DNA of 64,000 nt from Pseudomonas sp. TMP9 (GTDB lineage Bacteria > Pseudomonadota > Gammaproteobacteria > Pseudomonadales > Pseudomonadaceae): assembly GCF_037943105.1 (NCBI RefSeq), contig NZ_CP149803.1:682001-746000 (forward strand). The letters run 5' to 3'. The notes under the pieces were generated by a model that was not told the DNA's origin, did not search any database, and was given only the letters and a program-made list of their open reading frames with translations. Below, one piece after another: positions 1 to 64,000 of the stretch. A program made the position numbers and the translations under genes. Positions within the stretch are counted from its first letter, which is position 1. Every line of letters starts with the position of its first letter.

Positions 1-1
1 C

Positions 2-835
2 CCGCAAGTCGCCGTGCTGAATAACGCTGGCACCGCTCATGTGGGCGAGTTCGGCGGCCCAGAAAAAATTGTCCAAGCCAAGGGCGAAATCATCGAAGGG
101 CTGAGTGACAGCGGCGTTGCTGTGCTTAATCTGGACGACCCTGCTTTCGCTGTCTGGCAGCAACGGGCCCAGGGCCGTAACGTTCGCTCATTTGCCTTGC
201 TCAACCCAGACGCAGATGTTTACGCCAGCGAGCTTAAGCGTGACGCCCGTGGCTGCTCTGCATTTACCTTGCACAGCGCCAGCGGTCAGGCCCGTGTACA
301 GCTCAATTTGCTTGGCGAGCACAACGTAGCTAACGCCTTAGCCGCCGCCGCTGCCGCTTTAGTGCTGGGGGTTAGCGCCGGCGCAATAAAAGCTGGGCTG
401 GAAAATCTGCAGCCCGTCAGCGGGCGCACCGTTGCACATATCACTCGCAACGGTTTGCGCGTGATTGATGACAGTTACAACGCCAACCCAACGTCTGTCT
501 GCGCCGCCATCGATATCCTCGCCGGCTTTACGGGCCGTCGGGTGCTGGTGTTGGGAGATATTGGCGAGCTGGGTCAGTGGGCCGAAGACGGTCATCGTCA
601 GGTCGGTGGCTACGCGGTCGGTAAAGTCGATGCGCTGTATGCCGTTGGCCCACTTATGGCCCATGCCGTGGCTGCGTTTGGCCCTGTGGCTCAGCACTTC
701 AGTGACCAAGCCAGCCTGATTGCTGCGCTGCAAAGCGAGCAGGGCGACACCACCCTTCTAATAAAAGGTTCACGCAGCGCGGCGATGGAAAACATCGTGG
801 CGGCGCTGTGTGGCACATCCGGGGAGATGCATTAA
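2..835 (+). CDS. murF: MurF, UDP-MurNAc-tripeptide--D-Ala-D-Ala ligase (partial, 5' end outside window)
   Basis: Cytoplasmic ligase that adds the D-Ala-D-Ala dipeptide to UDP-MurNAc-tripeptide with ATP, the last soluble step before MraY. The reading frame is already open at base 2, so about 277 C-terminal residues of a protein usually near 455 are present; the P-loop is outside the window. What is visible is the end of the central domain ([15 protein letters not shown]) and the C-terminal Mur-ligase domain with the typical [10 protein letters not shown] motif. The stop codon overlaps the mraY start as TAATG, which implies translational coupling within the division and cell-wall cluster. Identity is secure. 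Confidence 0.96.
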
Positions 836-1917
836 TGCTGCTGCTGCTGGCGGAATACCTGCAACAGTTCCACAAGGGCTTTGCAGTCTTTCAGTACCTG
901 ACCCTGCGCGGCATTCTCGGTGTGCTCACCGCGCTGTCGCTGGCACTGTGGCTGGGCCCGTGGATGATCCGCACCCTGCAAATCCGTCAGATCGGCCAGT
1001 CGGTACGTAACGACGGTCCGCAGTCGCACCTGTCGAAAAAAGGCACGCCGACCATGGGTGGCGCGTTGATTCTTTCGGCGATCGCCATCAGTACTTTGCT
1101 GTGGGCTGACCTGTCCAACCGCTATGTATGGACTGTGCTGACCGTGACCTTGCTGTTTGGCGCCATCGGCTGGGTCGATGACTACCGCAAGGTGATCGAG
1201 AAGAACTCTAAAGGCTTACCGAGCCGCTGGAAATATTTCTGGCAGTCGGTGTTTGGCTTGGGCGCAGCATTCTTTCTGTACATGACGGCGCAAAGCCCGG
1301 TCGAGACCACCCTGTTCCTGCCACTGCTAAAAGATTTCAGCCTAGAGCTGGGGTTGGGCTTTGTGGTGCTCAGCTACTTCGTGATCGTCGGCTCCAGTAA
1401 TGCGGTGAACCTCACTGACGGCCTCGATGGTTTGGCTATTTTGCCCACCGTGATGGTGGGCGGCGCGCTGGGGATTTTCTGCTACCTGTCAGGCAACGTG
1501 AATTTCGCCGAATACCTGTTTATCCCTTACGTGCCGGGTGCGGGTGAGCTGATCGTGTTCTGCGCGGCGCTAGTCGGCGCTGGTTTGGGCTTTCTCTGGT
1601 TCAACACCTACCCCGCGCAAGTTTTTATGGGTGACGTCGGCGCGCTGGCGCTGGGTGCAGCCTTGGGCACGATTGCGGTGATTGTCCGTCAGGAAGTGGT
1701 GCTGTTCATCATGGGTGGCATCTTTGTGGTGGAAACCCTCTCGGTGATCATCCAAGTCGCCTCCTTTAAGTTGACCGGCAAGCGGGTGTTCCGCATGGCG
1801 CCGATTCATCACCACTTTGAACTCAAAGGCTGGCCTGAGCCGCGCGTGATCGTGCGCTTCTGGATCATCACCGTGATTTTGGTGCTGATCGGCCTTGCCA
1901 CCTTGAAACTGCGTTGA
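835..1917 (+). CDS. mraY: MraY, phospho-MurNAc-pentapeptide transferase
   Basis: Integral membrane enzyme that transfers phospho-MurNAc-pentapeptide from UDP to undecaprenyl phosphate, giving lipid I. The 360-residue product has about ten hydrophobic segments, the family's normal length. Signatures: the Asp pair D115-D116 in [18 protein letters not shown] and [14 protein letters not shown] on cytoplasmic loops, and the HHHFELKGW motif near the C terminus. The ATG at 835 shares a base with the murF stop and gives the expected N terminus ([12 protein letters not shown]); a longer in-frame start at 808 would lie inside murF and is not used here. murD follows after 7 bases. Confidence 0.97.
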
Positions 1918-1924
1918 GGGCCTA

Positions 1925-3271
1925 ATGAATCTGATCGCTTCTGACCACTTCCGCATCGTTGTCGGCCTCGGCAAGAGCGGCATGTCCCTAGTGCGTTTCC
2001 TCACGCGCCAGGGCTTGCCGTTTGCCGTGGTCGACACCCGTGCTAACCCGCCGGAGCTCGCCACCTTGCGTGAACAGTTCCCGCAGGTCGAAGTGCGTTG
2101 CGGCGAGCTGGACGTGGACTTCCTCTGCCGCGCCAGCGAACTGCTGATCAGCCCCGGCCTGGCCATCGCCACCCCCGCGTTGCAGGCGGCTGCCGCGCGT
2201 GGGGTTAAGTTGTCTGGTGACATTGACTTGTTTGCTCGCTATGCCAAGGCGCCAATTATTGCCATTACCGGTTCCAACGCTAAGAGCACCGTGACCACCT
2301 TAGTGGGTGAGATGGCCGCAGCCGCGGGAAAGAAAGTGGCCGTCGGTGGCAACCTTGGCACTCCGGCGCTGGATCTGCTCGATGACAGCATCGAGTTGTA
2401 TGTAATGGAGCTGTCGAGTTTCCAGCTGGAAACCACCGATCAGCTCAATGCTGAAGTGGCCACCTGCTTGAATATCAGCGAAGACCATATGGATCGCTAC
2501 GCCGATCTGCCGGCCTATCACCTAGCTAAGCACCGCATCTTCCGTGGTGCGCGCCAAGTGGTGGTGAACCGCGATGATGCGCTGTCGCGGCCGCTGGTGG
2601 CGGATCAGCTACCTTGCTGGTACTTCGGCCTGGGCAAGCCTGACTTCAAGCGCTTTGGTTTGATTGAGGAAAACGGCGAGAAGTGCCTGGGCTATCAGTT
2701 CGCGGCGCTGCTGCCAGCGCGCGAGTTGAAGATTCGCGGTGCACATAACCAGTCCAATGCCCTAGCCGCGCTGGCGCTTGGCCATGCTGTAGGCCTGCCG
2801 TTTGAGCCGATGCTAGCAACACTAAAACAGTTCGCCGGATTGCCGCATCGCTGCCAATGGGTGGGCGAGCACAGTGGCGTTAGCTACTACGACGACTCCA
2901 AAGCCACCAACGTCGGTGCCGCACTGGCGGCCATCGAAGGCCTGGGCGCCGATATCGCAGGCAAGCTGGTGCTGATCGCCGGTGGCGACGGTAAGGGTGC
3001 AGATTTCTCCGCGTTACGAGCCCCCGTTGGCAGGTATTGCCGCGCCGTAGTCCTGCTGGGGCGAGATGCAGAGCTGTTGGCCGCCACGCTGGGCGAGGCC
3101 GTGCCGCTGGTGCGGGTGAAGACGCTGGAAGAGGCTGTGCTGCGTGCAGCTGAGCTGACCGAGGCGGGCGATGCCGTGCTGTTGTCACCAGCCTGCGCCA
3201 GCTTGGACATGTTCAAGAACTTCGAAGAGCGCGGGCGGTTGTTCGCTCAGGCCGTGGAGGGTTTGCGCTGA
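1925..3271 (+). CDS. murD: MurD, UDP-MurNAc-L-Ala--D-Glu ligase
   Basis: Cytoplasmic ATP-dependent ligase adding D-glutamate to UDP-MurNAc-L-Ala. At 448 residues it is full length. Domain 1 begins with a dinucleotide-like GLGKSGMS segment (about residues 14-21), the central ATPase P-loop is TGSNAKST (115-122), followed by the NISEDHMDRY metal/ATP motif, and the C-terminal domain ends with the typical DMFKNFEERGRLF. The P-loop reads GSNAKS where many relatives have GTNGKS. Its TGA overlaps the ftsW ATG by one base. Confidence 0.96.
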   Translation: MNLIASDHFRIVVGLGKSGMSLVRFLTRQGLPFAVVDTRANPPELATLREQFPQVEVRCGELDVDFLCRASELLISPGLAIATPALQAAAARGVKLSGDIDLFARYAKAPIIAITGSNAKSTVTTLVGEMAAAAGKKVAVGGNLGTPALDLLDDSIELYVMELSSFQLETTDQLNAEVATCLNISEDHMDRYADLPAYHLAKHRIFRGARQVVVNRDDALSRPLVADQLPCWYFGLGKPDFKRFGLIEENGEKCLGYQFAALLPARELKIRGAHNQSNALAALALGHAVGLPFEPMLATLKQFAGLPHRCQWVGEHSGVSYYDDSKATNVGAALAAIEGLGADIAGKLVLIAGGDGKGADFSALRAPVGRYCRAVVLLGRDAELLAATLGEAVPLVRVKTLEEAVLRAAELTEAGDAVLLSPACASLDMFKNFEERGRLFAQAVEGLR

Positions 3272-4497
3272 TGCTCGCCAGCCTGCTCGCCGCTCCTTCA
3301 CCCTTGCATACCCGCCGTGGTGTCGATATCGACTTCCCGCTGCTTGCTGGGTGCTTGGCGCTGCTTGGTTTGGGCTTGGTGATGATTACATCAGCGTCCT
3401 CGGAAGTGGCCGCGGCGCAGACGGGCAATCCGTTGTTCCACATGATTCGGCATTTGATCTACCTAACGATTGGCATCAGTGCTGCGCTGGCTACATTGCT
3501 GGTACCGATGTCGTTATGGCAGCGCTACAGCGGCATGTTGCTAGCGGCCGCCGTGGTGCTGCTGATTTTGGTGCTAGTGCCCGGGATCGGCCGTGAAGTG
3601 AATGGCGCCAAGCGCTGGATCGGCTTAGGTGTTATCAACCTGCAGCCGTCGGAGTTGGCCAAGTTATTCAGCATTATCTTTATTGCGGCTTATCTGGTGC
3701 GCCGACAGACCGAGGTGCGCGAGAAGTTCACCGGTTTTGTTAAGCCAATGTTGGTGCTCGGGCCGATTGCTGGGTTGCTGTTGGCCGAGCCCGATTTCGG
3801 TGCAACCGTGGTGCTGGTGGGCGCGGCTATCGCCATGTTGTTTCTCGGCGGGGTCAACCTGCTGCGCTTTATTCCTTTGGCGGCCTGCGTGCTCGGCTTG
3901 GGCGTATGGGTGATGACCAGTCAGGCTTATCGCTTGGAACGCCTGACCAACTTTGTCGACCCGTGGGCCGACCAATACGGTGCCGGTTACCAGCTGAGCC
4001 AAGCGTTGATCGCTTTTGGTCGGGGTGAGTGGTTGGGCGTTGGCTTAGGAAACAGCGTGCAGAAGCAGTTCTACCTGCCTGAAGCGCACACCGATTTCGT
4101 GTTTGCCGTACTGGCCGAAGAACTGGGGATGATCGGTGCCTTGCTGACCGTCGCCTTGTTCGTGTTTGTCAGCGTGCGCGCACTGTATATCGGCCTGTGG
4201 GCAGAGAAGGCCAAGCAGTTCTTTTCGGCGTATGTGGCGTATGGCTTGGCTTTTTTGTGGATCGGCCAGGTGTTGATCAATATCGGGGTAAATGTTGGCT
4301 TGCTGCCGACCAAGGGCCTGACCCTGCCATTCCTCAGTTATGGCGGCAGCTCCTTAGTCATTTGCTGTATTAGCTTGGCGATTTTGTTGCGTATTGAGTG
4401 GGAACGTCGCACCCAACTGGGCAATGAAAATGTCGACTTTAAAGAGTCAGATTTCTTTGAAGGCGAAACCGTCGAGGAGGTTCAGCATGCGCGGTAA
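3271..4497 (+). CDS. ftsW: FtsW, SEDS peptidoglycan glycosyltransferase of the divisome
   Basis: Polytopic membrane protein that polymerises lipid II into glycan at the septum with its partner transpeptidase FtsI. The 408-residue product carries about ten hydrophobic segments and the SEDS landmarks: GREVNGAKRWIGLG, the large periplasmic loop ending in LPEAHTDFVFAVLAEELG (which includes the conserved Asp), and the C-terminal LSYGGSS motif. Place and size match FtsW rather than RodA: it lies between murD and murG. It begins on the murD stop codon and ends 11 bases inside murG. Confidence 0.95.
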   Translation: MLASLLAAPSPLHTRRGVDIDFPLLAGCLALLGLGLVMITSASSEVAAAQTGNPLFHMIRHLIYLTIGISAALATLLVPMSLWQRYSGMLLAAAVVLLILVLVPGIGREVNGAKRWIGLGVINLQPSELAKLFSIIFIAAYLVRRQTEVREKFTGFVKPMLVLGPIAGLLLAEPDFGATVVLVGAAIAMLFLGGVNLLRFIPLAACVLGLGVWVMTSQAYRLERLTNFVDPWADQYGAGYQLSQALIAFGRGEWLGVGLGNSVQKQFYLPEAHTDFVFAVLAEELGMIGALLTVALFVFVSVRALYIGLWAEKAKQFFSAYVAYGLAFLWIGQVLINIGVNVGLLPTKGLTLPFLSYGGSSLVICCISLAILLRIEWERRTQLGNENVDFKESDFFEGETVEEVQHAR

Positions 4498-5549
4498 TGT
4501 GCTGATTATGGCCGGTGGTACCGGTGGCCATGTATTCCCGGCCCTGGCTTGCGCCCGTGAGTTCAAAGCGCGCGGTTACAGCGTGCACTGGTTAGGCACG
4601 CCGCGCGGCATCGAAAATGAACTGGTACCGGCTGCCGGTCTGCCGTTGCATTTGATTGATGTCAGCGGATTGCGCGGAAAGGGCACGTTGTCTTTGCTGA
4701 AAGCGCCGTTCCAGCTGATCAAGGCGCTGCTGCAAGCGCGCAAGGTGATGCGCGAGCTGCAGCCAGTCTGCGTGTTGGGAATGGGCGGTTATGTCACCGG
4801 CCCAGGCGGCTTGGCGGCACGGATGAACGGCGCTCCATTGATCATTCATGAGCAGAATGCCGTGGCAGGTACGGCCAACCGCAGCTTGGTGCCGTTTGCC
4901 AGTCGCGTGTGTGAGGCCTTCCCGAATACGTTCAGCAAAAGCGCCAAACGCCGCACCACGGGTAACCCGGTGCGCGAAGAGCTGTTCCTGGAAACGCCGC
5001 GAGATTCGCTGCGTAATCGTCAGCCGCGGTTACTGGTACTGGGCGGCAGTCTCGGCGCCGAGCCTCTGAATAAATTACTCCCTGAGGCACTGGCATTGGT
5101 GGCCGCCGAGCTGCGCCCTGAAGTGTTTCATCAGGCCGGTAAACAACATGATGCAATTACCGCTGAACGCTATGGCGCAGTTGGCGTCGAAGCGCAGGTC
5201 GCAGCGTTTATTCAAGACATGGCGCGCGCGTATGCCTGGGCTGATCTGGTGGTGTGCCGCGCTGGCGCTCTTACCGTTAGCGAGTTAGCGGCTGCTGGAC
5301 TGCCGGCTTTTTTGCTGCCACTGCCGCATGCGATCGACGATCACCAAACCCGTAATGCCAACTATTTGGCCAGTGCCGGCGCTGCCGTGCTACTGCCACA
5401 ACGCTCCACTGACGCCGCCACGCTGGCCGCGCAGCTGACCGAGGTTTTGATGCACCCCGAACAACTCTCTCAAATGGCGCAGACGGCTCGTCGTCTGGCC
5501 AAGCCTGACGCTACCTGCACCGTTGTCGACATCTGCCTGGAGGTGGCCC

Positions 5550-5557
<8 letters not shown>
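4487..5557 (+). CDS. murG: MurG, lipid I GlcNAc transferase
   Basis: Peripheral inner-membrane glycosyltransferase that adds GlcNAc from UDP-GlcNAc to lipid I, producing lipid II. The chosen ATG at 4487 follows a GAGGAGG ribosome site and gives the canonical N terminus [19 protein letters not shown] with the glycine loop at residues 10-15; 356 residues is the usual length. The C-terminal half shows GGSLGA and the donor-binding stretch [15 protein letters not shown] followed by HAIDDHQ. It overlaps ftsW by 11 bases and its stop lies inside the first codons of murC, so coupling is likely. Confidence 0.96.
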
Positions 5558-7960
<2,403 letters not shown>

Positions 7961-7963
7961 TTC

Positions 7964-8827
7964 ATGACGGCTCACGTGCGTCACCAGCCAGGTTCTTCCC
8001 GCGCCCCCGTGCGCGGCAAGCCTGCGCAGCGCGGCGCCAGCCGTTTGGTGATCAAGGAGCCGATGAGCTTGCGGGTAAATTTGCCGAAAACCAATTTCTC
8101 TTGGTTGAAGCGTCTGACTTGGCCACTGTTGCTGTTAGGCCTGGGCTACGGCACCTATGAGTTGTCGTTGCGGGCGTTGCCGTATGCCGATCAGCCAATT
8201 GCCACTATCAGCGTTGAAGGTGACCTCAGCTACGTCAATCAGCAAGCTGTGCAAGAGCGTATTGCGCCCTACGCCAGCGCCAGCTTCTTCAGTGTTGACC
8301 TGCTGAGCATGCGCCACGAGCTGGAATCAATGCCGTGGATTGCCAGCGCGCAAGTGCGCCGTATCTGGCCGGATCAATTGGTGGTGCGTTTAGAAGAACA
8401 ACTGCCGATTGCCCGCTGGGGCGATGAGGCGTTACTAAACAACCAAGGTGAAGCGTTCGCGCCGTTGGAACTGGCCAATTATCCGCACCTGCCGCAGCTG
8501 TATGGCCCCCAGCGCGCGCAGCAGCAAGTGATGCAGCAATACCAGGTACTCAGCCAAATGCTGCGGCCCATGGGCTTCTCCGTGGCGCGCCTGGAGTTAC
8601 GTGAGCGCGGTAGCTGGTTCCTGTCCACCGGTCAGGGCATCGAATTGTTGCTGGGGCGTGACCATCTGGTGGAAAAGATGCGCCGGTTCAACGCCATTTA
8701 CGACAAGGCTCTAAAAGAACAACAACCGAATATTGCGCGGATCGATCTGCGTTATGCCAACGGCTTGGCCGTGGCATGGCGTGAACCGTTAGCGCCCACG
8801 GCGGCACCAACCGCTGTTGTGCAGTGA
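7964..8827 (+). CDS. ftsQ: FtsQ, cell division protein
   Basis: Bitopic inner-membrane divisome scaffold that links early proteins to FtsL-FtsB and later synthases. The 287-residue product has a basic, Pro/Arg-rich cytoplasmic tail of about 45 residues, one transmembrane helix ([15 protein letters not shown], roughly 50-68), then a POTRA domain starting at [11 protein letters not shown] and a FtsQ-type beta domain. It starts 3 bases after ddlB and ends just before ftsA. An internal Met (MSLRVNL) could be an alternative start, but the longer form has the usual cytoplasmic tail length for pseudomonads. Confidence 0.92.
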
Positions 8828-8847
8828 ATAAGGAGAAGGCAAGAGCC

Positions 8848-10098
8848 ATGGCAAACGTGCAGAGCGGCAAGATGATCGTCGGCCTCGATATCGGGACCTC
8901 CAAAGTGGTGGCCTTGGTCGGTGAAGTGAATGCGGACGGCCAGATAGAAATCGTCGGCATCGGCACGCACCCCTCGCGTGGCCTGAAAAAGGGCGTGGTG
9001 GTGAATATCGAATCAACCGTGCAATCGATCCAGCGCGCCGTTGAAGAAGCGCAGCTGATGGCGGGTTGCCGTATCCACTCGGCGTTTGTTGGCTTGGCGG
9101 GCAGCCATATCCGCAGCCTTAATAGCCATGGCATCGTGGCCATCCGTGACCGTGAAGTAAGCTCAGCAGACCTTGAACGCGTACTGGATGCTGCTCAAGC
9201 TGTAGCTATTCCGGCGGATCAGCGCGTATTGCACACCTTGCCTCAGGATTACGTGATTGATAACCAGGAAGGCGTACGTGAGCCATTGGGCATGTCGGGT
9301 GTGCGCTTAGAAGCCAAAGTGCATGTGGTCACCTGCGCCGTGAATGCCGCGCAGAACATCGAGAAGTGCGTGCGCCGCTGCGGTCTTGAAGTGGACGACA
9401 TCATTCTTGAGCAGCTTGCTTCCGCTTATGCCGTGCTCACCGACGACGAGAAAGAGCTGGGCGTGTGCCTGGTGGACATCGGTGGCGGCACTACCGACAT
9501 CTGCATCTTCACCGAAGGTGCCATCCGCCACACGGCGGTTATTCCGATTGCAGGCGATCAGGTCACTAACGACATTGCCATGGCCCTGCGTACACCGACG
9601 CAATACGCCGAAGAGATCAAGATTCGCTACGCCTGCGCGCTGGCCAAATTAGCCGGTGCAGGCGAAACCATCAAGGTGCCGAGTGTCGGTGACCGTCCGC
9701 CGCGGGACTTGTCACGGCAGTCCCTAGCCGAAGTGGTTGAGCCGCGGTACGACGAGCTGTTCACTTTGATCCAGGCGGAACTGCGCCGCAGCGGTTATGA
9801 GGACTTGATCCCAGCTGGCATCGTCCTCACCGGCGGCACCGCGAAAATGGAAGGCGCCGTTGAACTGGCCGAAGAAATTTTCCATATGCCGGTACGCCTG
9901 GGCATGCCCCAGGGCGTGAAAGGATTGGCTGACGTTGTGCGCAACCCTATTTACTCCACAGGCGTAGGCCTGTTGCTGTACGGGCTGCAAAAGCAGGCCG
10001 ATGGCGTGTCGATGTCGTCGCTCGGCAGCTACAGCAGCGATGAACCCAAACAACCTGTTCTGGAACGGCTAAAACGCTGGGTCCAGAGCAATTTTTGA
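8848..10098 (+). CDS. ftsA: FtsA, actin-like Z-ring membrane anchor
   Basis: Actin-fold ATPase that ties FtsZ filaments to the membrane and recruits later division proteins. The ATG at 8848 is preceded by AAGGAGAAGG and gives MANVQSGKMIVGLDIGTSKV, the usual N terminus with the phosphate-1 loop; a start at 8824 would include the ribosome site and is rejected. Actin motifs seen: DIGTSKVVAL, LVDIGGGTTDI (phosphate 2) and GIVLTGGTAKMEGA (adenosine motif). The last residues, LERLKRWVQSNF, form the amphipathic membrane-targeting helix. Length 416. Confidence 0.96.
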   Translation: MANVQSGKMIVGLDIGTSKVVALVGEVNADGQIEIVGIGTHPSRGLKKGVVVNIESTVQSIQRAVEEAQLMAGCRIHSAFVGLAGSHIRSLNSHGIVAIRDREVSSADLERVLDAAQAVAIPADQRVLHTLPQDYVIDNQEGVREPLGMSGVRLEAKVHVVTCAVNAAQNIEKCVRRCGLEVDDIILEQLASAYAVLTDDEKELGVCLVDIGGGTTDICIFTEGAIRHTAVIPIAGDQVTNDIAMALRTPTQYAEEIKIRYACALAKLAGAGETIKVPSVGDRPPRDLSRQSLAEVVEPRYDELFTLIQAELRRSGYEDLIPAGIVLTGGTAKMEGAVELAEEIFHMPVRLGMPQGVKGLADVVRNPIYSTGVGLLLYGLQKQADGVSMSSLGSYSSDEPKQPVLERLKRWVQSNF

Positions 10099-10141
10099 TT
10101 TTTGCAGTAGGCGTTATAACTAGAAAATAAGGAGAGGGAAA

Positions 10142-11329
10142 ATGTTTGAACTCGTAGACAGCGCTCCAGCAAGCGCAGTTATCAAGGTCATCGGCGTGGG
10201 CGGCGGCGGCGGTAATGCGGTCAATCACATGGCGAAAAATAACATTGAAGGCGTTGAGTTCATCTGCGCCAACACGGATGCACAAGCCCTGAAAAACGTC
10301 GGCGCGCGCACCGTTCTGCAGTTGGGCACGGCGGTGACCAAAGGCCTTGGTGCGGGTGCTAACCCCGAAGTCGGCCGTCAGGCCGCGATGGAAGACCGTG
10401 AGCGGATCGCCGAAGTGCTGCAAGGCTGCGACATGGTCTTTATCACCACCGGCATGGGCGGCGGTACCGGTACAGGCGCCGCACCCGTAATCGCCCAGGT
10501 GGCTAAGGAAATGGGCATTCTCACCGTTGCGGTGGTAACGCGTCCGTTCCCGTTCGAAGGCAAAAAACGCATGCTGATTGCCGAAGAAGGCATCCGTGCG
10601 TTGGCCGAGAGTGTTGATTCGCTGATCACCATCCCTAACGAAAAGCTGCTGACCATCCTCGGTAAAGATGCCAGCCTGCTGTCCGCGTTTGCCAAGGCGG
10701 ATGATGTATTGGCCGGCGCCGTTCGCGGCATCTCCGACATCATCAAACGTCCGGGCATGATCAACGTAGATTTCGCTGACGTGAAAACCGTGATGAGCGA
10801 AATGGGCATGGCGATGATGGGCACTGGCTGCGCCAGCGGTCCGAACCGCGCCCGTGAAGCCACCGAAGCAGCGATCCGTAACCCGCTGCTGGAAGACGTC
10901 AACCTGCAGGGCGCGCGCGGCATTCTGGTTAACATCACTGCCGGTCCTGATCTGTCTCTGGGTGAATACTCCGATGTGGGTAATATTATTGAGCAGTTCG
11001 CCTCCGAGCACGCCACCGTCAAGGTCGGCACCGTGATCGATCCAGACATGCGCGACGAGCTGCACGTAACTGTTGTGGCCACAGGCTTGGGTGCGCGTAT
11101 CGAGAAGCCAGTCAAGGTTATCGACAATACCTTGCAGGTTTCTGCTGGCGCTAATAACGCTGCTGCTCCATCAGCGCGTGCCGAGCACAGCGTTAACTAT
11201 AAGGACTACGAGCGTCCAACCGTTCAGCGTCAAAGCCACGGCGGCGCTGCAACAGCGGCTAAGCTGAACCCGCATGACGATCTGGATTACTTGGATATCC
11301 CGGCCTTCCTGCGTCGCCAGGCCGATTGA
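10142..11329 (+). CDS. ftsZ: FtsZ, tubulin-like division GTPase
   Basis: GTPase that assembles the Z ring at midcell. Strong AAGGAGAGG ribosome site 7-8 bases upstream of the ATG. The tubulin signature GGGTGTG is at residues 106-112, with the T7 loop NVDFADV, and a short variable linker (about 317-375) ending in the conserved C-terminal peptide LDYLDIPAFLRRQAD that binds FtsA and ZipA. 395 residues, normal for Pseudomonas. A 43-base gap separates it from ftsA and 112 bases from lpxC. Confidence 0.98.
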   Translation: MFELVDSAPASAVIKVIGVGGGGGNAVNHMAKNNIEGVEFICANTDAQALKNVGARTVLQLGTAVTKGLGAGANPEVGRQAAMEDRERIAEVLQGCDMVFITTGMGGGTGTGAAPVIAQVAKEMGILTVAVVTRPFPFEGKKRMLIAEEGIRALAESVDSLITIPNEKLLTILGKDASLLSAFAKADDVLAGAVRGISDIIKRPGMINVDFADVKTVMSEMGMAMMGTGCASGPNRAREATEAAIRNPLLEDVNLQGARGILVNITAGPDLSLGEYSDVGNIIEQFASEHATVKVGTVIDPDMRDELHVTVVATGLGARIEKPVKVIDNTLQVSAGANNAAAPSARAEHSVNYKDYERPTVQRQSHGGAATAAKLNPHDDLDYLDIPAFLRRQAD

Positions 11330-11401
11330 TGGAATGTATCAGGAGTATCAAGGTGATTGGTGTTCAGCAAAGATCGGTTCTGCTATCATCGCCGGCCTTT
11401 G

Positions 11402-12353
<952 letters not shown>

Positions 12354-12380
12354 CGCAACACCCTCCTTTTTTGCTTTTAG

Positions 12381-12408
12381 AGGCCACCTTCGGGTGGCCT
12401 GTTTTTTT
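12381..12408 (+). terminator. Rho-independent terminator after lpxC
   Basis: Stem AGGCCACC, loop TTCG, stem GGTGGCCT (12381-12400), then G and seven T's. It ends the murF-lpxC run and separates it from the convergent DUF721 gene. Confidence 0.92.
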
Positions 12409-12433
12409 GCTGCCCTTTAACAAGGTGGCGCCA

Positions 12434-12889
12434 TTATTCGCTGGGTTTGCCGTGTTTGGCCAAGCGTTCTAAGGCAGCGCGTAATTTGGGGTCGCTGATG
12501 CCATCGGCAGTGGCCTGGATGTTTTCTGCAGCGCTGCTGGACAAGCTAATTGTGCGACGTGGTGCATGCCTTTCGGCAGTCGGAGGTTGCACCTTGAACA
12601 AGATCTTCGTTAAGGTCGCGAACTCTTCAAGTGCCTGCAGCTGTTTCAACAAGCGTTTTTGTTGATAACGCAGGCGCGTGGCCCAGTGGCCATCAGTGAT
12701 TATCAGCAGCAGACAGCCCTCGCGCCATGAGGCTACATGGCAGTGTTCGCGAGCAGCAGGTTGCAACTGGCTTTCCAGTAGGTGTTGCAAGCGATCAATG
12801 CGTTGCGCTTGATTGAACAACGCCTTCAGGGGCTTCACCTCGCGTAACAGCGCGGCAGGAGCTCGGGCCGGCAAAGGACGAAAAGTCAT
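12434..12889 (-). CDS. DUF721 protein, DciA family (replicative helicase loader candidate)
   Basis: DUF721 proteins include DciA, the loader or regulator of the replicative helicase DnaB in bacteria that lack DnaC. The 151-residue product has the family's N-terminal KH-like half (about 15-95, with VASWREGCLLLIITDGHWATRLRYQ) and a polar, probably disordered C-terminal tail. Convergent with lpxC and divergent from the M23 gene; a DUF721 gene between lpxC and secA is standard in pseudomonads. Function is by family only; there is no motif for catalysis. Confidence 0.8.
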   Translation of the reverse strand: MTFRPLPARAPAALLREVKPLKALFNQAQRIDRLQHLLESQLQPAAREHCHVASWREGCLLLIITDGHWATRLRYQQKRLLKQLQALEEFATLTKILFKVQPPTAERHAPRRTISLSSSAAENIQATADGISDPKLRAALERLAKHGKPSE

Positions 12890-12970
12890 GGCAGGACGCC
12901 TGAAAAAGTGAGGTTGTCATGGTAGCAGAGTCGCTGCTGCCCGCTTTGGCCTCACCACTAGGGGAATGCC

Positions 12971-13897
12971 ATGCATATCATTTTACTCAGCCGGCGCCAT
13001 GGCGCCGCACGTTCGCTGAGCCTGGAGCTGCGCTGGCTTTTGTTGGCGTTATTGCTGCTACTCAGCGTGGCGCTGGGCGGCGGGGTTGCCGTCGGCGCCT
13101 GGTGGGCGCCCGCGACTGTGATCGTGCATGACGATGCGCAGGTGAATCAGGTACTGGATCAACAACGTGCTGAAGTGGGTGCGGTGCGCTTGGATGCACA
13201 GCGTCAGCTGGATGCGTTCGCGGTGCATGTGGCTGAGCTGCAGGCGCGCCTGACGCGTTTGGATGCCCTCGGTGCGCGCCTGACCGAGCTGGCTGATCTG
13301 GATGCCAGCGAATTCGACTTCTCGCTCAACGTTGGCCAAGGCGGTGCTGAAGATGCCTTGGGTGATTCGGCGTATGCGCCGCCGCCCTTTATGGATGAGC
13401 TCGACCAGCTGAGCTTGCGCTTGGACAGTCGCGAGCAGCTGCTGGAAGTGTTGGAGCAGTTGATCGGTGAGCGTCAGTTGAGTGAGGCTGAATACCTGTC
13501 CGGCATGCCGGTGCGTAATGGCTACATGTCTTCATCGTTCGGCCGACGTGTGCACCCGCTGACGGGGCGTAACACCCAGCATAAAGGCATCGACTTTGCC
13601 GCCAAGGCGGGCAGTGATGTGGTTGCCGTTGCGGCGGGTGTGGTGAGCTTCTCCGGTGTTAAGTCGGGTTACGGTTACACCGTTGAGATCAGCCATGCTG
13701 ATGGCTACACCACCCTGTATGCGCACAACCAGAGCAATGTGGTCCAGATTGGCGATTTGGTGCAGCGCGACCAAACCATAGCCAAAGTTGGCCGCAGTGG
13801 GCGCGCCAGTGGCTACCATGTGCACTTCGAAGTGACTAAAGATGGTCGGGTGGTCAACCCAGCCAGCTACATCGCCCGCGTTGACGGCGTTGAATAA
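12971..13897 (+). CDS. M23-family (LytM-type) peptidoglycan endopeptidase
   Basis: Predicted periplasmic zinc endopeptidase or activator acting on peptidoglycan cross-links. The 308-residue product has a short basic cytoplasmic stretch, one transmembrane helix (about 20-45), a helical coiled-coil-like part (about 55-170) and an M23 domain (about 180-300). Zinc ligands are seen in TQHKGIDF (His then Asp) and YHVHFEV (HxH). All ligands are present, so it is probably active rather than a degenerate activator. Lies upstream of secA, as in other pseudomonads. Confidence 0.85.
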   Translation: MHIILLSRRHGAARSLSLELRWLLLALLLLLSVALGGGVAVGAWWAPATVIVHDDAQVNQVLDQQRAEVGAVRLDAQRQLDAFAVHVAELQARLTRLDALGARLTELADLDASEFDFSLNVGQGGAEDALGDSAYAPPPFMDELDQLSLRLDSREQLLEVLEQLIGERQLSEAEYLSGMPVRNGYMSSSFGRRVHPLTGRNTQHKGIDFAAKAGSDVVAVAAGVVSFSGVKSGYGYTVEISHADGYTTLYAHNQSNVVQIGDLVQRDQTIAKVGRSGRASGYHVHFEVTKDGRVVNPASYIARVDGVE

Positions 13898-13903
13898 CGC
13901 CGC

Positions 13904-13931
13904 TTTCCTCGCTTGCATTTCCGGGTAGAAT
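13904..13931 (+). promoter_or_regulatory. Possible secA promoter
   Basis: TTTCCT (13904-13909) and TAGAAT (13926-13931) with a 16-base spacer, about 80 bases before secA. The -10 is good, the -35 poor. Confidence 0.25.
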
Positions 13932-14014
13932 GCCCACCTCGCACGTAGCCCTAAAGGCTGCCTGGGTCGCTGTTCAGTAGCCCTCAATCCATACGCCTGG
14001 AAGATCCTGTCGAT

Positions 14015-16747
14015 ATGTTTGCGCCTTTGTTGAAAAAACTCTTTGGAAGCAAGAACGAGCGTGAAGTCAAGCGCATGCTCAAGGCGGTACAAGCCGTGAA
14101 TGCCGTCGAGGAGCAGATGTTGGCTCTGTCTGATGAGCAACTGCGCGCCAAGACAGATGAGTTCAAAGCCCGTCTAGCCAAAGGCGAAACCCTCGACATG
14201 CTTCAGGCTGAAGCCTTTGCAGTCGCCCGTGAAGCCGGTAAGCGCGTCATGGGCATGCGCCACTTCGACGTACAGTTGATTGGCGGCATGACCCTGCACG
14301 AAGGCAAAATTGCCGAAATGCGCACCGGTGAAGGCAAGACCCTGGTGGCAACCTTGGCGGTGTACCTCAATGCACTCTCCGGTAAAGGTGTGCACGTGGT
14401 CACCGTCAACGATTACCTGGCTCGCCGCGATGCCAATTGGATGCGGCCGCTGTATGAATTTCTCGGGCTGTCGGTGGGCGTGGTTATCCCGTTTATGCCG
14501 CCGGACGAGAAGCGTGAAGCCTATGCCGCTGACATCACCTACGGCACTAACAACGAATTTGGTTTCGACTACCTGCGCGACAACATGGCGTTCAGCTTGG
14601 AAGATAAATTCCAGCGTGGACTGAATTTTGCTGTGATCGACGAAGTTGACTCCATTTTGATCGACGAAGCGCGCACCCCGCTGATCATCTCCGGCCAAGC
14701 CGAAGACAGCTCGCGCCTTTATACCGAGATCAATAAGCTGATCCCGCGCCTCAATCTGCATATTGAGGAAGAGGAAGGCATCGTCACCCAGGAAGGCCAT
14801 TACAAGGTCGACGAGAAAGCCCGCCAAGTTGAGTTAAACGAAGCCGGCCACCAGTTTGTTGAAGAGATGCTGACCGAAGTTGGCCTGCTGGCCGAGGGCG
14901 AGAGCTTGTATTCGGCGCATAACTTGGGTCTGCTGACTCACGTGTACTCGGGTTTGCGTGCGCACAAGCTGTTCAACCGCAACGTTGAATACATCGTGCA
15001 GAATAACCAGGTGCTGCTGATCGACGAGCACACCGGTCGGACCATGCCCGGTCGTCGTCTGTCCGAGGGTCTGCACCAAGCGATCGAAGCCAAAGAAGGG
15101 TTACCGATTCAGGCCGAAAGCCAGACCTTGGCCTCGACCACTTTCCAGAACTACTTCCGTTTGTACAGCAAGCTGTCCGGTATGACCGGCACCGCGGACA
15201 CTGAAGCATTCGAGTTCCATCAGATTTACGGGTTGGCGGTGATCGTGATCCCCACCAACCGTGCATTGGCGCGCAAGGACTTCAATGACTTGGTCTACCT
15301 GACCCAGGAAGAGAAATACGCGGCCATCGTTACCGATATCAAAGAATGCATGGCCCTAGGCCGGCCGATCTTGGTGGGTACTGCGTCGATTGACAGCTCC
15401 GAGTACGTCTCGCGCCTGCTCGACCAAGAGAGCATTGCGCACAAGGTGCTCAACGCGAAGTTCCACGAAAAAGAAGCGGAAATCATTGCTCAGGCCGGTC
15501 GTCCGGGCGCGCTAACCATCGCCACTAACATGGCCGGTCGCGGTACCGACATCGTGTTGGGTGGTAACTGGGAAGTTGAAGTTGCCAACCTAGAGGACGC
15601 CACACCTGAGCAGATCGCCCAGATCAAAGCGGATTGGCAGAAGCGCCACCAGCAGGTCATTGAATCCGGCGGCTTGCATGTGATTGCCTCTGAGCGTCAT
15701 GAATCACGGCGTATCGATAACCAGCTACGTGGCCGCTCGGGTCGCCAAGGCGACCCGGGTTCCAGCCGCTTCTACCTGTCGCTGGAAGACAATCTGATGC
15801 GTATCTTTGCCTCCGACCGGGTGAAGAATTTTATGAAAGCGTTAGGCATGCAGTCCGGTGAAGCCATCGAGCACCGCATGGTCAGCAATGCGATCGAGAA
15901 AGCCCAGCGTAAAGTTGAAGGGCGCAACTTCGACATGCGTAAGCAGTTGCTGGAATACGACGACGTGGCCAACGAGCAGCGCAAAGTGATTTATCACATG
16001 CGTAATACGCTGCTGGCTGCTGACAACATCGGTGAGACCATTGCCGACTTCCGTGGCGAAGTGCTGGATCAAACCATCAACCAGCATATCGCCCCGCAGT
16101 CACTGCCTGAGCAGTGGGATATTGCCGGCTTGGAAGAGGCAATCTTCAGCGGCTTCAACCTGCGCTTGCCGATCCAGCAGTGGTTGGACGATGACCACAA
16201 ACTCTACGAAGAAACCTTGCGTGCGCGCATTCTTGAAGAGCTGATCACGGCTTATAACGAGAAAGAAATCGAAGCCAGTGCCGATGCGCTGCGCACCTTC
16301 GAGAAGCAAATTTTGCTGCGTGTACTCGACGACCTGTGGAAAGACCACCTGTCGACCATGGATCACCTGCGCCACGGTATTCACCTGCGTGGCTATGCGC
16401 AGAAAAATCCTAAGCAGGAATACAAGCGTGAGTCCTTCACCCTGTTCCAAGAACTGCTGGATTCGATCAAGCGTGACACCATCCGTGTACTCTCTCATGT
16501 GCAGGTGCGCCGCGAAGACCCGGAGTTAGAAGAAGCGCGTCTGCGTCGTGAAGCTGAGGGCATGGCTGCGCGTATGCAGTTTCAGCACGCTGAGGCCTCT
16601 GCGCTGGCGGCAGAAGTGGCTGGTGAGGAAGGTGAGGCCGCTGTTGCTGTTGCACCGGTGCGTACTGAACCGAAGATCGGTCGTAACGAGTCGTGCCCGT
16701 GCGGTTCCGGCAAGAAGTACAAGCATTGTCACGGTCAGGTCAGCTAA
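14015..16747 (+). CDS. secA: SecA, preprotein translocase ATPase
   Basis: Motor that drives unfolded secretory proteins through SecYEG. 910 residues, full length. Walker A GEGKT at 105-109 in [13 protein letters not shown]; the DEAD-type Walker B is [18 protein letters not shown]2 motif VI is in [17 protein letters not shown]. The preprotein cross-linking, scaffold and wing domains follow in order, and the C-terminal zinc-binding tail [14 protein letters not shown] that contacts SecB is intact. No secM-like gene precedes it; the upstream gene is the M23 peptidase. Confidence 0.98.
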
Positions 16748-16807
16748 GCCGACTGCTGTAGCGCGGGTCAAGCCGACAGTAATGTTGGTTATGCTGACCG
16801 CTAGAAC

Positions 16808-16842
16808 AACGCCGCGAACGGTCTGACCGTTCGCGGCGTTTT
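16808..16842 (+). terminator. Terminator after secA
   Basis: A perfect 15-bp stem (16808-16822 with 16826-16840) around a CTG loop, ending in four T's. Lies between secA and argJ. Confidence 0.85.
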
Positions 16843-16884
16843 ACCATCGCATTCAGATGTATCAAACCTCAAGGAGCGTTCGCT

Positions 16885-18102
16885 ATGGCTGTTGGTCTTG
16901 GCCCGTTGTCTACCCTGCACCCGGTTCCAGGTTTCGAGTTGGGCATCGCTTCGGCGGGTATCAAGCGCCCGGGGCGCAAGGATGTGGTGGTGATGCGTTG
17001 TGCCGAAGGGGCCAGCGTGGCGGGCATTTTTACCCTCAATGCGTTCTGCGCAGCACCGGTCATCCTGGCCAAGAAGCGCGTGCTGGGTAACGTGCGTTAC
17101 CTGCTGACCAACACCGGCAATGCCAACGCAGGCACCGGCGAGCCGGGCCTGCACAATGCCATGCGTACCTGCGCCGCTCTGGCCAAGCTGGCGAGTGTTG
17201 ATGAGAGTGCGGTACTGCCGTTCTCCACCGGGGTGATCGGTGAGCCGCTGCCGGTGGAGAAAATCGAAGGTGCCTTGCAGGCCGCCCTAGATAACCTAGC
17301 GTTAGACAACTGGGCTGACGCCGCCACCGGCATCATGACCACCGACACCTTGCCCAAAGGCGCCAGCCGCCAGTTCCAGCATGACGGGGTGACGGTGACC
17401 GTGACGGGCATCAGCAAGGGCGCCGGGATGATTCGTCCTAACATGGCCACCATGCTCGGTTACATCGCCACCGATGCCAAAGTGGCCCAGGCCGTGCTGC
17501 AAGACTTGCTGCGCGATGCGGCGAACAAGTCGTTCAACCGCATCACCATTGACGGCGACACCTCGACGAATGACTGCTGCATGCTGATCGCCACGGGTAA
17601 AGCCGCTCTGCCAGAAATTACCCAGGCCAGCGGCGACCTGTTCGCCAAGCTCAAAGATGCGGTGTTCAGTGTGTGCATGGATGTTGCCCAAGCCATCGTG
17701 CGCGACGGTGAAGGCGCGACCAAGTTCGTCACCGTGCAGGTCAATGGCGGTGGTACGCATCAGGAGTGCTTGGACGTTGCCTATGCTGTGGCCCACTCAC
17801 CGCTGATCAAAACCGCGTTATTTGCCTCTGATCCAAACTGGGGGCGCATTCTGGCGGCTGTTGGTTATGCCGGCGTGGCGCAACTGGAGGTCAGCCTGAT
17901 TGATGTGTTCCTCGGTGACGTGTGCATCGCCAGCCGGGGCTGCCGCGCTGCGAGCTACACCGAAGAGCAGGGTGCAGCGGTGATGGCCAAAGAAGAAATC
18001 ACCATCCGCATCGAACTGGGCCGCGGTGGTTGCAGTGAAACCATCTGGACCACCGATCTGTCCCACGAGTACGTCAAGATCAACGCCGAGTACCGCACCT
18101 GA
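16885..18102 (+). CDS. argJ: ArgJ, ornithine/glutamate N-acetyltransferase
   Basis: Moves the acetyl group from N-acetylornithine to glutamate in the cyclic arginine pathway; some members also use acetyl-CoA. It self-cleaves into two chains before the nucleophilic Thr, here Thr189 in [12 protein letters not shown]. 405 residues, normal length, with AAGGAG ahead of the ATG. It also shows TNTGNANAGTG and the C-terminal [12 protein letters not shown]. Whether it is mono- or bifunctional cannot be told from sequence. Monocistronic, bounded by hairpins on both sides. Confidence 0.96.
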
Positions 18103-18131
18103 TCATTCACTACCTGTGTCGGGCTCACCGC

Positions 18132-18169
18132 ATTCCCGTTGCTTATGCCCCCATAAGCAACGGGAATTT
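18132..18169 (+). terminator. Long hairpin after argJ
   Basis: A perfect 16-bp inverted repeat (18132-18147 with 18152-18167) around CCCC, followed by only TT. Strong hairpin with a weak U tract; probable terminator. Confidence 0.7.
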
Positions 18170-18226
18170 GCTATTCGGCGGGTCGCCTCTTAAGGTCGTT
18201 TGACCTTCTCGCCTTGAGCGCAACAC

Positions 18227-18859
18227 ATGTCTTTAACTTTGATCATCGGTGACAAAACCTATTCGTCTTGGTCGCTGCGTGCGACGCTGGCCGTGGAATT
18301 AACCGGTGCGGTTTATGACGAGCAGCTTATCGCGCTCAACCGCCCGGATACCCGTGCGCAGATTCTGCAGCACTCACCGACCGGTAAGGTACCGCTGCTG
18401 ATCAGTGAAGACGGTCCGGTCTGGGATTCGCTGGCGATTGCCGAGTACCTGGCCGAGCGTTTTGTCGATGCCCAGTTGTGGCCTCAGGCCCGCGATGCTC
18501 GGGCATTGGCGCGCAGTGCCTGCGCGGAAATGCACAGCGGCTTTGTCGCGTTGCGTACTCACTTGCCAATGGATCTCAAGCGTAATCAGGCACTGGCTGA
18601 GATACCGGCTGATGCAATGGCCGATATTCAGCGCATCTGTGCGCTGTGGGCGGAGTGCCGCCAGCGTTTTGGTCATGGCGGTGCCTTCCTGTTTGGGCAG
18701 CCCTGCTTGGCAGATGCCTTCTTTGCCCCGGTGGCGGCGAGGTTGCGCAGTTATCAGGTAGTGCTACCGGCGGAGGCTGCTGCCTATGTTGAGGCAACCT
18801 ATCAGTGGTCGGCGTTTCAGCGCTGGTATCAGGCCGCTCTGGAGGAACATTTAGCGTGA
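18227..18859 (+). CDS. Glutathione S-transferase family protein
   Basis: Soluble protein with an N-terminal thioredoxin-like domain (about 1-80, SLTLIIGDKTYSSWSLRATL, then GKVPLLISEDGPVWDSLAIAEYL, in which the Val-Pro and acidic/Ser glutathione site are seen) and an all-helical C-terminal domain with a FLFGQPCLADAFFAPV segment. 210 residues, typical. Substrate unknown; homologues in this position are annotated only as GST. Its stop overlaps the start of the next gene, so the two are co-transcribed. Confidence 0.87.
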   Translation: MSLTLIIGDKTYSSWSLRATLAVELTGAVYDEQLIALNRPDTRAQILQHSPTGKVPLLISEDGPVWDSLAIAEYLAERFVDAQLWPQARDARALARSACAEMHSGFVALRTHLPMDLKRNQALAEIPADAMADIQRICALWAECRQRFGHGGAFLFGQPCLADAFFAPVAARLRSYQVVLPAEAAAYVEATYQWSAFQRWYQAALEEHLA

Positions 18860-19797
18860 AGCGCATTCATGTAGTCGCCGCGGTAATTCGCGGCATTGAG
18901 GGGCAGATTCTGCTCGCTAAACGTTCCGCGGATAAGCACCAAGGCGGTCTCTGGGAGTTCCCTGGGGGTAAGGTTGAAGCGGGTGAAACGGCGCAAGAGG
19001 CGTTGGCCCGGGAATTACACGAAGAGCTGGGTATTCGCCCCAGTGCGTCGCGCCCGCTGATTCAGGTGCGGCACGATTACCCAGACAAACACGTGCTGTT
19101 AGATGTCTGGGACGTTTCAGCGTTTAGCGGCGAACCCCACGGCGCTGAAGGTCAGCCGCTGGCTTGGGTCAGCCCTCGGCAGCTGAGTGACTATGAATTC
19201 CCAGCGGCAAATCAGCCGATTGTCGCGGCTGCGCGTCTGCCCGAACATTACCTGATCACGCCCGATGGCTTGAGCGGCCCCGAATTGCTACGTGGTATTC
19301 AGGCCGCCGTGAAGAGCGGTATCCGCCTGTTGCAACTGCGCGCGCCAGCGATGTTTGATGCGCAGTACCGCGATATTGCCGTGGATGCTCTTGGGTTGTG
19401 TGCCGGCAAGGCGCAGCTGATGCTGAAGGGGCCGCTGGAATGGTTGGGTGACTTTCCAGCAGCTGGCTGGCACCTGACCGCCAAGCAACTGCGTGAACTG
19501 AGTGCCGGTGGTCGACCGTTATCGAAAGAACGCTGGCTGGCCGCCTCATGCCATTCGGCGGAGGAATTAGCGCTGGCAGCAAAAATGGGTGTGGACTTCA
19601 TCACCCTGTCGCCGGTTCAGGCGACTCAGACTCATCCCGATGCTGAGCCACTCGGTTGGCCGCACGTCAGCGCGTTGCTGCAAGGCGTTAACCAACCGGC
19701 TTATTTACTAGGCGGCGTCATGCCCAGTGATGTTGAGCGCGCGTGGCAAGCCGGCGCCCAAGGTGTGGCGGGTATTCGCGCGTTTTGGCCGCAGTGA
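18856..19797 (+). CDS. Nudix hydrolase (MutT-type) fused to a ThiE/TenI-like domain
   Basis: N-terminal Nudix domain (about 1-130) with a complete Nudix box at residues 38-60 (G, E44, R52-E53, E56-E57 all present), the MutT type that clears oxidised nucleotides such as 8-oxo-dGTP. The C-terminal half (about 140-313) resembles thiamine-phosphate synthase/TenI TIM barrels (ITPDGLSGPELL, LLQLRAPAM, SCHSAEEL, LSPVQATQTHPDA, LLGGVMPSDVERAW). The fusion is known in pseudomonads. I use GTG at 18856, overlapping the GST stop, because it begins directly with the MutT strand; 313 residues. Whether the ThiE-like half is catalytic is unknown. Confidence 0.88.
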   Translation: MKRIHVVAAVIRGIEGQILLAKRSADKHQGGLWEFPGGKVEAGETAQEALARELHEELGIRPSASRPLIQVRHDYPDKHVLLDVWDVSAFSGEPHGAEGQPLAWVSPRQLSDYEFPAANQPIVAAARLPEHYLITPDGLSGPELLRGIQAAVKSGIRLLQLRAPAMFDAQYRDIAVDALGLCAGKAQLMLKGPLEWLGDFPAAGWHLTAKQLRELSAGGRPLSKERWLAASCHSAEELALAAKMGVDFITLSPVQATQTHPDAEPLGWPHVSALLQGVNQPAYLLGGVMPSDVERAWQAGAQGVAGIRAFWPQ

Positions 19798-19830
19798 GTC
19801 TTTCTATAGGCCGCGTTGGGCGGGTTAGTT

Positions 19831-20724
19831 ATGCCTATTGACGCCCGCTCCCCGTCGAATATGCGCCCTAGCACCCTGCACCTACCCCGCGGCCAATGGC
19901 TTACGGTTATCGATTGCCTGTGTGGGCACTTTCCGGCGATTAACCGTGAGATTTGGTTGCAGCGCTTCGCCCGTGGCCGCGTGTTGGACGGGCAGGGGCA
20001 ACCGCTTGGGCTGGACGCAGCCTACCGCGAAGGGCTTAAGGTGCATTACTTTCGCGAAGTACCGGCAGAGACACCGATTCCCTTTGAAGAGGCGGTGTTG
20101 TATGTCGATGAGCACATATTGGTGGCCGATAAGCCGCATTTCCTGCCGGTGATGCCGGCCGGTGAGTACGTCGAGCAGACGTTACAGGCACGGCTGGCCA
20201 AGCGCTTGGGCAACGACGATTTAGTGCCATTGCACCGCATTGACCGCCATACCGCCGGCTTGGTGCTGTTTTCGACCAATCGACAAAGCCGCGGCCAATA
20301 CCAAGCGCTGTTTCGCTTGCGGCAGATGGACAAGTGCTATGAAGCGCTGGCACCGGCCTTGCCCGAGTTGCTGTTCCCGCTGGTGCGCATGACACGACTG
20401 GACGCTGCCGAGCCATTCTTTCGTATGCAAGAAGTCGCTGGCGTTGCCAACACCGAAACGCGCATCGAGGTTGCTCAGCGCTTAGCGGGTCACTGGTTGT
20501 ACCGGCTTTATCCGGTCACAGGTAAAAAGCATCAACTGCGTGTGCATCTGGCGGCGCTGGGTGCACCGATTCTCAATGACCCTTTTTATCCTGAGGTCAC
20601 TGATGCGCCGGGTGCCCCTGATGATTACAGCAAACCGCTGAAGCTGCTGGCCCGCGGGCTGGCATTTATTGATCCGCTGACTGCTGAGCTGCGCCGTTTC
20701 GAAAGCCAGTTGAGTTTGCTGTGA
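19831..20724 (+). CDS. RluA-family RNA pseudouridine synthase
   Basis: Converts uridine to pseudouridine in rRNA or tRNA; the exact target is not evident. The catalytic Asp is in LHRIDRHTAGLVLFS, followed by motif II/III-like LYRLYPVTGKKHQLRVHL, both characteristic of RluA/RluC/TruC types. No clear N-terminal S4 domain, although the first 60 residues (GQWLTVIDCLCGHFP...RVLDGQGQP) look S4-like. There is no convincing ribosome site; I use ATG 19831, with TTG 19816 or ATG 19861 as alternatives. Convergent with the next gene. Confidence 0.85.
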   Translation: MPIDARSPSNMRPSTLHLPRGQWLTVIDCLCGHFPAINREIWLQRFARGRVLDGQGQPLGLDAAYREGLKVHYFREVPAETPIPFEEAVLYVDEHILVADKPHFLPVMPAGEYVEQTLQARLAKRLGNDDLVPLHRIDRHTAGLVLFSTNRQSRGQYQALFRLRQMDKCYEALAPALPELLFPLVRMTRLDAAEPFFRMQEVAGVANTETRIEVAQRLAGHWLYRLYPVTGKKHQLRVHLAALGAPILNDPFYPEVTDAPGAPDDYSKPLKLLARGLAFIDPLTAELRRFESQLSLL

Positions 20725-20728
20725 GGAT

Positions 20729-20802
20729 GTAGCCCGGATGTAATCCGGGCGTTAAGCGACAGTCAATCGCCCCCGGATTGCGCCAAGGCTTATCCGGGCT
20801 AC
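20729..20802. repeat. Inverted-repeat element (REP-like) between convergent genes
   Basis: GTAGCCCGGAT (20729-20739) is repeated in inverse as ATCCGGGCTAC (20792-20802), with further ATCCGGGC and CCCCGGAT copies inside. This GTAGCCCGGAT-type unit is widely dispersed in Pseudomonas genomes. Lying between two convergent genes it may act as a bidirectional terminator. Confidence 0.7.
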
Positions 20803-20805
20803 TGG

Positions 20806-21387
20806 CTACTCCGCTTGTTTTGCCGCGGCTTGCCACAGCACTTCATCAATCCCTTGGCGTTTGGCGATCACGCGCGCCGCTACGAACAGCAGGTCTGACA
20901 GTCGGTTGACATAGGCCAAGCCAACGTCGCGAATCGGCTCCACGGCATTTAGGTGTTGGCAGCGACGTTCTGCGCCGCGTGCCAGGCTGCGGCATATGTG
21001 GGCTTGGGCGATTAGGCGCGAGCCGCCGGGCAGGATAAAGTTTTCCAACGGGCCGACCTCTTCGTTCCAGCGGTCGATAGCCGCTTCTAAACGCTCAATT
21101 TCCGGCACCTGCAAGGCTTGATAATCGGGCATTGCCAGTTCACCGCCGAGGTCGAACAGGCGGTGCTGGCAGGGTGCTAATACGTCGATCACATCATTCA
21201 GGCCCGGGCACTGCGGCGCGTGCTCGGCCAGCTCAGCCAGCAGCAAGCCAAGGTGGCTGTTCAGCGTGTCTACCTCACCCATGGCGTCTACGCGCGGGTG
21301 GTCTTTGGTCACGCGGCGACCATCAGCCAAGCCCGTTTCGCCGCTGTCGCCAGTGCGGGTGTAAATTTTTGAGAGTCGGTAACCCAT
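20806..21387 (-). CDS. PduO-type cob(I)alamin adenosyltransferase
   Basis: Adenosylates cob(I)alamin to coenzyme B12. 193 residues of the trimeric PduO/MMAB type, not CobA/BtuR: ATP-binding N-terminal KIYTRTGDSGETGLADG, then VDTLNSHLG, and the helical motif AHICRSLARGAERR with the catalytic-region Arg, and VNRLSDLLFVAAR. Start at ATG 21387 gives MGYRLSKIYTRTGD; an upstream TTG at 21393 is less likely. It begins 2 bases after the stop of the sensor kinase, so it is the last gene of that minus-strand run, an odd partner for a kinase. Confidence 0.92.
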   Translation of the reverse strand: MGYRLSKIYTRTGDSGETGLADGRRVTKDHPRVDAMGEVDTLNSHLGLLLAELAEHAPQCPGLNDVIDVLAPCQHRLFDLGGELAMPDYQALQVPEIERLEAAIDRWNEEVGPLENFILPGGSRLIAQAHICRSLARGAERRCQHLNAVEPIRDVGLAYVNRLSDLLFVAARVIAKRQGIDEVLWQAAAKQAE

Positions 21388-21389
21388 AT

Positions 21390-23408
21390 TCAAAGACCTG
21401 TAGTGAGATAAGGGGTGGTCAGCGGTAAGCGCAGGGTGAAGCAGGTGCCATGGTTCAATTTGGACTGCACTTCCATCTGCCCTTTGTGGTTATTGGTGAT
21501 GATGAAGTAGGAAACAGACAAGCCAAGCCCGGTGCCCTGGCCGACTTCTTTGGTGGTGAAGAACGGCTCAAAGATGCGCTTGCGCACCGACTCGGGCATG
21601 CCGTCGCCGTTGTCTTCCACTTGGATTTCCACCCACGGCCCAGCCAAGCGCACTCGCAGAATGATCTGCCCAGGCAATGTGTTGTCACGGCGCTGATGAA
21701 TGGCTTGGGCAGCGTTTTTCAGCAGGTTAAGCAGCACCTGCTCCAGTTCGTTGGCGGTGGCTGGCACGGGGGGTAGGTCAGCTACGAATTCGCGTTGGAT
21801 GCTTAGGCTCTTGAAGTCAAAGCTTTCGGTCAGGTCGAAGTCATTGCCGGCGATTTCCACTGCTTGGTCGATCAGTGCGGGTAAGTGACACGGGGCCAGT
21901 TGGCGATCACTGCGCCGGCTAAAGGTCAGCATATGGCTGACGATCTTTGCCGCGCGGCTGCCAGCCTGCTGGATGCCATCAAGCAGGCGCGGTATCTCTC
22001 GGGCCTGCAGGTAACGATCGATGGCTTGCAAGCTGATGCCCGTTTGCTCAGCCTGCACGCGGTTTTTTTCCAGCTCCAGCGATAGACGTCTGCGGATGTT
22101 TTGCACGTTGTGCAAGATGGCACCGAGCGGGTTGTTGATCTCATGCGCCATGCCAGCGGCAAGGCCGCCGACCGAGAGCATCTTCTCTGATTGCACCATC
22201 ATCTCTTCGAGGTTAAGCCGCTGGGTGATGTCGTCGATACGGATCACCACGCCTCGGCCACCGCCACCGGTCAGTGGGTAGAAGGTCAGCGCAAAATGCA
22301 GCGGTTGTTCGTTACTGCCCCAGGTCACCCGCTCAATTTTTTCCACTCGGTGCTGTTCGACGGTACGTTTTAGCTGCGGCAGGAAGGGTTTAAGCGGCGC
22401 GAAGGCGAGAAAAATCGGCTGATTCAGTGCTTCGTCTAAACGGGTGCCAGATAGGCTGCTGGCTTCTTGATTCCACTGGGTGACGTAGAGCTGTTCGTCG
22501 AGGGCGATCAGCGCGGAGGGCATGGAGTCGATGATGCTGTTGAGGTAATTCTGGAAACCGGTGAGCTTGCGCTCAATCTTGCTACGCACCTGCACTTCCA
22601 ACTCCAGCTTGCGGTTGGAGTGGCGGGTTTCCTCGGCTAAGCGCTGGGCCTGGTCAAAGGCTTGCTGGGCGTCGTCACGGGCACCTTTGAGCTGTTGTTC
22701 GCGGGCCTCAATGCGCACCAGCATGGTGTTGAATGCGTCGGCCAAGCTGCCGATTTCGTCGCGATTACCGCGCCGTGCGCGTAGGGCGTAATTTTCTTCA
22801 CGGGTGACTTGGCGCGAGAGTTCCTCAAGGCGACGGATCGGTCGAGTAATCAGGCGGCGCACCAGGCGCGAGACAATCAGCCAGAGCACGACGCTCAGCG
22901 CTAGGATGACTAGGCTGGCGGTCAGCGTACCGGTGTAGAACACCCCCGGCAATTCACTGGAGGCCACCAGCAAAAGATGACCGGGCTTTCCTGTGAGCTG
23001 CGGCAGCTCGACCAGTTGGTTGATACGGAACTCTTGATGGCGCCACGATTCGACCTCTTCAATGCGCATCGGTAAGCCGAGTTTGGTGCCGCGCTGCAAT
23101 TGCGCCAGGCTTTGCCCGTCGGCGTCATAGATCATCGCAGCGCGCAGGGGTGCGTAATCATCTAGGCGCTTGAGCAGAGCTTTAGCCGCCGCTGGCGAGC
23201 TTAAGGCGTCGGCACTCAGGGGCGGGCTGGCAATCAGCCGGCTCAGGGTGTGCATGGCTTGGGGCGCGACGCTTTCCTGGGAGATCCAGTAGGCCGCGCT
23301 AATAAAGGCCAGGTTGGCCACCAGCAGCACGGTTGCCAGCAAAGCCAGCAAGGCGACCAGCAGCTTGCGGCCAACCGGAAGATTTTCAAGGCGTTGACGC
23401 AGGGGCAT
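21390..23408 (-). CDS. Membrane sensor histidine kinase (HAMP-PAS-HisKA-HATPase)
   Basis: Two-component sensor of 672 residues. TM1 about 15-37, a periplasmic region of roughly 130 residues (CHASE8-like in size and pattern), TM2 about 168-190, HAMP ([18 protein letters not shown]), a coiled coil, a PAS domain ([20 protein letters not shown]), then HisKA with the phospho-acceptor His in [16 protein letters not shown] and an HATPase with N box [19 protein letters not shown] and [12 protein letters not shown]. Ligand unknown. Its natural partner may be the response regulator two genes upstream in the same direction. Confidence 0.92.
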
Positions 23409-23454
23409 GGCAGGGACGGTCGGTGATGAGCGTGCGGGCAGGTTAACGCGCAGT

Positions 23455-25339
<1,885 letters not shown>

Positions 25340-25406
25340 GGGCAGACTCGCTCGGGGAAATCACATGGGCCCGTACATCGCCGGGCAGTGTGTGTAGCTA
25401 CCGCTA

Positions 25407-25412
25407 TATAAT
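25407..25412 (+). promoter_or_regulatory. Candidate -10 box for yajQ
   Basis: A perfect TATAAT about 77 bases before yajQ, next to the small palindrome GTAGCTAC. No good -35 hexamer at the proper distance. Confidence 0.3.
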
Positions 25413-25488
25413 GGCTGGGTTTTTTCATCGTCAAGCTAGGTGTGCCCCATTCGTGATGCGGGGCGCGCCGTTTATCTGGAGTGAGCCC

Positions 25489-25968
25489 ATGCCCTCGTTC
25501 GACGTGGTGTCCGAGTTGGACAAACATGAAGTTAGCAACGCTATCGATAATGCCGTCAAAGAGCTGGAACGTCGCTACGACCTTCGCGGTAAAGGCAGTT
25601 TTGAGCTGAAAGAGCTGACTGTCAATCTGACAGCCGATGCGGATTTCCAGCTGGAACAGATGGTTGAGATTCTCAAGCTCAGTCTAGTTAAACGCAAGAT
25701 TGATGTGCAGTGCGTCGAGTTTAAAGATGCCTATGCCTCCGGTAAAAGCGTTAAGCAGGAAGCGACACTGCGTGAAGGTATTGAAAAAGACCTGGCAAAG
25801 AAAATTGTGGCGCACATCAAAGACAGCAAACTGAAAGTTCAGGCGGCCATCCAGGGCGAGCAGGTGCGCGTTACCGGCAAGAAGCGGGATGATTTGCAAG
25901 AGGCGATGGCCGCATTGCGCAGCAAAGACTTTGGTATGCCGCTGCAGTACAACAACTTCCGTGATTAA
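25489..25968 (+). CDS. yajQ: YajQ family nucleotide-binding protein
   Basis: Small cytoplasmic protein with two ferredoxin-like folds; in some gammaproteobacteria the family binds cyclic di-GMP, in others tRNA/RNA binding is reported. ATG 25489 follows a CTGGAGTGAG ribosome site and gives the standard [15 protein letters not shown] start; 159 residues. Conserved segments: [15 protein letters not shown] and [16 protein letters not shown]. It is monocistronic with its own strong terminator. Confidence 0.95.
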
Positions 25969-26027
25969 TACTGGGGTTTGAACCTTGCCGTCGAACAGGC
26001 GTCGCAACAGAGTTGATACTGCACCAC

Positions 26028-26055
26028 CGCCACGGCATGCCGTGGCGTTTTTTTT
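26028..26055 (+). terminator. Terminator after yajQ
   Basis: CGCCACGG-CATG-CCGTGGCG (26028-26047) followed by eight T's. Classical rho-independent structure. Confidence 0.92.
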
Positions 26056-26076
26056 AAAGCTTACAAGGATTAACGC

Positions 26077-26907
26077 ATGGATATGAGTGTTGAAGAATTA
26101 GTGAAAATATCGGAAAGCTGGCTGCCGGTTGTACTGGAATACAGTGGCAAGCTGACCTTGGCCTTGATGACCTTTGTCATTGGTTGGTGGCTGGTCGGCA
26201 AACTCACCCGCAGTATTAGCCGCCTGCTTGATATGCGTCAGGTGGATCGTGTGCTGGGCAGCTTTATTGGCAGCTTGGTCAGCATCGTGTTGAAGATTTT
26301 GCTGCTGGTCAGCGTGGCGTCGATGATCGGTGTGGAGACCACCTCTTTTATCGCGGTAATCGGTGCTGCCGGTTTAGCCATTGGCCTGGCGTTGCAGGGC
26401 AGCCTGGCTAATTTCGCCGGTGGTGTATTGATTATGCTGTTTCGCCCGTTTCGCGCCGGCGACTGGATTGAGGCGCAAGGCGTATCAGGCAGTGTCGACA
26501 GTATTCAGATTTTCCATACCACGCTGAAAACCGCGGATAACAAAGTGGTGATCGTGCCCAACGGCAGCCTGTCGAATGGTCATATCACCAATTATTCACG
26601 CGAGAGCACGCGGCGCGTTGAGATCAACGTGGGGATCGATTACGCCAGTGATATCAAACAAGCCCGCGATGTACTGCTGGCTATTGCCCAGGACCCTCGG
26701 GTAAATCGCGACCCTGAGCCGGTGGTGTTTGTGACGGGCTTAGGCGACAGCGCGGTCAATTTGTCGCTACGAGTGTGGGTGGCAACAGCAGATTTTTGGC
26801 CAGTTACGTTTGCCTTTACCGAGCTGGCCAAAGAGCGCCTGATTGAAGTCGGCATTGGCATCCCGTTCCCGCAGCGGGTGGTGCATCTGGTGCAGCAAAA
26901 CAGTTGA
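26077..26907 (+). CDS. MscS-type small-conductance mechanosensitive channel
   Basis: Homoheptameric inner-membrane channel that opens on osmotic down-shock. 276 residues, close to E. coli MscS. Three N-terminal hydrophobic segments (about 18-40, 60-85, 88-115); TM3 has the Gly/Ala-rich packing pattern IGAAGLAIGLALQGSLANF followed by the family's VLIMLFRPFRAGDWI and the cytoplasmic beta domain (VVIVPNGSLSNGHITNYS). AAGGAT ribosome site before the ATG. Convergent with the following gene. Confidence 0.93.
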   Translation: MDMSVEELVKISESWLPVVLEYSGKLTLALMTFVIGWWLVGKLTRSISRLLDMRQVDRVLGSFIGSLVSIVLKILLLVSVASMIGVETTSFIAVIGAAGLAIGLALQGSLANFAGGVLIMLFRPFRAGDWIEAQGVSGSVDSIQIFHTTLKTADNKVVIVPNGSLSNGHITNYSRESTRRVEINVGIDYASDIKQARDVLLAIAQDPRVNRDPEPVVFVTGLGDSAVNLSLRVWVATADFWPVTFAFTELAKERLIEVGIGIPFPQRVVHLVQQNS

Positions 26908-26920
26908 GAGCGGCCGCGCG

Positions 26921-27646
26921 TTAGCGGCGAGCCGCTGCATGGAGTATTTCGAACGTGCGGCCCATCACTTGTTGATAATGACCGACTAAGGTTTGCCAGT
27001 CGGTTTGATCCCAAGGCGAATGGCGCCGCAGTTGCAGCATGTCGTGCAGTGCGGCTTGCTTGCGGGTCGGGCGGCGGCGTGATTTTTCCAAATCGAGTAA
27101 GGCTATTTCGCAACAGGTCGTTGTGCCCTGTGTTTGGGTGCGCACAAAGATATGTTTTGCATACAGGCAGCCATGCTGCCAGCGAGCGTTGTGCAGCTTT
27201 GCTAAGCATCGCCCGATCTGTTGCAAAAGTTGTTGGTGGAGGGCGGCGTCGTCATGCTCGCGCGCCTGGCGTAAATACCATTCATCGAGAGGTTGAAACC
27301 CCTCCAGCGCCTTAGTCACAAGCATGGCGCGCCAGCCATCGGTGCCGTGTTCTGCGGCGCAATAAACAATTTCCGGAACGGTCACCCCAGCTTTCCTCGC
27401 GCCGAGCAACGCATCACGTTCGCGTAATACGGTTGGCCGCCCCCAAGGGTGAAGCAAGCTGCGGTAGGTGTGCCCAGTCTGTTTTTTCGCATACAGCAAT
27501 TGGTCGTGCTGAATGATGCGCTGAACACCACTGCAACCACCGCGACGTTCATTGGGCTCCTCCACCCATTCACCTTGAAGTTGCCACCAACTATCGAAGC
27601 TCACGGGGTCGGTGGAGCGGCTGGCATTTCTCGACGCTGGGTCCAT
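26921..27646 (-). CDS. InaA/WaaP-type lipopolysaccharide kinase-like protein
   Basis: A 241-residue protein with a small protein-kinase-like fold as in InaA and the Kdo/heptose kinases: a strand with KKQTGHTYRSLLHPWGRPTVLRER, VTKALEGF, then the catalytic-loop equivalent RWQHGCLYAKHIFV (HG...KH in place of HxD...N) and LLDLEKSRRRPT (DLE like the DFG Asp). Predicted to phosphorylate an envelope glycan or lipid, but the substrate is not known. No signal peptide. It lies downstream of ampG on the same strand with a 74-base gap. Confidence 0.72.
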   Translation of the reverse strand: MDPASRNASRSTDPVSFDSWWQLQGEWVEEPNERRGGCSGVQRIIQHDQLLYAKKQTGHTYRSLLHPWGRPTVLRERDALLGARKAGVTVPEIVYCAAEHGTDGWRAMLVTKALEGFQPLDEWYLRQAREHDDAALHQQLLQQIGRCLAKLHNARWQHGCLYAKHIFVRTQTQGTTTCCEIALLDLEKSRRRPTRKQAALHDMLQLRRHSPWDQTDWQTLVGHYQQVMGRTFEILHAAARR

Positions 27647-27720
27647 GGTCTGCCCTTATTCAGGTCTCAGTCGGCAGCAACTCCTACGTTTTACAGTGGT
27701 AGGTCGCTCGCTGAGAATTT

Positions 27721-29307
27721 TTATAGTGGTTCCGATACGTTTACAGCGTTGCTGTCTCCAGCCTGCGGTCGCTCACGGCGCCATTGGAAAATGATCAGAA
27801 TCAACGTAGGGATGCCCAGCAAGGCGGTGATCAGGAAGAACTGAGCGTAGCCATAATTTTCCACCATGACCCCGGAGTAACCCCCAATCAGGCGCGGCAA
27901 CAGCAGCATGATTGAGCTGAGCAGGGCGTACTGGGTGGCGGAAAACTTCAAGTTAGTCAGGCTCGACAGGTAGGCGACGAAGGCTGCAGTCGCCAGCCCG
28001 GCGCTAAAATTGTCGGCGGAGATGGTCACGATCAGCATCTGCAGGTCAGCGCCCATACCGGTCAGCATCAGGAACAACAGATTGGTCGCCGCCGATGCAG
28101 CGCCACCGATAAACATGATCGGCAAAATACCGAAGCGCACGATCAGCAAACCGCCGAAACCAGCACCAATCAAGGTCATCACTAAGCCGAACAGCTTGCT
28201 GACGCTGGCGATTTGATCCTTGGTAAAGCCTTGGTCGATATAGAACACGTTGGCCATTACGCCCATCACGGTGTCCGACATGCGGTACGTGGCGATCAAA
28301 CCCAGCAGCAAAAAAGCCTGCCAGCGATAGCGCACAATAAAGTCGTTGACTGGCGTCAGCACTGGCGCCAAACCGCGTCGGCCCATGGACGAGAGGCACA
28401 GCGCGCTGAGGATGGTGTAGAGCAGGGCGCGCAACAAGGCGCGGTCTTCCAGCAGCAGATCGAGCAAGCTGGCTTCGCCGTTGACCAGTCTGGCAAAGTC
28501 GGTGTTGTAGAACTGGGTGAACATGGCCGGCACCGACACCAGCAGCACAATCAGCACCAGCACCGAGGCAATCTGATGGCTAAAGCCATAGCGTGTAGCG
28601 GCTAATTGAGTGCGCAAGGGCACATCCGGCTCGCGCATCCAGAGGCTGGTCAGCAGGCCGGGCAGCATCAACAAGGCAAATAGCAGGTAGGTACCGGCCC
28701 AAGCGCCATGCTGATAGAGCAGGGCAGTAGAGCCAAAACCTTCGGCAAAATACAGTGCACCGGCAGTGGCTAATAGCGCTGCAACCCGGTAGCCGGCCAT
28801 ATAGCTGGCCGCCAGCGCGGCCTGACGAGTGTCATCGGCGATTTCCAGGCGGTAGGCATCGACGGCGATGTCTTGTGTGGCGGAGGCAAAAGCTACCAGC
28901 ACGGCCAAAGAAATTAGCCAGGTCAGGTGGGTTTGCGGGTCACACAACGCCATCCCGGCCAGGCCGATGGCGATTAAAATTTGTGACAGCACCAACCACG
29001 AACGTCGCCGTCCCAGCTTACCCAGCAGCGGTAAGCGCCATTGGTCGAGCAGTGGCGACCACACCCATTTAAAGGCATACGCCAACCCGATCAGGCTGGC
29101 AAAGCCAATGGTATCGCGTGCCACACCGGCTTCGCGCAGCCAAACCGAAAGGGTCGAAAACACCAGCATGTAGGGCAGGCCAGCGGCGAACCCTAACAGG
29201 AGCAGCACCAAGGTTGAGGGGCTGGAGTACGCAGCTATGGCATCACGCCAGCTTTTACGGGGCATTGAAGGGGTATCAGCCTGATGTTGGTCGGACAAAG
29301 GGCGCAC
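27721..29307 (-). CDS. ampG: AmpG-type muropeptide permease (MFS)
   Basis: Inner-membrane MFS carrier importing anhydro-muropeptides for cell-wall recycling, the route that signals to AmpR/ampC in relatives. 528 residues with about 14 hydrophobic segments. Family pattern at the N terminus: LLLGFAAGLPYMLVFSTLSV, then LAYAFKWVWSPLLDQW and LGRRRSWLVLSQ. The start is uncertain: GTG 29307 or ATG 29265 (MPRKSWRDAI), neither with a clear ribosome site. It begins 1 base after the stop of the alkyltransferase-like gene. Confidence 0.88.
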   Translation of the reverse strand: MRPLSDQHQADTPSMPRKSWRDAIAAYSSPSTLVLLLLGFAAGLPYMLVFSTLSVWLREAGVARDTIGFASLIGLAYAFKWVWSPLLDQWRLPLLGKLGRRRSWLVLSQILIAIGLAGMALCDPQTHLTWLISLAVLVAFASATQDIAVDAYRLEIADDTRQAALAASYMAGYRVAALLATAGALYFAEGFGSTALLYQHGAWAGTYLLFALLMLPGLLTSLWMREPDVPLRTQLAATRYGFSHQIASVLVLIVLLVSVPAMFTQFYNTDFARLVNGEASLLDLLLEDRALLRALLYTILSALCLSSMGRRGLAPVLTPVNDFIVRYRWQAFLLLGLIATYRMSDTVMGVMANVFYIDQGFTKDQIASVSKLFGLVMTLIGAGFGGLLIVRFGILPIMFIGGAASAATNLLFLMLTGMGADLQMLIVTISADNFSAGLATAAFVAYLSSLTNLKFSATQYALLSSIMLLLPRLIGGYSGVMVENYGYAQFFLITALLGIPTLILIIFQWRRERPQAGDSNAVNVSEPL

Positions 29308-29308
29308 T

Positions 29309-29701
29309 CTAACCGCTGTGCTCTATCGGGCGCCAGCCATAGCGCGGCATATCCACCCGTTCGTTATGGATTGGCACGCCTTCCTCACATAAACGCCTGC
29401 GTTGCTCGGCCCCGGAGAGGCTGTCGGCAGTCAGGCTGAGGCGTCCGCCGGCGCCTATCACCCGGTGCCAAGGCAGCGTACTGCCTTCGGGTAATTGGCT
29501 CAGCCTGCGGCCAACCCAGCGGGCTGCACGGCCCAGGCCCGCATAGGCGGCCAGTTGCCCGTAGCTCACCACGTAGCCTGTCGGCACGTTAGCCAGCACG
29601 GCATAGAGAGCCGTTTGCCGCTCGGCCTGGCTTGCTGTCGACTGGCCCCGCGCGGCATGCTGCGCGTCTTGTTTTGGCTGGCTATGCGGTTCTTCCATCA
29701 T
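29309..29701 (-). CDS. Alkyltransferase-like protein (ATL, MGMT family with Trp for the active Cys)
   Basis: The DNA-binding domain of O6-alkylguanine transferases, with the helix-turn-helix and Arg finger (YVVSYGQLAAYAGLGRAARWVG). The active-site motif is PWHRVI, where true transferases have PCHRV; Trp in place of Cys defines ATLs, which flag alkyl lesions for nucleotide excision repair and cannot remove them. About 130 residues from ATG 29701, or shorter if an internal start is used. The start codon overlaps the divergent DUF481 start. Confidence 0.88.
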   Translation of the reverse strand: MMEEPHSQPKQDAQHAARGQSTASQAERQTALYAVLANVPTGYVVSYGQLAAYAGLGRAARWVGRRLSQLPEGSTLPWHRVIGAGGRLSLTADSLSGAEQRRRLCEEGVPIHNERVDMPRYGWRPIEHSG

Positions 29702-30698
29702 GTTGCTACGTACCCTGGTTTTTGTACTGATAACGGCCTTGAGTGCCCCGGTTTGGGCGGATACGGTGTGGTTGAACAATGGAGACCGCCTCAGCGGTGA
29801 GATAGTTCTGCTTGATGGCGGCAAGCTTGCGTTAAAAACCAAATATGCCGGGCAGGTGCTGATTGCTTGGAAGGATATCGACACCCTGCGCTCGGATAAA
29901 CCTTTGTTGATGCGCCGCCAGGGTCTCGACAGCGAACACAGCAACCAACTGGAAGCCGCAGGTAAGGGCATGGTGCGGGTCATCAGTGGCAGCACGCAAA
30001 CCGTGCCACTGGCCAGCATCAAACGGTTGATTCCTCCGCGAGCGGTACTCCAAGACCGCTTCTGGGAGGGTAATCTGGACGCCAAACTGGATATGAAACG
30101 CAATGACGACCACATCGATGAGTGGAAGCTCAAAGGCAATACGCGCTTAGAACACGGCCGCTGGCGTCACGTGCTGGGCGGCGAGCTGGAGCGCAAGGTC
30201 AAGAACCAAGTGCAAACCGCCGATAATTGGCAGCTGGAATACGACCTCGACCGCTTTATCACGGACCACTGGTTCTGGCGGGTCGGTGCTGAGCAAGATG
30301 AGGATGAATTTGCCTTTCTAACCAGCCAGCGTTCACTGGGCAGCGGGCCGGGTTATCGCTTTTGGGATAACGAATTGGGCCGCTTGGACGTGATAGGCCA
30401 GTTCAATCGCGTGCGGCTGGCAACAGCTGACAATCAGTTAGCCTTCAATACCTATTCGCTGTCTTGGGATTACAAGCGTTTGCTCTGGGGCACTCGGTTG
30501 GAGTTTTACAGCACGGCTGAGCTGCAAGTGCCGGCTATCAAGCAAATTGACTATGTACTCGACAGTGAAATGGGCCTGCGTTTTCGTTTGAATGACTGGG
30601 CGCGGCTGTCGTTGTTGTATGAGCTGGACCAAGCGCGCGGGCTTGGCCAAACCAGCAGCGAGCGGCGTTATTTGTTGGGGGTGGGCGTCGGCTGGTAA
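29700..30698 (+). CDS. DUF481 outer-membrane protein, first tandem copy
   Basis: Secreted protein (signal peptide about 1-20, ending PVWA before DTVWLNNGDRLSG) with an N-terminal domain of about 100 residues carrying NGDRLSG, followed by a DUF481/YdiY-type beta-barrel: alternating aromatic strands and a C-terminal Trp (GVGVGW). The family is described as salt-induced outer-membrane proteins without proven function. 332 residues. No ribosome site precedes the ATG, which overlaps the divergent ATL start. The next gene is a paralogue. Confidence 0.82.
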   Translation: MLLRTLVFVLITALSAPVWADTVWLNNGDRLSGEIVLLDGGKLALKTKYAGQVLIAWKDIDTLRSDKPLLMRRQGLDSEHSNQLEAAGKGMVRVISGSTQTVPLASIKRLIPPRAVLQDRFWEGNLDAKLDMKRNDDHIDEWKLKGNTRLEHGRWRHVLGGELERKVKNQVQTADNWQLEYDLDRFITDHWFWRVGAEQDEDEFAFLTSQRSLGSGPGYRFWDNELGRLDVIGQFNRVRLATADNQLAFNTYSLSWDYKRLLWGTRLEFYSTAELQVPAIKQIDYVLDSEMGLRFRLNDWARLSLLYELDQARGLGQTSSERRYLLGVGVGW

Positions 30699-30739
30699 GG
30701 GGAGATGGGTGAACTCACGGTGCTTCTGTCGGTCTGTGC

Positions 30740-30767
30740 TTGCTCTGGCGTCGTGCTTACGGATAAT
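30740..30767 (+). promoter_or_regulatory. Possible promoter of the second DUF481 gene
   Basis: TTGCTC (30740-30745) and GATAAT (30762-30767), 16 bases apart, in the 109-base gap between the two copies. Confidence 0.3.
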
Positions 30768-30807
30768 GCCCGACCTTCCGCGAACCTGAAGTAGATAAGC
30801 CTTTCTT

Positions 30808-31812
30808 ATGTTTTCCAAAACCCTGTTATGCCTAGCCCTTTGTGTGGCTGCTACTTCTGCGTTGGCAGATACCGTTTGGTTAAAAAACGGTGACCGCTTG
30901 AGCGGTAAAATCAAATTTTATGATGGTCGCAAGCTGGTGCTGGCAACTGACTACGGCGGCGCGATTGCCCTCAACTGGGACAAGATCGCCACCCTTGAAA
31001 GCGATCAGGAGCTGCTGATTAAAGAAGGCGCCGTCACCGGTGAGCGGGCCAAATCGCTGCGGCCCGCCGAGCCCGGCAAGGTCACGCTGGTTAATGGAGA
31101 CGCACCCAAGACCATTGAGTTGGCCAGTATTGAGCAAATACTCAAACCCAAGCCCTTGGTTGAGGACTTGGTGTGGAGGGGCAATATTGATGCGGCGCTG
31201 GACTACAAACGTGCGGATCGCGACACCGATGACTATGACGTTAGCCTGAAAACCCAGGCGCGGCATGGCCTTTGGCGGCACCACGCCGAAGCGGAATACA
31301 ACCGTGAATTCCAAGATGAAGTGGTCACCACGGACGACTGGAGTGCTGAATACGCGCTTGACCGATTCGTGACTGAAAAATGGTTCTGGCAGGGGCGCTT
31401 GGAGTACAAGCGTGATCGTATTGAAGAGGTCCGTCGCCAGCGTACTCTCGGCACCGGTCCGGGTTATCAGTTCTGGGACAACGAGTTGGGTGCCTTCTCC
31501 GTGGGCGGATTGCTGAACCGCTCGGACTATGAATATGACAATGGTGAGCGTGACAACTTCTATGCCGTGAGCATGAAGTGGGACTACAATCGCTACTTGG
31601 TCGGCAAGAGTGTCGAGCTATTCAGCGACGGTGAAGTGGGTAAACCGCTGGCCAACGTGGCGGATTACACCTTTGATGCCACCCTTGGGCTGCGTTACAA
31701 ACTGACCGATTGGGCCTCATTAAATATGAAGGCTGAGAAGGATCTGGTCAGCGGCGCCGAAGGCGACCTGGACGAAACTCGCTTTAGCTTAGGTTTCGGT
31801 ATTGGCTGGTAA
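30808..31812 (+). CDS. DUF481 outer-membrane protein, second tandem copy
   Basis: 334 residues, same plan as the preceding gene: signal peptide (about 1-20, ending SALA), DTVWLKNGDRLSG, an N-terminal domain with WDKIATLESDQELLIKEG, then a DUF481 barrel with GTGPGYQFWDNELG and a terminal FGIGW. The two copies match clearly in motif order but differ at many positions, so this is an old duplication. Predicted outer-membrane location; function unknown. Confidence 0.84.
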   Translation: MFSKTLLCLALCVAATSALADTVWLKNGDRLSGKIKFYDGRKLVLATDYGGAIALNWDKIATLESDQELLIKEGAVTGERAKSLRPAEPGKVTLVNGDAPKTIELASIEQILKPKPLVEDLVWRGNIDAALDYKRADRDTDDYDVSLKTQARHGLWRHHAEAEYNREFQDEVVTTDDWSAEYALDRFVTEKWFWQGRLEYKRDRIEEVRRQRTLGTGPGYQFWDNELGAFSVGGLLNRSDYEYDNGERDNFYAVSMKWDYNRYLVGKSVELFSDGEVGKPLANVADYTFDATLGLRYKLTDWASLNMKAEKDLVSGAEGDLDETRFSLGFGIGW

Positions 31813-31910
31813 CCCTTAGCCCGCGTAAAAAGACCCAGCGCTCGCCAAAAATGCCCCGAACCAGGCAACGTTAGCCTACGCAGCCCTGCAGATCCGTGCT
31901 GCATGAAGTG

Positions 31911-31945
31911 AAGCCCAACAGGCAGCAGAGGCCTCGTTGGGCTTT
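31911..31945 (+). terminator. Hairpin downstream of the DUF481 pair
   Basis: AAGCCCAAC (31911-31919) pairs with GTTGGGCTT (31936-31944), with AGGC/GCCT extending the stem inward. Only a short T tail. It lies between convergent genes. Confidence 0.6.
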
Positions 31946-32074
31946 ATCGTTTGGGCTCCCTGGCGGCGTCTTAGCCGACCGTTAATCAGGGCTAAAGCAA
32001 CGGTTGGTTGTTTGCAGATGTTTGCTGAACAGCGTGGCCGGTTATTCGCTTTTTAGACTTCTCGCACTTGCGCC

Positions 32075-32650
32075 TTAGCGGTTTTCTGCATCCTTGCGGC
32101 ACTGCTGCTGCAGGGCGAGCCAGCCGTCAGTGCCGAGCTTTTCCAGGGTGTCGATATTGGCCGCGAAAATCGCCTGCGGATCTGGAAACGCGGCGACAGC
32201 GCGGTCGATACTGGCTTCTCGCAGAATATGCAGGGTTGGGTAAGGTGCGCGGTTGGTGGCGTTGCTGACATCCTCAGGGCGGGTGTCAGCAAACTGGAAC
32301 TGCGGGTGGAAACTGGCCACCTGCAGAGTGCCGCTGTAGCCAAGATCGTCGAGGGTATGATCGACCACCGCGAGAAAATCATTGAAGTCGAGGAAGTCAT
32401 TCAGCGCGGCGGGGTGGATAAGCAGCGTGGTGTCGGTTTCACTTGGCGTGCAGTTAGCGAGGGCGTGCAGCTCCTCGATCAAAGCGCTGAGCACTGCTTC
32501 AGGCTCTGCGCTGGCGCACAGCACATAACGGATTTGCCCTTTGACCTGCACCGCCTTGGCGAACGGGCAGAGGTTCAAGCCAATCACGGCGCGATCGACC
32601 CACGCGCGGGTTTCGGCAATAACGTGGGCGGCGCTGGGGTACGTGTTCAT
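32075..32650 (-). CDS. DUF1415 family protein
   Basis: 191-residue cytoplasmic protein with the DUF1415 pattern: ETRAWVDRAVIGLNLCPFAKAV near the N terminus (with conserved NLCPFAK), then TLLIHPAALNDFLDFNDFL and the mid-region FHPQFQFADTRPEDVSNATN followed by PYPTLHILREASIDRA. No catalytic role is established for this family; the conserved Cys and His residues suggest metal or redox function, which is inference. Divergent neighbours and no operon partner. Confidence 0.85.
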   Translation of the reverse strand: MNTYPSAAHVIAETRAWVDRAVIGLNLCPFAKAVQVKGQIRYVLCASAEPEAVLSALIEELHALANCTPSETDTTLLIHPAALNDFLDFNDFLAVVDHTLDDLGYSGTLQVASFHPQFQFADTRPEDVSNATNRAPYPTLHILREASIDRAVAAFPDPQAIFAANIDTLEKLGTDGWLALQQQCRKDAENR

Positions 32651-32763
32651 AGCAGTGGTAGCTCGGCAAAGTGGGCGGTGTGCAGTTTACCCTTGCGGCG
32701 ACCTGCAGGCACGGCGGGTGAATACGCACACAACGTTGCCAGAGGTGCTGTGCAGTTAATGCG

Positions 32764-33483
32764 TTAACGCAAAGTGACCGCCCGACCGCGCTTGAGGGTA
32801 CCGCAGGTACTCAGGTCGATAGGGCCAACAAACGGGTTGCCGTGACCCATCACGCACCCTACTTTTTGGTTGCGCCAGCGCTCCCATTCGCTCACCGGGT
32901 ATTGGCGGTTCCAGGCTTCATAGGTGCGCCGATCGAGTGTGGACAAGCGCAGCCTGTAGTGGTCGGCCATGTACAGATAAATACGCGCCGAGGGGCCGCG
33001 GGCCGGCTCCGGCGGCATGGCAGTTTTGGCCTTAAAGTTCACCACCATGGGGCAGGCGCCATAGTGCTGCGGTTTATCGCTGAGCATGCCAAGGGCGTAA
33101 TTGGAACGGTCGCCATTCACTTCACCCACGCTCGGCACCACGTTGTGCAAGTCGGCTTCGGCGGCTTTAAAGGTAGCGTCGTTGCGCGCGCAGTTCTTGC
33201 GGCCACCGTTCTGCCAACATTGGCGTTGATGGCCAATCACCCAAGCCGGTACCACGTGCTCCCATTCAAGACGTGCGGCTCGCCGTTGTTGTTTGCGCAC
33301 CTTATAACCGCAGCTGTCGAGGTCGACGCGGTTACCGTTGAAGGCGCAGTCGCAATAAAAGGTGTTGGGTCGCTCGGCATACAACTGCCAAGCAATTTTC
33401 TTCGCGGCGTTAAAAGTTTTCGGGGCATCGGCAAACGTGGGCAGGGCCACTAACAGGCAAATCAGTCCAAGCAGGCGCGACAT
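32764..33483 (-). CDS. endA: Endonuclease I family nuclease (EndA/Dns)
   Basis: Secreted or periplasmic DNA-degrading enzyme of the beta-beta-alpha-metal class. The start at 33483 gives a signal peptide MSRLLGLICLLVALPTFADA; 239 residues. Active-site segment RLEWEHVVPAWVIG (with the His general base), followed by EADLHNVVPSVGEVNGDRSN (with the metal-binding Asn), and many Cys for disulfides (DCAFNG, DSCGYKV, RQCWQNGGRKNC). A longer start at 33516 would add 11 residues. Convergent or solo; no partner genes. Confidence 0.92.
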   Translation of the reverse strand: MSRLLGLICLLVALPTFADAPKTFNAAKKIAWQLYAERPNTFYCDCAFNGNRVDLDSCGYKVRKQQRRAARLEWEHVVPAWVIGHQRQCWQNGGRKNCARNDATFKAAEADLHNVVPSVGEVNGDRSNYALGMLSDKPQHYGACPMVVNFKAKTAMPPEPARGPSARIYLYMADHYRLRLSTLDRRTYEAWNRQYPVSEWERWRNQKVGCVMGHGNPFVGPIDLSTCGTLKRGRAVTLR

Positions 33484-33731
33484 GAGCAACTCAGCAGCAA
33501 AAAAGCTGCGGATCATACCGTTTAAAGCGCTCTGGAGCGGGCCTTTTCAGCCTATACAAATGAATGGTGGCGCAGCTTTTACCACGGCTACTCTTTGTTA
33601 GTAGTCCACTTGAACGTGCACCGCTAGGTGCTTGATTACGCTGAAAGTCATGCCTTTGGGCAGAAAAACTGGTCAATCTGAGTTTTGTTGCTAGCGTTAC
33701 CCCATCACACCGCAGCGGATGACCTCCTCTG

Positions 33732-34523
33732 ATGAGCACCGAGCAGCAGTTAGCGCCGTTACAAAACCACAGCCATGCAATGGCCAATTTGGCTATGCCG
33801 ATGGGCCGCAGGGTTAAGCTCGGGTTGCTGCTGGTTACACTGCTGGCGGTGAGTGGGTGCTCCACGCGGCAGGATCATCAGACCATCATCAGTAACCAAA
33901 GCCCGGTTAAACCCAGCGAATTCTTCCAGAGCCATGCTGACCGTATGGCGACCTTGGGCATGCGTAATAACCTCAACAGCCTTTACCGCTTGATGGACAA
34001 GCTGTACCTGCGCAACCCACGGGAGTGGCGCAAAACCGGTTTAGCTGACGTGGAGAGCGTGAAGCGCGCTGTGCATCGCGCGGTTGAGTTGGGCCAGCCG
34101 TTGCCCCAACTGGGCGGGCGTACTGATGTCGCGGCGCTGGGCTATGCCTTGAGTGCCGAGTACCAGGGTGACCGTGTTGGGGCGTTTATTTATTCGCTGG
34201 CGAGCACACTGATCACGGCCCATGGCGGGCGCACCGAGTATTACCTGAGTGACACGCTGGACCCGCAGTTTATCCATAACGCCGCGCGTAACGTTGAGAA
34301 AGCCAGCTGGATGCTCGCGCAACGCACCGACGCCGGCGGCAAGCCTTGGCTGCTGTCCAATGAGATATCCGCCGAGGAACGTAATCTCAGTTACGCCGTG
34401 GAATTTGGCAAAATTGTGGCGCGCCTAGACCTGCTCACCGATGTGCTGAATGAGCGCTACCGGCGCATGGGCGTGAGCTACGCCCAAGGGTTGCTGTTTA
34501 TAAATTTCCTGCCGGTGCAGTAA
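33732..34523 (+). CDS. Predicted lipoprotein of unknown function
   Basis: Contains a lipobox LLAVSGC after a basic stretch and hydrophobic core (RRVKLGLLLVTLLAVSGC), so the mature protein starts at that Cys and is membrane anchored. Mature part is about 220 residues, largely helical, with FFQSHADRMATLGMRNNLNSL and YRLMDKLYLRNPREWRK. The annotated ATG 33732 leaves a long leader; an internal ATG at 33795 (MPMGRRVKLG) would give a normal signal peptide. I do not recognise a characterised relative. Confidence 0.7.
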   Translation: MSTEQQLAPLQNHSHAMANLAMPMGRRVKLGLLLVTLLAVSGCSTRQDHQTIISNQSPVKPSEFFQSHADRMATLGMRNNLNSLYRLMDKLYLRNPREWRKTGLADVESVKRAVHRAVELGQPLPQLGGRTDVAALGYALSAEYQGDRVGAFIYSLASTLITAHGGRTEYYLSDTLDPQFIHNAARNVEKASWMLAQRTDAGGKPWLLSNEISAEERNLSYAVEFGKIVARLDLLTDVLNERYRRMGVSYAQGLLFINFLPVQ

Positions 34524-34594
34524 ACGCCGACTGACCCTTTGCCGCGCACCGGCACGTATGAGTGAAGCTGATGCGGCGCTGCACGCACCTGCTT

Positions 34595-34786
34595 CTAATA
34601 GCCTTCTTCAAGACGCTTGGTGCCTTGCGCGTTGGCTGCTTCGATCTGTTGTTTGAGTTGTTCGGTCTGCTGCTGCAGCTTTGCTGCCTGTTCGGCTTGC
34701 AGGCTGGCGGTTGCGGCTGTTTCGCCCAGGCCGCAGGCGCTGAGCAACAGCGTGGTCGATAACAGGGTGAGGGTCAGGCTGCGCAT
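34595..34786 (-). CDS. Small lipoprotein with coiled coil
   Basis: 63 residues: signal peptide MRSLTLTLLSTTLLLSAC with lipobox LLSAC, then an Ala/Gln/Glu-rich helix with heptad pattern (LQAEQAAKLQQQTEQLKQQI). It resembles small Lpp-like or entericidin-like lipoproteins in plan but I assign no family. Lies 32 bases downstream of the solute-binding gene on the same strand. Confidence 0.62.
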   Translation of the reverse strand: MRSLTLTLLSTTLLLSACGLGETAATASLQAEQAAKLQQQTEQLKQQIEAANAQGTKRLEEGY

Positions 34787-34818
34787 AGTGGCTCCGGGAG
34801 GGGTGGTGGTTGGATGAT

Positions 34819-35541
34819 TTATTGCCAGCGCTGGTAAATAGCATCCAAGGCGCCAGCCTGCCTTAAACGTGCCAACGCCGCTGCGAACGCGTCGGCACGC
34901 GCGTGATCGCCTTTGTTAAAGGCTACATAACGCGGCATCTGCACCAGCGGCTTGGCCAAGATGCGCACGCTTTGCTCGGCGCGTTGTTCGTGCACGAAAT
35001 ACAGCAGCTGCAGCCGGTCGCCGACAATCACATCAAAGCGCCCAGCCAACAGCATCGACACCAGTTGACGGGGATTCTGCGCACTGCTGTCGCGGCGCAG
35101 GTCGGCTTTGTCGAATGCCGACTGGTAAGCGTAACCGCGCACTTGACCGACGACATAGGGCGACAGGTCGTCAAATTCGGCCCAATCGGTGAGGTTGGTG
35201 TTAAGCGAGGTCATAAATACGGTGGAGCCCGAGCGCAGCGGCCCCACCAGTTGGTATTGCTGCATGCGCTCCGGTGTGCCGGCGAACTGAAAGGCCATCA
35301 CCACCTCGTTGCGGTCGAGCATGCGCTTGACCCTTTCCCACGGGTAAAGGCGCAGGGTGAAGGGGATCTTGGCTTCGGCCATCACCGCTTGCACCAGTTC
35401 GACATCCAGCCCACGCGGTTGGTTGTCCTCAAGGGTGACAAAACTATAAGGAGCGAATTGCTCGTCCCCCGCCACGTTCCAGCTCTCGGCTGCTAACGCG
35501 CAAGGCATCAGTAGCCACAAAAATAGCGCAGCGATACGCAT
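34819..35541 (-). CDS. Periplasmic solute-binding protein, family 3 (orphan)
   Basis: 240 residues with signal peptide (MRIAALFLWLLMPCALA). The SBP_bac_3 pattern is seen in the N-terminal lobe (EQFAPYSFVTLEDNQPRGLDVELVQAVM) and FTLRLYPWERVKRML. No permease or ATPase is adjacent, so it may serve another transporter, or belong to the orphan polar amino-acid-binding group common in Pseudomonas. Ligand unknown. Confidence 0.8.
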   Translation of the reverse strand: MRIAALFLWLLMPCALAAESWNVAGDEQFAPYSFVTLEDNQPRGLDVELVQAVMAEAKIPFTLRLYPWERVKRMLDRNEVVMAFQFAGTPERMQQYQLVGPLRSGSTVFMTSLNTNLTDWAEFDDLSPYVVGQVRGYAYQSAFDKADLRRDSSAQNPRQLVSMLLAGRFDVIVGDRLQLLYFVHEQRAEQSVRILAKPLVQMPRYVAFNKGDHARADAFAAALARLRQAGALDAIYQRWQ

Positions 35542-35700
35542 AAAGACCCCTAATTTTCGAGTTTAGAGAGCAGTGTGCTCACCACTGATGCTAGCCAATG
35601 CTGTGCGAGGCTGCACGCTCGCTAGATATTTCTCGGCAGGGCTACAGAAAAGCTTCAGCAGAAAAACCTCGGCGTGGCGCACTGAACGCGGTCAGCGCGC

Positions 35701-36042
35701 TTAGACCTTACGCACGAACTCAGATTTAAGCTTCATCGCGCCGATGCCATCGATTTTGCAGTCGATGTCGTGGTCGCCGTCGCATAGGCGGATGCCTTTG
35801 ACCTTGGTGCCGACCTTGACCACTAAAGATGAGCCTTTGACTTTCAAGTCTTTGATCACGGTGACGGTGTCGCCGTCCTGCAGCACGTTGCCTGCTGAAT
35901 CCTTGATCACCTTGGCGTCATCGGTTGCTTCAGTTGCTGCATCGGCCGACCATTCATGGGCGCACTCGGGGCAGATCAGCTGCGCGCCGTCTTCATAGGT
36001 GTATTCGGAGTTGCATTTTGGGCAGGGCGGCAACGTGCTCAC
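35701..36042 (-). CDS. yjdM: YjdM/PhnA family zinc-ribbon protein (GTG start)
   Basis: 113 residues: N-terminal zinc ribbon with CPKC and CPEC pairs ([12 protein letters not shown]...[10 protein letters not shown]), then the conserved beta domain with [19 protein letters not shown] and the C-terminal SEFVRKV. Historically called PhnA, but there is no phosphonoacetate hydrolase activity in this family. GTG at 36042 follows AAGGA. Function unclear; found widely as a single gene. Confidence 0.93.
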
Positions 36043-36164
36043 GGCGGGTCCTTGGTGGGTCTATAAGTAAAGGCCGTACAGTGTATAGGGTTTTGCGCTG
36101 TTGGTTTTTGCCAGCAGGTGCGCTGTGTGCGCGTGGCTGATGCGCCAGCGAGCTTAAAGTTGGA

Positions 36165-36647
36165 TCAGCGCGCTGGCAGTTGCGGCCAGTTAAGAATGCC
36201 GCGGTCATTAAAGCGCCAAGTGTCGAACAAACCGCCGGCCAATTTGCCACGCAGCTCGAAGGGGAGGCCTTTGCCGTCCTGATAGCCGGCTGCGCCCCAC
36301 GCTTGGCGCAGCGCCGCATAGGCGCTGAGGCTGACCGGAACGTGCAGGATGGTTTCGCCATAACGCGGTACTTGGCCGCTTTGGTCGCTGACGCCGCTGA
36401 GCAGTGGTTGCTGGTTGACCTCTAACTCCAAGGCGACGCCATCGAAGTTGATGGGGCTGGCGTTAGGGTTTTGCACGCGCAATTTAACCGCGAAACGCAT
36501 TTCCAAGCCTTCACCCGGCAAGTGTTCAATACCAACCAGTTGAATCCGTAAGGGGTCACGTGGCCCTAAGGTGCTGCAGGCGCCTAGCGTAAGCAGCAGG
36601 CTGATAAGCAGCGCGCGCGTGAGTGTGCGGGGAAGGGGGTTGGCCAT
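36165..36647 (-). CDS. LEA type-2 family lipoprotein
   Basis: 160 residues from ATG 36647, which follows GGAGCC. Signal peptide with lipobox LLLTLGAC, then a WHy/LEA14-type beta-sandwich: LVGIEHLPGEGLEMRFAVKL, VQNPNASPINFDGVALELEV, and LLSGVSDQSGQVPRYGETI. LEA14-like lipoproteins are common in pseudomonads and are often linked to stress, but no specific function is known. An upstream in-frame ATG at 36743 would place the signal peptide internally and is not used. Confidence 0.86.
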   Translation of the reverse strand: MANPLPRTLTRALLISLLLTLGACSTLGPRDPLRIQLVGIEHLPGEGLEMRFAVKLRVQNPNASPINFDGVALELEVNQQPLLSGVSDQSGQVPRYGETILHVPVSLSAYAALRQAWGAAGYQDGKGLPFELRGKLAGGLFDTWRFNDRGILNWPQLPAR

Positions 36648-36795
36648 GCTGAGGCTCCACTGCTGAATAGTCACAGTAGAAGACCCCGATAAAGCGATTA
36701 TTACGCCGCAGGGGCAAAAATAAGCATGGCCAAGGCTTTGCACAAGGAGTGCCCGCCAGCCTGCAGTTGCAGGCGCTGGCAGTCATAGCAATGGA

Positions 36796-37599
36796 TTAGA
36801 AGTGGGCGTTAACCAGCAGGTTGGCGGTGTTCTGGTCGGTAGCGCCAACAAAGTTATCGCTAACAAAACCGCTGTCTTCGATGCCGTACTGGTCCTTCCA
36901 GTAGTCGTACTCAATGCCGACGTACAACTGCTTCTCGCCCCAGCTCATGGCTTTGCCTAGATCGTATTTGACCTGCGGGTTGAAGTGCAGGTTGGCGTGG
37001 TAGCTGTTGTCGTTATCGACGACCCAGTGCATAAAGCCGTCGATAACGATATCGGATTTGCCCACTGCGATTGTGTAACCCCATGCCGGCGTAATCTGCC
37101 AGACACCACTGCCATCGCGGCCACCGTCGGTTTGACGGTGGTAGAAATTCAGCGAGAAATAATCGAAACCGGGGATGGCTAGGTCGAAGCCTGGGCCGAT
37201 CAGGTAAGCGTCAACGTCGTCTTCACCGAACTCATAGGTGGTGGCCAGCAGCACGTCCTTGATCGGGCCGAACGCTAGCGTGCTGTTGAGTAGTTTACCG
37301 AACGACAGGCGTGGCGAGAACTCACCATAAAAGCCATGGCCGTCCCCCGCGCCATTGGCCGCATCGGTGTTGTATTTAATGCCATCGACGAAAAAGAACA
37401 GGTCGCCAGCGCTCTAGCCGCTGGCGTGCTCGAAGGTCACGGTTTGCTGAATTTCGGGGTCGACCTTGAAGTTTTCACCGTATAGATAGGTCAGGCTGTT
37501 GTTCTGCCACTGCAACAAATCGCTCACCACGGCCCGACCACCCGCCAGCAGCCCAGCGCTAAAGAGCAAAGAGTTCGGTTCGTCGCTAGGTACTCGAAA
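36796..37599 (-). pseudogene. Tsx-like outer-membrane channel, inactivated by an amber codon
   Basis: Minus-strand remnant of a nucleoside-specific channel (Tsx/OmpK family). Reading from about 37560 downward the frame gives SDLLQWQNNSLTYLYGENF, then VTFEHASG, a TAG at 37416-37414, then SAGDLFFFVDGIKYN and on through LSFGKLL to the C-terminal NANLLVNAHF. In relatives the stopped position is Trp (GWSAGD), a TGG to TAG change. The signal-peptide end is also damaged: the hydrophobic stretch is in two frames and has no ATG. The open 459-base part from 37254 lacks a start and signal peptide and is not a gene by itself. Confidence 0.82.
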
Positions 37600-37763
37600 A
37601 ATGCTGAATTATCGTTTTGCATCCGCCTGAGTGAGCAAGCGGCAGGTGTTTGAGCAAAAGACGAAGGCCTGCATGCCGCAGGCGAGGTCGCGCAAAGCGG
37701 CGCGGGCCGCACTTTAGTGATTTACCTAGGAATGTAAAGCCATCGGGTGCTGGGAGCGGAGCT

Positions 37764-37783
37764 AAAGGACAGTTTTGTCCTTT
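37764..37783 (-). terminator. Hairpin after the RpiR-family gene
   Basis: AAAGGACA-GTTT-TGTCCTTT, a perfect 8-bp stem just beyond the RpiR stop at 37798. Weak T tail. It may end the minus-strand aot-type operon. Confidence 0.55.
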
Positions 37784-37797
37784 GGCGGCGGCGCCAG

Positions 37798-38745
37798 CTA
37801 GCCCTGCTGGGGTGCAGTGCCGGCACGACGCTTAACGGGTTTGCGCGGCGGTTTATCGCTGCTGGACACATGCAAGTAAGACATCACGCTTTCGGTCAGC
37901 TCGGCGGCCAGTTGCACCGCCTCTTTATTGCGCGCCATCACGCCGGCGACCAGACCTTCGATCAGCGCCAGCACCGAGGTGTTGGAGCTGATCAGCACCG
38001 GGTGGTCTGCCGGGGCGAACAACGCATGCTTGGCGATGGTGGTTAGCGGCGAGGCGGGCGAATCAGTGATCGCCAGCACGACCGCGCCGCGCTCGCTGGC
38101 AAAGCGCGAAAGCTGCAGCGTGTCGAGGGAGTAGCGCGGCAAAGAAATCGACAGCAGCACATCATGTTCAGTGATGGTCGCCAGGCGGTAAGCGGCATTT
38201 TCGTTGCCACCCTCCATGCTCACGGCCGTGGCATCGGCGCAGAAGGGGACCAAGTTAGCGGCCGCTAAGCCGGCCATATAGGCGCTGTTGCCGAAGCCGA
38301 GAATGTAGATTTTGCGCGCCTGGATTAGGCAACTGACGAAGGCCTCAAAGGTGTCTGCACTGTTATTGGCACCGGTGGTGGCCAGGTTGCTGCTGGCGAT
38401 TTGCACTTGCTCATGCAGGCCAAAGGCGCCATCGGGGCGGTGGGCCAGTTCATTGCGCAGCTTATCCACCGGCGACACCATTTGCTGCAGGGTGCACAGC
38501 AGTTCGGCTTTCAGCCCGGTGTAACCGCCCAGGTCGATGGCCTTGGCCAGACGGTTGACTGCGGCCGGTGAGGTGGCTGTTGCCACCGCCATTTCCTCGA
38601 TGGTCAAGGTCGCGGCTTTCAAAGGGTGACGCAGGATAAAGTCAGCCACCTTACGCAGCGAAGGCTGCAGGTGCGGGGCGATTTCCGCCAGCTTGCGCAT
38701 CACTGGAGCGGCGTAGACGGTTAGGTTCTTGGCAGAAGTCGGCAT
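37798..38745 (-). CDS. RpiR/HexR-family transcriptional regulator
   Basis: 315 residues from ATG 38745. N-terminal RpiR helix-turn-helix (LTIEEMAVATATSPAAVNRLAKAI, about 40-65) and C-terminal SIS domain (KIYILGFGNSAYMAGLAAAN; LLSISLPRYSLDTLQLSRFA). SIS domains usually bind phosphosugars, yet this gene sits at the end of the arginine/dipeptide transporter operon where P. aeruginosa has argR. A candidate operator is in the divergent control region at 43418-43450. An ATG at 38850 would extend the protein by 35 residues without known homology. Predicted repressor; ligand unknown. Confidence 0.88.
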   Translation of the reverse strand: MPTSAKNLTVYAAPVMRKLAEIAPHLQPSLRKVADFILRHPLKAATLTIEEMAVATATSPAAVNRLAKAIDLGGYTGLKAELLCTLQQMVSPVDKLRNELAHRPDGAFGLHEQVQIASSNLATTGANNSADTFEAFVSCLIQARKIYILGFGNSAYMAGLAAANLVPFCADATAVSMEGGNENAAYRLATITEHDVLLSISLPRYSLDTLQLSRFASERGAVVLAITDSPASPLTTIAKHALFAPADHPVLISSNTSVLALIEGLVAGVMARNKEAVQLAAELTESVMSYLHVSSSDKPPRKPVKRRAGTAPQQG

Positions 38746-38877
38746 GGATGGGCTTTCAGCACGTTGAATGATCGGGCGTACGCGCCGGGTTGAGGCGGTT
38801 CGGGGTGATTGCGCCTGAAGTGTATCCGAAGCCGACTGCAGCTGGAGCACTGCGCGCGGTTGGTTTGGCCGAGGGCT

Positions 38878-39645
38878 TTATTTCAGGCTGCCGGCCAGAA
38901 ACTGCTGCAAACGCTCGGATTTGGGCTGGGCCAGCACCTCACGCGGGCAGCCACTTTCTTCAACGCAACCCTTATGCAGGAACAGCAACTGGTTAGACAC
39001 CTCGCGGGCAAAACCCATTTCATGGGTTACCACCACCATGGTACGGCCTTCTTGGGCCAGGTCCTGCATGACCTTGAGCACCTCGCCAACCAGTTCTGGG
39101 TCTAGGGCCGAGGTCGGTTCATCGAACAGCATCACCTCCGGCTCCATCGCCAGGGCGCGGGCGATGGCCACGCGTTGCTGTTCGCCACCGCTCATGTGCG
39201 CGGGGTAAGCATCTTTGCGGTGCGCCACGCCGACTTTCGCCAGGTAGTGTTCGGCTTTTTCCCGTGCGTCCTTTTTGCTCATGCCGAGGACATGCACCGG
39301 CGCTGCCATGACATTGTCGAGGGCGCTCATGTGCGACCACAGGTTGAAGTGCTGAAAGACCATGGCCAGGCGTGAGCGCATGCGTTGCAGCTGCTTAGTA
39401 TCGCTGGCCTTGAGCGCACCGCTGGCGCGGTTTGGTTGCAGTTTTAGCTGTTCATTGTTGAGCAGGATGCGGCCGCTGTGCGGTTGCTCCAGCAGGTTAA
39501 TGCAGCGCAGGAAGGTGCTCTTACCTGAGCCGCTGGAGCCGATGATGCTGATCACATCGCCCGCCTTAGCCGTCAGGGAGACGCCCTTTAGCACCTCATG
39601 GCTGCCATAGCGTTTGTGCAGGTTGTCGATTTCTAAGGTGTACAT
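38878..39645 (-). CDS. aotP: AotP-type amino acid ABC transporter ATPase
   Basis: ATPase of a polar amino acid importer (HisP/AotP family). 255 residues from ATG 39645. Walker [10 protein letters not shown] at 36-44, signature [15 protein letters not shown], Walker [16 protein letters not shown], and the switch His in VVVTHEMGF. Same strand and close to the cphZ, aotM, aotQ and aotJ homologues, in the P. aeruginosa aotJQMOP order, so it energises that importer. It is followed after 132 bases by the RpiR gene. Confidence 0.93.
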
Positions 39646-39665
39646 AGCAACGGGCTCTCTTATTT

Positions 39666-40778
39666 TTAGTCGGTAAGCAGGCGGCCTTGGCGAATCGGTT
39701 GCGTGCCGGCGACTTTGGCCAGCCAAAGGCCGGGCTGGGCGTAGCGTAGACGCTCGCGGGCATAGAGGATTCCTGACGTGGTGGCGTGCACCACCGAGTG
39801 CTGATCGCTCAGCGGGTCGATCACCTCAAACAACGGGTCACCGACCTCTACCTGCGCGCCCAGCGGTTGCAGAAAACTCACCACGCCAGGGTGTGGTGCA
39901 TACGCGTATTGCGCGCCGGCAAAGGGTGTGGCTGCGCAGCAGGCGAGGGGCGCCGGCGCCCAGTCACCGCTGATCAGGCCTTGGTCGGCGAGAAAGCCCA
40001 GAATATCGTCGGCACTCTGCTGCGCTTGGTCGCGGTCGGTGTCGGCCATGCCGCGCAACTCAATGGTGGCGGCTAGGCAGGCCAGAGGGATGTTGGCCTC
40101 AGGGTGACGCTCAGCTAAGCGTAACCAGGTGACGGCGCAGGCTTCATCGAAGGAGTTGCCGCCGCTGTCTTCAGCCAGCAGAACCGCACCGGCGCGCAAA
40201 CGGGTAGCCAATGATTTTAGCTGAGGCCAGTTTTGCGGTAGGGCATAGAGCAGCATGATTGACTCAAAATCACAGTGCAGGTCGAGCACCACATCAGCGT
40301 CGCAAGCGTGCTGCAGCAGTAAGCGGCGCAGGCCGTCCAGCTCTGATTTAGCGGGCGGCAATGCGCCAATGGCCGCGCGCATCAGGCGGCGAATTATCCT
40401 CACGTTGGCCTGGGCATCGTCACCCAGTTGACCTTCAAGCTGTGGCGCAATCAGCTCGGCCAGTGCGGGAAAGTCGCGATTGAAGTTCTGCCCGCTGGCC
40501 AGATCAAAACGGCCTTGGTGAGTGGCCTGAAACATCTGCCCCAGGCCAATCGGGTTGGCCACCGGCACCAGTTCGATCACCCCCTGTAAACGGCCCTGTT
40601 GTTCTAACTCGGCCAGGCGCTGTTTAAGTTCGATCGCCACGCGCATGCCGGGTAATTCATCGGCATGCAGAGCGGCCTGGATATAGGCCTTGCGTGGGCC
40701 ACTGCCATAACGGAACAGCGACAGCCGTCTCTCCGTTCCCGCCGTGCTCCAGGGCAGTTGGTGTTGAATATGTTCCAT
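39666..40778 (-). CDS. cphZ: CphZ/AotO, beta-aspartyl-arginine (cyanophycin dipeptide) hydrolase
   Basis: 370-residue zinc hydrolase of the AstE/aspartoacylase M14-like family. Likely zinc ligands are H38 and E41 in LHADE and H168 in DLHCDF; the NFNR motif is at 98-101 and the probable catalytic Glu is E240 in ATIELRG. The aotO gene of the P. aeruginosa aot operon was recently reported to encode CphZ, which splits beta-Asp-Arg to Asp and Arg (recalled, not checked). Here it lies between aotM and aotP in the same order, and close to two cyanophycinase genes, which supports that role directly. A succinylglutamate desuccinylase is the alternative. Confidence 0.85.
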   Translation of the reverse strand: MEHIQHQLPWSTAGTERRLSLFRYGSGPRKAYIQAALHADELPGMRVAIELKQRLAELEQQGRLQGVIELVPVANPIGLGQMFQATHQGRFDLASGQNFNRDFPALAELIAPQLEGQLGDDAQANVRIIRRLMRAAIGALPPAKSELDGLRRLLLQHACDADVVLDLHCDFESIMLLYALPQNWPQLKSLATRLRAGAVLLAEDSGGNSFDEACAVTWLRLAERHPEANIPLACLAATIELRGMADTDRDQAQQSADDILGFLADQGLISGDWAPAPLACCAATPFAGAQYAYAPHPGVVSFLQPLGAQVEVGDPLFEVIDPLSDQHSVVHATTSGILYARERLRYAQPGLWLAKVAGTQPIRQGRLLTD

Positions 40779-40787
40779 GGGTTTCCC

Positions 40788-41483
40788 TTAGTTCTTGCGC
40801 GGGGCCAGGTGGACCAGCCAGCGGCCTTCGGCCAGTTTGAACAGGCGCACCAAAATAAACGTCAGCGCCAGGTAAAACAGCCCGGCAGTGATAAAGGCCT
40901 CGAAGGGCATGTAATAGCGGGCGCTGACGGTGCGTGCCGCGCCAGTGATGTCGATCAGTGTAACGATCGAGGCCAATGAGGTTGTGTGCAGCATCATGAT
41001 CACCTCATTGCTGTACTGCGGCAGCGCCCGGCGCAAGGCTGAGGGCAGCAAAATACGCCGGTACAGGGTAAAGCGCGACATGCCCATGGCCCGCGCCGCT
41101 TCGATCTCGCCATGGGGCGTGGCTTTGAGGCTGCCGGCGAGAATTTCCGCACTGTAGGCGCTGGTATTGATGGCAAACGCCAGGCAAGCACAGAAGGTGG
41201 CGCTGGAGAAGTACGGCCACCACACACTCTCACGCACCGCCGCAAACTGCGCCAGGCCGTAATAGATGAGGAACAGTTGCACCAACATTGGCGTGCCGCG
41301 GATTACATAGGTGTAAAGCCAAGCTGGAGCGTTAAGCAGCGGCGAGCGCGACACGCGCAGCAGCGCCAAGGGGATGGCAAAGGCCAAGCCCAGCGCCAGA
41401 GCAATAATCAGCAGTTTGAGGGTTACCAGTACGCCACCAGCATAAAGCGGCAGGCTGTCGGCTATAACTTGGAAATCGAGCAC
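40788..41483 (-). CDS. aotM: AotM-type amino acid ABC permease (GTG start)
   Basis: 231-residue inner-membrane permease of the HisMQ type. About five hydrophobic segments and the EAA-loop EIEAARAMGMSRFTLYRRILLPSALR (residues about 130-155) that docks the ATPase. The start codon is GTG 41483 (VLDFQV), 15 bases after aotQ. With AotQ it forms the membrane heterodimer of the dipeptide/arginine importer. Confidence 0.92.
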   Translation of the reverse strand: MLDFQVIADSLPLYAGGVLVTLKLLIIALALGLAFAIPLALLRVSRSPLLNAPAWLYTYVIRGTPMLVQLFLIYYGLAQFAAVRESVWWPYFSSATFCACLAFAINTSAYSAEILAGSLKATPHGEIEAARAMGMSRFTLYRRILLPSALRRALPQYSNEVIMMLHTTSLASIVTLIDITGAARTVSARYYMPFEAFITAGLFYLALTFILVRLFKLAEGRWLVHLAPRKN

Positions 41484-41498
41484 GTTAGAAAGTCTCGC

Positions 41499-42188
41499 TT
41501 AGAGTTCGGCCAGGCGGGCGCCCACGCAATAGCGTTTTTCCAGCAGGCGCAGGGCCAGCAGGGAAACCGTGGTCAGCAACAGGTACAGCGCGGCCACCGC
41601 GAGGAAAAAGGTAAAGGGTTCGCGGGTGGCGTCGGCGGCATTTTTTGCTTTGAACATCATGTCCTGCAAGCCCACCACCGAAATCAGTGCGGTGGCTTTG
41701 GTCAACACCAACCAGTTGTTGGTAAAACCGGGGATGGCAAAGCGGATCATCTGCGGCACTAAAACGCGCCAGAACACCTGCATGCCACTCATGCCGTAGG
41801 CTGCACCCGCTTCAGCCTGACCTTTGTCGATGGCCATAAAGGCCCCGCGAAAAGTTTCCGAAAGGTAGGCGCCGAAAATAAAGCCCATGGTGCAGACCCC
41901 GGCGATAAACGGGTTGATGTCAATGTAGTGGTGGTAGCCGAGTAACGGCGCCACACGATTAACCACATCCTGGCCGCCATAGAAAATCAGCAGAATCAAC
42001 ACCAAATCAGGAATGCCGCGAATAATCGTCGAGTAGCCTTCGCCGAGCAGTGCCAACCACCTCAGCGGGGACAGACGAAACGCTGCGCCGACAAGCCCTA
42101 GGGCAATGGCCAAGGTCATGGAAGTCAGGGCCAAGCTGAGGGTCAGCCAAGCGCCCTCGAGAATGGTCGAGCCGTAGCCGTGGAGCAT
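41499..42188 (-). CDS. aotQ: AotQ-type amino acid ABC permease
   Basis: 229 residues with five hydrophobic segments; N terminus MLHGYGSTILEGAWLTLSLAL is characteristic of HisQ/AotQ. The EAA loop is GQAEAGAAYGMSGMQVFWRVLVPQMIR. Partner of the following AotM. Begins 88 bases after the solute-binding gene, consistent with an operon. Confidence 0.92.
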   Translation of the reverse strand: MLHGYGSTILEGAWLTLSLALTSMTLAIALGLVGAAFRLSPLRWLALLGEGYSTIIRGIPDLVLILLIFYGGQDVVNRVAPLLGYHHYIDINPFIAGVCTMGFIFGAYLSETFRGAFMAIDKGQAEAGAAYGMSGMQVFWRVLVPQMIRFAIPGFTNNWLVLTKATALISVVGLQDMMFKAKNAADATREPFTFFLAVAALYLLLTTVSLLALRLLEKRYCVGARLAEL

Positions 42189-42276
42189 GGTGGGTTCCTC
42201 ACGCTTAGGCCGAATGGCCTGCGCTACAACGAGAAAAAGTGCCCCGTTGGGGGCACCCGCCGTTTATCAACAGTGC

Positions 42277-43053
42277 TTACTTGCCGTAAATGTCGAACTC
42301 GAAGTACTTGGCCTGCACATCCTGGTAAGTGCCGTTGGCGCGGATCGCGTCGATAGCAGCGCTGATGCGTGCTGCGTTTTCGCTGTCGCCTTTGCGCACG
42401 GCGATGCCGGCACCGTTACCGAAGTACTTCGGGTCGTTGAAGTCCGGGCCGACTAGAGCAAACCCCTTGCCAGCGTCAGTTTTGATAAAGCCTTCATCGA
42501 TATTGATGATGTCCGCCAAGGTGGCGTCTAAGCGGCCCGAAACCAAGTCAAGGAAGGCTTCGTTCTGCGAGGCGTAACGCACAACGGTGATACCGGCTGC
42601 CTCAAATTGATCAGAAGCAAAACGATCATAGGTGGAGGCGCGTTGCACCCCAACTTTCTTACCTTTGAGGTCGACCAGCGGGTCATTCACCACGCTGCCA
42701 GCCTTCATGGCCAGCTTGCCGGGGGTGTGGTAGTACTTTTTGCTGAAGTCCACCGACTTCAAGCGGTCTTCGGTGATCGACATGGACGACAGTACCGCGT
42801 CGACCTTGCGCACTTTCAGCGAGGGAATCAGGCCGTCGAATTCCTGCTCGACCCACTGACAAGTGACCTTCATTTCCGCGCACAGGGCATTGCCGATGTC
42901 GTAGTCAAACCCGCTGATATTGCCGTCTGGGGTTTTAAAGGCGAAGGGCGGGTAGGCCGCCTCGATACCGATGCGCAGAGTGTCCTGGCTGGCGAAGCTT
43001 AAAGAGCTGGCGACGCTGAGCGCCAGTGCGCCGAGAAGTGCGATCTTGTTCAT
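42277..43053 (-). CDS. aotJ: AotJ-type periplasmic solute-binding protein
   Basis: First gene of the minus-strand operon: signal peptide (MNKIALLGALALSVASSLSFA), then SBP_bac_3 lobes (IGIEAAYPPFAFKTPDGNISGFDYDIGNALCAEM; DGLIPSLKVRKVDAVLSSMSITEDR). 258 residues from ATG 43053, which follows an AGGAGT ribosome site. In P. aeruginosa the protein was first assigned to arginine/ornithine; in this context beta-Asp-Arg is an equally likely ligand. Selectivity cannot be read from sequence alone. Confidence 0.9.
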   Translation of the reverse strand: MNKIALLGALALSVASSLSFASQDTLRIGIEAAYPPFAFKTPDGNISGFDYDIGNALCAEMKVTCQWVEQEFDGLIPSLKVRKVDAVLSSMSITEDRLKSVDFSKKYYHTPGKLAMKAGSVVNDPLVDLKGKKVGVQRASTYDRFASDQFEAAGITVVRYASQNEAFLDLVSGRLDATLADIINIDEGFIKTDAGKGFALVGPDFNDPKYFGNGAGIAVRKGDSENAARISAAIDAIRANGTYQDVQAKYFEFDIYGK

Positions 43054-43392
43054 TTTATTGACTCCTGAATGGGGCGTTTGGGTGTGGGCCAACCACTAGG
43101 TTGTGGTTCGCGGTCAACGGGTGCTGCTTGTAGCAATGGTCTCGTCAAAAGGTGAGGCGTTCAACCTGAAGCCTTGTGAGCTTCTGTGGGGTCAGACCGG
43201 GCAAGGTGGCCAAGCCCGGCGTCTCAGTGAGCTAGTTTGTGACATGTTTATTTTCATAAAGCTACTAATTAGAAATATTTGTGTCAAATGAGTTTTACCG
43301 GATCAGCGGTTGAAACCTGTCTAGAACGGCGTTTACCTGCGGATAAAGTTTTTTCTGCGCCGTCTGCGCGGGTTGACCCAGCCGTTAAAAGC

Positions 43393-43421
43393 TTGATCGG
43401 GTATTCCTGTTGGTATATAAA
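43393..43421 (+). promoter_or_regulatory. Candidate promoter of the cyanophycinase arm
   Basis: TTGATC (43393-43398), 17-base spacer, TATAAA (43416-43421). Its -10 overlaps the inverted repeat at 43418-43450, the geometry of a repressed promoter. The predicted transcript start would be about 130 bases before the 43558 ATG. Confidence 0.55.
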
Positions 43422-43450
43422 TTTTCACATTACTAGATTGTGAAAATTTA
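43418..43450. promoter_or_regulatory. Perfect 12-bp inverted repeat, candidate RpiR operator
   Basis: TAAATTTTCACA (43418-43429) and TGTGAAAATTTA (43439-43450) are exact reverse complements with a 9-base spacer, in the 504-base divergent gap (43054-43557) between aotJ and the SLH cyanophycinase gene. Nothing in the gap looks coding. The AT-rich part of the gap (about 43230-43450) also holds the small palindrome ATTTG-TGT-CAAAT (43277-43289) and a weakly similar TTTATTTTCATA at 43247. The link to the RpiR protein is inference from position. Confidence 0.6.
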
Positions 43451-43557
43451 AATTCACGCTCAGATCGCCAGAGCTGACGAGGTGTTTGCTGCAGCAAGAA
43501 TGCGTTGCGAAAGTGAAAGGGCGCCTCACATGACATCTAATAACAAGAGCAAAAACC

Positions 43558-45327
43558 ATGAAAAAGCAGCTGAATAAACGCGTGGCGGTGGCCACCTTAA
43601 TCCTTGCCTGTGCGAGCTCTGCGGCCCTGGCCGACGGTAACCTGCTGGCCGTTGGCGGTATGTTGCGCGCCGGCAACTCGCCGGTGTATGCCAAGTTCAT
43701 CGAGCTGGCCGGTGGCCAGCAAGAGGCGCGCATTGTGATACTGCCAACCGCCAGCGGCAGCCAAGGTTCGAGCAAGCGCTTTATGGGTGAGTTGGTGGCC
43801 TTGGGTATCCCGGCCGAGCGCATCAGCATTGTCGCCGTCGACAAGAGCAACTACCAAACCAGCATGAACGATGCCGCCGTGCTCAAGCCACTGAGCGAGG
43901 CCAGTGCGGTGTGGTTCGTGGGGGGTGATCAGGCGCGTATCGCCCGTGCGCTGTTCAATGCTGACGGCAGCCCGTCGCTGCTGATGAAGGCCGTGCGCAC
44001 GGTGTATGACAAGGGCGGCGTGGTCGCTGGCACCAGCGCCGGTGCCAGCATCCTCGGTGCGCAGATGCCCACTGCCTATGGCGTGGTGATGGACACCCTG
44101 GACTTCGGCGTGGCCAGCAAGGCCGACCAACGCGGCGCTGCGGTACTGAAAGGTGCGGGCCTGTTCAGCGCCGGGATCATCGATCAACACCTCGACCAGA
44201 TTGAGGAAACCAGCACCGGCCGTGCAGCCCGCATGGCCGCCTACTTAGCCGGGCAGAAAGCCAGCAAAGGCTTCGGTCTGGACACCAATACCGCCATGTG
44301 GGTGAACGCCGAGGGCCAGGTGCAGGTGCTTGGCGAGGGTTACCTGACGGTGATGGACGCAGGCCAGGCGCAGAAAACCTTCGGTGTCTATGGCACGCAG
44401 CTAAGCAACGTGCGCCTGGCCATGCTTGGCCATGGCGACCGCTATGACTTGGCCAGCGGCACGGTGCAGCCGGCTGAAGGCAAAGCAGCTATCGAAGCCG
44501 GTAATGAATACCTGGTGGGCAACCAGCTGATCACTGACTTGTCTGCCGTGTCAGCGATTGGTCGGGCAGTGCTCTACGGTCTGGCGGACAACACGGCAAT
44601 GCGCCAAGTCGGCTTGATGACCCGCTATAACCCGCTTAATGGCTACCACTATGGCTACCGTTTCGAATTCAGCAAAACCGCTGATTTCAGCGCCCATAGC
44701 CAGTTCTACGATGCGCTGACCAATTACACCGTCGATGGCGTGCGCCTGGATATTCGTCCGGTCAACGCCAACCTTGGCGACCCGGCTACAAGCGCGCCGC
44801 AGGATGCCGGCAATGGCCCGGCGGGCGATGCGATTCGCGCCGTGAGCTTCCGTGGCCTGATGACGCTTAACGGCCAGAACGCCTTCGAGCCGCAACGGCC
44901 AATCACCCGCCTGGAGTTGGCCAATGCCCTGCAGATGACCCTCGCTGCGGAGCCTAAGCTGGATGCCCTGCCCAAACTGGCGGACATCAGCGCCGATGAC
45001 CCGATGCGCGATCAGCTCAACGTGGTGCTTTCCAATGGCTGGATGACCAGCGCCGAGGCGTTTGCCGGTAACCAGCCGGTCACTCGCAAGGAATGGGCGC
45101 TGGCCTGCAAGGCATTGGTCGAGCGTTATCAGGGCCTCAGCCTGGCAAAAAGCGCCGCGCTGACTGACCTCGAGGGTGTCGATAAAGCCTCCGCTGAGGC
45201 GGCCAGTCTGACCGTGGGCGAGGGCTGGTTGCAGGCTGAACAAGGCCGCTTCAACCCGGAGGCATCGGTTACCCGCGCTGAAGTGGCGCAGGCCCTGGCC
45301 AAGGTCAGTGGCTTGCTCACGCTGTGA
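43558..45327 (+). CDS. S51-family cyanophycinase-like protein with C-terminal SLH repeats
   Basis: Secreted (signal peptide about 1-25, ending SAALA before DGNLL). The S51 peptidase domain (about 28-275) keeps the nucleophile elbow AGTSAGA with Ser160, GGDQAR near 122-127, the DQH motif at 209-211 and LDTNTA at about 241-246, as in cyanophycinases. A linker domain follows to about 420, then three S-layer-homology-like repeats (about 430-465, 474-520, 536-585; each with a P(I/V)TR.E.A-like core). 589 residues. SLH repeats suggest surface attachment. Predicted to cut cyanophycin to beta-Asp-Arg; activity is inferred. Confidence 0.8.
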   Translation: MKKQLNKRVAVATLILACASSAALADGNLLAVGGMLRAGNSPVYAKFIELAGGQQEARIVILPTASGSQGSSKRFMGELVALGIPAERISIVAVDKSNYQTSMNDAAVLKPLSEASAVWFVGGDQARIARALFNADGSPSLLMKAVRTVYDKGGVVAGTSAGASILGAQMPTAYGVVMDTLDFGVASKADQRGAAVLKGAGLFSAGIIDQHLDQIEETSTGRAARMAAYLAGQKASKGFGLDTNTAMWVNAEGQVQVLGEGYLTVMDAGQAQKTFGVYGTQLSNVRLAMLGHGDRYDLASGTVQPAEGKAAIEAGNEYLVGNQLITDLSAVSAIGRAVLYGLADNTAMRQVGLMTRYNPLNGYHYGYRFEFSKTADFSAHSQFYDALTNYTVDGVRLDIRPVNANLGDPATSAPQDAGNGPAGDAIRAVSFRGLMTLNGQNAFEPQRPITRLELANALQMTLAAEPKLDALPKLADISADDPMRDQLNVVLSNGWMTSAEAFAGNQPVTRKEWALACKALVERYQGLSLAKSAALTDLEGVDKASAEAASLTVGEGWLQAEQGRFNPEASVTRAEVAQALAKVSGLLTL

Positions 45328-45341
45328 GCTAAATCGGCACG

Positions 45342-45360
45342 CGCCGCGCAGTTCGCGGCG
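45342..45360 (+). terminator. GC hairpin after the SLH cyanophycinase gene
   Basis: CGCCGCG-CAGTT-CGCGGCG (45342-45360), without a T run (GTTAACC follows). It may attenuate rather than end transcription, leaving the downstream genes on the same transcript. Confidence 0.4.
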
Positions 45361-45399
45361 TTAACCCGCCCCCATTGCATATTCACCTAAGAGCCCTGT

Positions 45400-45723
45400 A
45401 TGCAAATCAGCAGTTTGGAATCGTTCGCCCTGGAAAAGCTCTTGCAGCCTCAGGCTAATCACGCCTTAGCCACCGCCCAGCCTGCGCTGCGGGTGCTGGA
45501 GCGGGTGCAAACCAGTGCTGGCTTCTATTCGATCATCCAATTTCCGAAAAGCCTGCGCGCGCTGCAGGAGAGCGTCGAGCTGGAGTGGTCATTCAAGCTC
45601 AAGCGATTGAAAGCAAGAGGGTATTTTATTTGCTGGGCCGAGTCGGAAACGACCCTGTGCCTGGAGGCCGTGATCAGCAAGGGCGTGTGCCCGCCTGAGC
45701 TGTCGCTGGAGCAGTTTGCTTAG
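45400..45723 (+). CDS. Uncharacterised 107-residue protein in the cyanophycin locus
   Basis: No signal peptide or transmembrane segment. Features: an acidic N terminus (SLESFALEKLL), VLERVQTSAGFYSIIQFPKSL, then a basic stretch (WSFKLKRLKARGYFICWAE) and LCLEAVISKGVCPPELSLEQF; three Cys. I do not recognise it. Lies 72 bases after the SLH cyanophycinase and 77 before the porin, on the same strand, so it is probably co-expressed. The base composition matches the neighbours, which supports a real gene. Confidence 0.6.
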   Translation: MQISSLESFALEKLLQPQANHALATAQPALRVLERVQTSAGFYSIIQFPKSLRALQESVELEWSFKLKRLKARGYFICWAESETTLCLEAVISKGVCPPELSLEQFA

Positions 45724-45800
45724 TGGCAGTGCTGGAAAGAATGCGTCGCTGCCCAGCGGCGGATTTTAGAGATGTTCAATAATAACCAATGGAGTAAGCC

Positions 45801-47084
45801 ATGAACGTTGTAAAACTGAGCCTGATCGCCCTGGCTGTCGCCGCGGCCAGCTCGCAATTCGCCGTCGCCGGTGAGCAGCAGGAGTCCAAGGGCTTTATCG
45901 AAGACAGCACGCTGACGCTGATCAACCGCAACCTGTATATGCAGCGCAATTTCGTTAACAGCCAGCGCAACACCCGTGAAGAGTGGGCCCATGGCATGCA
46001 CCTCAACTACGCCTCTGGTTTCACTCAGGGCACTGTGGGCGTGGGTGTTGATGCGTATGCCTATGGCGGGATCAAACTTGACGGTGGCCGCGGTAGCGTG
46101 GGTAACGGCATTCTGCCGGTTGACGGTGACGGCCGCATCGAAGACAACACCGGTGAAATGGGTGGTGCGGTGAAGGCACGTATTTCCTCCACCGAGCTGA
46201 AGTTTGGCGAGATGCGTCCGACTGCACCGGTTTTTGCCACCGGTGATTCACGTCTGCTGCCAGAAACCGCCACGGGTTTTCAGTTGTTCAGTCACGAAAT
46301 CGACAATCTGTCGCTTGAGGCCGGTCACTTCACCGCCATCAACCGCCGCAACTCCAGCAACTCCGATGGCGCGCTGACCAGCGAGTACGCTGAGGTCGAA
46401 GCGCGCAGCGTCGATTTCCTCGGCGGTACCTACAACTTCAACGACAACCTCAGTGTGGCGTTCTATGGCAGCGAAGCCGAAGACCTCTGGCGTCAGTACT
46501 TCGGTAACGTCTACTACACCATCCCGTTGTCCGACGAGCAGTCGTTGAACTTCGACCTAGTGGCTTACAAGACCAGCGACCAGGGCAAGTCCTTGGCCGG
46601 TGAGCTGGACACCCTGACCTACTCGATCAAGGGTGCCTACAGCTTTGGCGCGCACAAGGTCAGCCTGGCGTACCAGAAGGTTAACGGTGATGAGTTCTTC
46701 GACTACATCGGTGGCGACTCGATCTGGCTGGCCAACTCGGTGCAGTACTCCGACTTCAACGCCCCTAATGAGCGTTCCTTCCAGGTGCGCTACGACCTGA
46801 ACATGGCGACGTTTGGCGTGCCGGGCCTGAGCTTTATGGCGCGTTACATCAAGGGTGATCAGATTGATGGCACCAAGGCCGATCCAAATGGTTCCTTCGC
46901 GGGTTGGGCGGGCGATGACGAGAAGCATTGGGAGCGTGATCTGGAAGCCAAGTACGTGGTGCAGTCCGGCGCTGCCAAGGATCTATCCCTGCGTCTGCGT
47001 CAGGCCACCCATCGCTCCACAGCCTTTGACAATGACTTGCAGGATGTCCGCCTGATCGTCGAATACCCGCTGAGCATTTTGTAA
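45801..47084 (+). CDS. OprD-family outer-membrane porin
   Basis: 427 residues: signal peptide (MNVVKLSLIALAVAAASSQFAVA), then the OprD pattern IEDSTLTLINRNLYMQRNFV, REEWAHGMHLNYASGFTQG, VKARISSTELKFGEMRPTAPVF and ATGFQLFSHE, a strand-rich body, and the C-terminal barrel end VRLIVEYPLSIL. OprD-type porins take basic amino acids and small peptides. Its place inside a cyanophycin locus suggests it is the outer-membrane entry for beta-Asp-Arg; the substrate is inferred. GGAG-type ribosome site before the ATG. Confidence 0.92.
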   Translation: MNVVKLSLIALAVAAASSQFAVAGEQQESKGFIEDSTLTLINRNLYMQRNFVNSQRNTREEWAHGMHLNYASGFTQGTVGVGVDAYAYGGIKLDGGRGSVGNGILPVDGDGRIEDNTGEMGGAVKARISSTELKFGEMRPTAPVFATGDSRLLPETATGFQLFSHEIDNLSLEAGHFTAINRRNSSNSDGALTSEYAEVEARSVDFLGGTYNFNDNLSVAFYGSEAEDLWRQYFGNVYYTIPLSDEQSLNFDLVAYKTSDQGKSLAGELDTLTYSIKGAYSFGAHKVSLAYQKVNGDEFFDYIGGDSIWLANSVQYSDFNAPNERSFQVRYDLNMATFGVPGLSFMARYIKGDQIDGTKADPNGSFAGWAGDDEKHWERDLEAKYVVQSGAAKDLSLRLRQATHRSTAFDNDLQDVRLIVEYPLSIL

Positions 47085-47162
47085 GGCAGTCGCCGGCCGC
47101 TGATGCTGGTGAAGCGGTCGGTTGTTTATTCAAGGTCAGCTCCCATTGCTCCTTTGGCCTTA

Positions 47163-47187
47163 AGGCGCCCTCTGTGGCGCCTCTTTT
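47163..47187 (+). terminator. Terminator after the porin gene
   Basis: AGGCGCC-CTCTGT-GGCGCCT (47163-47182) then CTTTT. Probable terminator, so the next gene may have its own promoter. A second palindrome, TGGCCTC-T-GAGGCCA, lies at 47202-47216. Confidence 0.7.
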
Positions 47188-47255
47188 CCCGGTTTAGAGC
47201 CTGGCCTCTGAGGCCAAGGTTGTCATTCCTGAGAGCACTTACAAGGGGCACCGAC

Positions 47256-48020
47256 ATGCTACGAACAAGCCTATTTTTGCTGAGCGTGATGCTGCTGGGC
47301 AGCGTTCAGGCGCAGCCTTTGCGTATCGCCATGGAAGGGCAGTTCCCGCCCTTCGAACAGGTCGATGCGAATGGCCAATTGCGCGGCTTCAATGTCGACA
47401 TCGCCCAGGCTTTGTGTCAGGTCATGGCGGCCGATTGCCAACTGCTGCGCTTTGCCTGGGATGACCTAATCCCCTCGCTTAACGAGCAGCGTAGCGATCT
47501 GATTTTGGCCTCAATGTCGATCACCGCGCAGCGCGCTGAATTAGTCGACTTCACCGCCAAATATGCGCAAACCCCGGCCTTCTTTTTTGCCCGTAAGGGC
47601 CAGATCAACCAAGTGATCATCACCCCAAGGCGCATCGCCGGTAAACGCCTGGGCGTGCAGCGTGACACCACCTATGACCGTTTCCTCACCGACAAATACC
47701 AGCAGCACACCGAAGTGCTGCGTTTCGACTCCGCCGCAGGCATGTACCAAGCGCTTGCCCAGGGGCAGGTTGATCTGGTGCTGGATGATGCGGTGTCCGG
47801 TTACTTTGGTTTTCTCGAAACCGAACAAGGTCAGGGGTTTGAGCAGGTCGGCAACAAGGTGGTCGCGCCCAAACACTTTGGCAAAGGCCAGGGTATCGCC
47901 GTGCGCAAAGGTGACCACGTGCTGCGTGAGCGGCTGGACAGGGCGCTGAGCATCATTCTCAGCAATGGCGTCTACAAACGCATCGAGAAGCAGTATTTCA
48001 AACAATTCACCGTGTATTAA
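47256..48020 (+). CDS. Second periplasmic solute-binding protein of the cyanophycin locus
   Basis: 254 residues from ATG 47256, after AAGGGG. Signal peptide MLRTSLFLLSVMLLGSVQA. SBP_bac_3 pattern: RIAMEGQFPPFEQVDANGQLRGFNVDIAQALC, DDLIPSLNEQRSDLILASMSITAQRAELVDF, very like AotJ in plan. No permease is adjacent, so it may feed the same AotQMP importer with another ligand, for example the dipeptide. An in-frame start at 47103 would add a leader without homology. Confidence 0.87.
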   Translation: MLRTSLFLLSVMLLGSVQAQPLRIAMEGQFPPFEQVDANGQLRGFNVDIAQALCQVMAADCQLLRFAWDDLIPSLNEQRSDLILASMSITAQRAELVDFTAKYAQTPAFFFARKGQINQVIITPRRIAGKRLGVQRDTTYDRFLTDKYQQHTEVLRFDSAAGMYQALAQGQVDLVLDDAVSGYFGFLETEQGQGFEQVGNKVVAPKHFGKGQGIAVRKGDHVLRERLDRALSIILSNGVYKRIEKQYFKQFTVY

Positions 48021-48130
48021 CCGAAGGAGTCAGCCACCCAGAAAGCTATGCCGCGTTATTTGCAGCAGTTCCCGTTTTACAACACCCACAATAAACGTGC
48101 GCCGAGCGCACATTTCGGAGAACTCAAACC

Positions 48131-49390
48131 ATGATCAAATCACTTATGCGATGCAGCGCTTTGCTGCTCGCCCTTTTACCCGTCACCGGTTACAGCGCCG
48201 GCCCGCTGATATTGATTGGCGGCGGCCTCAAGGATGACAACACGGCGATCTATCAGCGCTTGATTCAACTGGCCGGTGGCAGCGGCCAGGCACGGATCGG
48301 CGTGATCACTGCCGCCTCGGTCCCAGAAAGCGCCGACCCGAATGCCGGTACGGTTGAAGCTAAAAACTCACGCGCCAATGGCGAGTTCTACGCTCAATTG
48401 CTAGAGACGTATGGCGCGGCCGATGCGCAATGGATTCCCATCGATCTGGATCAGCTCAGTAACAACAGCAACCCGCAGGTGGTCGCGCAGATCAACAGCA
48501 TGACCGGCTTCTTCTTCGGCGGTGGCGATCAGTCGCGCCTGACCCGGACCCTGCAAACGACGACCCGTGCCGACAGCCCGGCACTGGCGGCGATTCGTGC
48601 GCGGCACAACGCGGGTGCAGTATTGGCGGGTACCAGTGCGGGTACCGCAATCATGGTGCAGGGCCCTATGGTGACTGGCGGCGAAAGCTATGACGGGCTG
48701 CGTTATGGCGTCTACACCTCGCCCGGTGATGATGACCTGGCTTACGACATGCAGGGCGGTTTTGGCTTCTTCAACTATGGCTTACTCGATACCCACTTCA
48801 GCGAACGTGGCCGTCAGGGCCGTATCGTGCGCCTGGCTGATTACACCCAAGTACCGTTTGCCTTTGGCGTTGATGAAAACACTGCGTTGCTGGTGCAAAA
48901 CAACCCAACCTTGGGCCAGGTAGAGATGGAGGTCATCGGTGCGGCAGGGGTGTTTGTCTTTGACCTGCGTAACAAAGAGCGCGGCACCGGCAGCAACTAC
49001 GCCGTGTATGACGTGCTGGGCAGCTACCTCACTGCGGGTGATCGCTACCGTCCGGCAACCGGTCAGTTCGTGATCGCCACTGGCAAGACCAGCCTGCGCG
49101 GGCGTGAACGCTACAGCTCGGCGATGACCACGAGCACCGATATTTTCAGCAGCCCGGATAACAGCGGTACCGCTGGCCGGCGCAAGCCGCGCGAGTTCGT
49201 TACGGTCAGCGCGGATCTGTTCGACAGTCGCGCCACCAGCACGCTGGGGCGCACCTACGAGACCAATCCACGCTTTCGTGTTGATTTCATCAAGAGCAGC
49301 CAGTTTGACAGCCGCGGCTACCAAGGCACCATCGGCGGCAAGAACATGCTGTCTTACCTGCGTCTGCTGATGGATTTTCGCCCTAACTAA
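48131..49390 (+). CDS. cphE: CphE, extracellular cyanophycinase
   Basis: 419 residues, close to what I recall for the P. anguilliseptica CphE. Signal peptide (about 1-23, ending YSA). The S51 domain: ILIGGGLKDDNTAIYQRL at the N terminus, GGGDQSRL (130-137), the serine elbow AGTSAGT with Ser169, YGLLDTHFSERGRQGR with D220 and H222, and FGVDENTALLV. The C-terminal part (about 265-419) has no SLH repeats, unlike the other S51 gene. Releases beta-Asp-Arg from cyanophycin outside the cell. GGAGAA ribosome site. Confidence 0.9.
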   Translation: MIKSLMRCSALLLALLPVTGYSAGPLILIGGGLKDDNTAIYQRLIQLAGGSGQARIGVITAASVPESADPNAGTVEAKNSRANGEFYAQLLETYGAADAQWIPIDLDQLSNNSNPQVVAQINSMTGFFFGGGDQSRLTRTLQTTTRADSPALAAIRARHNAGAVLAGTSAGTAIMVQGPMVTGGESYDGLRYGVYTSPGDDDLAYDMQGGFGFFNYGLLDTHFSERGRQGRIVRLADYTQVPFAFGVDENTALLVQNNPTLGQVEMEVIGAAGVFVFDLRNKERGTGSNYAVYDVLGSYLTAGDRYRPATGQFVIATGKTSLRGRERYSSAMTTSTDIFSSPDNSGTAGRRKPREFVTVSADLFDSRATSTLGRTYETNPRFRVDFIKSSQFDSRGYQGTIGGKNMLSYLRLLMDFRPN

Positions 49391-49398
49391 AGTAGTTC

Positions 49399-49475
49399 AG
49401 GCCATCGGCGCTTTTAAGATGGCCTTACTGCACCTGCCATGGGTCGAGATCGTTCAGGGTCTCGGCCTTTTTATT
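49399..49475 (+). terminator. Tandem hairpins ending the cyanophycin arm
   Basis: First hairpin AGGCCATC (49399-49406) with GATGGCCT (49418-49425). The second is GGTCGAGATC with GGTCTCGGCC (49442-49467), followed by TTTTT; it is the real rho-independent terminator. Confidence 0.8.
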
Positions 49476-49738
49476 GCTCAGCACTCGCAGTGAGCTGCTC
49501 CATTGCACGTGAATGGCGGCCAGCTCCGTCCCTTCCTGGCTAACGCCACTTTGACATCCGCCTTGAGAACGGCCTTAAGGCTTCGCTTTTGGGCTAGCGA
49601 GCATCCTCGCCTATTCTGCTCGGGCGAACTTTCCTTCTTTATGCGCCGGTCGCACTGCTCCGCGCGGGCAGTTCGTCAGTTGCTGGGCATTCGTGAGGCT
49701 GTTGTGCTTTGCTCAGGTGGACGGCTTTAAGCAACAAA

Positions 49739-49933
49739 GTGCAACTTTTTGCAGTATTCGGGTTGCACCTGTTGCCAGAAAAGCCAAGTTTTTTAAAACA
49801 GTCGTTTTACCTTGCCAGCGCGTGTTTTGCCTGCGACCAGCCGCAGGCTTGAGGCTTAGCCCCTATTCAGCGGGTTTTCAGCGGATGGGTGTGATGTGAA
49901 TAGTGCGCTTATGTTCGGTTGCGCCTAGTTGCA
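49739..49933. promoter_or_regulatory. putA control region with GTTGCA sites
   Basis: The 611-base gap before putA has no convincing gene. It holds TGCAAC at 49740-49745, GTTGCA at 49762-49767 and GTTGCA at 49928-49933, with near matches GTTGCT (49679), GTTGCC (49771) and GTTGCG (49918). GTTGCA is the published core bound by the ribbon-helix-helix domain of E. coli PutA. The first two form the inverted pair GTGCAAC-N16-GTTGCAC. Autoregulation by PutA is inferred. Confidence 0.6.
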
Positions 49934-50001
49934 CCTTTAGCCTTTGCAGGTTTAATCTCGCGCCTGTTTTGCTGTGCTCCAGCCCCTCATAGGACAAACC
50001 A

Positions 50002-53000
50002 ATGGCCACCACTACCCTTGGCGTAAAGCTCGATGATGCAACCCGTGATCGCCTCAAACAGGCGGCGCAGTCAATTGACCGCACGCCGCATTGGCTGATT
50101 AAACAGGCGATTTTCAATTACCTGGAGCAGGTCGAGGGTGGCTTGACCCCGGCCGAGCATTCCGGCCTGGCCGCGGTTGCCGGTGAAGAGGCCGTTGAGA
50201 CGCTGACCGAGCAAGGCCTGCAAGTGTTCCTCGATTTCGCTGAAAGCATCCTCCCGCAATCGGTATTGCGTGCTGCGATCACCGGGGCTTATCGCCGTCC
50301 GGAAACTGAAGCGGTGCCGATGTTGCTGGAGCAAGCGCGCTTACCCAAGGACATGGCCGAGGCCAGCAATACCTTGGCCATGAGCATTGCCGAGAAGCTG
50401 CGCAGCCAAAAGAATGCCAGCGGCCGTCAAGGCTTGGTGCAAGGGCTGTTGCAGGAGTTCTCACTGTCCTCGCAAGAAGGTGTGGCGCTGATGTGCTTGG
50501 CCGAAGCGCTGCTGCGGATTCCGGACAAAGGCACCCGTGACGCGTTAATTCGCGACAAAATCAGTAACGGCAACTGGAGTCAGCATCTGGGCAACAGCCC
50601 GTCGATGTTCGTCAACGCCGCTTCTTGGGGCCTGTTGATCACCGGCAAACTGGTGTCCACGCACAATGAAGCCGGCATGGTCACCTCACTCAATCGCATC
50701 ATCGGCAAAGGCGGCGAGCCGCTGATCCGCAAGGGTGTGGACATGTCCATGCGTCTGATGGGCGAGCAATTTGTCACCGGTGAAACCATTGCCGAAGCGC
50801 TGGCCAATGCCACCAAAATGGAAGGTCGGGGTTTCCGTTATTCCTACGATATGCTCGGCGAAGCAGCGCTCACCGACGCAGATGCCAAGCGCTATTTGGC
50901 GTCTTACGAGCAGGCCATCCATGCCATTGGTAAGGCGTCCCATGGCCGCGGCATCTACGAAGGTCCGGGCATTTCCATCAAGCTCTCGGCCCTGCACCCG
51001 CGCTACAGCCGCGCCCAGCACGAGCGGGTGATGGACGAGCTGTACCCAATCTTGCTCAATCTGACCAAACTGGCTAAGCAGTACGATATCGGCTTGAACA
51101 TCGACGCCGAAGAAGCCGACCGCTTAGAGCTCTCCCTCGATCTGCTTGAGCGCTTGTGCTTCGACCCGGCCCTAACCGGTTGGAACGGTATCGGCTTTGT
51201 GATTCAGGCCTACCAGAAGCGTTGCCCGTATGTGATCGATTACGTCATCGACCTGGCCAAGCGCAGCCGTCATCGCCTGATGATCCGCCTGGTTAAGGGC
51301 GCGTATTGGGACAGCGAGATCAAGCGCGCCCAAGTTGAAGGCTTGGAAGGCTACCCGGTATTCACCCGCAAGCCGTACACCGATATTTCCTACATCGCCT
51401 GCGCGCGCAAGCTGTTGGCGGTGCCCGAGGCTGTTTACCCGCAATTCGCCACCCACAACGCCCACTCGCTGTCGGCGATTTACCAGCTGGCCGGGCAGAA
51501 CTACTACCCCGGTCAGTACGAGTTCCAGTGCCTGCACGGTATGGGTGAGCCGCTGTATGAGCAGGTCGTCGGTAAAATCGCCGACGGCAAACTGAACCGT
51601 CCGTGCCGCATTTATGCACCGGTGGGCAGCCATGAAACCTTGCTGGCCTACCTGGTGCGTCGCCTGTTGGAAAACGGCGCGAACACCTCGTTTGTCAACC
51701 GCATTGCTGATCACAGCATCTCGATTAAAGAGTTGGTGCTCGATCCGGTGCAGCAAATTGAGCAGATGGCCGCAGACGAAGGCGGCCTCGGCTTGCCGCA
51801 CCCGCGCATCGGTCTGCCGCATGCCTTGTATGGTGCTGCACGGAAGAACTCCGAAGGCATCGACCTGGCCAACGAACACCGTCTCGGCTCGCTGTCTTCA
51901 GCGCTGCTGAGCAGCACCAATAATGCTTACAAGGCCATGCCGCTGCTGGGCTGTGACACGCCTGAGCTGGGTGAGGCACAGCCGGTACGCAACCCGGCGG
52001 ATCATCGAGACATCGTCGGCCACGTGCATGAGGCCAGCGCGCAAGATGTACACAATGCCGTGCTCTGCGCGGTGTCCAGTGGGCAAATCTGGCAGTCGAC
52101 CCTGCCAGGCGAACGCGCTGCTGTACTGGATCGCGCCGCGGATCAGATGGAAGCGGAAACCCAGCAACTGATGGGCCTGCTGGTGCGCGAGTCGGGCAAG
52201 ACCTTTGCCAACGCCATTGCTGAGGTGCGCGAAGCGGTGGACTTCCTGCGCTACTACGCCGCGCAGGCGCGTAATCATTTCAGCAATGACAGCCATCGCC
52301 CACTGGGCCCAGTGGTGTGCATCAGCCCGTGGAACTTCCCGCTGGCCATCTTCAGTGGTCAGGTGGCTGCTGCGTTGGCCGCCGGTAACACCGTGCTGGC
52401 CAAACCCGCAGAGCAAACGCCGCTGATCGCCGCGCAGGCCGTGCGCATCTTGCTCGAAGCCGGCGTACCCGCCGGTGCCGTGCAGCTGCTGCCGGGCACC
52501 GGTGAAACCGTCGGTGCCGGCTTGATCGGTAACGAGCGGGTGCGTGGGGTGATGTTCACCGGCTCCACCGAAGTGGCCGGGATTATCCAGCGTAACTTGG
52601 CCGGTCGCTTGGACGCACAGGGCCGCACTATCCCGCTGATCGCTGAAACCGGCGGCCTCAACAGTATGATCGTCGACTCCTCGGCGCTCACTGAGCAGGT
52701 GGTGGTGGATGTGGTCGCTTCGGCCTTCGACAGCGCTGGCCAGCGTTGCTCGGCGCTGCGCGTACTGTGCGTGCAGGACGATGTGGCGGATCGCGTGATC
52801 AGCATGCTCAAGGGCGCCATGGCCGAATACAGCCTGGGCAACCCGGAGCGTTTAAGCACGGACATTGGCCCGGTGATTGACGCCGAAGCCAAGGACAATA
52901 TCGACCAGCACATCGCGAAAATGCGCGAGAAGGGCCGTACGATTTTCCAAGCCGCGCGCAGCACCGGTGATGACCTCAGCCGTGGCACGTTCGTCACGCC

Positions 53001-53943
53001 AACCCTGATCGAGTTAGACAGTTACGCGGAGCTGCAGCGCGAAATCTTCGGCCCTGTGCTGCATGTTGTGCGCTACGCCCGTGCCGATCTTGCCAAGCTG
53101 CTGCAACAGATCAACGACAGCGGTTATGGCCTGACCTTGGGTGTGCACACCCGTATCGATGAAACCATCGCCCAGGTGATCAACAGCGCCAAGGTCGGCA
53201 ACCTCTACGTCAACCGCAATATGGTCGGCGCCGTAGTCGGCGTGCAGCCATTCGGCGGTGAAGGCTTATCGGGTACTGGCCCGAAAGCCGGTGGTCCGCT
53301 GTACATGTACCGCTTACTGGCCACCCGGCCACGGGATGCGGTGGCCAAGCAGTTGCAGCAGGAAGAGGGTGAGATCCAGCGTCCGGCGGCGCAGGCCGCG
53401 GTGATTCAGGCGCTGCAGGACTGGGCGGTTGAGCATGAGCCGAGCTTGCCAGCCTTGACCATGCAGTATGTTGAGCTGGCGCAAAGCGGCACCGTGCAGC
53501 TGTTAGCGGGCCCGACCGGTGAGCGCAACAGCTACAGCCTGCTGCCGCGCGAGCACGTGTTGTGTTTAGCCGACGACCGCAGCGATTTGCTGGTACAACT
53601 GGCAGCCGTTTTGGCCGTGGGTTGCCAAGTGCTGTGGCAGGAGAGTGAGCTGAGCCAAGCGTTGTTTGCGGCATTGCCCACGCTGGTGCAGCAGCGCATT
53701 ACCCTGCTTGGCCAGTGGAGCAGCAGTGAAACCGCTTTCGATACCATCTTGCACCACGGTGACTCTGATCAGTTGCGTGAAGTCAGCCAGTTGGCGGCTA
53801 AGCGTGCTGGCGCGATCATCGGTGTGCATGGCTTGAATAAAGGTGAGACTGACATCCCACTGGAGCGCCTGCTGATCGAGCACGCGTTGAGCATCAACAC
53901 CGCAGCGGCGGGCGGTAACGCCAGCTTGATGACCATTGGTTAA
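50002..53943 (+). CDS. putA: PutA, proline dehydrogenase / P5C dehydrogenase / regulator
   Basis: Oxidises proline to P5C with FAD and then to glutamate with NAD. 1313 residues, the trifunctional size. Domains in order: ribbon-helix-helix DNA-binding (about 1-47, TTTLGVKLDDATRDRLKQAA), PRODH barrel (about 230-570, with GPGISIKLSALHPRYS and RLVKGAYWDSEI), P5C dehydrogenase (about 650-1120, catalytic Cys in GQRCSALR, nucleotide loop GVMFTGSTEVAG) and a C-terminal ALDH-like domain. It links to arginine/proline breakdown to glutamate. No putP beside it. Confidence 0.97.
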   Translation: MATTTLGVKLDDATRDRLKQAAQSIDRTPHWLIKQAIFNYLEQVEGGLTPAEHSGLAAVAGEEAVETLTEQGLQVFLDFAESILPQSVLRAAITGAYRRPETEAVPMLLEQARLPKDMAEASNTLAMSIAEKLRSQKNASGRQGLVQGLLQEFSLSSQEGVALMCLAEALLRIPDKGTRDALIRDKISNGNWSQHLGNSPSMFVNAASWGLLITGKLVSTHNEAGMVTSLNRIIGKGGEPLIRKGVDMSMRLMGEQFVTGETIAEALANATKMEGRGFRYSYDMLGEAALTDADAKRYLASYEQAIHAIGKASHGRGIYEGPGISIKLSALHPRYSRAQHERVMDELYPILLNLTKLAKQYDIGLNIDAEEADRLELSLDLLERLCFDPALTGWNGIGFVIQAYQKRCPYVIDYVIDLAKRSRHRLMIRLVKGAYWDSEIKRAQVEGLEGYPVFTRKPYTDISYIACARKLLAVPEAVYPQFATHNAHSLSAIYQLAGQNYYPGQYEFQCLHGMGEPLYEQVVGKIADGKLNRPCRIYAPVGSHETLLAYLVRRLLENGANTSFVNRIADHSISIKELVLDPVQQIEQMAADEGGLGLPHPRIGLPHALYGAARKNSEGIDLANEHRLGSLSSALLSSTNNAYKAMPLLGCDTPELGEAQPVRNPADHRDIVGHVHEASAQDVHNAVLCAVSSGQIWQSTLPGERAAVLDRAADQMEAETQQLMGLLVRESGKTFANAIAEVREAVDFLRYYAAQARNHFSNDSHRPLGPVVCISPWNFPLAIFSGQVAAALAAGNTVLAKPAEQTPLIAAQAVRILLEAGVPAGAVQLLPGTGETVGAGLIGNERVRGVMFTGSTEVAGIIQRNLAGRLDAQGRTIPLIAETGGLNSMIVDSSALTEQVVVDVVASAFDSAGQRCSALRVLCVQDDVADRVISMLKGAMAEYSLGNPERLSTDIGPVIDAEAKDNIDQHIAKMREKGRTIFQAARSTGDDLSRGTFVTPTLIELDSYAELQREIFGPVLHVVRYARADLAKLLQQINDSGYGLTLGVHTRIDETIAQVINSAKVGNLYVNRNMVGAVVGVQPFGGEGLSGTGPKAGGPLYMYRLLATRPRDAVAKQLQQEEGEIQRPAAQAAVIQALQDWAVEHEPSLPALTMQYVELAQSGTVQLLAGPTGERNSYSLLPREHVLCLADDRSDLLVQLAAVLAVGCQVLWQESELSQALFAALPTLVQQRITLLGQWSSSETAFDTILHHGDSDQLREVSQLAAKRAGAIIGVHGLNKGETDIPLERLLIEHALSINTAAAGGNASLMTIG

Positions 53944-53958
53944 ACCGCTGCCGTTGTC

Positions 53959-53983
53959 AGCGGCGCAGCTGTTGTGCGCCGCT
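53959..53983 (+). terminator. Hairpin after putA
   Basis: AGCGGCGCA-GCTGTTG-TGCGCCGCT, a perfect 9-bp stem 16 bases beyond the stop. No T run. Confidence 0.55.
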
Positions 53984-54335
53984 TACCGCACTGAGCATGA
54001 AACCTGGCAGGTTCGCCTGTCGGGGCAGTACGCACTACCGGCTTACCGCCACTCCCAGGTACTTTGCCCAAGCACCTGATGCTGCACGCGGCGCTTGCCG
54101 TAGCGCAGCACCCTTCGTACACCCGGTAACGGGGGCTACCCGCCCGTACGAGGCGTTTCTTCCCCCTCTGGCATTTCGATGCGATGCACCGGCCGACCCG
54201 GCGGGTGCTGGAGCGGCGCTACCCGCGCCGCTCCAATCGATCGCCTGCCGGCTACTAAATTGCAGTTCCCCCCCCTCTCATGTGCCGACTGCAGGTGGAT
54301 GCTTTTCACCCAGCGTTAGCACTCGGCCGCTCAGG
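53984..54335. other. Intergenic stretch after putA with no supported gene
   Basis: 352 bases between the putA hairpin and the minus-strand permease. A plus-strand open frame beginning at 53997 runs to 54374, but it is Pro/Ala/Arg-rich, has no ribosome site and no recognisable family, and overlaps the permease end. I see no tRNA, repeat or terminator in it. Confidence 0.4.
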
Positions 54336-55103
54336 TTAGGCGCGCACCCAGCGCTGTCGGGTCCAGCCGCTTAGGGCATCAACGCCGAACACCAAAATCA
54401 GCATCGCCAGGATCACCGTGCTGGCCTGGGCTTCTTGGAACAAGCTTAAGCTGACGTAAAGCATCTGGCCCAAACCGCCGGCCCCGACGAAGCCGAGCAC
54501 GCTGGCCATGCGGATATTGTTTTCCCAGCGGTACAGGCAGTAGGCCAACAGCTGTGGCCACAGGTTAGGCAGGGTGCCGTAGCAGAACGCTGCGACCTGG
54601 CCACCGCCTTGTAAGCGAATCGCTTCGGCAGGCTCGTTTGGGGTGTTTTCCAGCGCTTCGGCAAATAGCCGGCCGAGTACGCCGGCGGTGTGCAGGGCCA
54701 GTGCCAAGGTGCCGGCATTCGGGCCGAGCCCAGCTGCCAGCACCATCAACGCCGCCCACACTAACTCGGGAATTGCCCGCAGGGCATTTAGCAGCAAACG
54801 GGCTGCGCTCTGCAGCGGCCAGCCGAAGCGCCCTGCAGCGGGCAAGGCCAGCAGCAAGGCAACTGCGGCCGCCAGCAAAGTGCCGATGGCCGACATGGCC
54901 AAGGTCTCCAGCGCGCCACGGCTGATGACTGCAAGGTGCTCCGCGCTCAGGTCTGGGTTGAGAAAACGCCGCACGTAGCTGGCCATCTGCGCCAAGCTGT
55001 CGCCACCGATCAGCGTGCCCAAGTCGATGCCCAGATAAACAAACGAGGCGATTATGGCGGCGCCAATGCCGAGCAACAGCGCCAAGTTAACCAGCCGATT
55101 CAT
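54336..55103 (-). CDS. PhnE-type ABC permease, second copy
   Basis: 255-residue inner-membrane permease of the phosphonate-type family, about six hydrophobic segments, with the docking motif around LFAEALENTPNEPAEAIRLQGG and YCLYRWENNIRMASVLGFVGAGGLG. Overlaps the upstream permease by 4 bases. Together the two form a heterodimer. Last gene of the PhnDCEE-like operon; see the binding protein for the likely ligand. Confidence 0.87.
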   Translation of the reverse strand: MNRLVNLALLLGIGAAIIASFVYLGIDLGTLIGGDSLAQMASYVRRFLNPDLSAEHLAVISRGALETLAMSAIGTLLAAAVALLLALPAAGRFGWPLQSAARLLLNALRAIPELVWAALMVLAAGLGPNAGTLALALHTAGVLGRLFAEALENTPNEPAEAIRLQGGGQVAAFCYGTLPNLWPQLLAYCLYRWENNIRMASVLGFVGAGGLGQMLYVSLSLFQEAQASTVILAMLILVFGVDALSGWTRQRWVRA

Positions 55104-55927
55104 GCCAACCGCCGGCGCAATACGCGGCTGAGCTGATCGGCCAGCAGCACCAGTAACAGGAAGGTCAGCAGCATGCTGGCCACCTCACCGCCGGCAAACA
55201 TGCGCAGCGACAGGTCGATCTGCTGGCCGAGGCCGCCGGCGCCGACGAAACCCATCACCACCGAGGCGCGGATCGCACATTCCCAGCGATACACCGTGTA
55301 GGAGGTCAGTTCCGCCGCCGCATTCGGCAGGATGCCGTAGACAAACGCCGCTAAGCGGCCGCTGCCGGACTGCAGCAGGGCATGCATGGGGCGTTGATCG
55401 ACCGATTCGTAAATTTCCGCATAGACCTTGCCGAGCATGCCGCTGTAGGTGATAGCGATGGCCAGCACACCGGCGCTAGGACCAAGGCCGACGGCGCGGA
55501 CGAACAACAAGGCCCAAACGATTTCCGGCACGCTGCGCAGAAAAATCAGCACGCCGCGCACCGGCCAGCGCAGCAGTTGCCCCCGCGCACTTGGCCGCCC
55601 CGCGCGCGAGGCTGCTGACAGCGACAGCGCGCGGCTGGCGAGCAAACTGGCTGGGATCGCCAACAGCAACGCCAGCGCCATGCCGGCGGTGGCAATGGCC
55701 AGCGTTTGCAGGGTGGCCTGCAGCAACAGATCAAGAAATTCGGCCTCATGCGCCGGTGGCCAGAAGGCGGCGACGAAACGGCCCATTTCACTCTTGCTGT
55801 CGGCTTGCAGCAGCACGCTGAGGTCCAGCTCGCTGAGCTGAATGCCCGGCCATAGTAGCGCCAGGGCTAATAGGCTCAGCAGCAGTCGCGGCAGGGCAGC
55901 AGGGTCACGCGGGGTGCGGCTTAACAT
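55100..55927 (-). CDS. PhnE-type ABC permease, first copy
   Basis: 275 residues, the same family and plan as the next gene: hydrophobic segments, FLRSVPEIVWALLFV, YSGMLGKVYAEIYESVDQ and VYRWECAIRASVVMGFVGAGGLG. Overlaps the ATPase gene by 7 bases, which implies translational coupling. Confidence 0.87.
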   Translation of the reverse strand: MLSRTPRDPAALPRLLLSLLALALLWPGIQLSELDLSVLLQADSKSEMGRFVAAFWPPAHEAEFLDLLLQATLQTLAIATAGMALALLLAIPASLLASRALSLSAASRAGRPSARGQLLRWPVRGVLIFLRSVPEIVWALLFVRAVGLGPSAGVLAIAITYSGMLGKVYAEIYESVDQRPMHALLQSGSGRLAAFVYGILPNAAAELTSYTVYRWECAIRASVVMGFVGAGGLGQQIDLSLRMFAGGEVASMLLTFLLLVLLADQLSRVLRRRLA

Positions 55928-56718
55928 CGGGGTATCTGCAGGCGCAGGCTTGCCTCAGGGGCGAATGGTGAGAGCAGCTGGGCGTTGGCATACAGGGCGT
56001 CAAGCTGCGCCTGGTCAACCTCGCTGGCCGGGCGGTCGAACAGTATCTGCCCATCACGCAAGCCAATAATGCGCGGGAAATGCGCCAGCGCCAGCTCCAC
56101 CGCATGCAGGCTGGCAACCAAGGTCACGCCACCGGCGCGGGCATGCCGACAGAGTACGTTGAGGGTGTGCGCGGCCAACACCGGGTCCATGGCTGACACT
56201 GGCTCATCAGCCAGCAGCACCTCGGGGGCTTGGTACAGCGCGCGGGCAATGCCGACGCGCTGCAACTGACCGCCGGAGAGCTGTTGGCATTGGGCGAACA
56301 GCTTGTCGGCCAAGTCCAGTTTGGCTAACTCACGCTGCGCGCCGGGAATATCCAACGGGTGCAGCAGGCTTAGCAGGCTTTTAAGCACGCTCCACTGGCC
56401 GAGTTTGCCGGCCAGTACTGCCGTCACCACGCGTTGCCGGGGGGGCAATGGCGGTGTTTGCTGGACCAAGCCGATACGCGCCCGCAAGCGCTGGCGTTGC
56501 CGGCCAGAGAGCTGCCAAGGTTGTTCGCCGAGCACATGCAGCTCGCCGCTGCTGGGTTGCAGGGCGGTGGCCAGGAGGTTGAGCAAGCTCGATTTTCCGG
56601 CCCCGGAGGGACCGATGATCGCCACCTGCTCGCCGGGCGCAATGTGCAGATCAACAGTGCGCAGGGCGTTAACGCCGTTACCGTGCTGCAGCGTCGCCTG
56701 AGTCAGGCGTAGGCTCAT
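55921..56718 (-). CDS. PhnC-type ABC transporter ATPase
   Basis: 265 residues with Walker A GPSGAGKSS at 36-44, signature LSGGQLQRVGIARAL, Walker B VLLADEPVSAMDPVL and switch His in LVASLHAVELAL, all typical of PhnC-like ATPases. Overlaps the binding-protein gene by 4 bases and the permease by 7. It energises the importer discussed under the binding protein. Confidence 0.9.
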   Translation of the reverse strand: MSLRLTQATLQHGNGVNALRTVDLHIAPGEQVAIIGPSGAGKSSLLNLLATALQPSSGELHVLGEQPWQLSGRQRQRLRARIGLVQQTPPLPPRQRVVTAVLAGKLGQWSVLKSLLSLLHPLDIPGAQRELAKLDLADKLFAQCQQLSGGQLQRVGIARALYQAPEVLLADEPVSAMDPVLAAHTLNVLCRHARAGGVTLVASLHAVELALAHFPRIIGLRDGQILFDRPASEVDQAQLDALYANAQLLSPFAPEASLRLQIPRC

Positions 56719-57557
56719 TTCAGCAGGTCGGCAGCGCGGGCAGCGTCCTCGATGCCTTGGTAGTTTTCGGGCTTGGTTTCAATAAAGCGGCTAGCGGCCT
56801 GCAGGTCGAGAATCGCTTTGTGCTCGGGGTTCGCCGGGTCGAGGGCGAGGAAGGCTGCTTTAATTTTTGCAACCAGCACCGGGTCAAGTGTGCCGCGTAC
56901 GGTCCAGTTGTAATCGAAGTAAGTCGGCGTGGTGGCGAACACCTTGACCTTATTGGTATCGACTTTACCGCTGGCGACCAGCTTGTCCCAGACGCTGGCA
57001 TTGAGCACGCCTGCATCAACCTTACCAGCTTGCACCCACGCCGCGGTGGCATCATGTGCGCCAGAGTAACCGAGGCGGCTGAAGTAGCTTTCTGGCTGGA
57101 TGCCATCTTGCAGCATGAAATAACGCGGCATCAGGCTGCCAGACGTCGACGACACCGAACCGAAGGCGAAGGACTTGCCCTTGAGGTCGGCCAGTGAGGC
57201 CACATCGGGGTCGGCGGTGATGAATTTACTGGTGAACTTTGCATCCTGCTCGCGCTGCACCAGCGGGATGGCATTGCCCGTTTTCTGCCGTAACTGAACG
57301 AAGGTGAAACCGCCCAGCCAGGCTAGGTCCAGCCGATCGGTGGCCAGCGCTTCGACCACAGCGGGGTAGTCGGCCACCGGGGTGAACTGCACGGGCATGC
57401 CCAGTTGCTGTTCCAGGTAGGCACCCAGCGGTGCGAATTTACGCAGCAGTTCGGTCGGCGCTTCGTCTGGGATGGCACTGACACGTAGGGTTTCGGCAGC
57501 GTGGGTCAGGCTGGCGGACAGGCACAGGGCGGCAAGCGCCAAGGAGCGTTTAAGCAT
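56715..57557 (-). CDS. PhnD-type periplasmic binding protein, probable selenium oxyanion importer
   Basis: 280 residues from ATG 57557, with signal peptide MLKRSLALAALCLSASLTHA. PhnD-like fold: LRVSAIPDEAPTELLRKFAPL, VEALATDRLDLAWLGGFTFVQ, LKGKSFAFGSVSSTSGSLMPRYFM. Relatives transport phosphonate, phosphite or phosphate, but a PhnD-related family next to selD is annotated as putative selenate binding (recalled as TIGR04553, not checked). Here it is divergent from selD, which favours a selenium oxyanion. No phosphonate catabolic gene is near. Confidence 0.82.
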   Translation of the reverse strand: MLKRSLALAALCLSASLTHAAETLRVSAIPDEAPTELLRKFAPLGAYLEQQLGMPVQFTPVADYPAVVEALATDRLDLAWLGGFTFVQLRQKTGNAIPLVQREQDAKFTSKFITADPDVASLADLKGKSFAFGSVSSTSGSLMPRYFMLQDGIQPESYFSRLGYSGAHDATAAWVQAGKVDAGVLNASVWDKLVASGKVDTNKVKVFATTPTYFDYNWTVRGTLDPVLVAKIKAAFLALDPANPEHKAILDLQAASRFIETKPENYQGIEDAARAADLLK

Positions 57558-57649
57558 GAAAATTCCCCGGTTCAATAGCGGAAAAGGTTCGAAGTAACAG
57601 CGCAGCAACGGGGCTGACTGGATGTCGTCAAGGCTATCGACGTGGCGCG

Positions 57650-57690
57650 ATTATAGGGAGCGCGGCGGCAAAGGCTAGTTTTGCTAGAAT
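57650..57690. promoter_or_regulatory. Back-to-back promoters between the transporter and selD
   Basis: On the minus strand a perfect TATAAT (57655 down to 57650) points to the transporter; on the plus strand an extended -10 TGC-TAGAAT (57682-57690) points to selD. The minus-strand -35 region would overlap the plus -10. No -35 hexamers are convincing. Confidence 0.4.
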
Positions 57691-57726
57691 CCTCGCCTGT
57701 TTTTTGATTTGCCGAGAGCCTTACCG

Positions 57727-58761
57727 ATGAGCGAGCCTATCCGTCTGACCCAGTACAGCCACGGCGCAGGCTGTGGCTGCAAGATTTCCCCCAAGGTGTT
57801 GGACGTGATTCTCGCCGGCAGCGGCGCACAACACCTCGACCCCAAGTTGTGGGTCGGCAACGCCTCACGTGACGATGCGGCGGTGTATGCCATTGACGAC
57901 GAGCGCGGCGTGGTTTCGACGACCGACTTCTTTATGCCCATCGTTGATGACCCTTATGACTTTGGCCGCATCGCCGCCACCAACGCCATCAGTGATATCT
58001 ACGCCATGGGCGGCGACCCGCTGATGGCCATCGCTATCCTCGGCTGGCCGGTTAACCTGCTGGCGCCGGAAGTGGCCCGTGAAGTGATTCGCGGCGGCCG
58101 CGCAGTGTGTGATGAAGCCGGTATTCCATTGGCCGGTGGCCACTCTATCGATGCGCCCGAGCCGATCTTCGGGTTGGCCGTCACCGGCGTGGTGAATAAA
58201 CGCCACATGAAGCGCAACGACACGGGCACCGCCGGCTGCCGGCTATACCTAAGCAAGCCGCTGGGCATCGGCATTCTCACCACGGCTGAGAAAAAAGCCC
58301 TGCTGCGCCCCGAGGATGTTGGCTTGGCCTGCAAGTGGATGTGCACCCTAAACAAGCCCGGTAGCCATTTCGGCAAGCTCGCGGGTGTGACCGCGATGAC
58401 CGATGTCACCGGCTTTGGTCTGCTCGGCCACTTGGTGGAAATGGCCGACGGCGCCGGGCTCACTGCGCAGCTCGAGTACGCTGCCGTACCGCGCCTGCCA
58501 GGGGTGGACTACTACCTGACGCAAGGCTGCGTACCCGGTGGCACGTTGCGCAATTTTGACAGTTACGGCGAGAAAATCGCGCCCATCAGCGAGGCGCAGC
58601 GCGACCTGCTCTGCGACCCGCAAACCAGCGGCGGCTTATTGGTGGCGGTTACTCCGCAAGGTGAGGCCGAGTTCCTGGCGGTCGCCGCCGAGTTGGGTTT
58701 GCACTTGGCGCCCATTGGTCAGCTGGTTGCGCGACAAACCTTTGCGGTTGAGGTGCTTTGA
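57727..58761 (+). CDS. selD: SelD, selenophosphate synthase (Cys form)
   Basis: Makes selenophosphate from selenide and ATP, the selenium donor for tRNA and selenoproteins. 344 residues from ATG 57727. N-terminal [11 protein letters not shown] with Cys16 as the active residue (no UGA/Sec) and Lys19. Mg/ATP motifs: [22 protein letters not shown] and [14 protein letters not shown]. Its TGA overlaps the selU ATG. Confidence 0.97.
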
Positions 58762-59861
58762 TGCGCGGCAACAGCAGTGATTACCGCGATATTTTTCTTA
58801 ATGATCGGCCGATGATGGATGCCCGCGCCCCGGTAGAGTTTGCCAAAGGCGCCTTCCCGGGCGTACTCAACCTGCCGTTAATGAACGACGTAGAGCGGCA
58901 AAAAGTCGGCACCTGCTACAAACAAAACGGCCAAGATGCCGCCATCGCGCAGGGTCAGCAGCTGGTCAGTGGCGCGGTTAAAGATGCGCGCGTCGCGGCG
59001 TGGCGGGCTTTCGCTCAGGCCAACCCCGAGGGTTATCTGTACTGCTTTCGCGGCGGCTTACGCTCGCAGATCACCCAGCAGTGGCTCAAGGAGGCGGGTA
59101 TCGACTACCCACGGGTGCTGGGTGGGTATAAGGCAATGCGCAGCTTTTTGCTGGAAACCACCCAGCAAGCTGTTACTGAGTGCGCGTTTGTTATCGTCGG
59201 CGGCATGACCGGCACGGGTAAAACTGAAGTGATCAGCCAGTTGAGCAACAGCCTTGATCTGGAAGGCCACGCCAACCACCGTGGCTCCAGCTTTGGCAAA
59301 CGGGCCACCGTTCAGCCCGGGCAAATCGATTTTGAGAACCGCCTGGCCATCGACATCCTGAAGCAGCGCGCGGCCGGCACTCAGCAGTTTGTGCTGGAAG
59401 ATGAAAGCCGTTTGGTTGGCATCTGCTCACTGCCGCTGGAGCTGTATAAGGGCATGCAGGATTACCCGCTGGTGTGGCTGGAAGACAGCTTCGAGGGGCG
59501 CGTTGAGCGCATCCTCAGTGATTATGTGACCCACCTGTGCGCCGAATTTATCAGCGTGCACGGCGCCGAGAATGGCGTACTTTTATTTGCTGAACGCTTG
59601 CTGCAAAGCTTGGGCAATATCCAAAAGCGCTTAGGTGGTGAGCGTTACCAGCGCTTGTTAGCGAGCATGCAGGCGGCGTTAGCTGAGCAGCAGCGCAGCG
59701 GTCAAGTTGACCTGCACCGTGGCTGGATCGAAGGGTTGCTGCGTGAATATTACGACCCGATGTACGACTTTCAGCGTGAAAACAAACGCCCACGCATCGA
59801 GTTTGCCGGTGAGCAGGCGGCGGTGGTTGCCTACCTAAAAGAGCGACAAGCCAAGCGCTAA
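58761..59861 (+). CDS. selU: SelU/MnmH, tRNA 2-selenouridine synthase
   Basis: Replaces sulfur by selenium at wobble U34 of tRNAs, using selenophosphate from SelD. 366 residues. N-terminal rhodanese domain with the catalytic Cys95 in YCFRGGLRS, and a P-loop domain with GGMTGTGKT at 147-155. ATG 58761 overlaps the selD stop; TTG 58758 is an alternative. No selA, selB or selC is in the window, so use in tRNA alone is possible. Confidence 0.95.
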
Positions 59862-59900
59862 ACTGGCGCGCAGAATGCGCTGTGTGCCGTTTAGTGGGCG

Positions 59901-60206
59901 TTAAATACGTGCGTTAAGGGCCGCAATAAACGCTGAGATATTTTGTTCATGGCGTTTGTAGTACGTCCACGGGCCAATGCGCTGGGACGTCACCAACTGC
60001 GCGCGCTGCAGCGCCGACAAGTACAGCGAAACGGTGGACTGCGACAAACCTACGCGCTTCTGAATGATGCTGACACACACACCAACATCTTCAGGGTCGA
60101 TCTCTTGCTCGGGGAAATGCGTTCGCGGGTCTTTCAACCAATTCAAGATCGCCAAGCGGGTGGGGTTGTCCAGGGCCTTAAGTGCTTCGCTGACGTCTAT
60201 GTTCAT
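59901..60206 (-). CDS. ArsR-family transcriptional regulator
   Basis: 101-residue winged-helix protein: ALDNPTRLAILNWL, then the recognition helix GLSQSTVSLYLSALQRAQLV and the wing SQRIGPWTYYKRHE. One Cys (GVCVS) near helix 3; it lacks the classical CxC arsenic motif, so its signal is probably an electrophile or redox cue, not arsenite. It lies downstream of the flavin reductase gene on the same strand with a 94-base gap that holds a hairpin and a candidate operator. Confidence 0.9.
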   Translation of the reverse strand: MNIDVSEALKALDNPTRLAILNWLKDPRTHFPEQEIDPEDVGVCVSIIQKRVGLSQSTVSLYLSALQRAQLVTSQRIGPWTYYKRHEQNISAFIAALNARI

Positions 60207-60226
60207 AACTTCCGATACCTAGTTTT

Positions 60227-60248
60227 CTCGATATTACAATTTATCGAG
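60227..60248. promoter_or_regulatory. Candidate ArsR operator before the regulator gene
   Basis: CTCGATA (60227-60233) and TATCGAG (60242-60248), a perfect 7-bp inverted repeat with an 8-base AT-rich spacer, 21 bases before the arsR-type ATG. A half-site CTCGATA recurs at 61432-61438, just upstream of the flavin reductase. Confidence 0.5.
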
Positions 60249-60256
60249 TTTAAACA

Positions 60257-60287
60257 CACGGTGCCGGCGTTAAGGCCGAACACCGTG
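60257..60287 (-). terminator. Hairpin after the flavin reductase gene
   Basis: CACGGTG (60257-60263 complement) pairs with its inverse at 60281-60287, with CGGC/GCCG continuing inside. On the minus strand it follows the reductase stop and is followed by TGTGTTT. Confidence 0.5.
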
Positions 60288-60300
60288 CGTGGGCGATCGG

Positions 60301-61422
60301 TTATTCGTAGGTTGGGTAGTCGGTGTAACCTTTGGCCGTGCCGCCGTACATGCTGCTGGGGTCGGCAAGGTTCAGCGGCCAATTATTGGCAATCCGTGCT
60401 GGCAAATCAGGGTTGGCAATAAATGGCCGACCGAATGCAACCAAGTCGCCCCAGCCGGCCTCAATCACGCGAATCCCCCGCTCGGCGGTGTATTTGCCCG
60501 CGTAAATAATTTTACCGCTGAAGGCTGACCGTACGGCGCTGCGAAAGCTGTCCGGCAGTTCCAGTGCGCTGTCCCAGTCGGCTTCTGCAATCGAGAGGTA
60601 GGCAATGCCGATTTCTTGCAGCACCTTGACGGCCTCGAGGTAGGTTTCGTGCGGGTTTTCTTCCACCAGACCGAGATAAACGCGGTCTTCGTCGGTGCTG
60701 GCAAACAGCGGTGCAAAACGTACACCCAGGCGCTCTTTACCCACCACCTCGGCCACCGCCGTAGTCACTTCGCGCAGAAAACGCAGACGGTTTTGCAGGG
60801 AGCCGCCGTATTCATCCTCACGGTGGTTGCTGTGGGCTGAAATAAACTGGTTCACCAAATAACCATTAGCGCAGTGAATTTCAACCCCGTCGAAGCCCGC
60901 CGCAAGCGCATTGCGCGCCGCTTGGGCATACAGTTGCACAATGTCTTTGACCTCCGCGGTGCTCAGCGCGCGCGGCGCTGAAGGTGCAGCCAAGGCACCC
61001 GCGCCTGGGCCGGTTTCGATAAACACGCTGACGTTGTCGGCGGCAATTGCAGACGGCGCTACCGGCGCACCGCCGTCCGGTTGCAATGAGGTGTGAGAAA
61101 CCCGGCCTACGTGCCACAGCTGAGCGAAAATCACCCCGCCTTGTGCATGCACAGCGTCGGTCATAGTGCGCCAACCTTCGATTTGCTCAGGGCTGTGGAT
61201 GCCCGGTGTCCATGCATAGCCTTGGCCACGCGGCTCGATCTGCGTGCCCTCGGTGACCATAAAGCCGGCACCGGCACGTTGTTGGTAGTAGGTGGCCATC
61301 AAGTTATTGGCGATATTGCCAGGCTGCGAACTGCGCGAGCGGGTCAGCGGCGGCAACACGATACGGCTTTTAAGGCGGTAGGGGCCCAGCTCAGTGGTGT
61401 GAAACAGAACAGAATCTTTCAT
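60301..61422 (-). CDS. Old Yellow Enzyme family ene-reductase (NemA-like)
   Basis: FMN-dependent NAD(P)H oxidoreductase that reduces activated C=C and nitro compounds. 373 residues from ATG 61422. Seen: LPPLTRSRSSQPGNIAN, FMVTEGTQIEPRGQGY, the substrate-binding GFDGVEIHCANGYLVNQF (His and Asn), FAPLFASTDEDRVYLGLVEE, and FMN-binding C terminus LVAFGRPFIANPDLPARI. The Shine-Dalgarno overlaps the CTCGATA half-site. Probably controlled by the downstream ArsR protein, as inferred from the shared site. Confidence 0.92.
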   Translation of the reverse strand: MKDSVLFHTTELGPYRLKSRIVLPPLTRSRSSQPGNIANNLMATYYQQRAGAGFMVTEGTQIEPRGQGYAWTPGIHSPEQIEGWRTMTDAVHAQGGVIFAQLWHVGRVSHTSLQPDGGAPVAPSAIAADNVSVFIETGPGAGALAAPSAPRALSTAEVKDIVQLYAQAARNALAAGFDGVEIHCANGYLVNQFISAHSNHREDEYGGSLQNRLRFLREVTTAVAEVVGKERLGVRFAPLFASTDEDRVYLGLVEENPHETYLEAVKVLQEIGIAYLSIAEADWDSALELPDSFRSAVRSAFSGKIIYAGKYTAERGIRVIEAGWGDLVAFGRPFIANPDLPARIANNWPLNLADPSSMYGGTAKGYTDYPTYE

Positions 61423-61876
61423 TGTTAATACCTCGATATCTAGATTTATGAATGTATTGAGTTGGCGATTGGCGATTGGCAATGGGTCAGGCTCAGCACC
61501 GTTTGGCTGGGTGTTTACTAAGGTAGAGGTGCACGCTTAGTTGCAGGCTAGGCCTAACTCGCTGTAACGCGCCAAGTCAGGCACCCAAGCGCGGTAGCTG
61601 AAGGGTTGCAATGGCCTTCGCGCACTCCGCTGGCAGGCGTGCTTGGCCAGTAACCATGCATTGCTACTGCGTAAACAGACGGCAAGACTATTCGCGATAT
61701 TGAGATTTGTCTATATATAAATTTATATGCAGTGCAGTGCAGTGCAATGCACAGCAGGCGAGGCGGCGTGTCTACTGGCCGGTATAAGCCCTGTGGTTGG
61801 CACATGCCGTTGGGCTTTGATGTGGCCGCGCATTAAGCGTGTTAGGAGGCCGACCGGCTAAAGCGGCCATCCGTTC
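61423..61876. other. 454-base non-coding gap with AT-rich and AGTGC-repeat segment
   Basis: No supported gene. It carries the CTCGATA half-site at 61432-61438, an AT-rich stretch TATATATAAATTTATAT around 61712-61728, and (AGTGC)x3 followed by AATGC at 61731-61750. It must hold the promoter of the flavin reductase and the end of the helicase gene on the minus strand. Confidence 0.5.
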
Positions 61877-64000
61877 TCACAGCCGGTAAGACTCAACCTT
61901 CCACCATGTTGGCAGCAGGTCTTTGATTTTGCTCTGGCCGAAGCGGTCATCCAGCAGGTACACCACGCCCTGATCGTCTGTGGTGCGGATCACCCGCCCT
62001 GCGGCTTGCACCACTTTTTGTATGCCAGGGTAGAGGTACGCATAGTCGTAGCCGTTTTCGGCACCGAACATTTGCTGCATGCGTGCTTTGACCTCTTCAT
62101 TAACCTGGTTGATTTGCGGCAGCCCGAGGGTGGCGATAAAGGCGCCGATTAAGCGTTTGCCGGGCAGGTCGATGCCTTCACCAAAAGCGCCGCCGAGAAC
62201 GGCAAAACCAATCCCCTCAGAGTGCAGGGTGAAGCTGTCGAGAAAGCCCTGACGCTCGCCCTCGTTCATGCTGCGGGTTTGCACGCTGGTGGGGATCTCG
62301 GGCTGCAACGCGGCGAATAACTCGCGCACCTGTTCCAGGTAGGCGTAGCTGCTGAAGAACGCGAGGTAGTTACCCGGCTCGCGCTGGTATTGCTCGGCCA
62401 TCAGCCGGCAAATCGGCGCCAGGCTGGATTCACGATGTTGGTAGCGGGTCGATAAGTTACTCACCACGCGCACGCTAAGTTGTTCGGCGGCGAAGGGCGA
62501 GGCCACATCAATCCATTGTGCTTCTGGCGGCAGGCCAAGCAGGTCGCGGTAGTAGTTATCCGGCCGTAACGTGGCCGAAAACAATGTGGTGCTATGCGCA
62601 TCGCTGAAGCGACTGGCGATAAACGGCGCGGGCACCACGTTGCGCACGCACAGGGTGGTGTCGATGCTCAGCGCCTGCTGGGTTTGCCGGGTGATGTCGA
62701 ACAACGAGTGCGGGCCATAGGCCTCACTCAAACGGCAGAACAGCATGGCCGCCAGATAGAACTGCAGCAGGATGCGGTCGTTGCCGTTTGGCTGTTCGCT
62801 CAGGTGATCGGTGATCGCGCTGACGGCTTTTTGCAGGGTGGCGACGAACAGCTCGGGCACCAGCGGATAAATCTGGTAATCCCCTGTTTGCACCCGATTG
62901 AGTTGCTCCCAGTGCCGGCTGACCCGTTGCAATGCGCTGCGCAACCCCGCGGGTGCGTGTTGGCAGAGCTGGTGGAACAGCCCTTGATCCAGCTCGGCGG
63001 TGTACATGCCGCGCGCCCGGTCGACCAAGTTGTGTGCCTCGTCCACCAGCACCGCGACGCGCCACTCGTTGAGCAGCGTCAGGCCATAGAGCAGGGCGTT
63101 CATGTCGAAGTAATAGTTGTAGTCGCCCACCACCACATCAGCCCAGCGGCACAGCTCCTGGCTCAGGTAGTAGGGGCACACCTGATGCTGAAGAGCGATG
63201 CGCCGTACCTGCTCATGGGTCAGCCAGCTTTGTTCAAGGGCCGCTAAACGCGCGGCGGGCAGACGGTCATAAAAGCCTTTGGCCAGCGGGCAAGATTCGC
63301 CATGGCAGCTTTTGTCCGGGTGCTCACACGCCTTATCACGGGCGACATGTTCCAGCACCCGTAGCGGCGAGCCTTGCGCTTGCTCGCGCAGGCTGTGCAG
63401 GGCGTCTAGGGCTAAACGCCGACCGGGGGTTTTGGCGGTGAGAAAGAACAAGCGATCCAGTTGCTGACCGGGCATCGCTTTGAGCTGCGGGAACAGCGTG
63501 CCCAGTGTTTTACCAATGCCCGTGGTGGCTTGCGCCAGCAAGGTATGACCATCGCGGGCGCTGCGATACACCGCTTCGGCCAGTTGCCGTTGCCCGTGCC
63601 GGAAGCTCGGGTAGGGGAAACTCAAGGTCTCTAGGTAGCGGTCACGCCGTTTGCGGTGGGCTTGCTCCTGCAGCGCCCAGCTCAAAAAGTGCTGGCACTG
63701 TTGCGCGAAGAAGGCGTGCAGTTCATCGGCGCGGTGTTCTTCGACAAAGGCATGCTCGGCGTGGCTCATCACGTCGAAATACACCACCGCCAGCTCAACC
63801 TTCTGCAGGTTGAACTGTTGGCAGAGCAGCCAGCCATACACCTTGAGCTGCGCCCAATGCAGCAGCCGATGATTGGCCGGGATGCGGCTGATGTCGCCGC
63901 GGTGGGTCTTGATCTCTTCTAAGCGATTGGCCAGGGGGTCATAACCGTCGGCGCGGCCACTGACCAGCAGCGTTTGGTAGGTCCCGCTGAGCGGTAACTC
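61877..64000 (-). CDS. Rad3/XPD-type helicase with N-terminal PD-(D/E)XK-like nuclease (partial, 5' end outside window)
   Basis: The frame stays open to the window edge, so the true start is beyond 64000; about 707 residues are visible. The first part (SGRADGYDP, EEIKTHRG, HWAQLKVYGWLL) fits a RecB/Cas4-type nuclease core (Asp, E-x-K, Q-x3-Y). The helicase follows: Walker A TTGIGKT, four Cys for an Fe-S cluster (DKACEHPDKSCHGESC and QVCPYYL), DEAH box VLVDEAHNL, and motif VI QAAGRVIRT. DNA repair enzyme of the DinG/XPD superfamily; polarity and partner unknown. Confidence 0.85.
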   Translation of the reverse strand, partial: ELPLSGTYQTLLVSGRADGYDPLANRLEEIKTHRGDISRIPANHRLLHWAQLKVYGWLLCQQFNLQKVELAVVYFDVMSHAEHAFVEEHRADELHAFFAQQCQHFLSWALQEQAHRKRRDRYLETLSFPYPSFRHGQRQLAEAVYRSARDGHTLLAQATTGIGKTLGTLFPQLKAMPGQQLDRLFFLTAKTPGRRLALDALHSLREQAQGSPLRVLEHVARDKACEHPDKSCHGESCPLAKGFYDRLPAARLAALEQSWLTHEQVRRIALQHQVCPYYLSQELCRWADVVVGDYNYYFDMNALLYGLTLLNEWRVAVLVDEAHNLVDRARGMYTAELDQGLFHQLCQHAPAGLRSALQRVSRHWEQLNRVQTGDYQIYPLVPELFVATLQKAVSAITDHLSEQPNGNDRILLQFYLAAMLFCRLSEAYGPHSLFDITRQTQQALSIDTTLCVRNVVPAPFIASRFSDAHSTTLFSATLRPDNYYRDLLGLPPEAQWIDVASPFAAEQLSVRVVSNLSTRYQHRESSLAPICRLMAEQYQREPGNYLAFFSSYAYLEQVRELFAALQPEIPTSVQTRSMNEGERQGFLDSFTLHSEGIGFAVLGGAFGEGIDLPGKRLIGAFIATLGLPQINQVNEEVKARMQQMFGAENGYDYAYLYPGIQKVVQAAGRVIRTTDDQGVVYLLDDRFGQSKIKDLLPTWWKVESYRL

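Follow-up and report, generated by a model that had tools for sequence, protein, structure and literature searches.

A locus of two divergent gene arms, at positions 37798 to 49390 of the window (the whole 64,000-nucleotide stretch of Pseudomonas sp. TMP9 DNA that was analysed), very probably constitutes a dedicated and probably inducible system for eating cyanophycin released by other bacteria, in which this polymer stores nitrogen. The minus-strand arm reads rpiR-aotP-cphZ-aotM-aotQ-aotJ, and the plus-strand arm encodes an S51 protein with SLH domains (SLH-S51), a 107-aa protein (hyp107), an OprD porin, a second binding protein (SBP2) and CphE. The scavenging role that an earlier note had assigned to this DNA is upheld by the identity of CphE and CphZ, the conserved arrangement, the lack of a cyanophycin synthetase gene (cphA) over cut-off, a regulator of its own and a shared intergenic repeat. 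The following features were assigned:

37798..38850, minus strand: RpiR/MurR-type regulator (HTH_6 47.9 bits, SIS 56.2 bits in Pfam), candidate switch of the locus
38878..39726, minus strand: AotP-like ABC ATPase (PF00005; best NCBIfam match HisP with 416.4 bits, below its cut-off of 466)
39666..40778, minus strand: CphZ/AotO, cyanophycin dipeptide (beta-Asp-Arg) hydrolase (8ein/8eip match; PF24827, 49.7 bits)
40788..41483, minus strand: AotM-like permease (open frame)
41499..42188, minus strand: AotQ-like permease (open frame; operon order kept in relatives)
42277..43092, minus strand: AotJ-like binding protein of the RpiR-type clade (TIGR01096, 272.8 bits, cut-off 256.35)
43240..43286, no strand, between the arms: predicted operator, a 47-bp inverted repeat TGACAyGTTTATTTTC...GAAATATTTGTGTCA with half-site starts 32 bp apart
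43411..43456, no strand, facing the cyanophycinase arm: weaker second candidate operator (second-best pair of the window, score 6.1)
43558..45327, plus strand: SLH-S51, related to S51 peptidases, with SLH domains at the C-terminus; active site predicted to be remodelled (Pfam, alignments, model)
45400..45723, plus strand: hyp107, conserved 107-aa protein (no signal peptide by eye)
45801..47084, plus strand: OprD-family porin (PF03573, 508.3 bits)
47103..48020, plus strand: SBP2, second SBP_bac_3 binding protein (PF00497, 115.1 bits; TIGR01096, 200.9 bits, cut-off 256.35 not reached)
48131..49390, plus strand: CphE, extracellular cyanophycinase (1260 bp, 419 aa; gene length equal to that of CphEal)

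The main genes had already been listed in the earlier note, including the OprD-type porin and a second binding protein, and both SBP_bac_3 proteins are indeed present; the conserved hyp107 had been missed. The two S51 proteins described there as secreted both begin with signal-peptide-like sequences, and a PF03575 search of the genome returned these two as its only S51 genes. The left border formerly placed at 36796 was given up. A Tsx-like gene at 36796-37254 was rejected as a working part because only its 3' part is left, with an in-frame stop and, on our reading, a frame change near the start; in all seven relatives inspected, the frame is open over 264-268 aa.

CphE and/or SLH-S51 were found in 22 of 398 Pseudomonadaceae genomes, and the predicted conservation of the arrangement was confirmed by its recovery in 21 relatives. 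CphZ occurred in 22/22 of these genomes vs 207/376 others, and an RpiR relative (E<=1e-90) in 22/22 vs 23/376, that is in 45/398 overall; for the counts of CphE/SLH-S51, CphZ and RpiR, the best 4-5 candidates were scored in most genomes. The Fisher p-values calculated in this analysis take no account of common descent. Among the 22 loci, rpiR and aotJ are present in all, SLH-S51 and hyp107 in 20 each, CphE in 19, cphZ and OprD in 17 each, SBP2 in 16 and aotQMP in nine, leaving 13 loci without aotQMP and five without cphZ. SLH-S51 occurs without CphE in three genomes and CphE without SLH-S51 in two. The locus is modular. Within a sample of 293 gammaproteobacterial genomes, SLH-S51 was found in this genome only.

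The earlier note had staked its reading on the two arms occurring together, and in relatives they do, with the full gene set in 9/22 loci. The order of the right arm is identical in 21/21 readable named Pseudomonas contigs, which are partly from the same strains as the 22 genomes and exclude L087, whose contig ends at CphE. The differing arm content among genomes could suggest that the arms are chance neighbours and not one system. However, aotJ and the SLH-S51 gene lie side by side and point away from each other in 20/20 loci with both and in 20/20 named contigs reaching that far (L065 starts within the SLH gene, its left arm lying outside the contig), and a repeat is shared between the arms, which makes chance adjacency highly improbable.

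The assignment of CphE is based on residue-level agreement with CphEal. Its triad Ser169, His222 and Glu249 corresponds to Ser171, His224 and Glu251 of CphEal and is kept in 19/19 rows, as are the pocket residues Gln134, Asp220, Thr221, Arg226, Arg228 and Arg231, whose CphEal counterparts are Gln136, Asp222, Thr223, Arg228, Arg230 and Arg233. Both S51 proteins scored below the cut-off of the NCBIfam cyanophycinase model TIGR02069 (126.6 bits), with 125.0 bits for CphE and 113.8 bits for SLH-S51; this cut-off was not regarded as decisive because CphE-type enzymes are active. According to passages of PMC3235067, CphEal and its relatives hydrolyse cyanophycin to beta-Asp-Arg, and a reference therein dates the cloning of CphE to 2002. 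With the CphE of P. alcaligenes DIP1 and P. anguilliseptica BI, as described in these passages, the protein shares a 1260-bp gene, a signal peptide, the Ser-His-Glu triad and each of the pocket residues named for it; they describe the enzyme, to which the surrounding locus is added here. The same passages name cyanophycin as inducer in the medium of P. alcaligenes DIP1 and report expression of cphE in E. coli from its own promoter without inducer. The latter would suit the loss of a Pseudomonas repressor, and equally a promoter outside RpiR control.

In the pathway proposed here, secreted CphE would digest the extracellular polymer into beta-Asp-Arg dipeptides, which would cross the outer membrane through the OprD porin. 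The two periplasmic binding proteins would pass the dipeptides to the AotQMP-type ABC importer, and cytoplasmic CphZ would split them into Asp and Arg. An RpiR-type regulator may govern both arms via the repeats between them. SBP2 has no permease gene of its own alongside, and its translation probably begins at an internal Met (MLRTSLFLL...). The claim that every step can be assigned was too strong: the activity of SLH-S51 is uncertain, the roles of the porin and the binding proteins are ones that we infer, and permease and ATPase genes are missing from the 13 loci mentioned above. The absence of a synthetase stood, as cphA was found over cut-off in 0/22 genomes, with weaker ATP-grasp/Mur-ligase-type matches in all 22.

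CphZ aligned with 8ein/8eip over residues 8-364 (E=2.5e-79), including the HADE, DLHxD and ATxEL motifs. We take these entries, whose chains are named succinylglutamate desuccinylase, to be CphZ structures. HxxE, DLH and the Glu of ATxE, presumably the metal-ligand and catalytic motifs, agree with 8ein; 8eip has Ala at the last Glu. CphZ/AotO is reportedly a cyanophycin dipeptide hydrolase, and the locus protein is the single match at E<=1e-30 in this genome, among the matches listed. Members of the family hydrolyse beta-Asp-Arg (PMC10206079), and the family is the one to which the CphZ/AotO of Sharon et al. (PNAS 2023) belongs. Whereas known cphZ/aotO lies in an ArgR-type aot operon, the locus cphZ is part of an RpiR-type operon next to cyanophycinase genes. 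The idea that CphZ divides neatly by operon type was dropped: the tree needs two changes. One clade was not rejected (AU p 0.369). The IaaA family was matched in 0/22 CphE/SLH-S51 genomes and IadA over cut-off in 0/22; below-cut-off IadA-like matches, at most 29.8 bits, occurred in 11/22, so that another dipeptidase might conceivably act besides CphZ.

The aot arm with its local regulator was confirmed, though its AotJ does not group with that of ArgR operons but forms a separate clade. One branch of the AotJ tree, with support 100/99, separates 31 RpiR-locus rows from 8 ArgR-operon rows. Eight Pseudomonas aotJQMOP-argR operons were read, and their gene order and families are as in the locus; in the locus, however, RpiR replaces ArgR, AotJ falls in the separate clade, and a repeat pair is present that is missing from 8/8 ArgR-type operons. 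This genome carries an aotJQMP-argR operon elsewhere, without aotO. AotM is 78-93% identical among the RpiR- and ArgR-type operons read. Only three diagnostic columns distinguish locus from ArgR-type AotJ, so that a specificity of the former for beta-Asp-Arg is at most putative.

The near-identity of both AotJ types in conserved columns would also fit a locus serving mainly Arg-containing peptides or free arginine/ornithine, with cyanophycin as one substrate among several, and eight RpiR-type aotJQMOP operons without cyanophycinase were read. In L159 and L161, moreover, a hyp107 relative is next to an AotJ-like binding protein, and the one in L159 also neighbours FAD oxidoreductase genes. Neither Pfam nor NCBIfam gave a match for hyp107 itself at E<=0.001, and its model (pLDDT 85.6) had no PDB match at E<=0.001; the protein was found in 21/22 CphE/SLH genomes (one partial match) vs 9/376 others. 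Against a mainly arginine-directed role, the same conserved block holds two S51 genes, one of them CphE-type; we consider such a role unlikely and prefer a system dedicated to cyanophycin.

The rpiR relative lies <=3 kb from cphZ in 38/45 genomes (hand count among the matches listed, which include each CphZ place used for adjacency). The repeat at 43240-43286 scored 16.3, a value equalled in 0/200 shuffles, and a strict pattern modelled on it had its sole match there in the 3.75-Mb genome, with none for the reversed control. Repeat pairs scoring above 8 were found in 17/25 RpiR-type regions, a strong pair being missing from the other 8/25, vs 0/8 ArgR-type operons. The operator matrix was made from 17/22 locus regions, with L038, L039, L040, L043 and L046 omitted as near-copies; the eight RpiR operons without S51 did not contribute to it, yet they are not fully independent, the seed word having been picked after word counts over all 25 regions. 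A promoter scan gave two sites vs a shuffle mean of 4.0, and no promoter is claimed. SIS domains usually sense phosphosugars, which sits awkwardly with a dipeptide as the signal.

The Ser elbows noted earlier are intact in both S51 proteins, but the catalytic Glu of SLH-S51 is Thr in 20/20 aligned locus rows and 47/47 clade rows; catalytic Ser and His are kept in all of them. Beside the catalytic His lies a five-residue acidic insert (with EET), which in a 98-row alignment is present in 47/47 Thr rows vs 0/51 other rows (P0048, having no S51 region, was left out of this table) and which places two invariant Glu next to the His. Judged from the tree, the Glu-to-Thr change and the insert are a trait of single origin. 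Of the CphB pocket arginines, Arg180 and Arg183 are kept in 47/47 clade rows of the 98-row alignment and Arg178 is Thr, Ser, Gly or Ala. The locus-row alignment placed this stretch differently (Glu, Ser, Arg); a loss of two pocket Arg was rejected, as the 98-row and a further alignment keep two of the three.

The SLH-S51 model matched the cyanophycinases 7uqv/3en0 and the SLH domains 3pyw/6bt4, with a block pLDDT of 23-45 over residues 161-220, too low for active-site geometry. The catalytic domain is matched best, in fold as in sequence, by 7uqv, which its PDB title gives as pseudo-CphB of Pseudobacteroides cellulosolvens and on which no paper was found in the literature searched; it has Glu where SLH-S51 has Thr. 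Among the best 7995 candidates by shared words that were scored, Deinococcus proteins P0053 and P0055 likewise combine S51 with SLH (41-44% identity to the locus SLH-S51); contrary to the latter, they keep the catalytic Glu and are without the EET insert. SLH anchoring works via a pyruvylated cell-wall polymer. The pyruvyl transferase CsaB was found over cut-off in 0/10 genomes, with weak matches in 2/10.

The Thr replacement, together with SLH domains that suggest anchoring, could point to a dead enzyme kept as a cyanophycin binder or as a cell-attachment factor for CphE. We rate this as the less likely possibility, lowered because two of three pocket Arg are kept in the 98-row alignment; Ser and His are retained as well, the insert gains two invariant Glu, and three genomes have SLH-S51 without CphE. 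SLH-S51 is more likely a specialised partner with a rebuilt active site, and catalysis with changed mechanism or specificity is likelier than a dead protein. Elsewhere, in Actinomycetota and Tumebacillus, CphE adjoins an importer and an M20 peptidase. A joint reading, offered only tentatively, would make SLH-S51 a distinct class of cyanophycin-attacking enzyme, its acid moved from the DENTA strand to the EET loop beside the His. It would act close to the cell, differ from CphE in cleavage mode or substrate, and serve alone where CphE is missing; the RpiR regulator of the whole system would report dipeptide, a pairing that may also hold for the surroundings of actinomycetotal CphE, where an M20 peptidase would be the dipeptide hydrolase.

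In the earlier note, the pairing of aot genes with cyanophycinases, a porin and a local regulator looked new. Genes for cyanophycinase, dipeptidase and transporter have already been published as clusters, as stated in a passage of PMC10206079 citing Ben Hania et al. (2017), and the cyanophycin utilization locus defined there has the composition found here, namely clustered cyanophycinase, isoaspartyl dipeptidase and transporter without cphA1 (by cut-off). Compared with that locus as summarised in the passage, the one described here has CphZ in place of IadA/IaaA, an ABC importer with OprD, and RpiR, SLH-S51 and hyp107. The Pseudomonas locus itself was not described in the titles and abstracts of the literature searched, nor in the passages on cyanophycin of Pseudomonas genome papers mentioning it. 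It is best read as a variant form of known cyanophycin utilization loci, with known core enzymes.

These results place CphE in a complete proposed route of uptake and use, together with a candidate regulator and a predicted operator. SLH-S51, in which Glu is replaced by Thr and an acidic insert gained with one origin on the tree, lets S51 catalysis be studied in a natural experiment. According to PMC10206079, Firmicutes and Bacteroidota have isoaspartyl dipeptidases that are still undiscovered; in Actinomycetota and one genus of Bacillota, M20 peptidases are now candidates for hydrolysing beta-Asp-Arg.

The genes between 37798 and 49390 of the window, on a genome of 3.75 Mb in one contig, are arranged as two divergent arms. 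On the evidence of gene content, they form a real, conserved and predicted locus for cyanophycin scavenging.

Features of the locus (window positions)
37798 onward, minus strand: left arm, encoding an RpiR-type regulator, an AotP-like ATPase, the dipeptide hydrolase CphZ/AotO, AotM, AotQ and AotJ
up to 49390, plus strand: right arm, encoding an S51 protein with SLH domains (SLH-S51), a 107-aa protein (hyp107), an OprD porin, a second SBP_bac_3 binding protein (SBP2) and the cyanophycinase CphE
45400-45723, plus strand: hyp107, a conserved 107-aa family

A terminator-like hairpin lies 3' of CphE (49441-49468); the region has 22 matches of this kind, against a mean of 15.0 in shuffled sequence. 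The left end at 36796 proposed in the earlier note did not hold, as this position falls in a gene for a Tsx-like outer membrane channel (36796-37600, minus strand) that is broken by an in-frame stop and, by reading, also changes frame near its start. Relatives of this gene, likewise near the rpiR arm, are open (264-268 aa) in all seven loci examined (L034, L036-L040, L044), the one in L044 sharing only 50% identity. A further binding-protein-like gene was seen close by (34819-35541, minus strand), and L034, L036 and L038 have related genes near the locus. Between aotJ and aotQ, a hairpin with a T-rich tail (42237-42258, minus strand) was found, a type that may let the binding-protein gene be expressed above its permeases.

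To survey the family, 398 Pseudomonadaceae genomes were searched with the CphE query, which matched 26, in 19 of them with more than 700 bits. CphE and/or SLH-S51 was present in 22 genomes, the other four giving only weak partial matches (19-20 bits). The loci of the 21 relatives were read over 18-20 kb. Counting the window, the 22 loci contained rpiR (22), aotJ (22), SLH-S51 (20), hyp107 (20), CphE (19), cphZ (17), OprD (17), SBP2 (16) and aotQMP (9); the nine loci carrying aotQMP have the full gene set. Named genome contigs were also scanned, yielding 63 loci. Gene order, put up for comparison in the earlier note, proved to be conserved: the right arm reads SLH-S51, hyp107, OprD, SBP2, CphE in 21/21 readable Pseudomonas contigs, including P. 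alcaligenes, P. alcaliphila, P. chengduensis, P. guguanensis, P. xionganensis and P. guryensis, and aotJ is divergent in all 20 that extend far enough.

CphZ was found anywhere in the genome in 22/22 CphE/SLH genomes versus 207/376 others (Fisher p 5e-6, kinship ignored), and an RpiR relative in 22/22 versus 23/376 (Fisher p 5e-24, kinship ignored). Five loci (L042, L043, L047, L049, L051) have rpiR and aotJ without an adjoining cphZ, with CphZ elsewhere in each genome. Cyanophycin synthetase (CphA) scored over the cut-off in none of the 22 CphE/SLH genomes (weak matches in all 22). The IaaA family was likewise found in none of them, nor was IadA over the cut-off (weak matches in 11).

For comparison of aot operons, eight with ArgR and eight with RpiR outside cyanophycinase loci were used. 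In the AotJ tree, one branch (100/99) parts 31 RpiR-locus rows from eight ArgR rows; the CphZ tree is split less cleanly by operon kind. The ArgR-type aotJQMP-argR operon of this genome (L131, G000:C1:1598000-1614000) lacks aotO, which two close relatives (L132, L133) retain, so that the CphZ of the locus is the only CphZ match in the genome. Where aotQMP is missing, the binding protein presumably borrows a permease from elsewhere; an ArgR-type permease set was present in 3/3 such genomes looked at (L144, L145, L146).

The stretch between the arms holds an inverted repeat (43240-43286) whose half-sites start 32 bp from each other, and a weaker second pair near the right arm (43411-43456). A matrix was built from 17 locus regions, with a pair defined by both halves scoring >8 and the seed word taken from counts over all 25 regions. 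Pairs were obtained in 10/17 matrix regions and in 7/8 RpiR-type operons without S51, which are outside the matrix but not outside the seed-word counts. Spacing was 32 in 13 regions and 33 in four; elsewhere in the range 16 to 59, a spacing of 19 occurred once and no other was seen. ArgR-type operons gave no pair (0/8, best score -3.3). In 23/25 RpiR-type regions the observed pair was unmatched by 200 first-order shuffles, results being weak for L052 (9/200) and L053 (19/200). A strict pattern modelled on the window repeat had a single match genome-wide. The RpiR protein likely governs both arms via these predicted operators.

The earlier note had described both S51 proteins as having intact Ser elbows. 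The triad is complete in CphE, and Ser and His are kept in the SLH protein, but its Glu is replaced by Thr in 20/20 locus rows. The CphE gene has 1260 bp, the same as cphEal of P. alcaligenes DIP1, and all nine residues named for CphEal in PMC3235067 (Ser171, His224, Glu251, Gln136, Asp222, Thr223, Arg228, Arg230, Arg233) are kept, numbered two lower, as they are in 19/19 aligned CphE rows. CphE scores 125.0 bits, just under the NCBIfam cut-off of 126.6, so this threshold leaves CphE-type proteins little room.

The change in the SLH protein was followed in 98 S51 rows (91 of 92 database proteins, the window CphE and SLH protein, and five further CphE). In 47 rows, Thr goes together with an [EK]ET[STV] insert next to the catalytic His; the remaining rows lack the insert, 50 having Glu and one Pro. 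On a tree made without those columns, the combined trait is one change (SH-aLRT 99). All 47 Thr rows retain the second and third of the three CphB pocket arginines, and in most of them Thr or Ser takes the place of the first; the first is also absent from some Glu rows, e.g. the Deinococcus proteins P0053 and P0055. A loss of two pocket arginines, suggested by an earlier alignment, was discarded, as the 98-row alignment keeps the second and third. Deinococcus SLH-bearing relatives retain Glu, in contrast to the SLH protein of the locus. In a 14-row alignment, its residues Ser160, Asp209, Gln210, His211, Glu216, Glu217 and Thr243 are invariant, and three genomes (G094, G218, G272) have SLH-S51 without any CphE match. 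We lean towards an active enzyme of changed chemistry or specificity; the predicted model is poor exactly in the active-site region. The usual ligand of SLH domains is a pyruvylated polymer; CsaB was over the cut-off in 0/10 genomes tested.

Family and fold searches with hyp107 gave no match, and no signal peptide was seen by eye. It occurs in 21/22 CphE/SLH genomes (in G272 as a short partial match) versus 9/376 others. It adjoins AotJ-like binding proteins without a cyanophycinase in L159 (with FAD oxidoreductase genes alongside), L161 and L162, and rpiR-cphZ-aotJ alone in L158. A role in arginine-conjugate uptake would be our guess.

Beyond Pseudomonas, 41 CphE loci (L085-L126 without L087), mostly of Kitasatospora, Streptomyces and Micromonospora, were examined, with gene content given as raw counts. 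An AotP-like ATPase (49-54% identity) was present in 30/41, an M20-like peptidase in 31/41, an RpiR-like regulator in 28/41 and neither of the last two in 10/41. Pfam confirmed M20 in 5/5 and RpiR plus SIS in 2/2 of a subset. In L086 and L093-L125, CphE of Actinomycetota and Tumebacillus is accompanied by an amino-acid ABC importer, M20 and often an RpiR-like regulator; the Tumebacillus locus has M20 and the importer without RpiR. For these loci, the M20 enzymes are candidate dipeptide hydrolases.

The claim of a scavenging locus that looks new was upheld for a conserved locus but not as wholly new, since CphE chemistry (PMC3235067), CphZ chemistry and the utilization-locus idea (PMC10206079, which cites Ben Hania 2017 and Sharon 2023) are in print. 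A literature search of mostly open-access papers, without the key PNAS paper, returned none that covers the Pseudomonas locus, the RpiR-type regulator in it or the SLH-bearing S51 protein. Passages of Pseudomonas genome papers, on strains outside the genome tests made here, report gene sets for both cyanophycin synthesis and degradation in strain AU10 (PMC13101481) and a synthetase gene in P. xanthomarina UASWS0955 (PMC5064117), so that some pseudomonads are said to make cyanophycin, and report it as a usable carbon source for P. seleniipraecipitans ABP-B9 (PMC12239753).

Taken together, the rebuilt S51 active site is the most surprising part of the locus, the regulator-operator pair is among its most useful parts, and the M20 lead is among the most useful outcomes.
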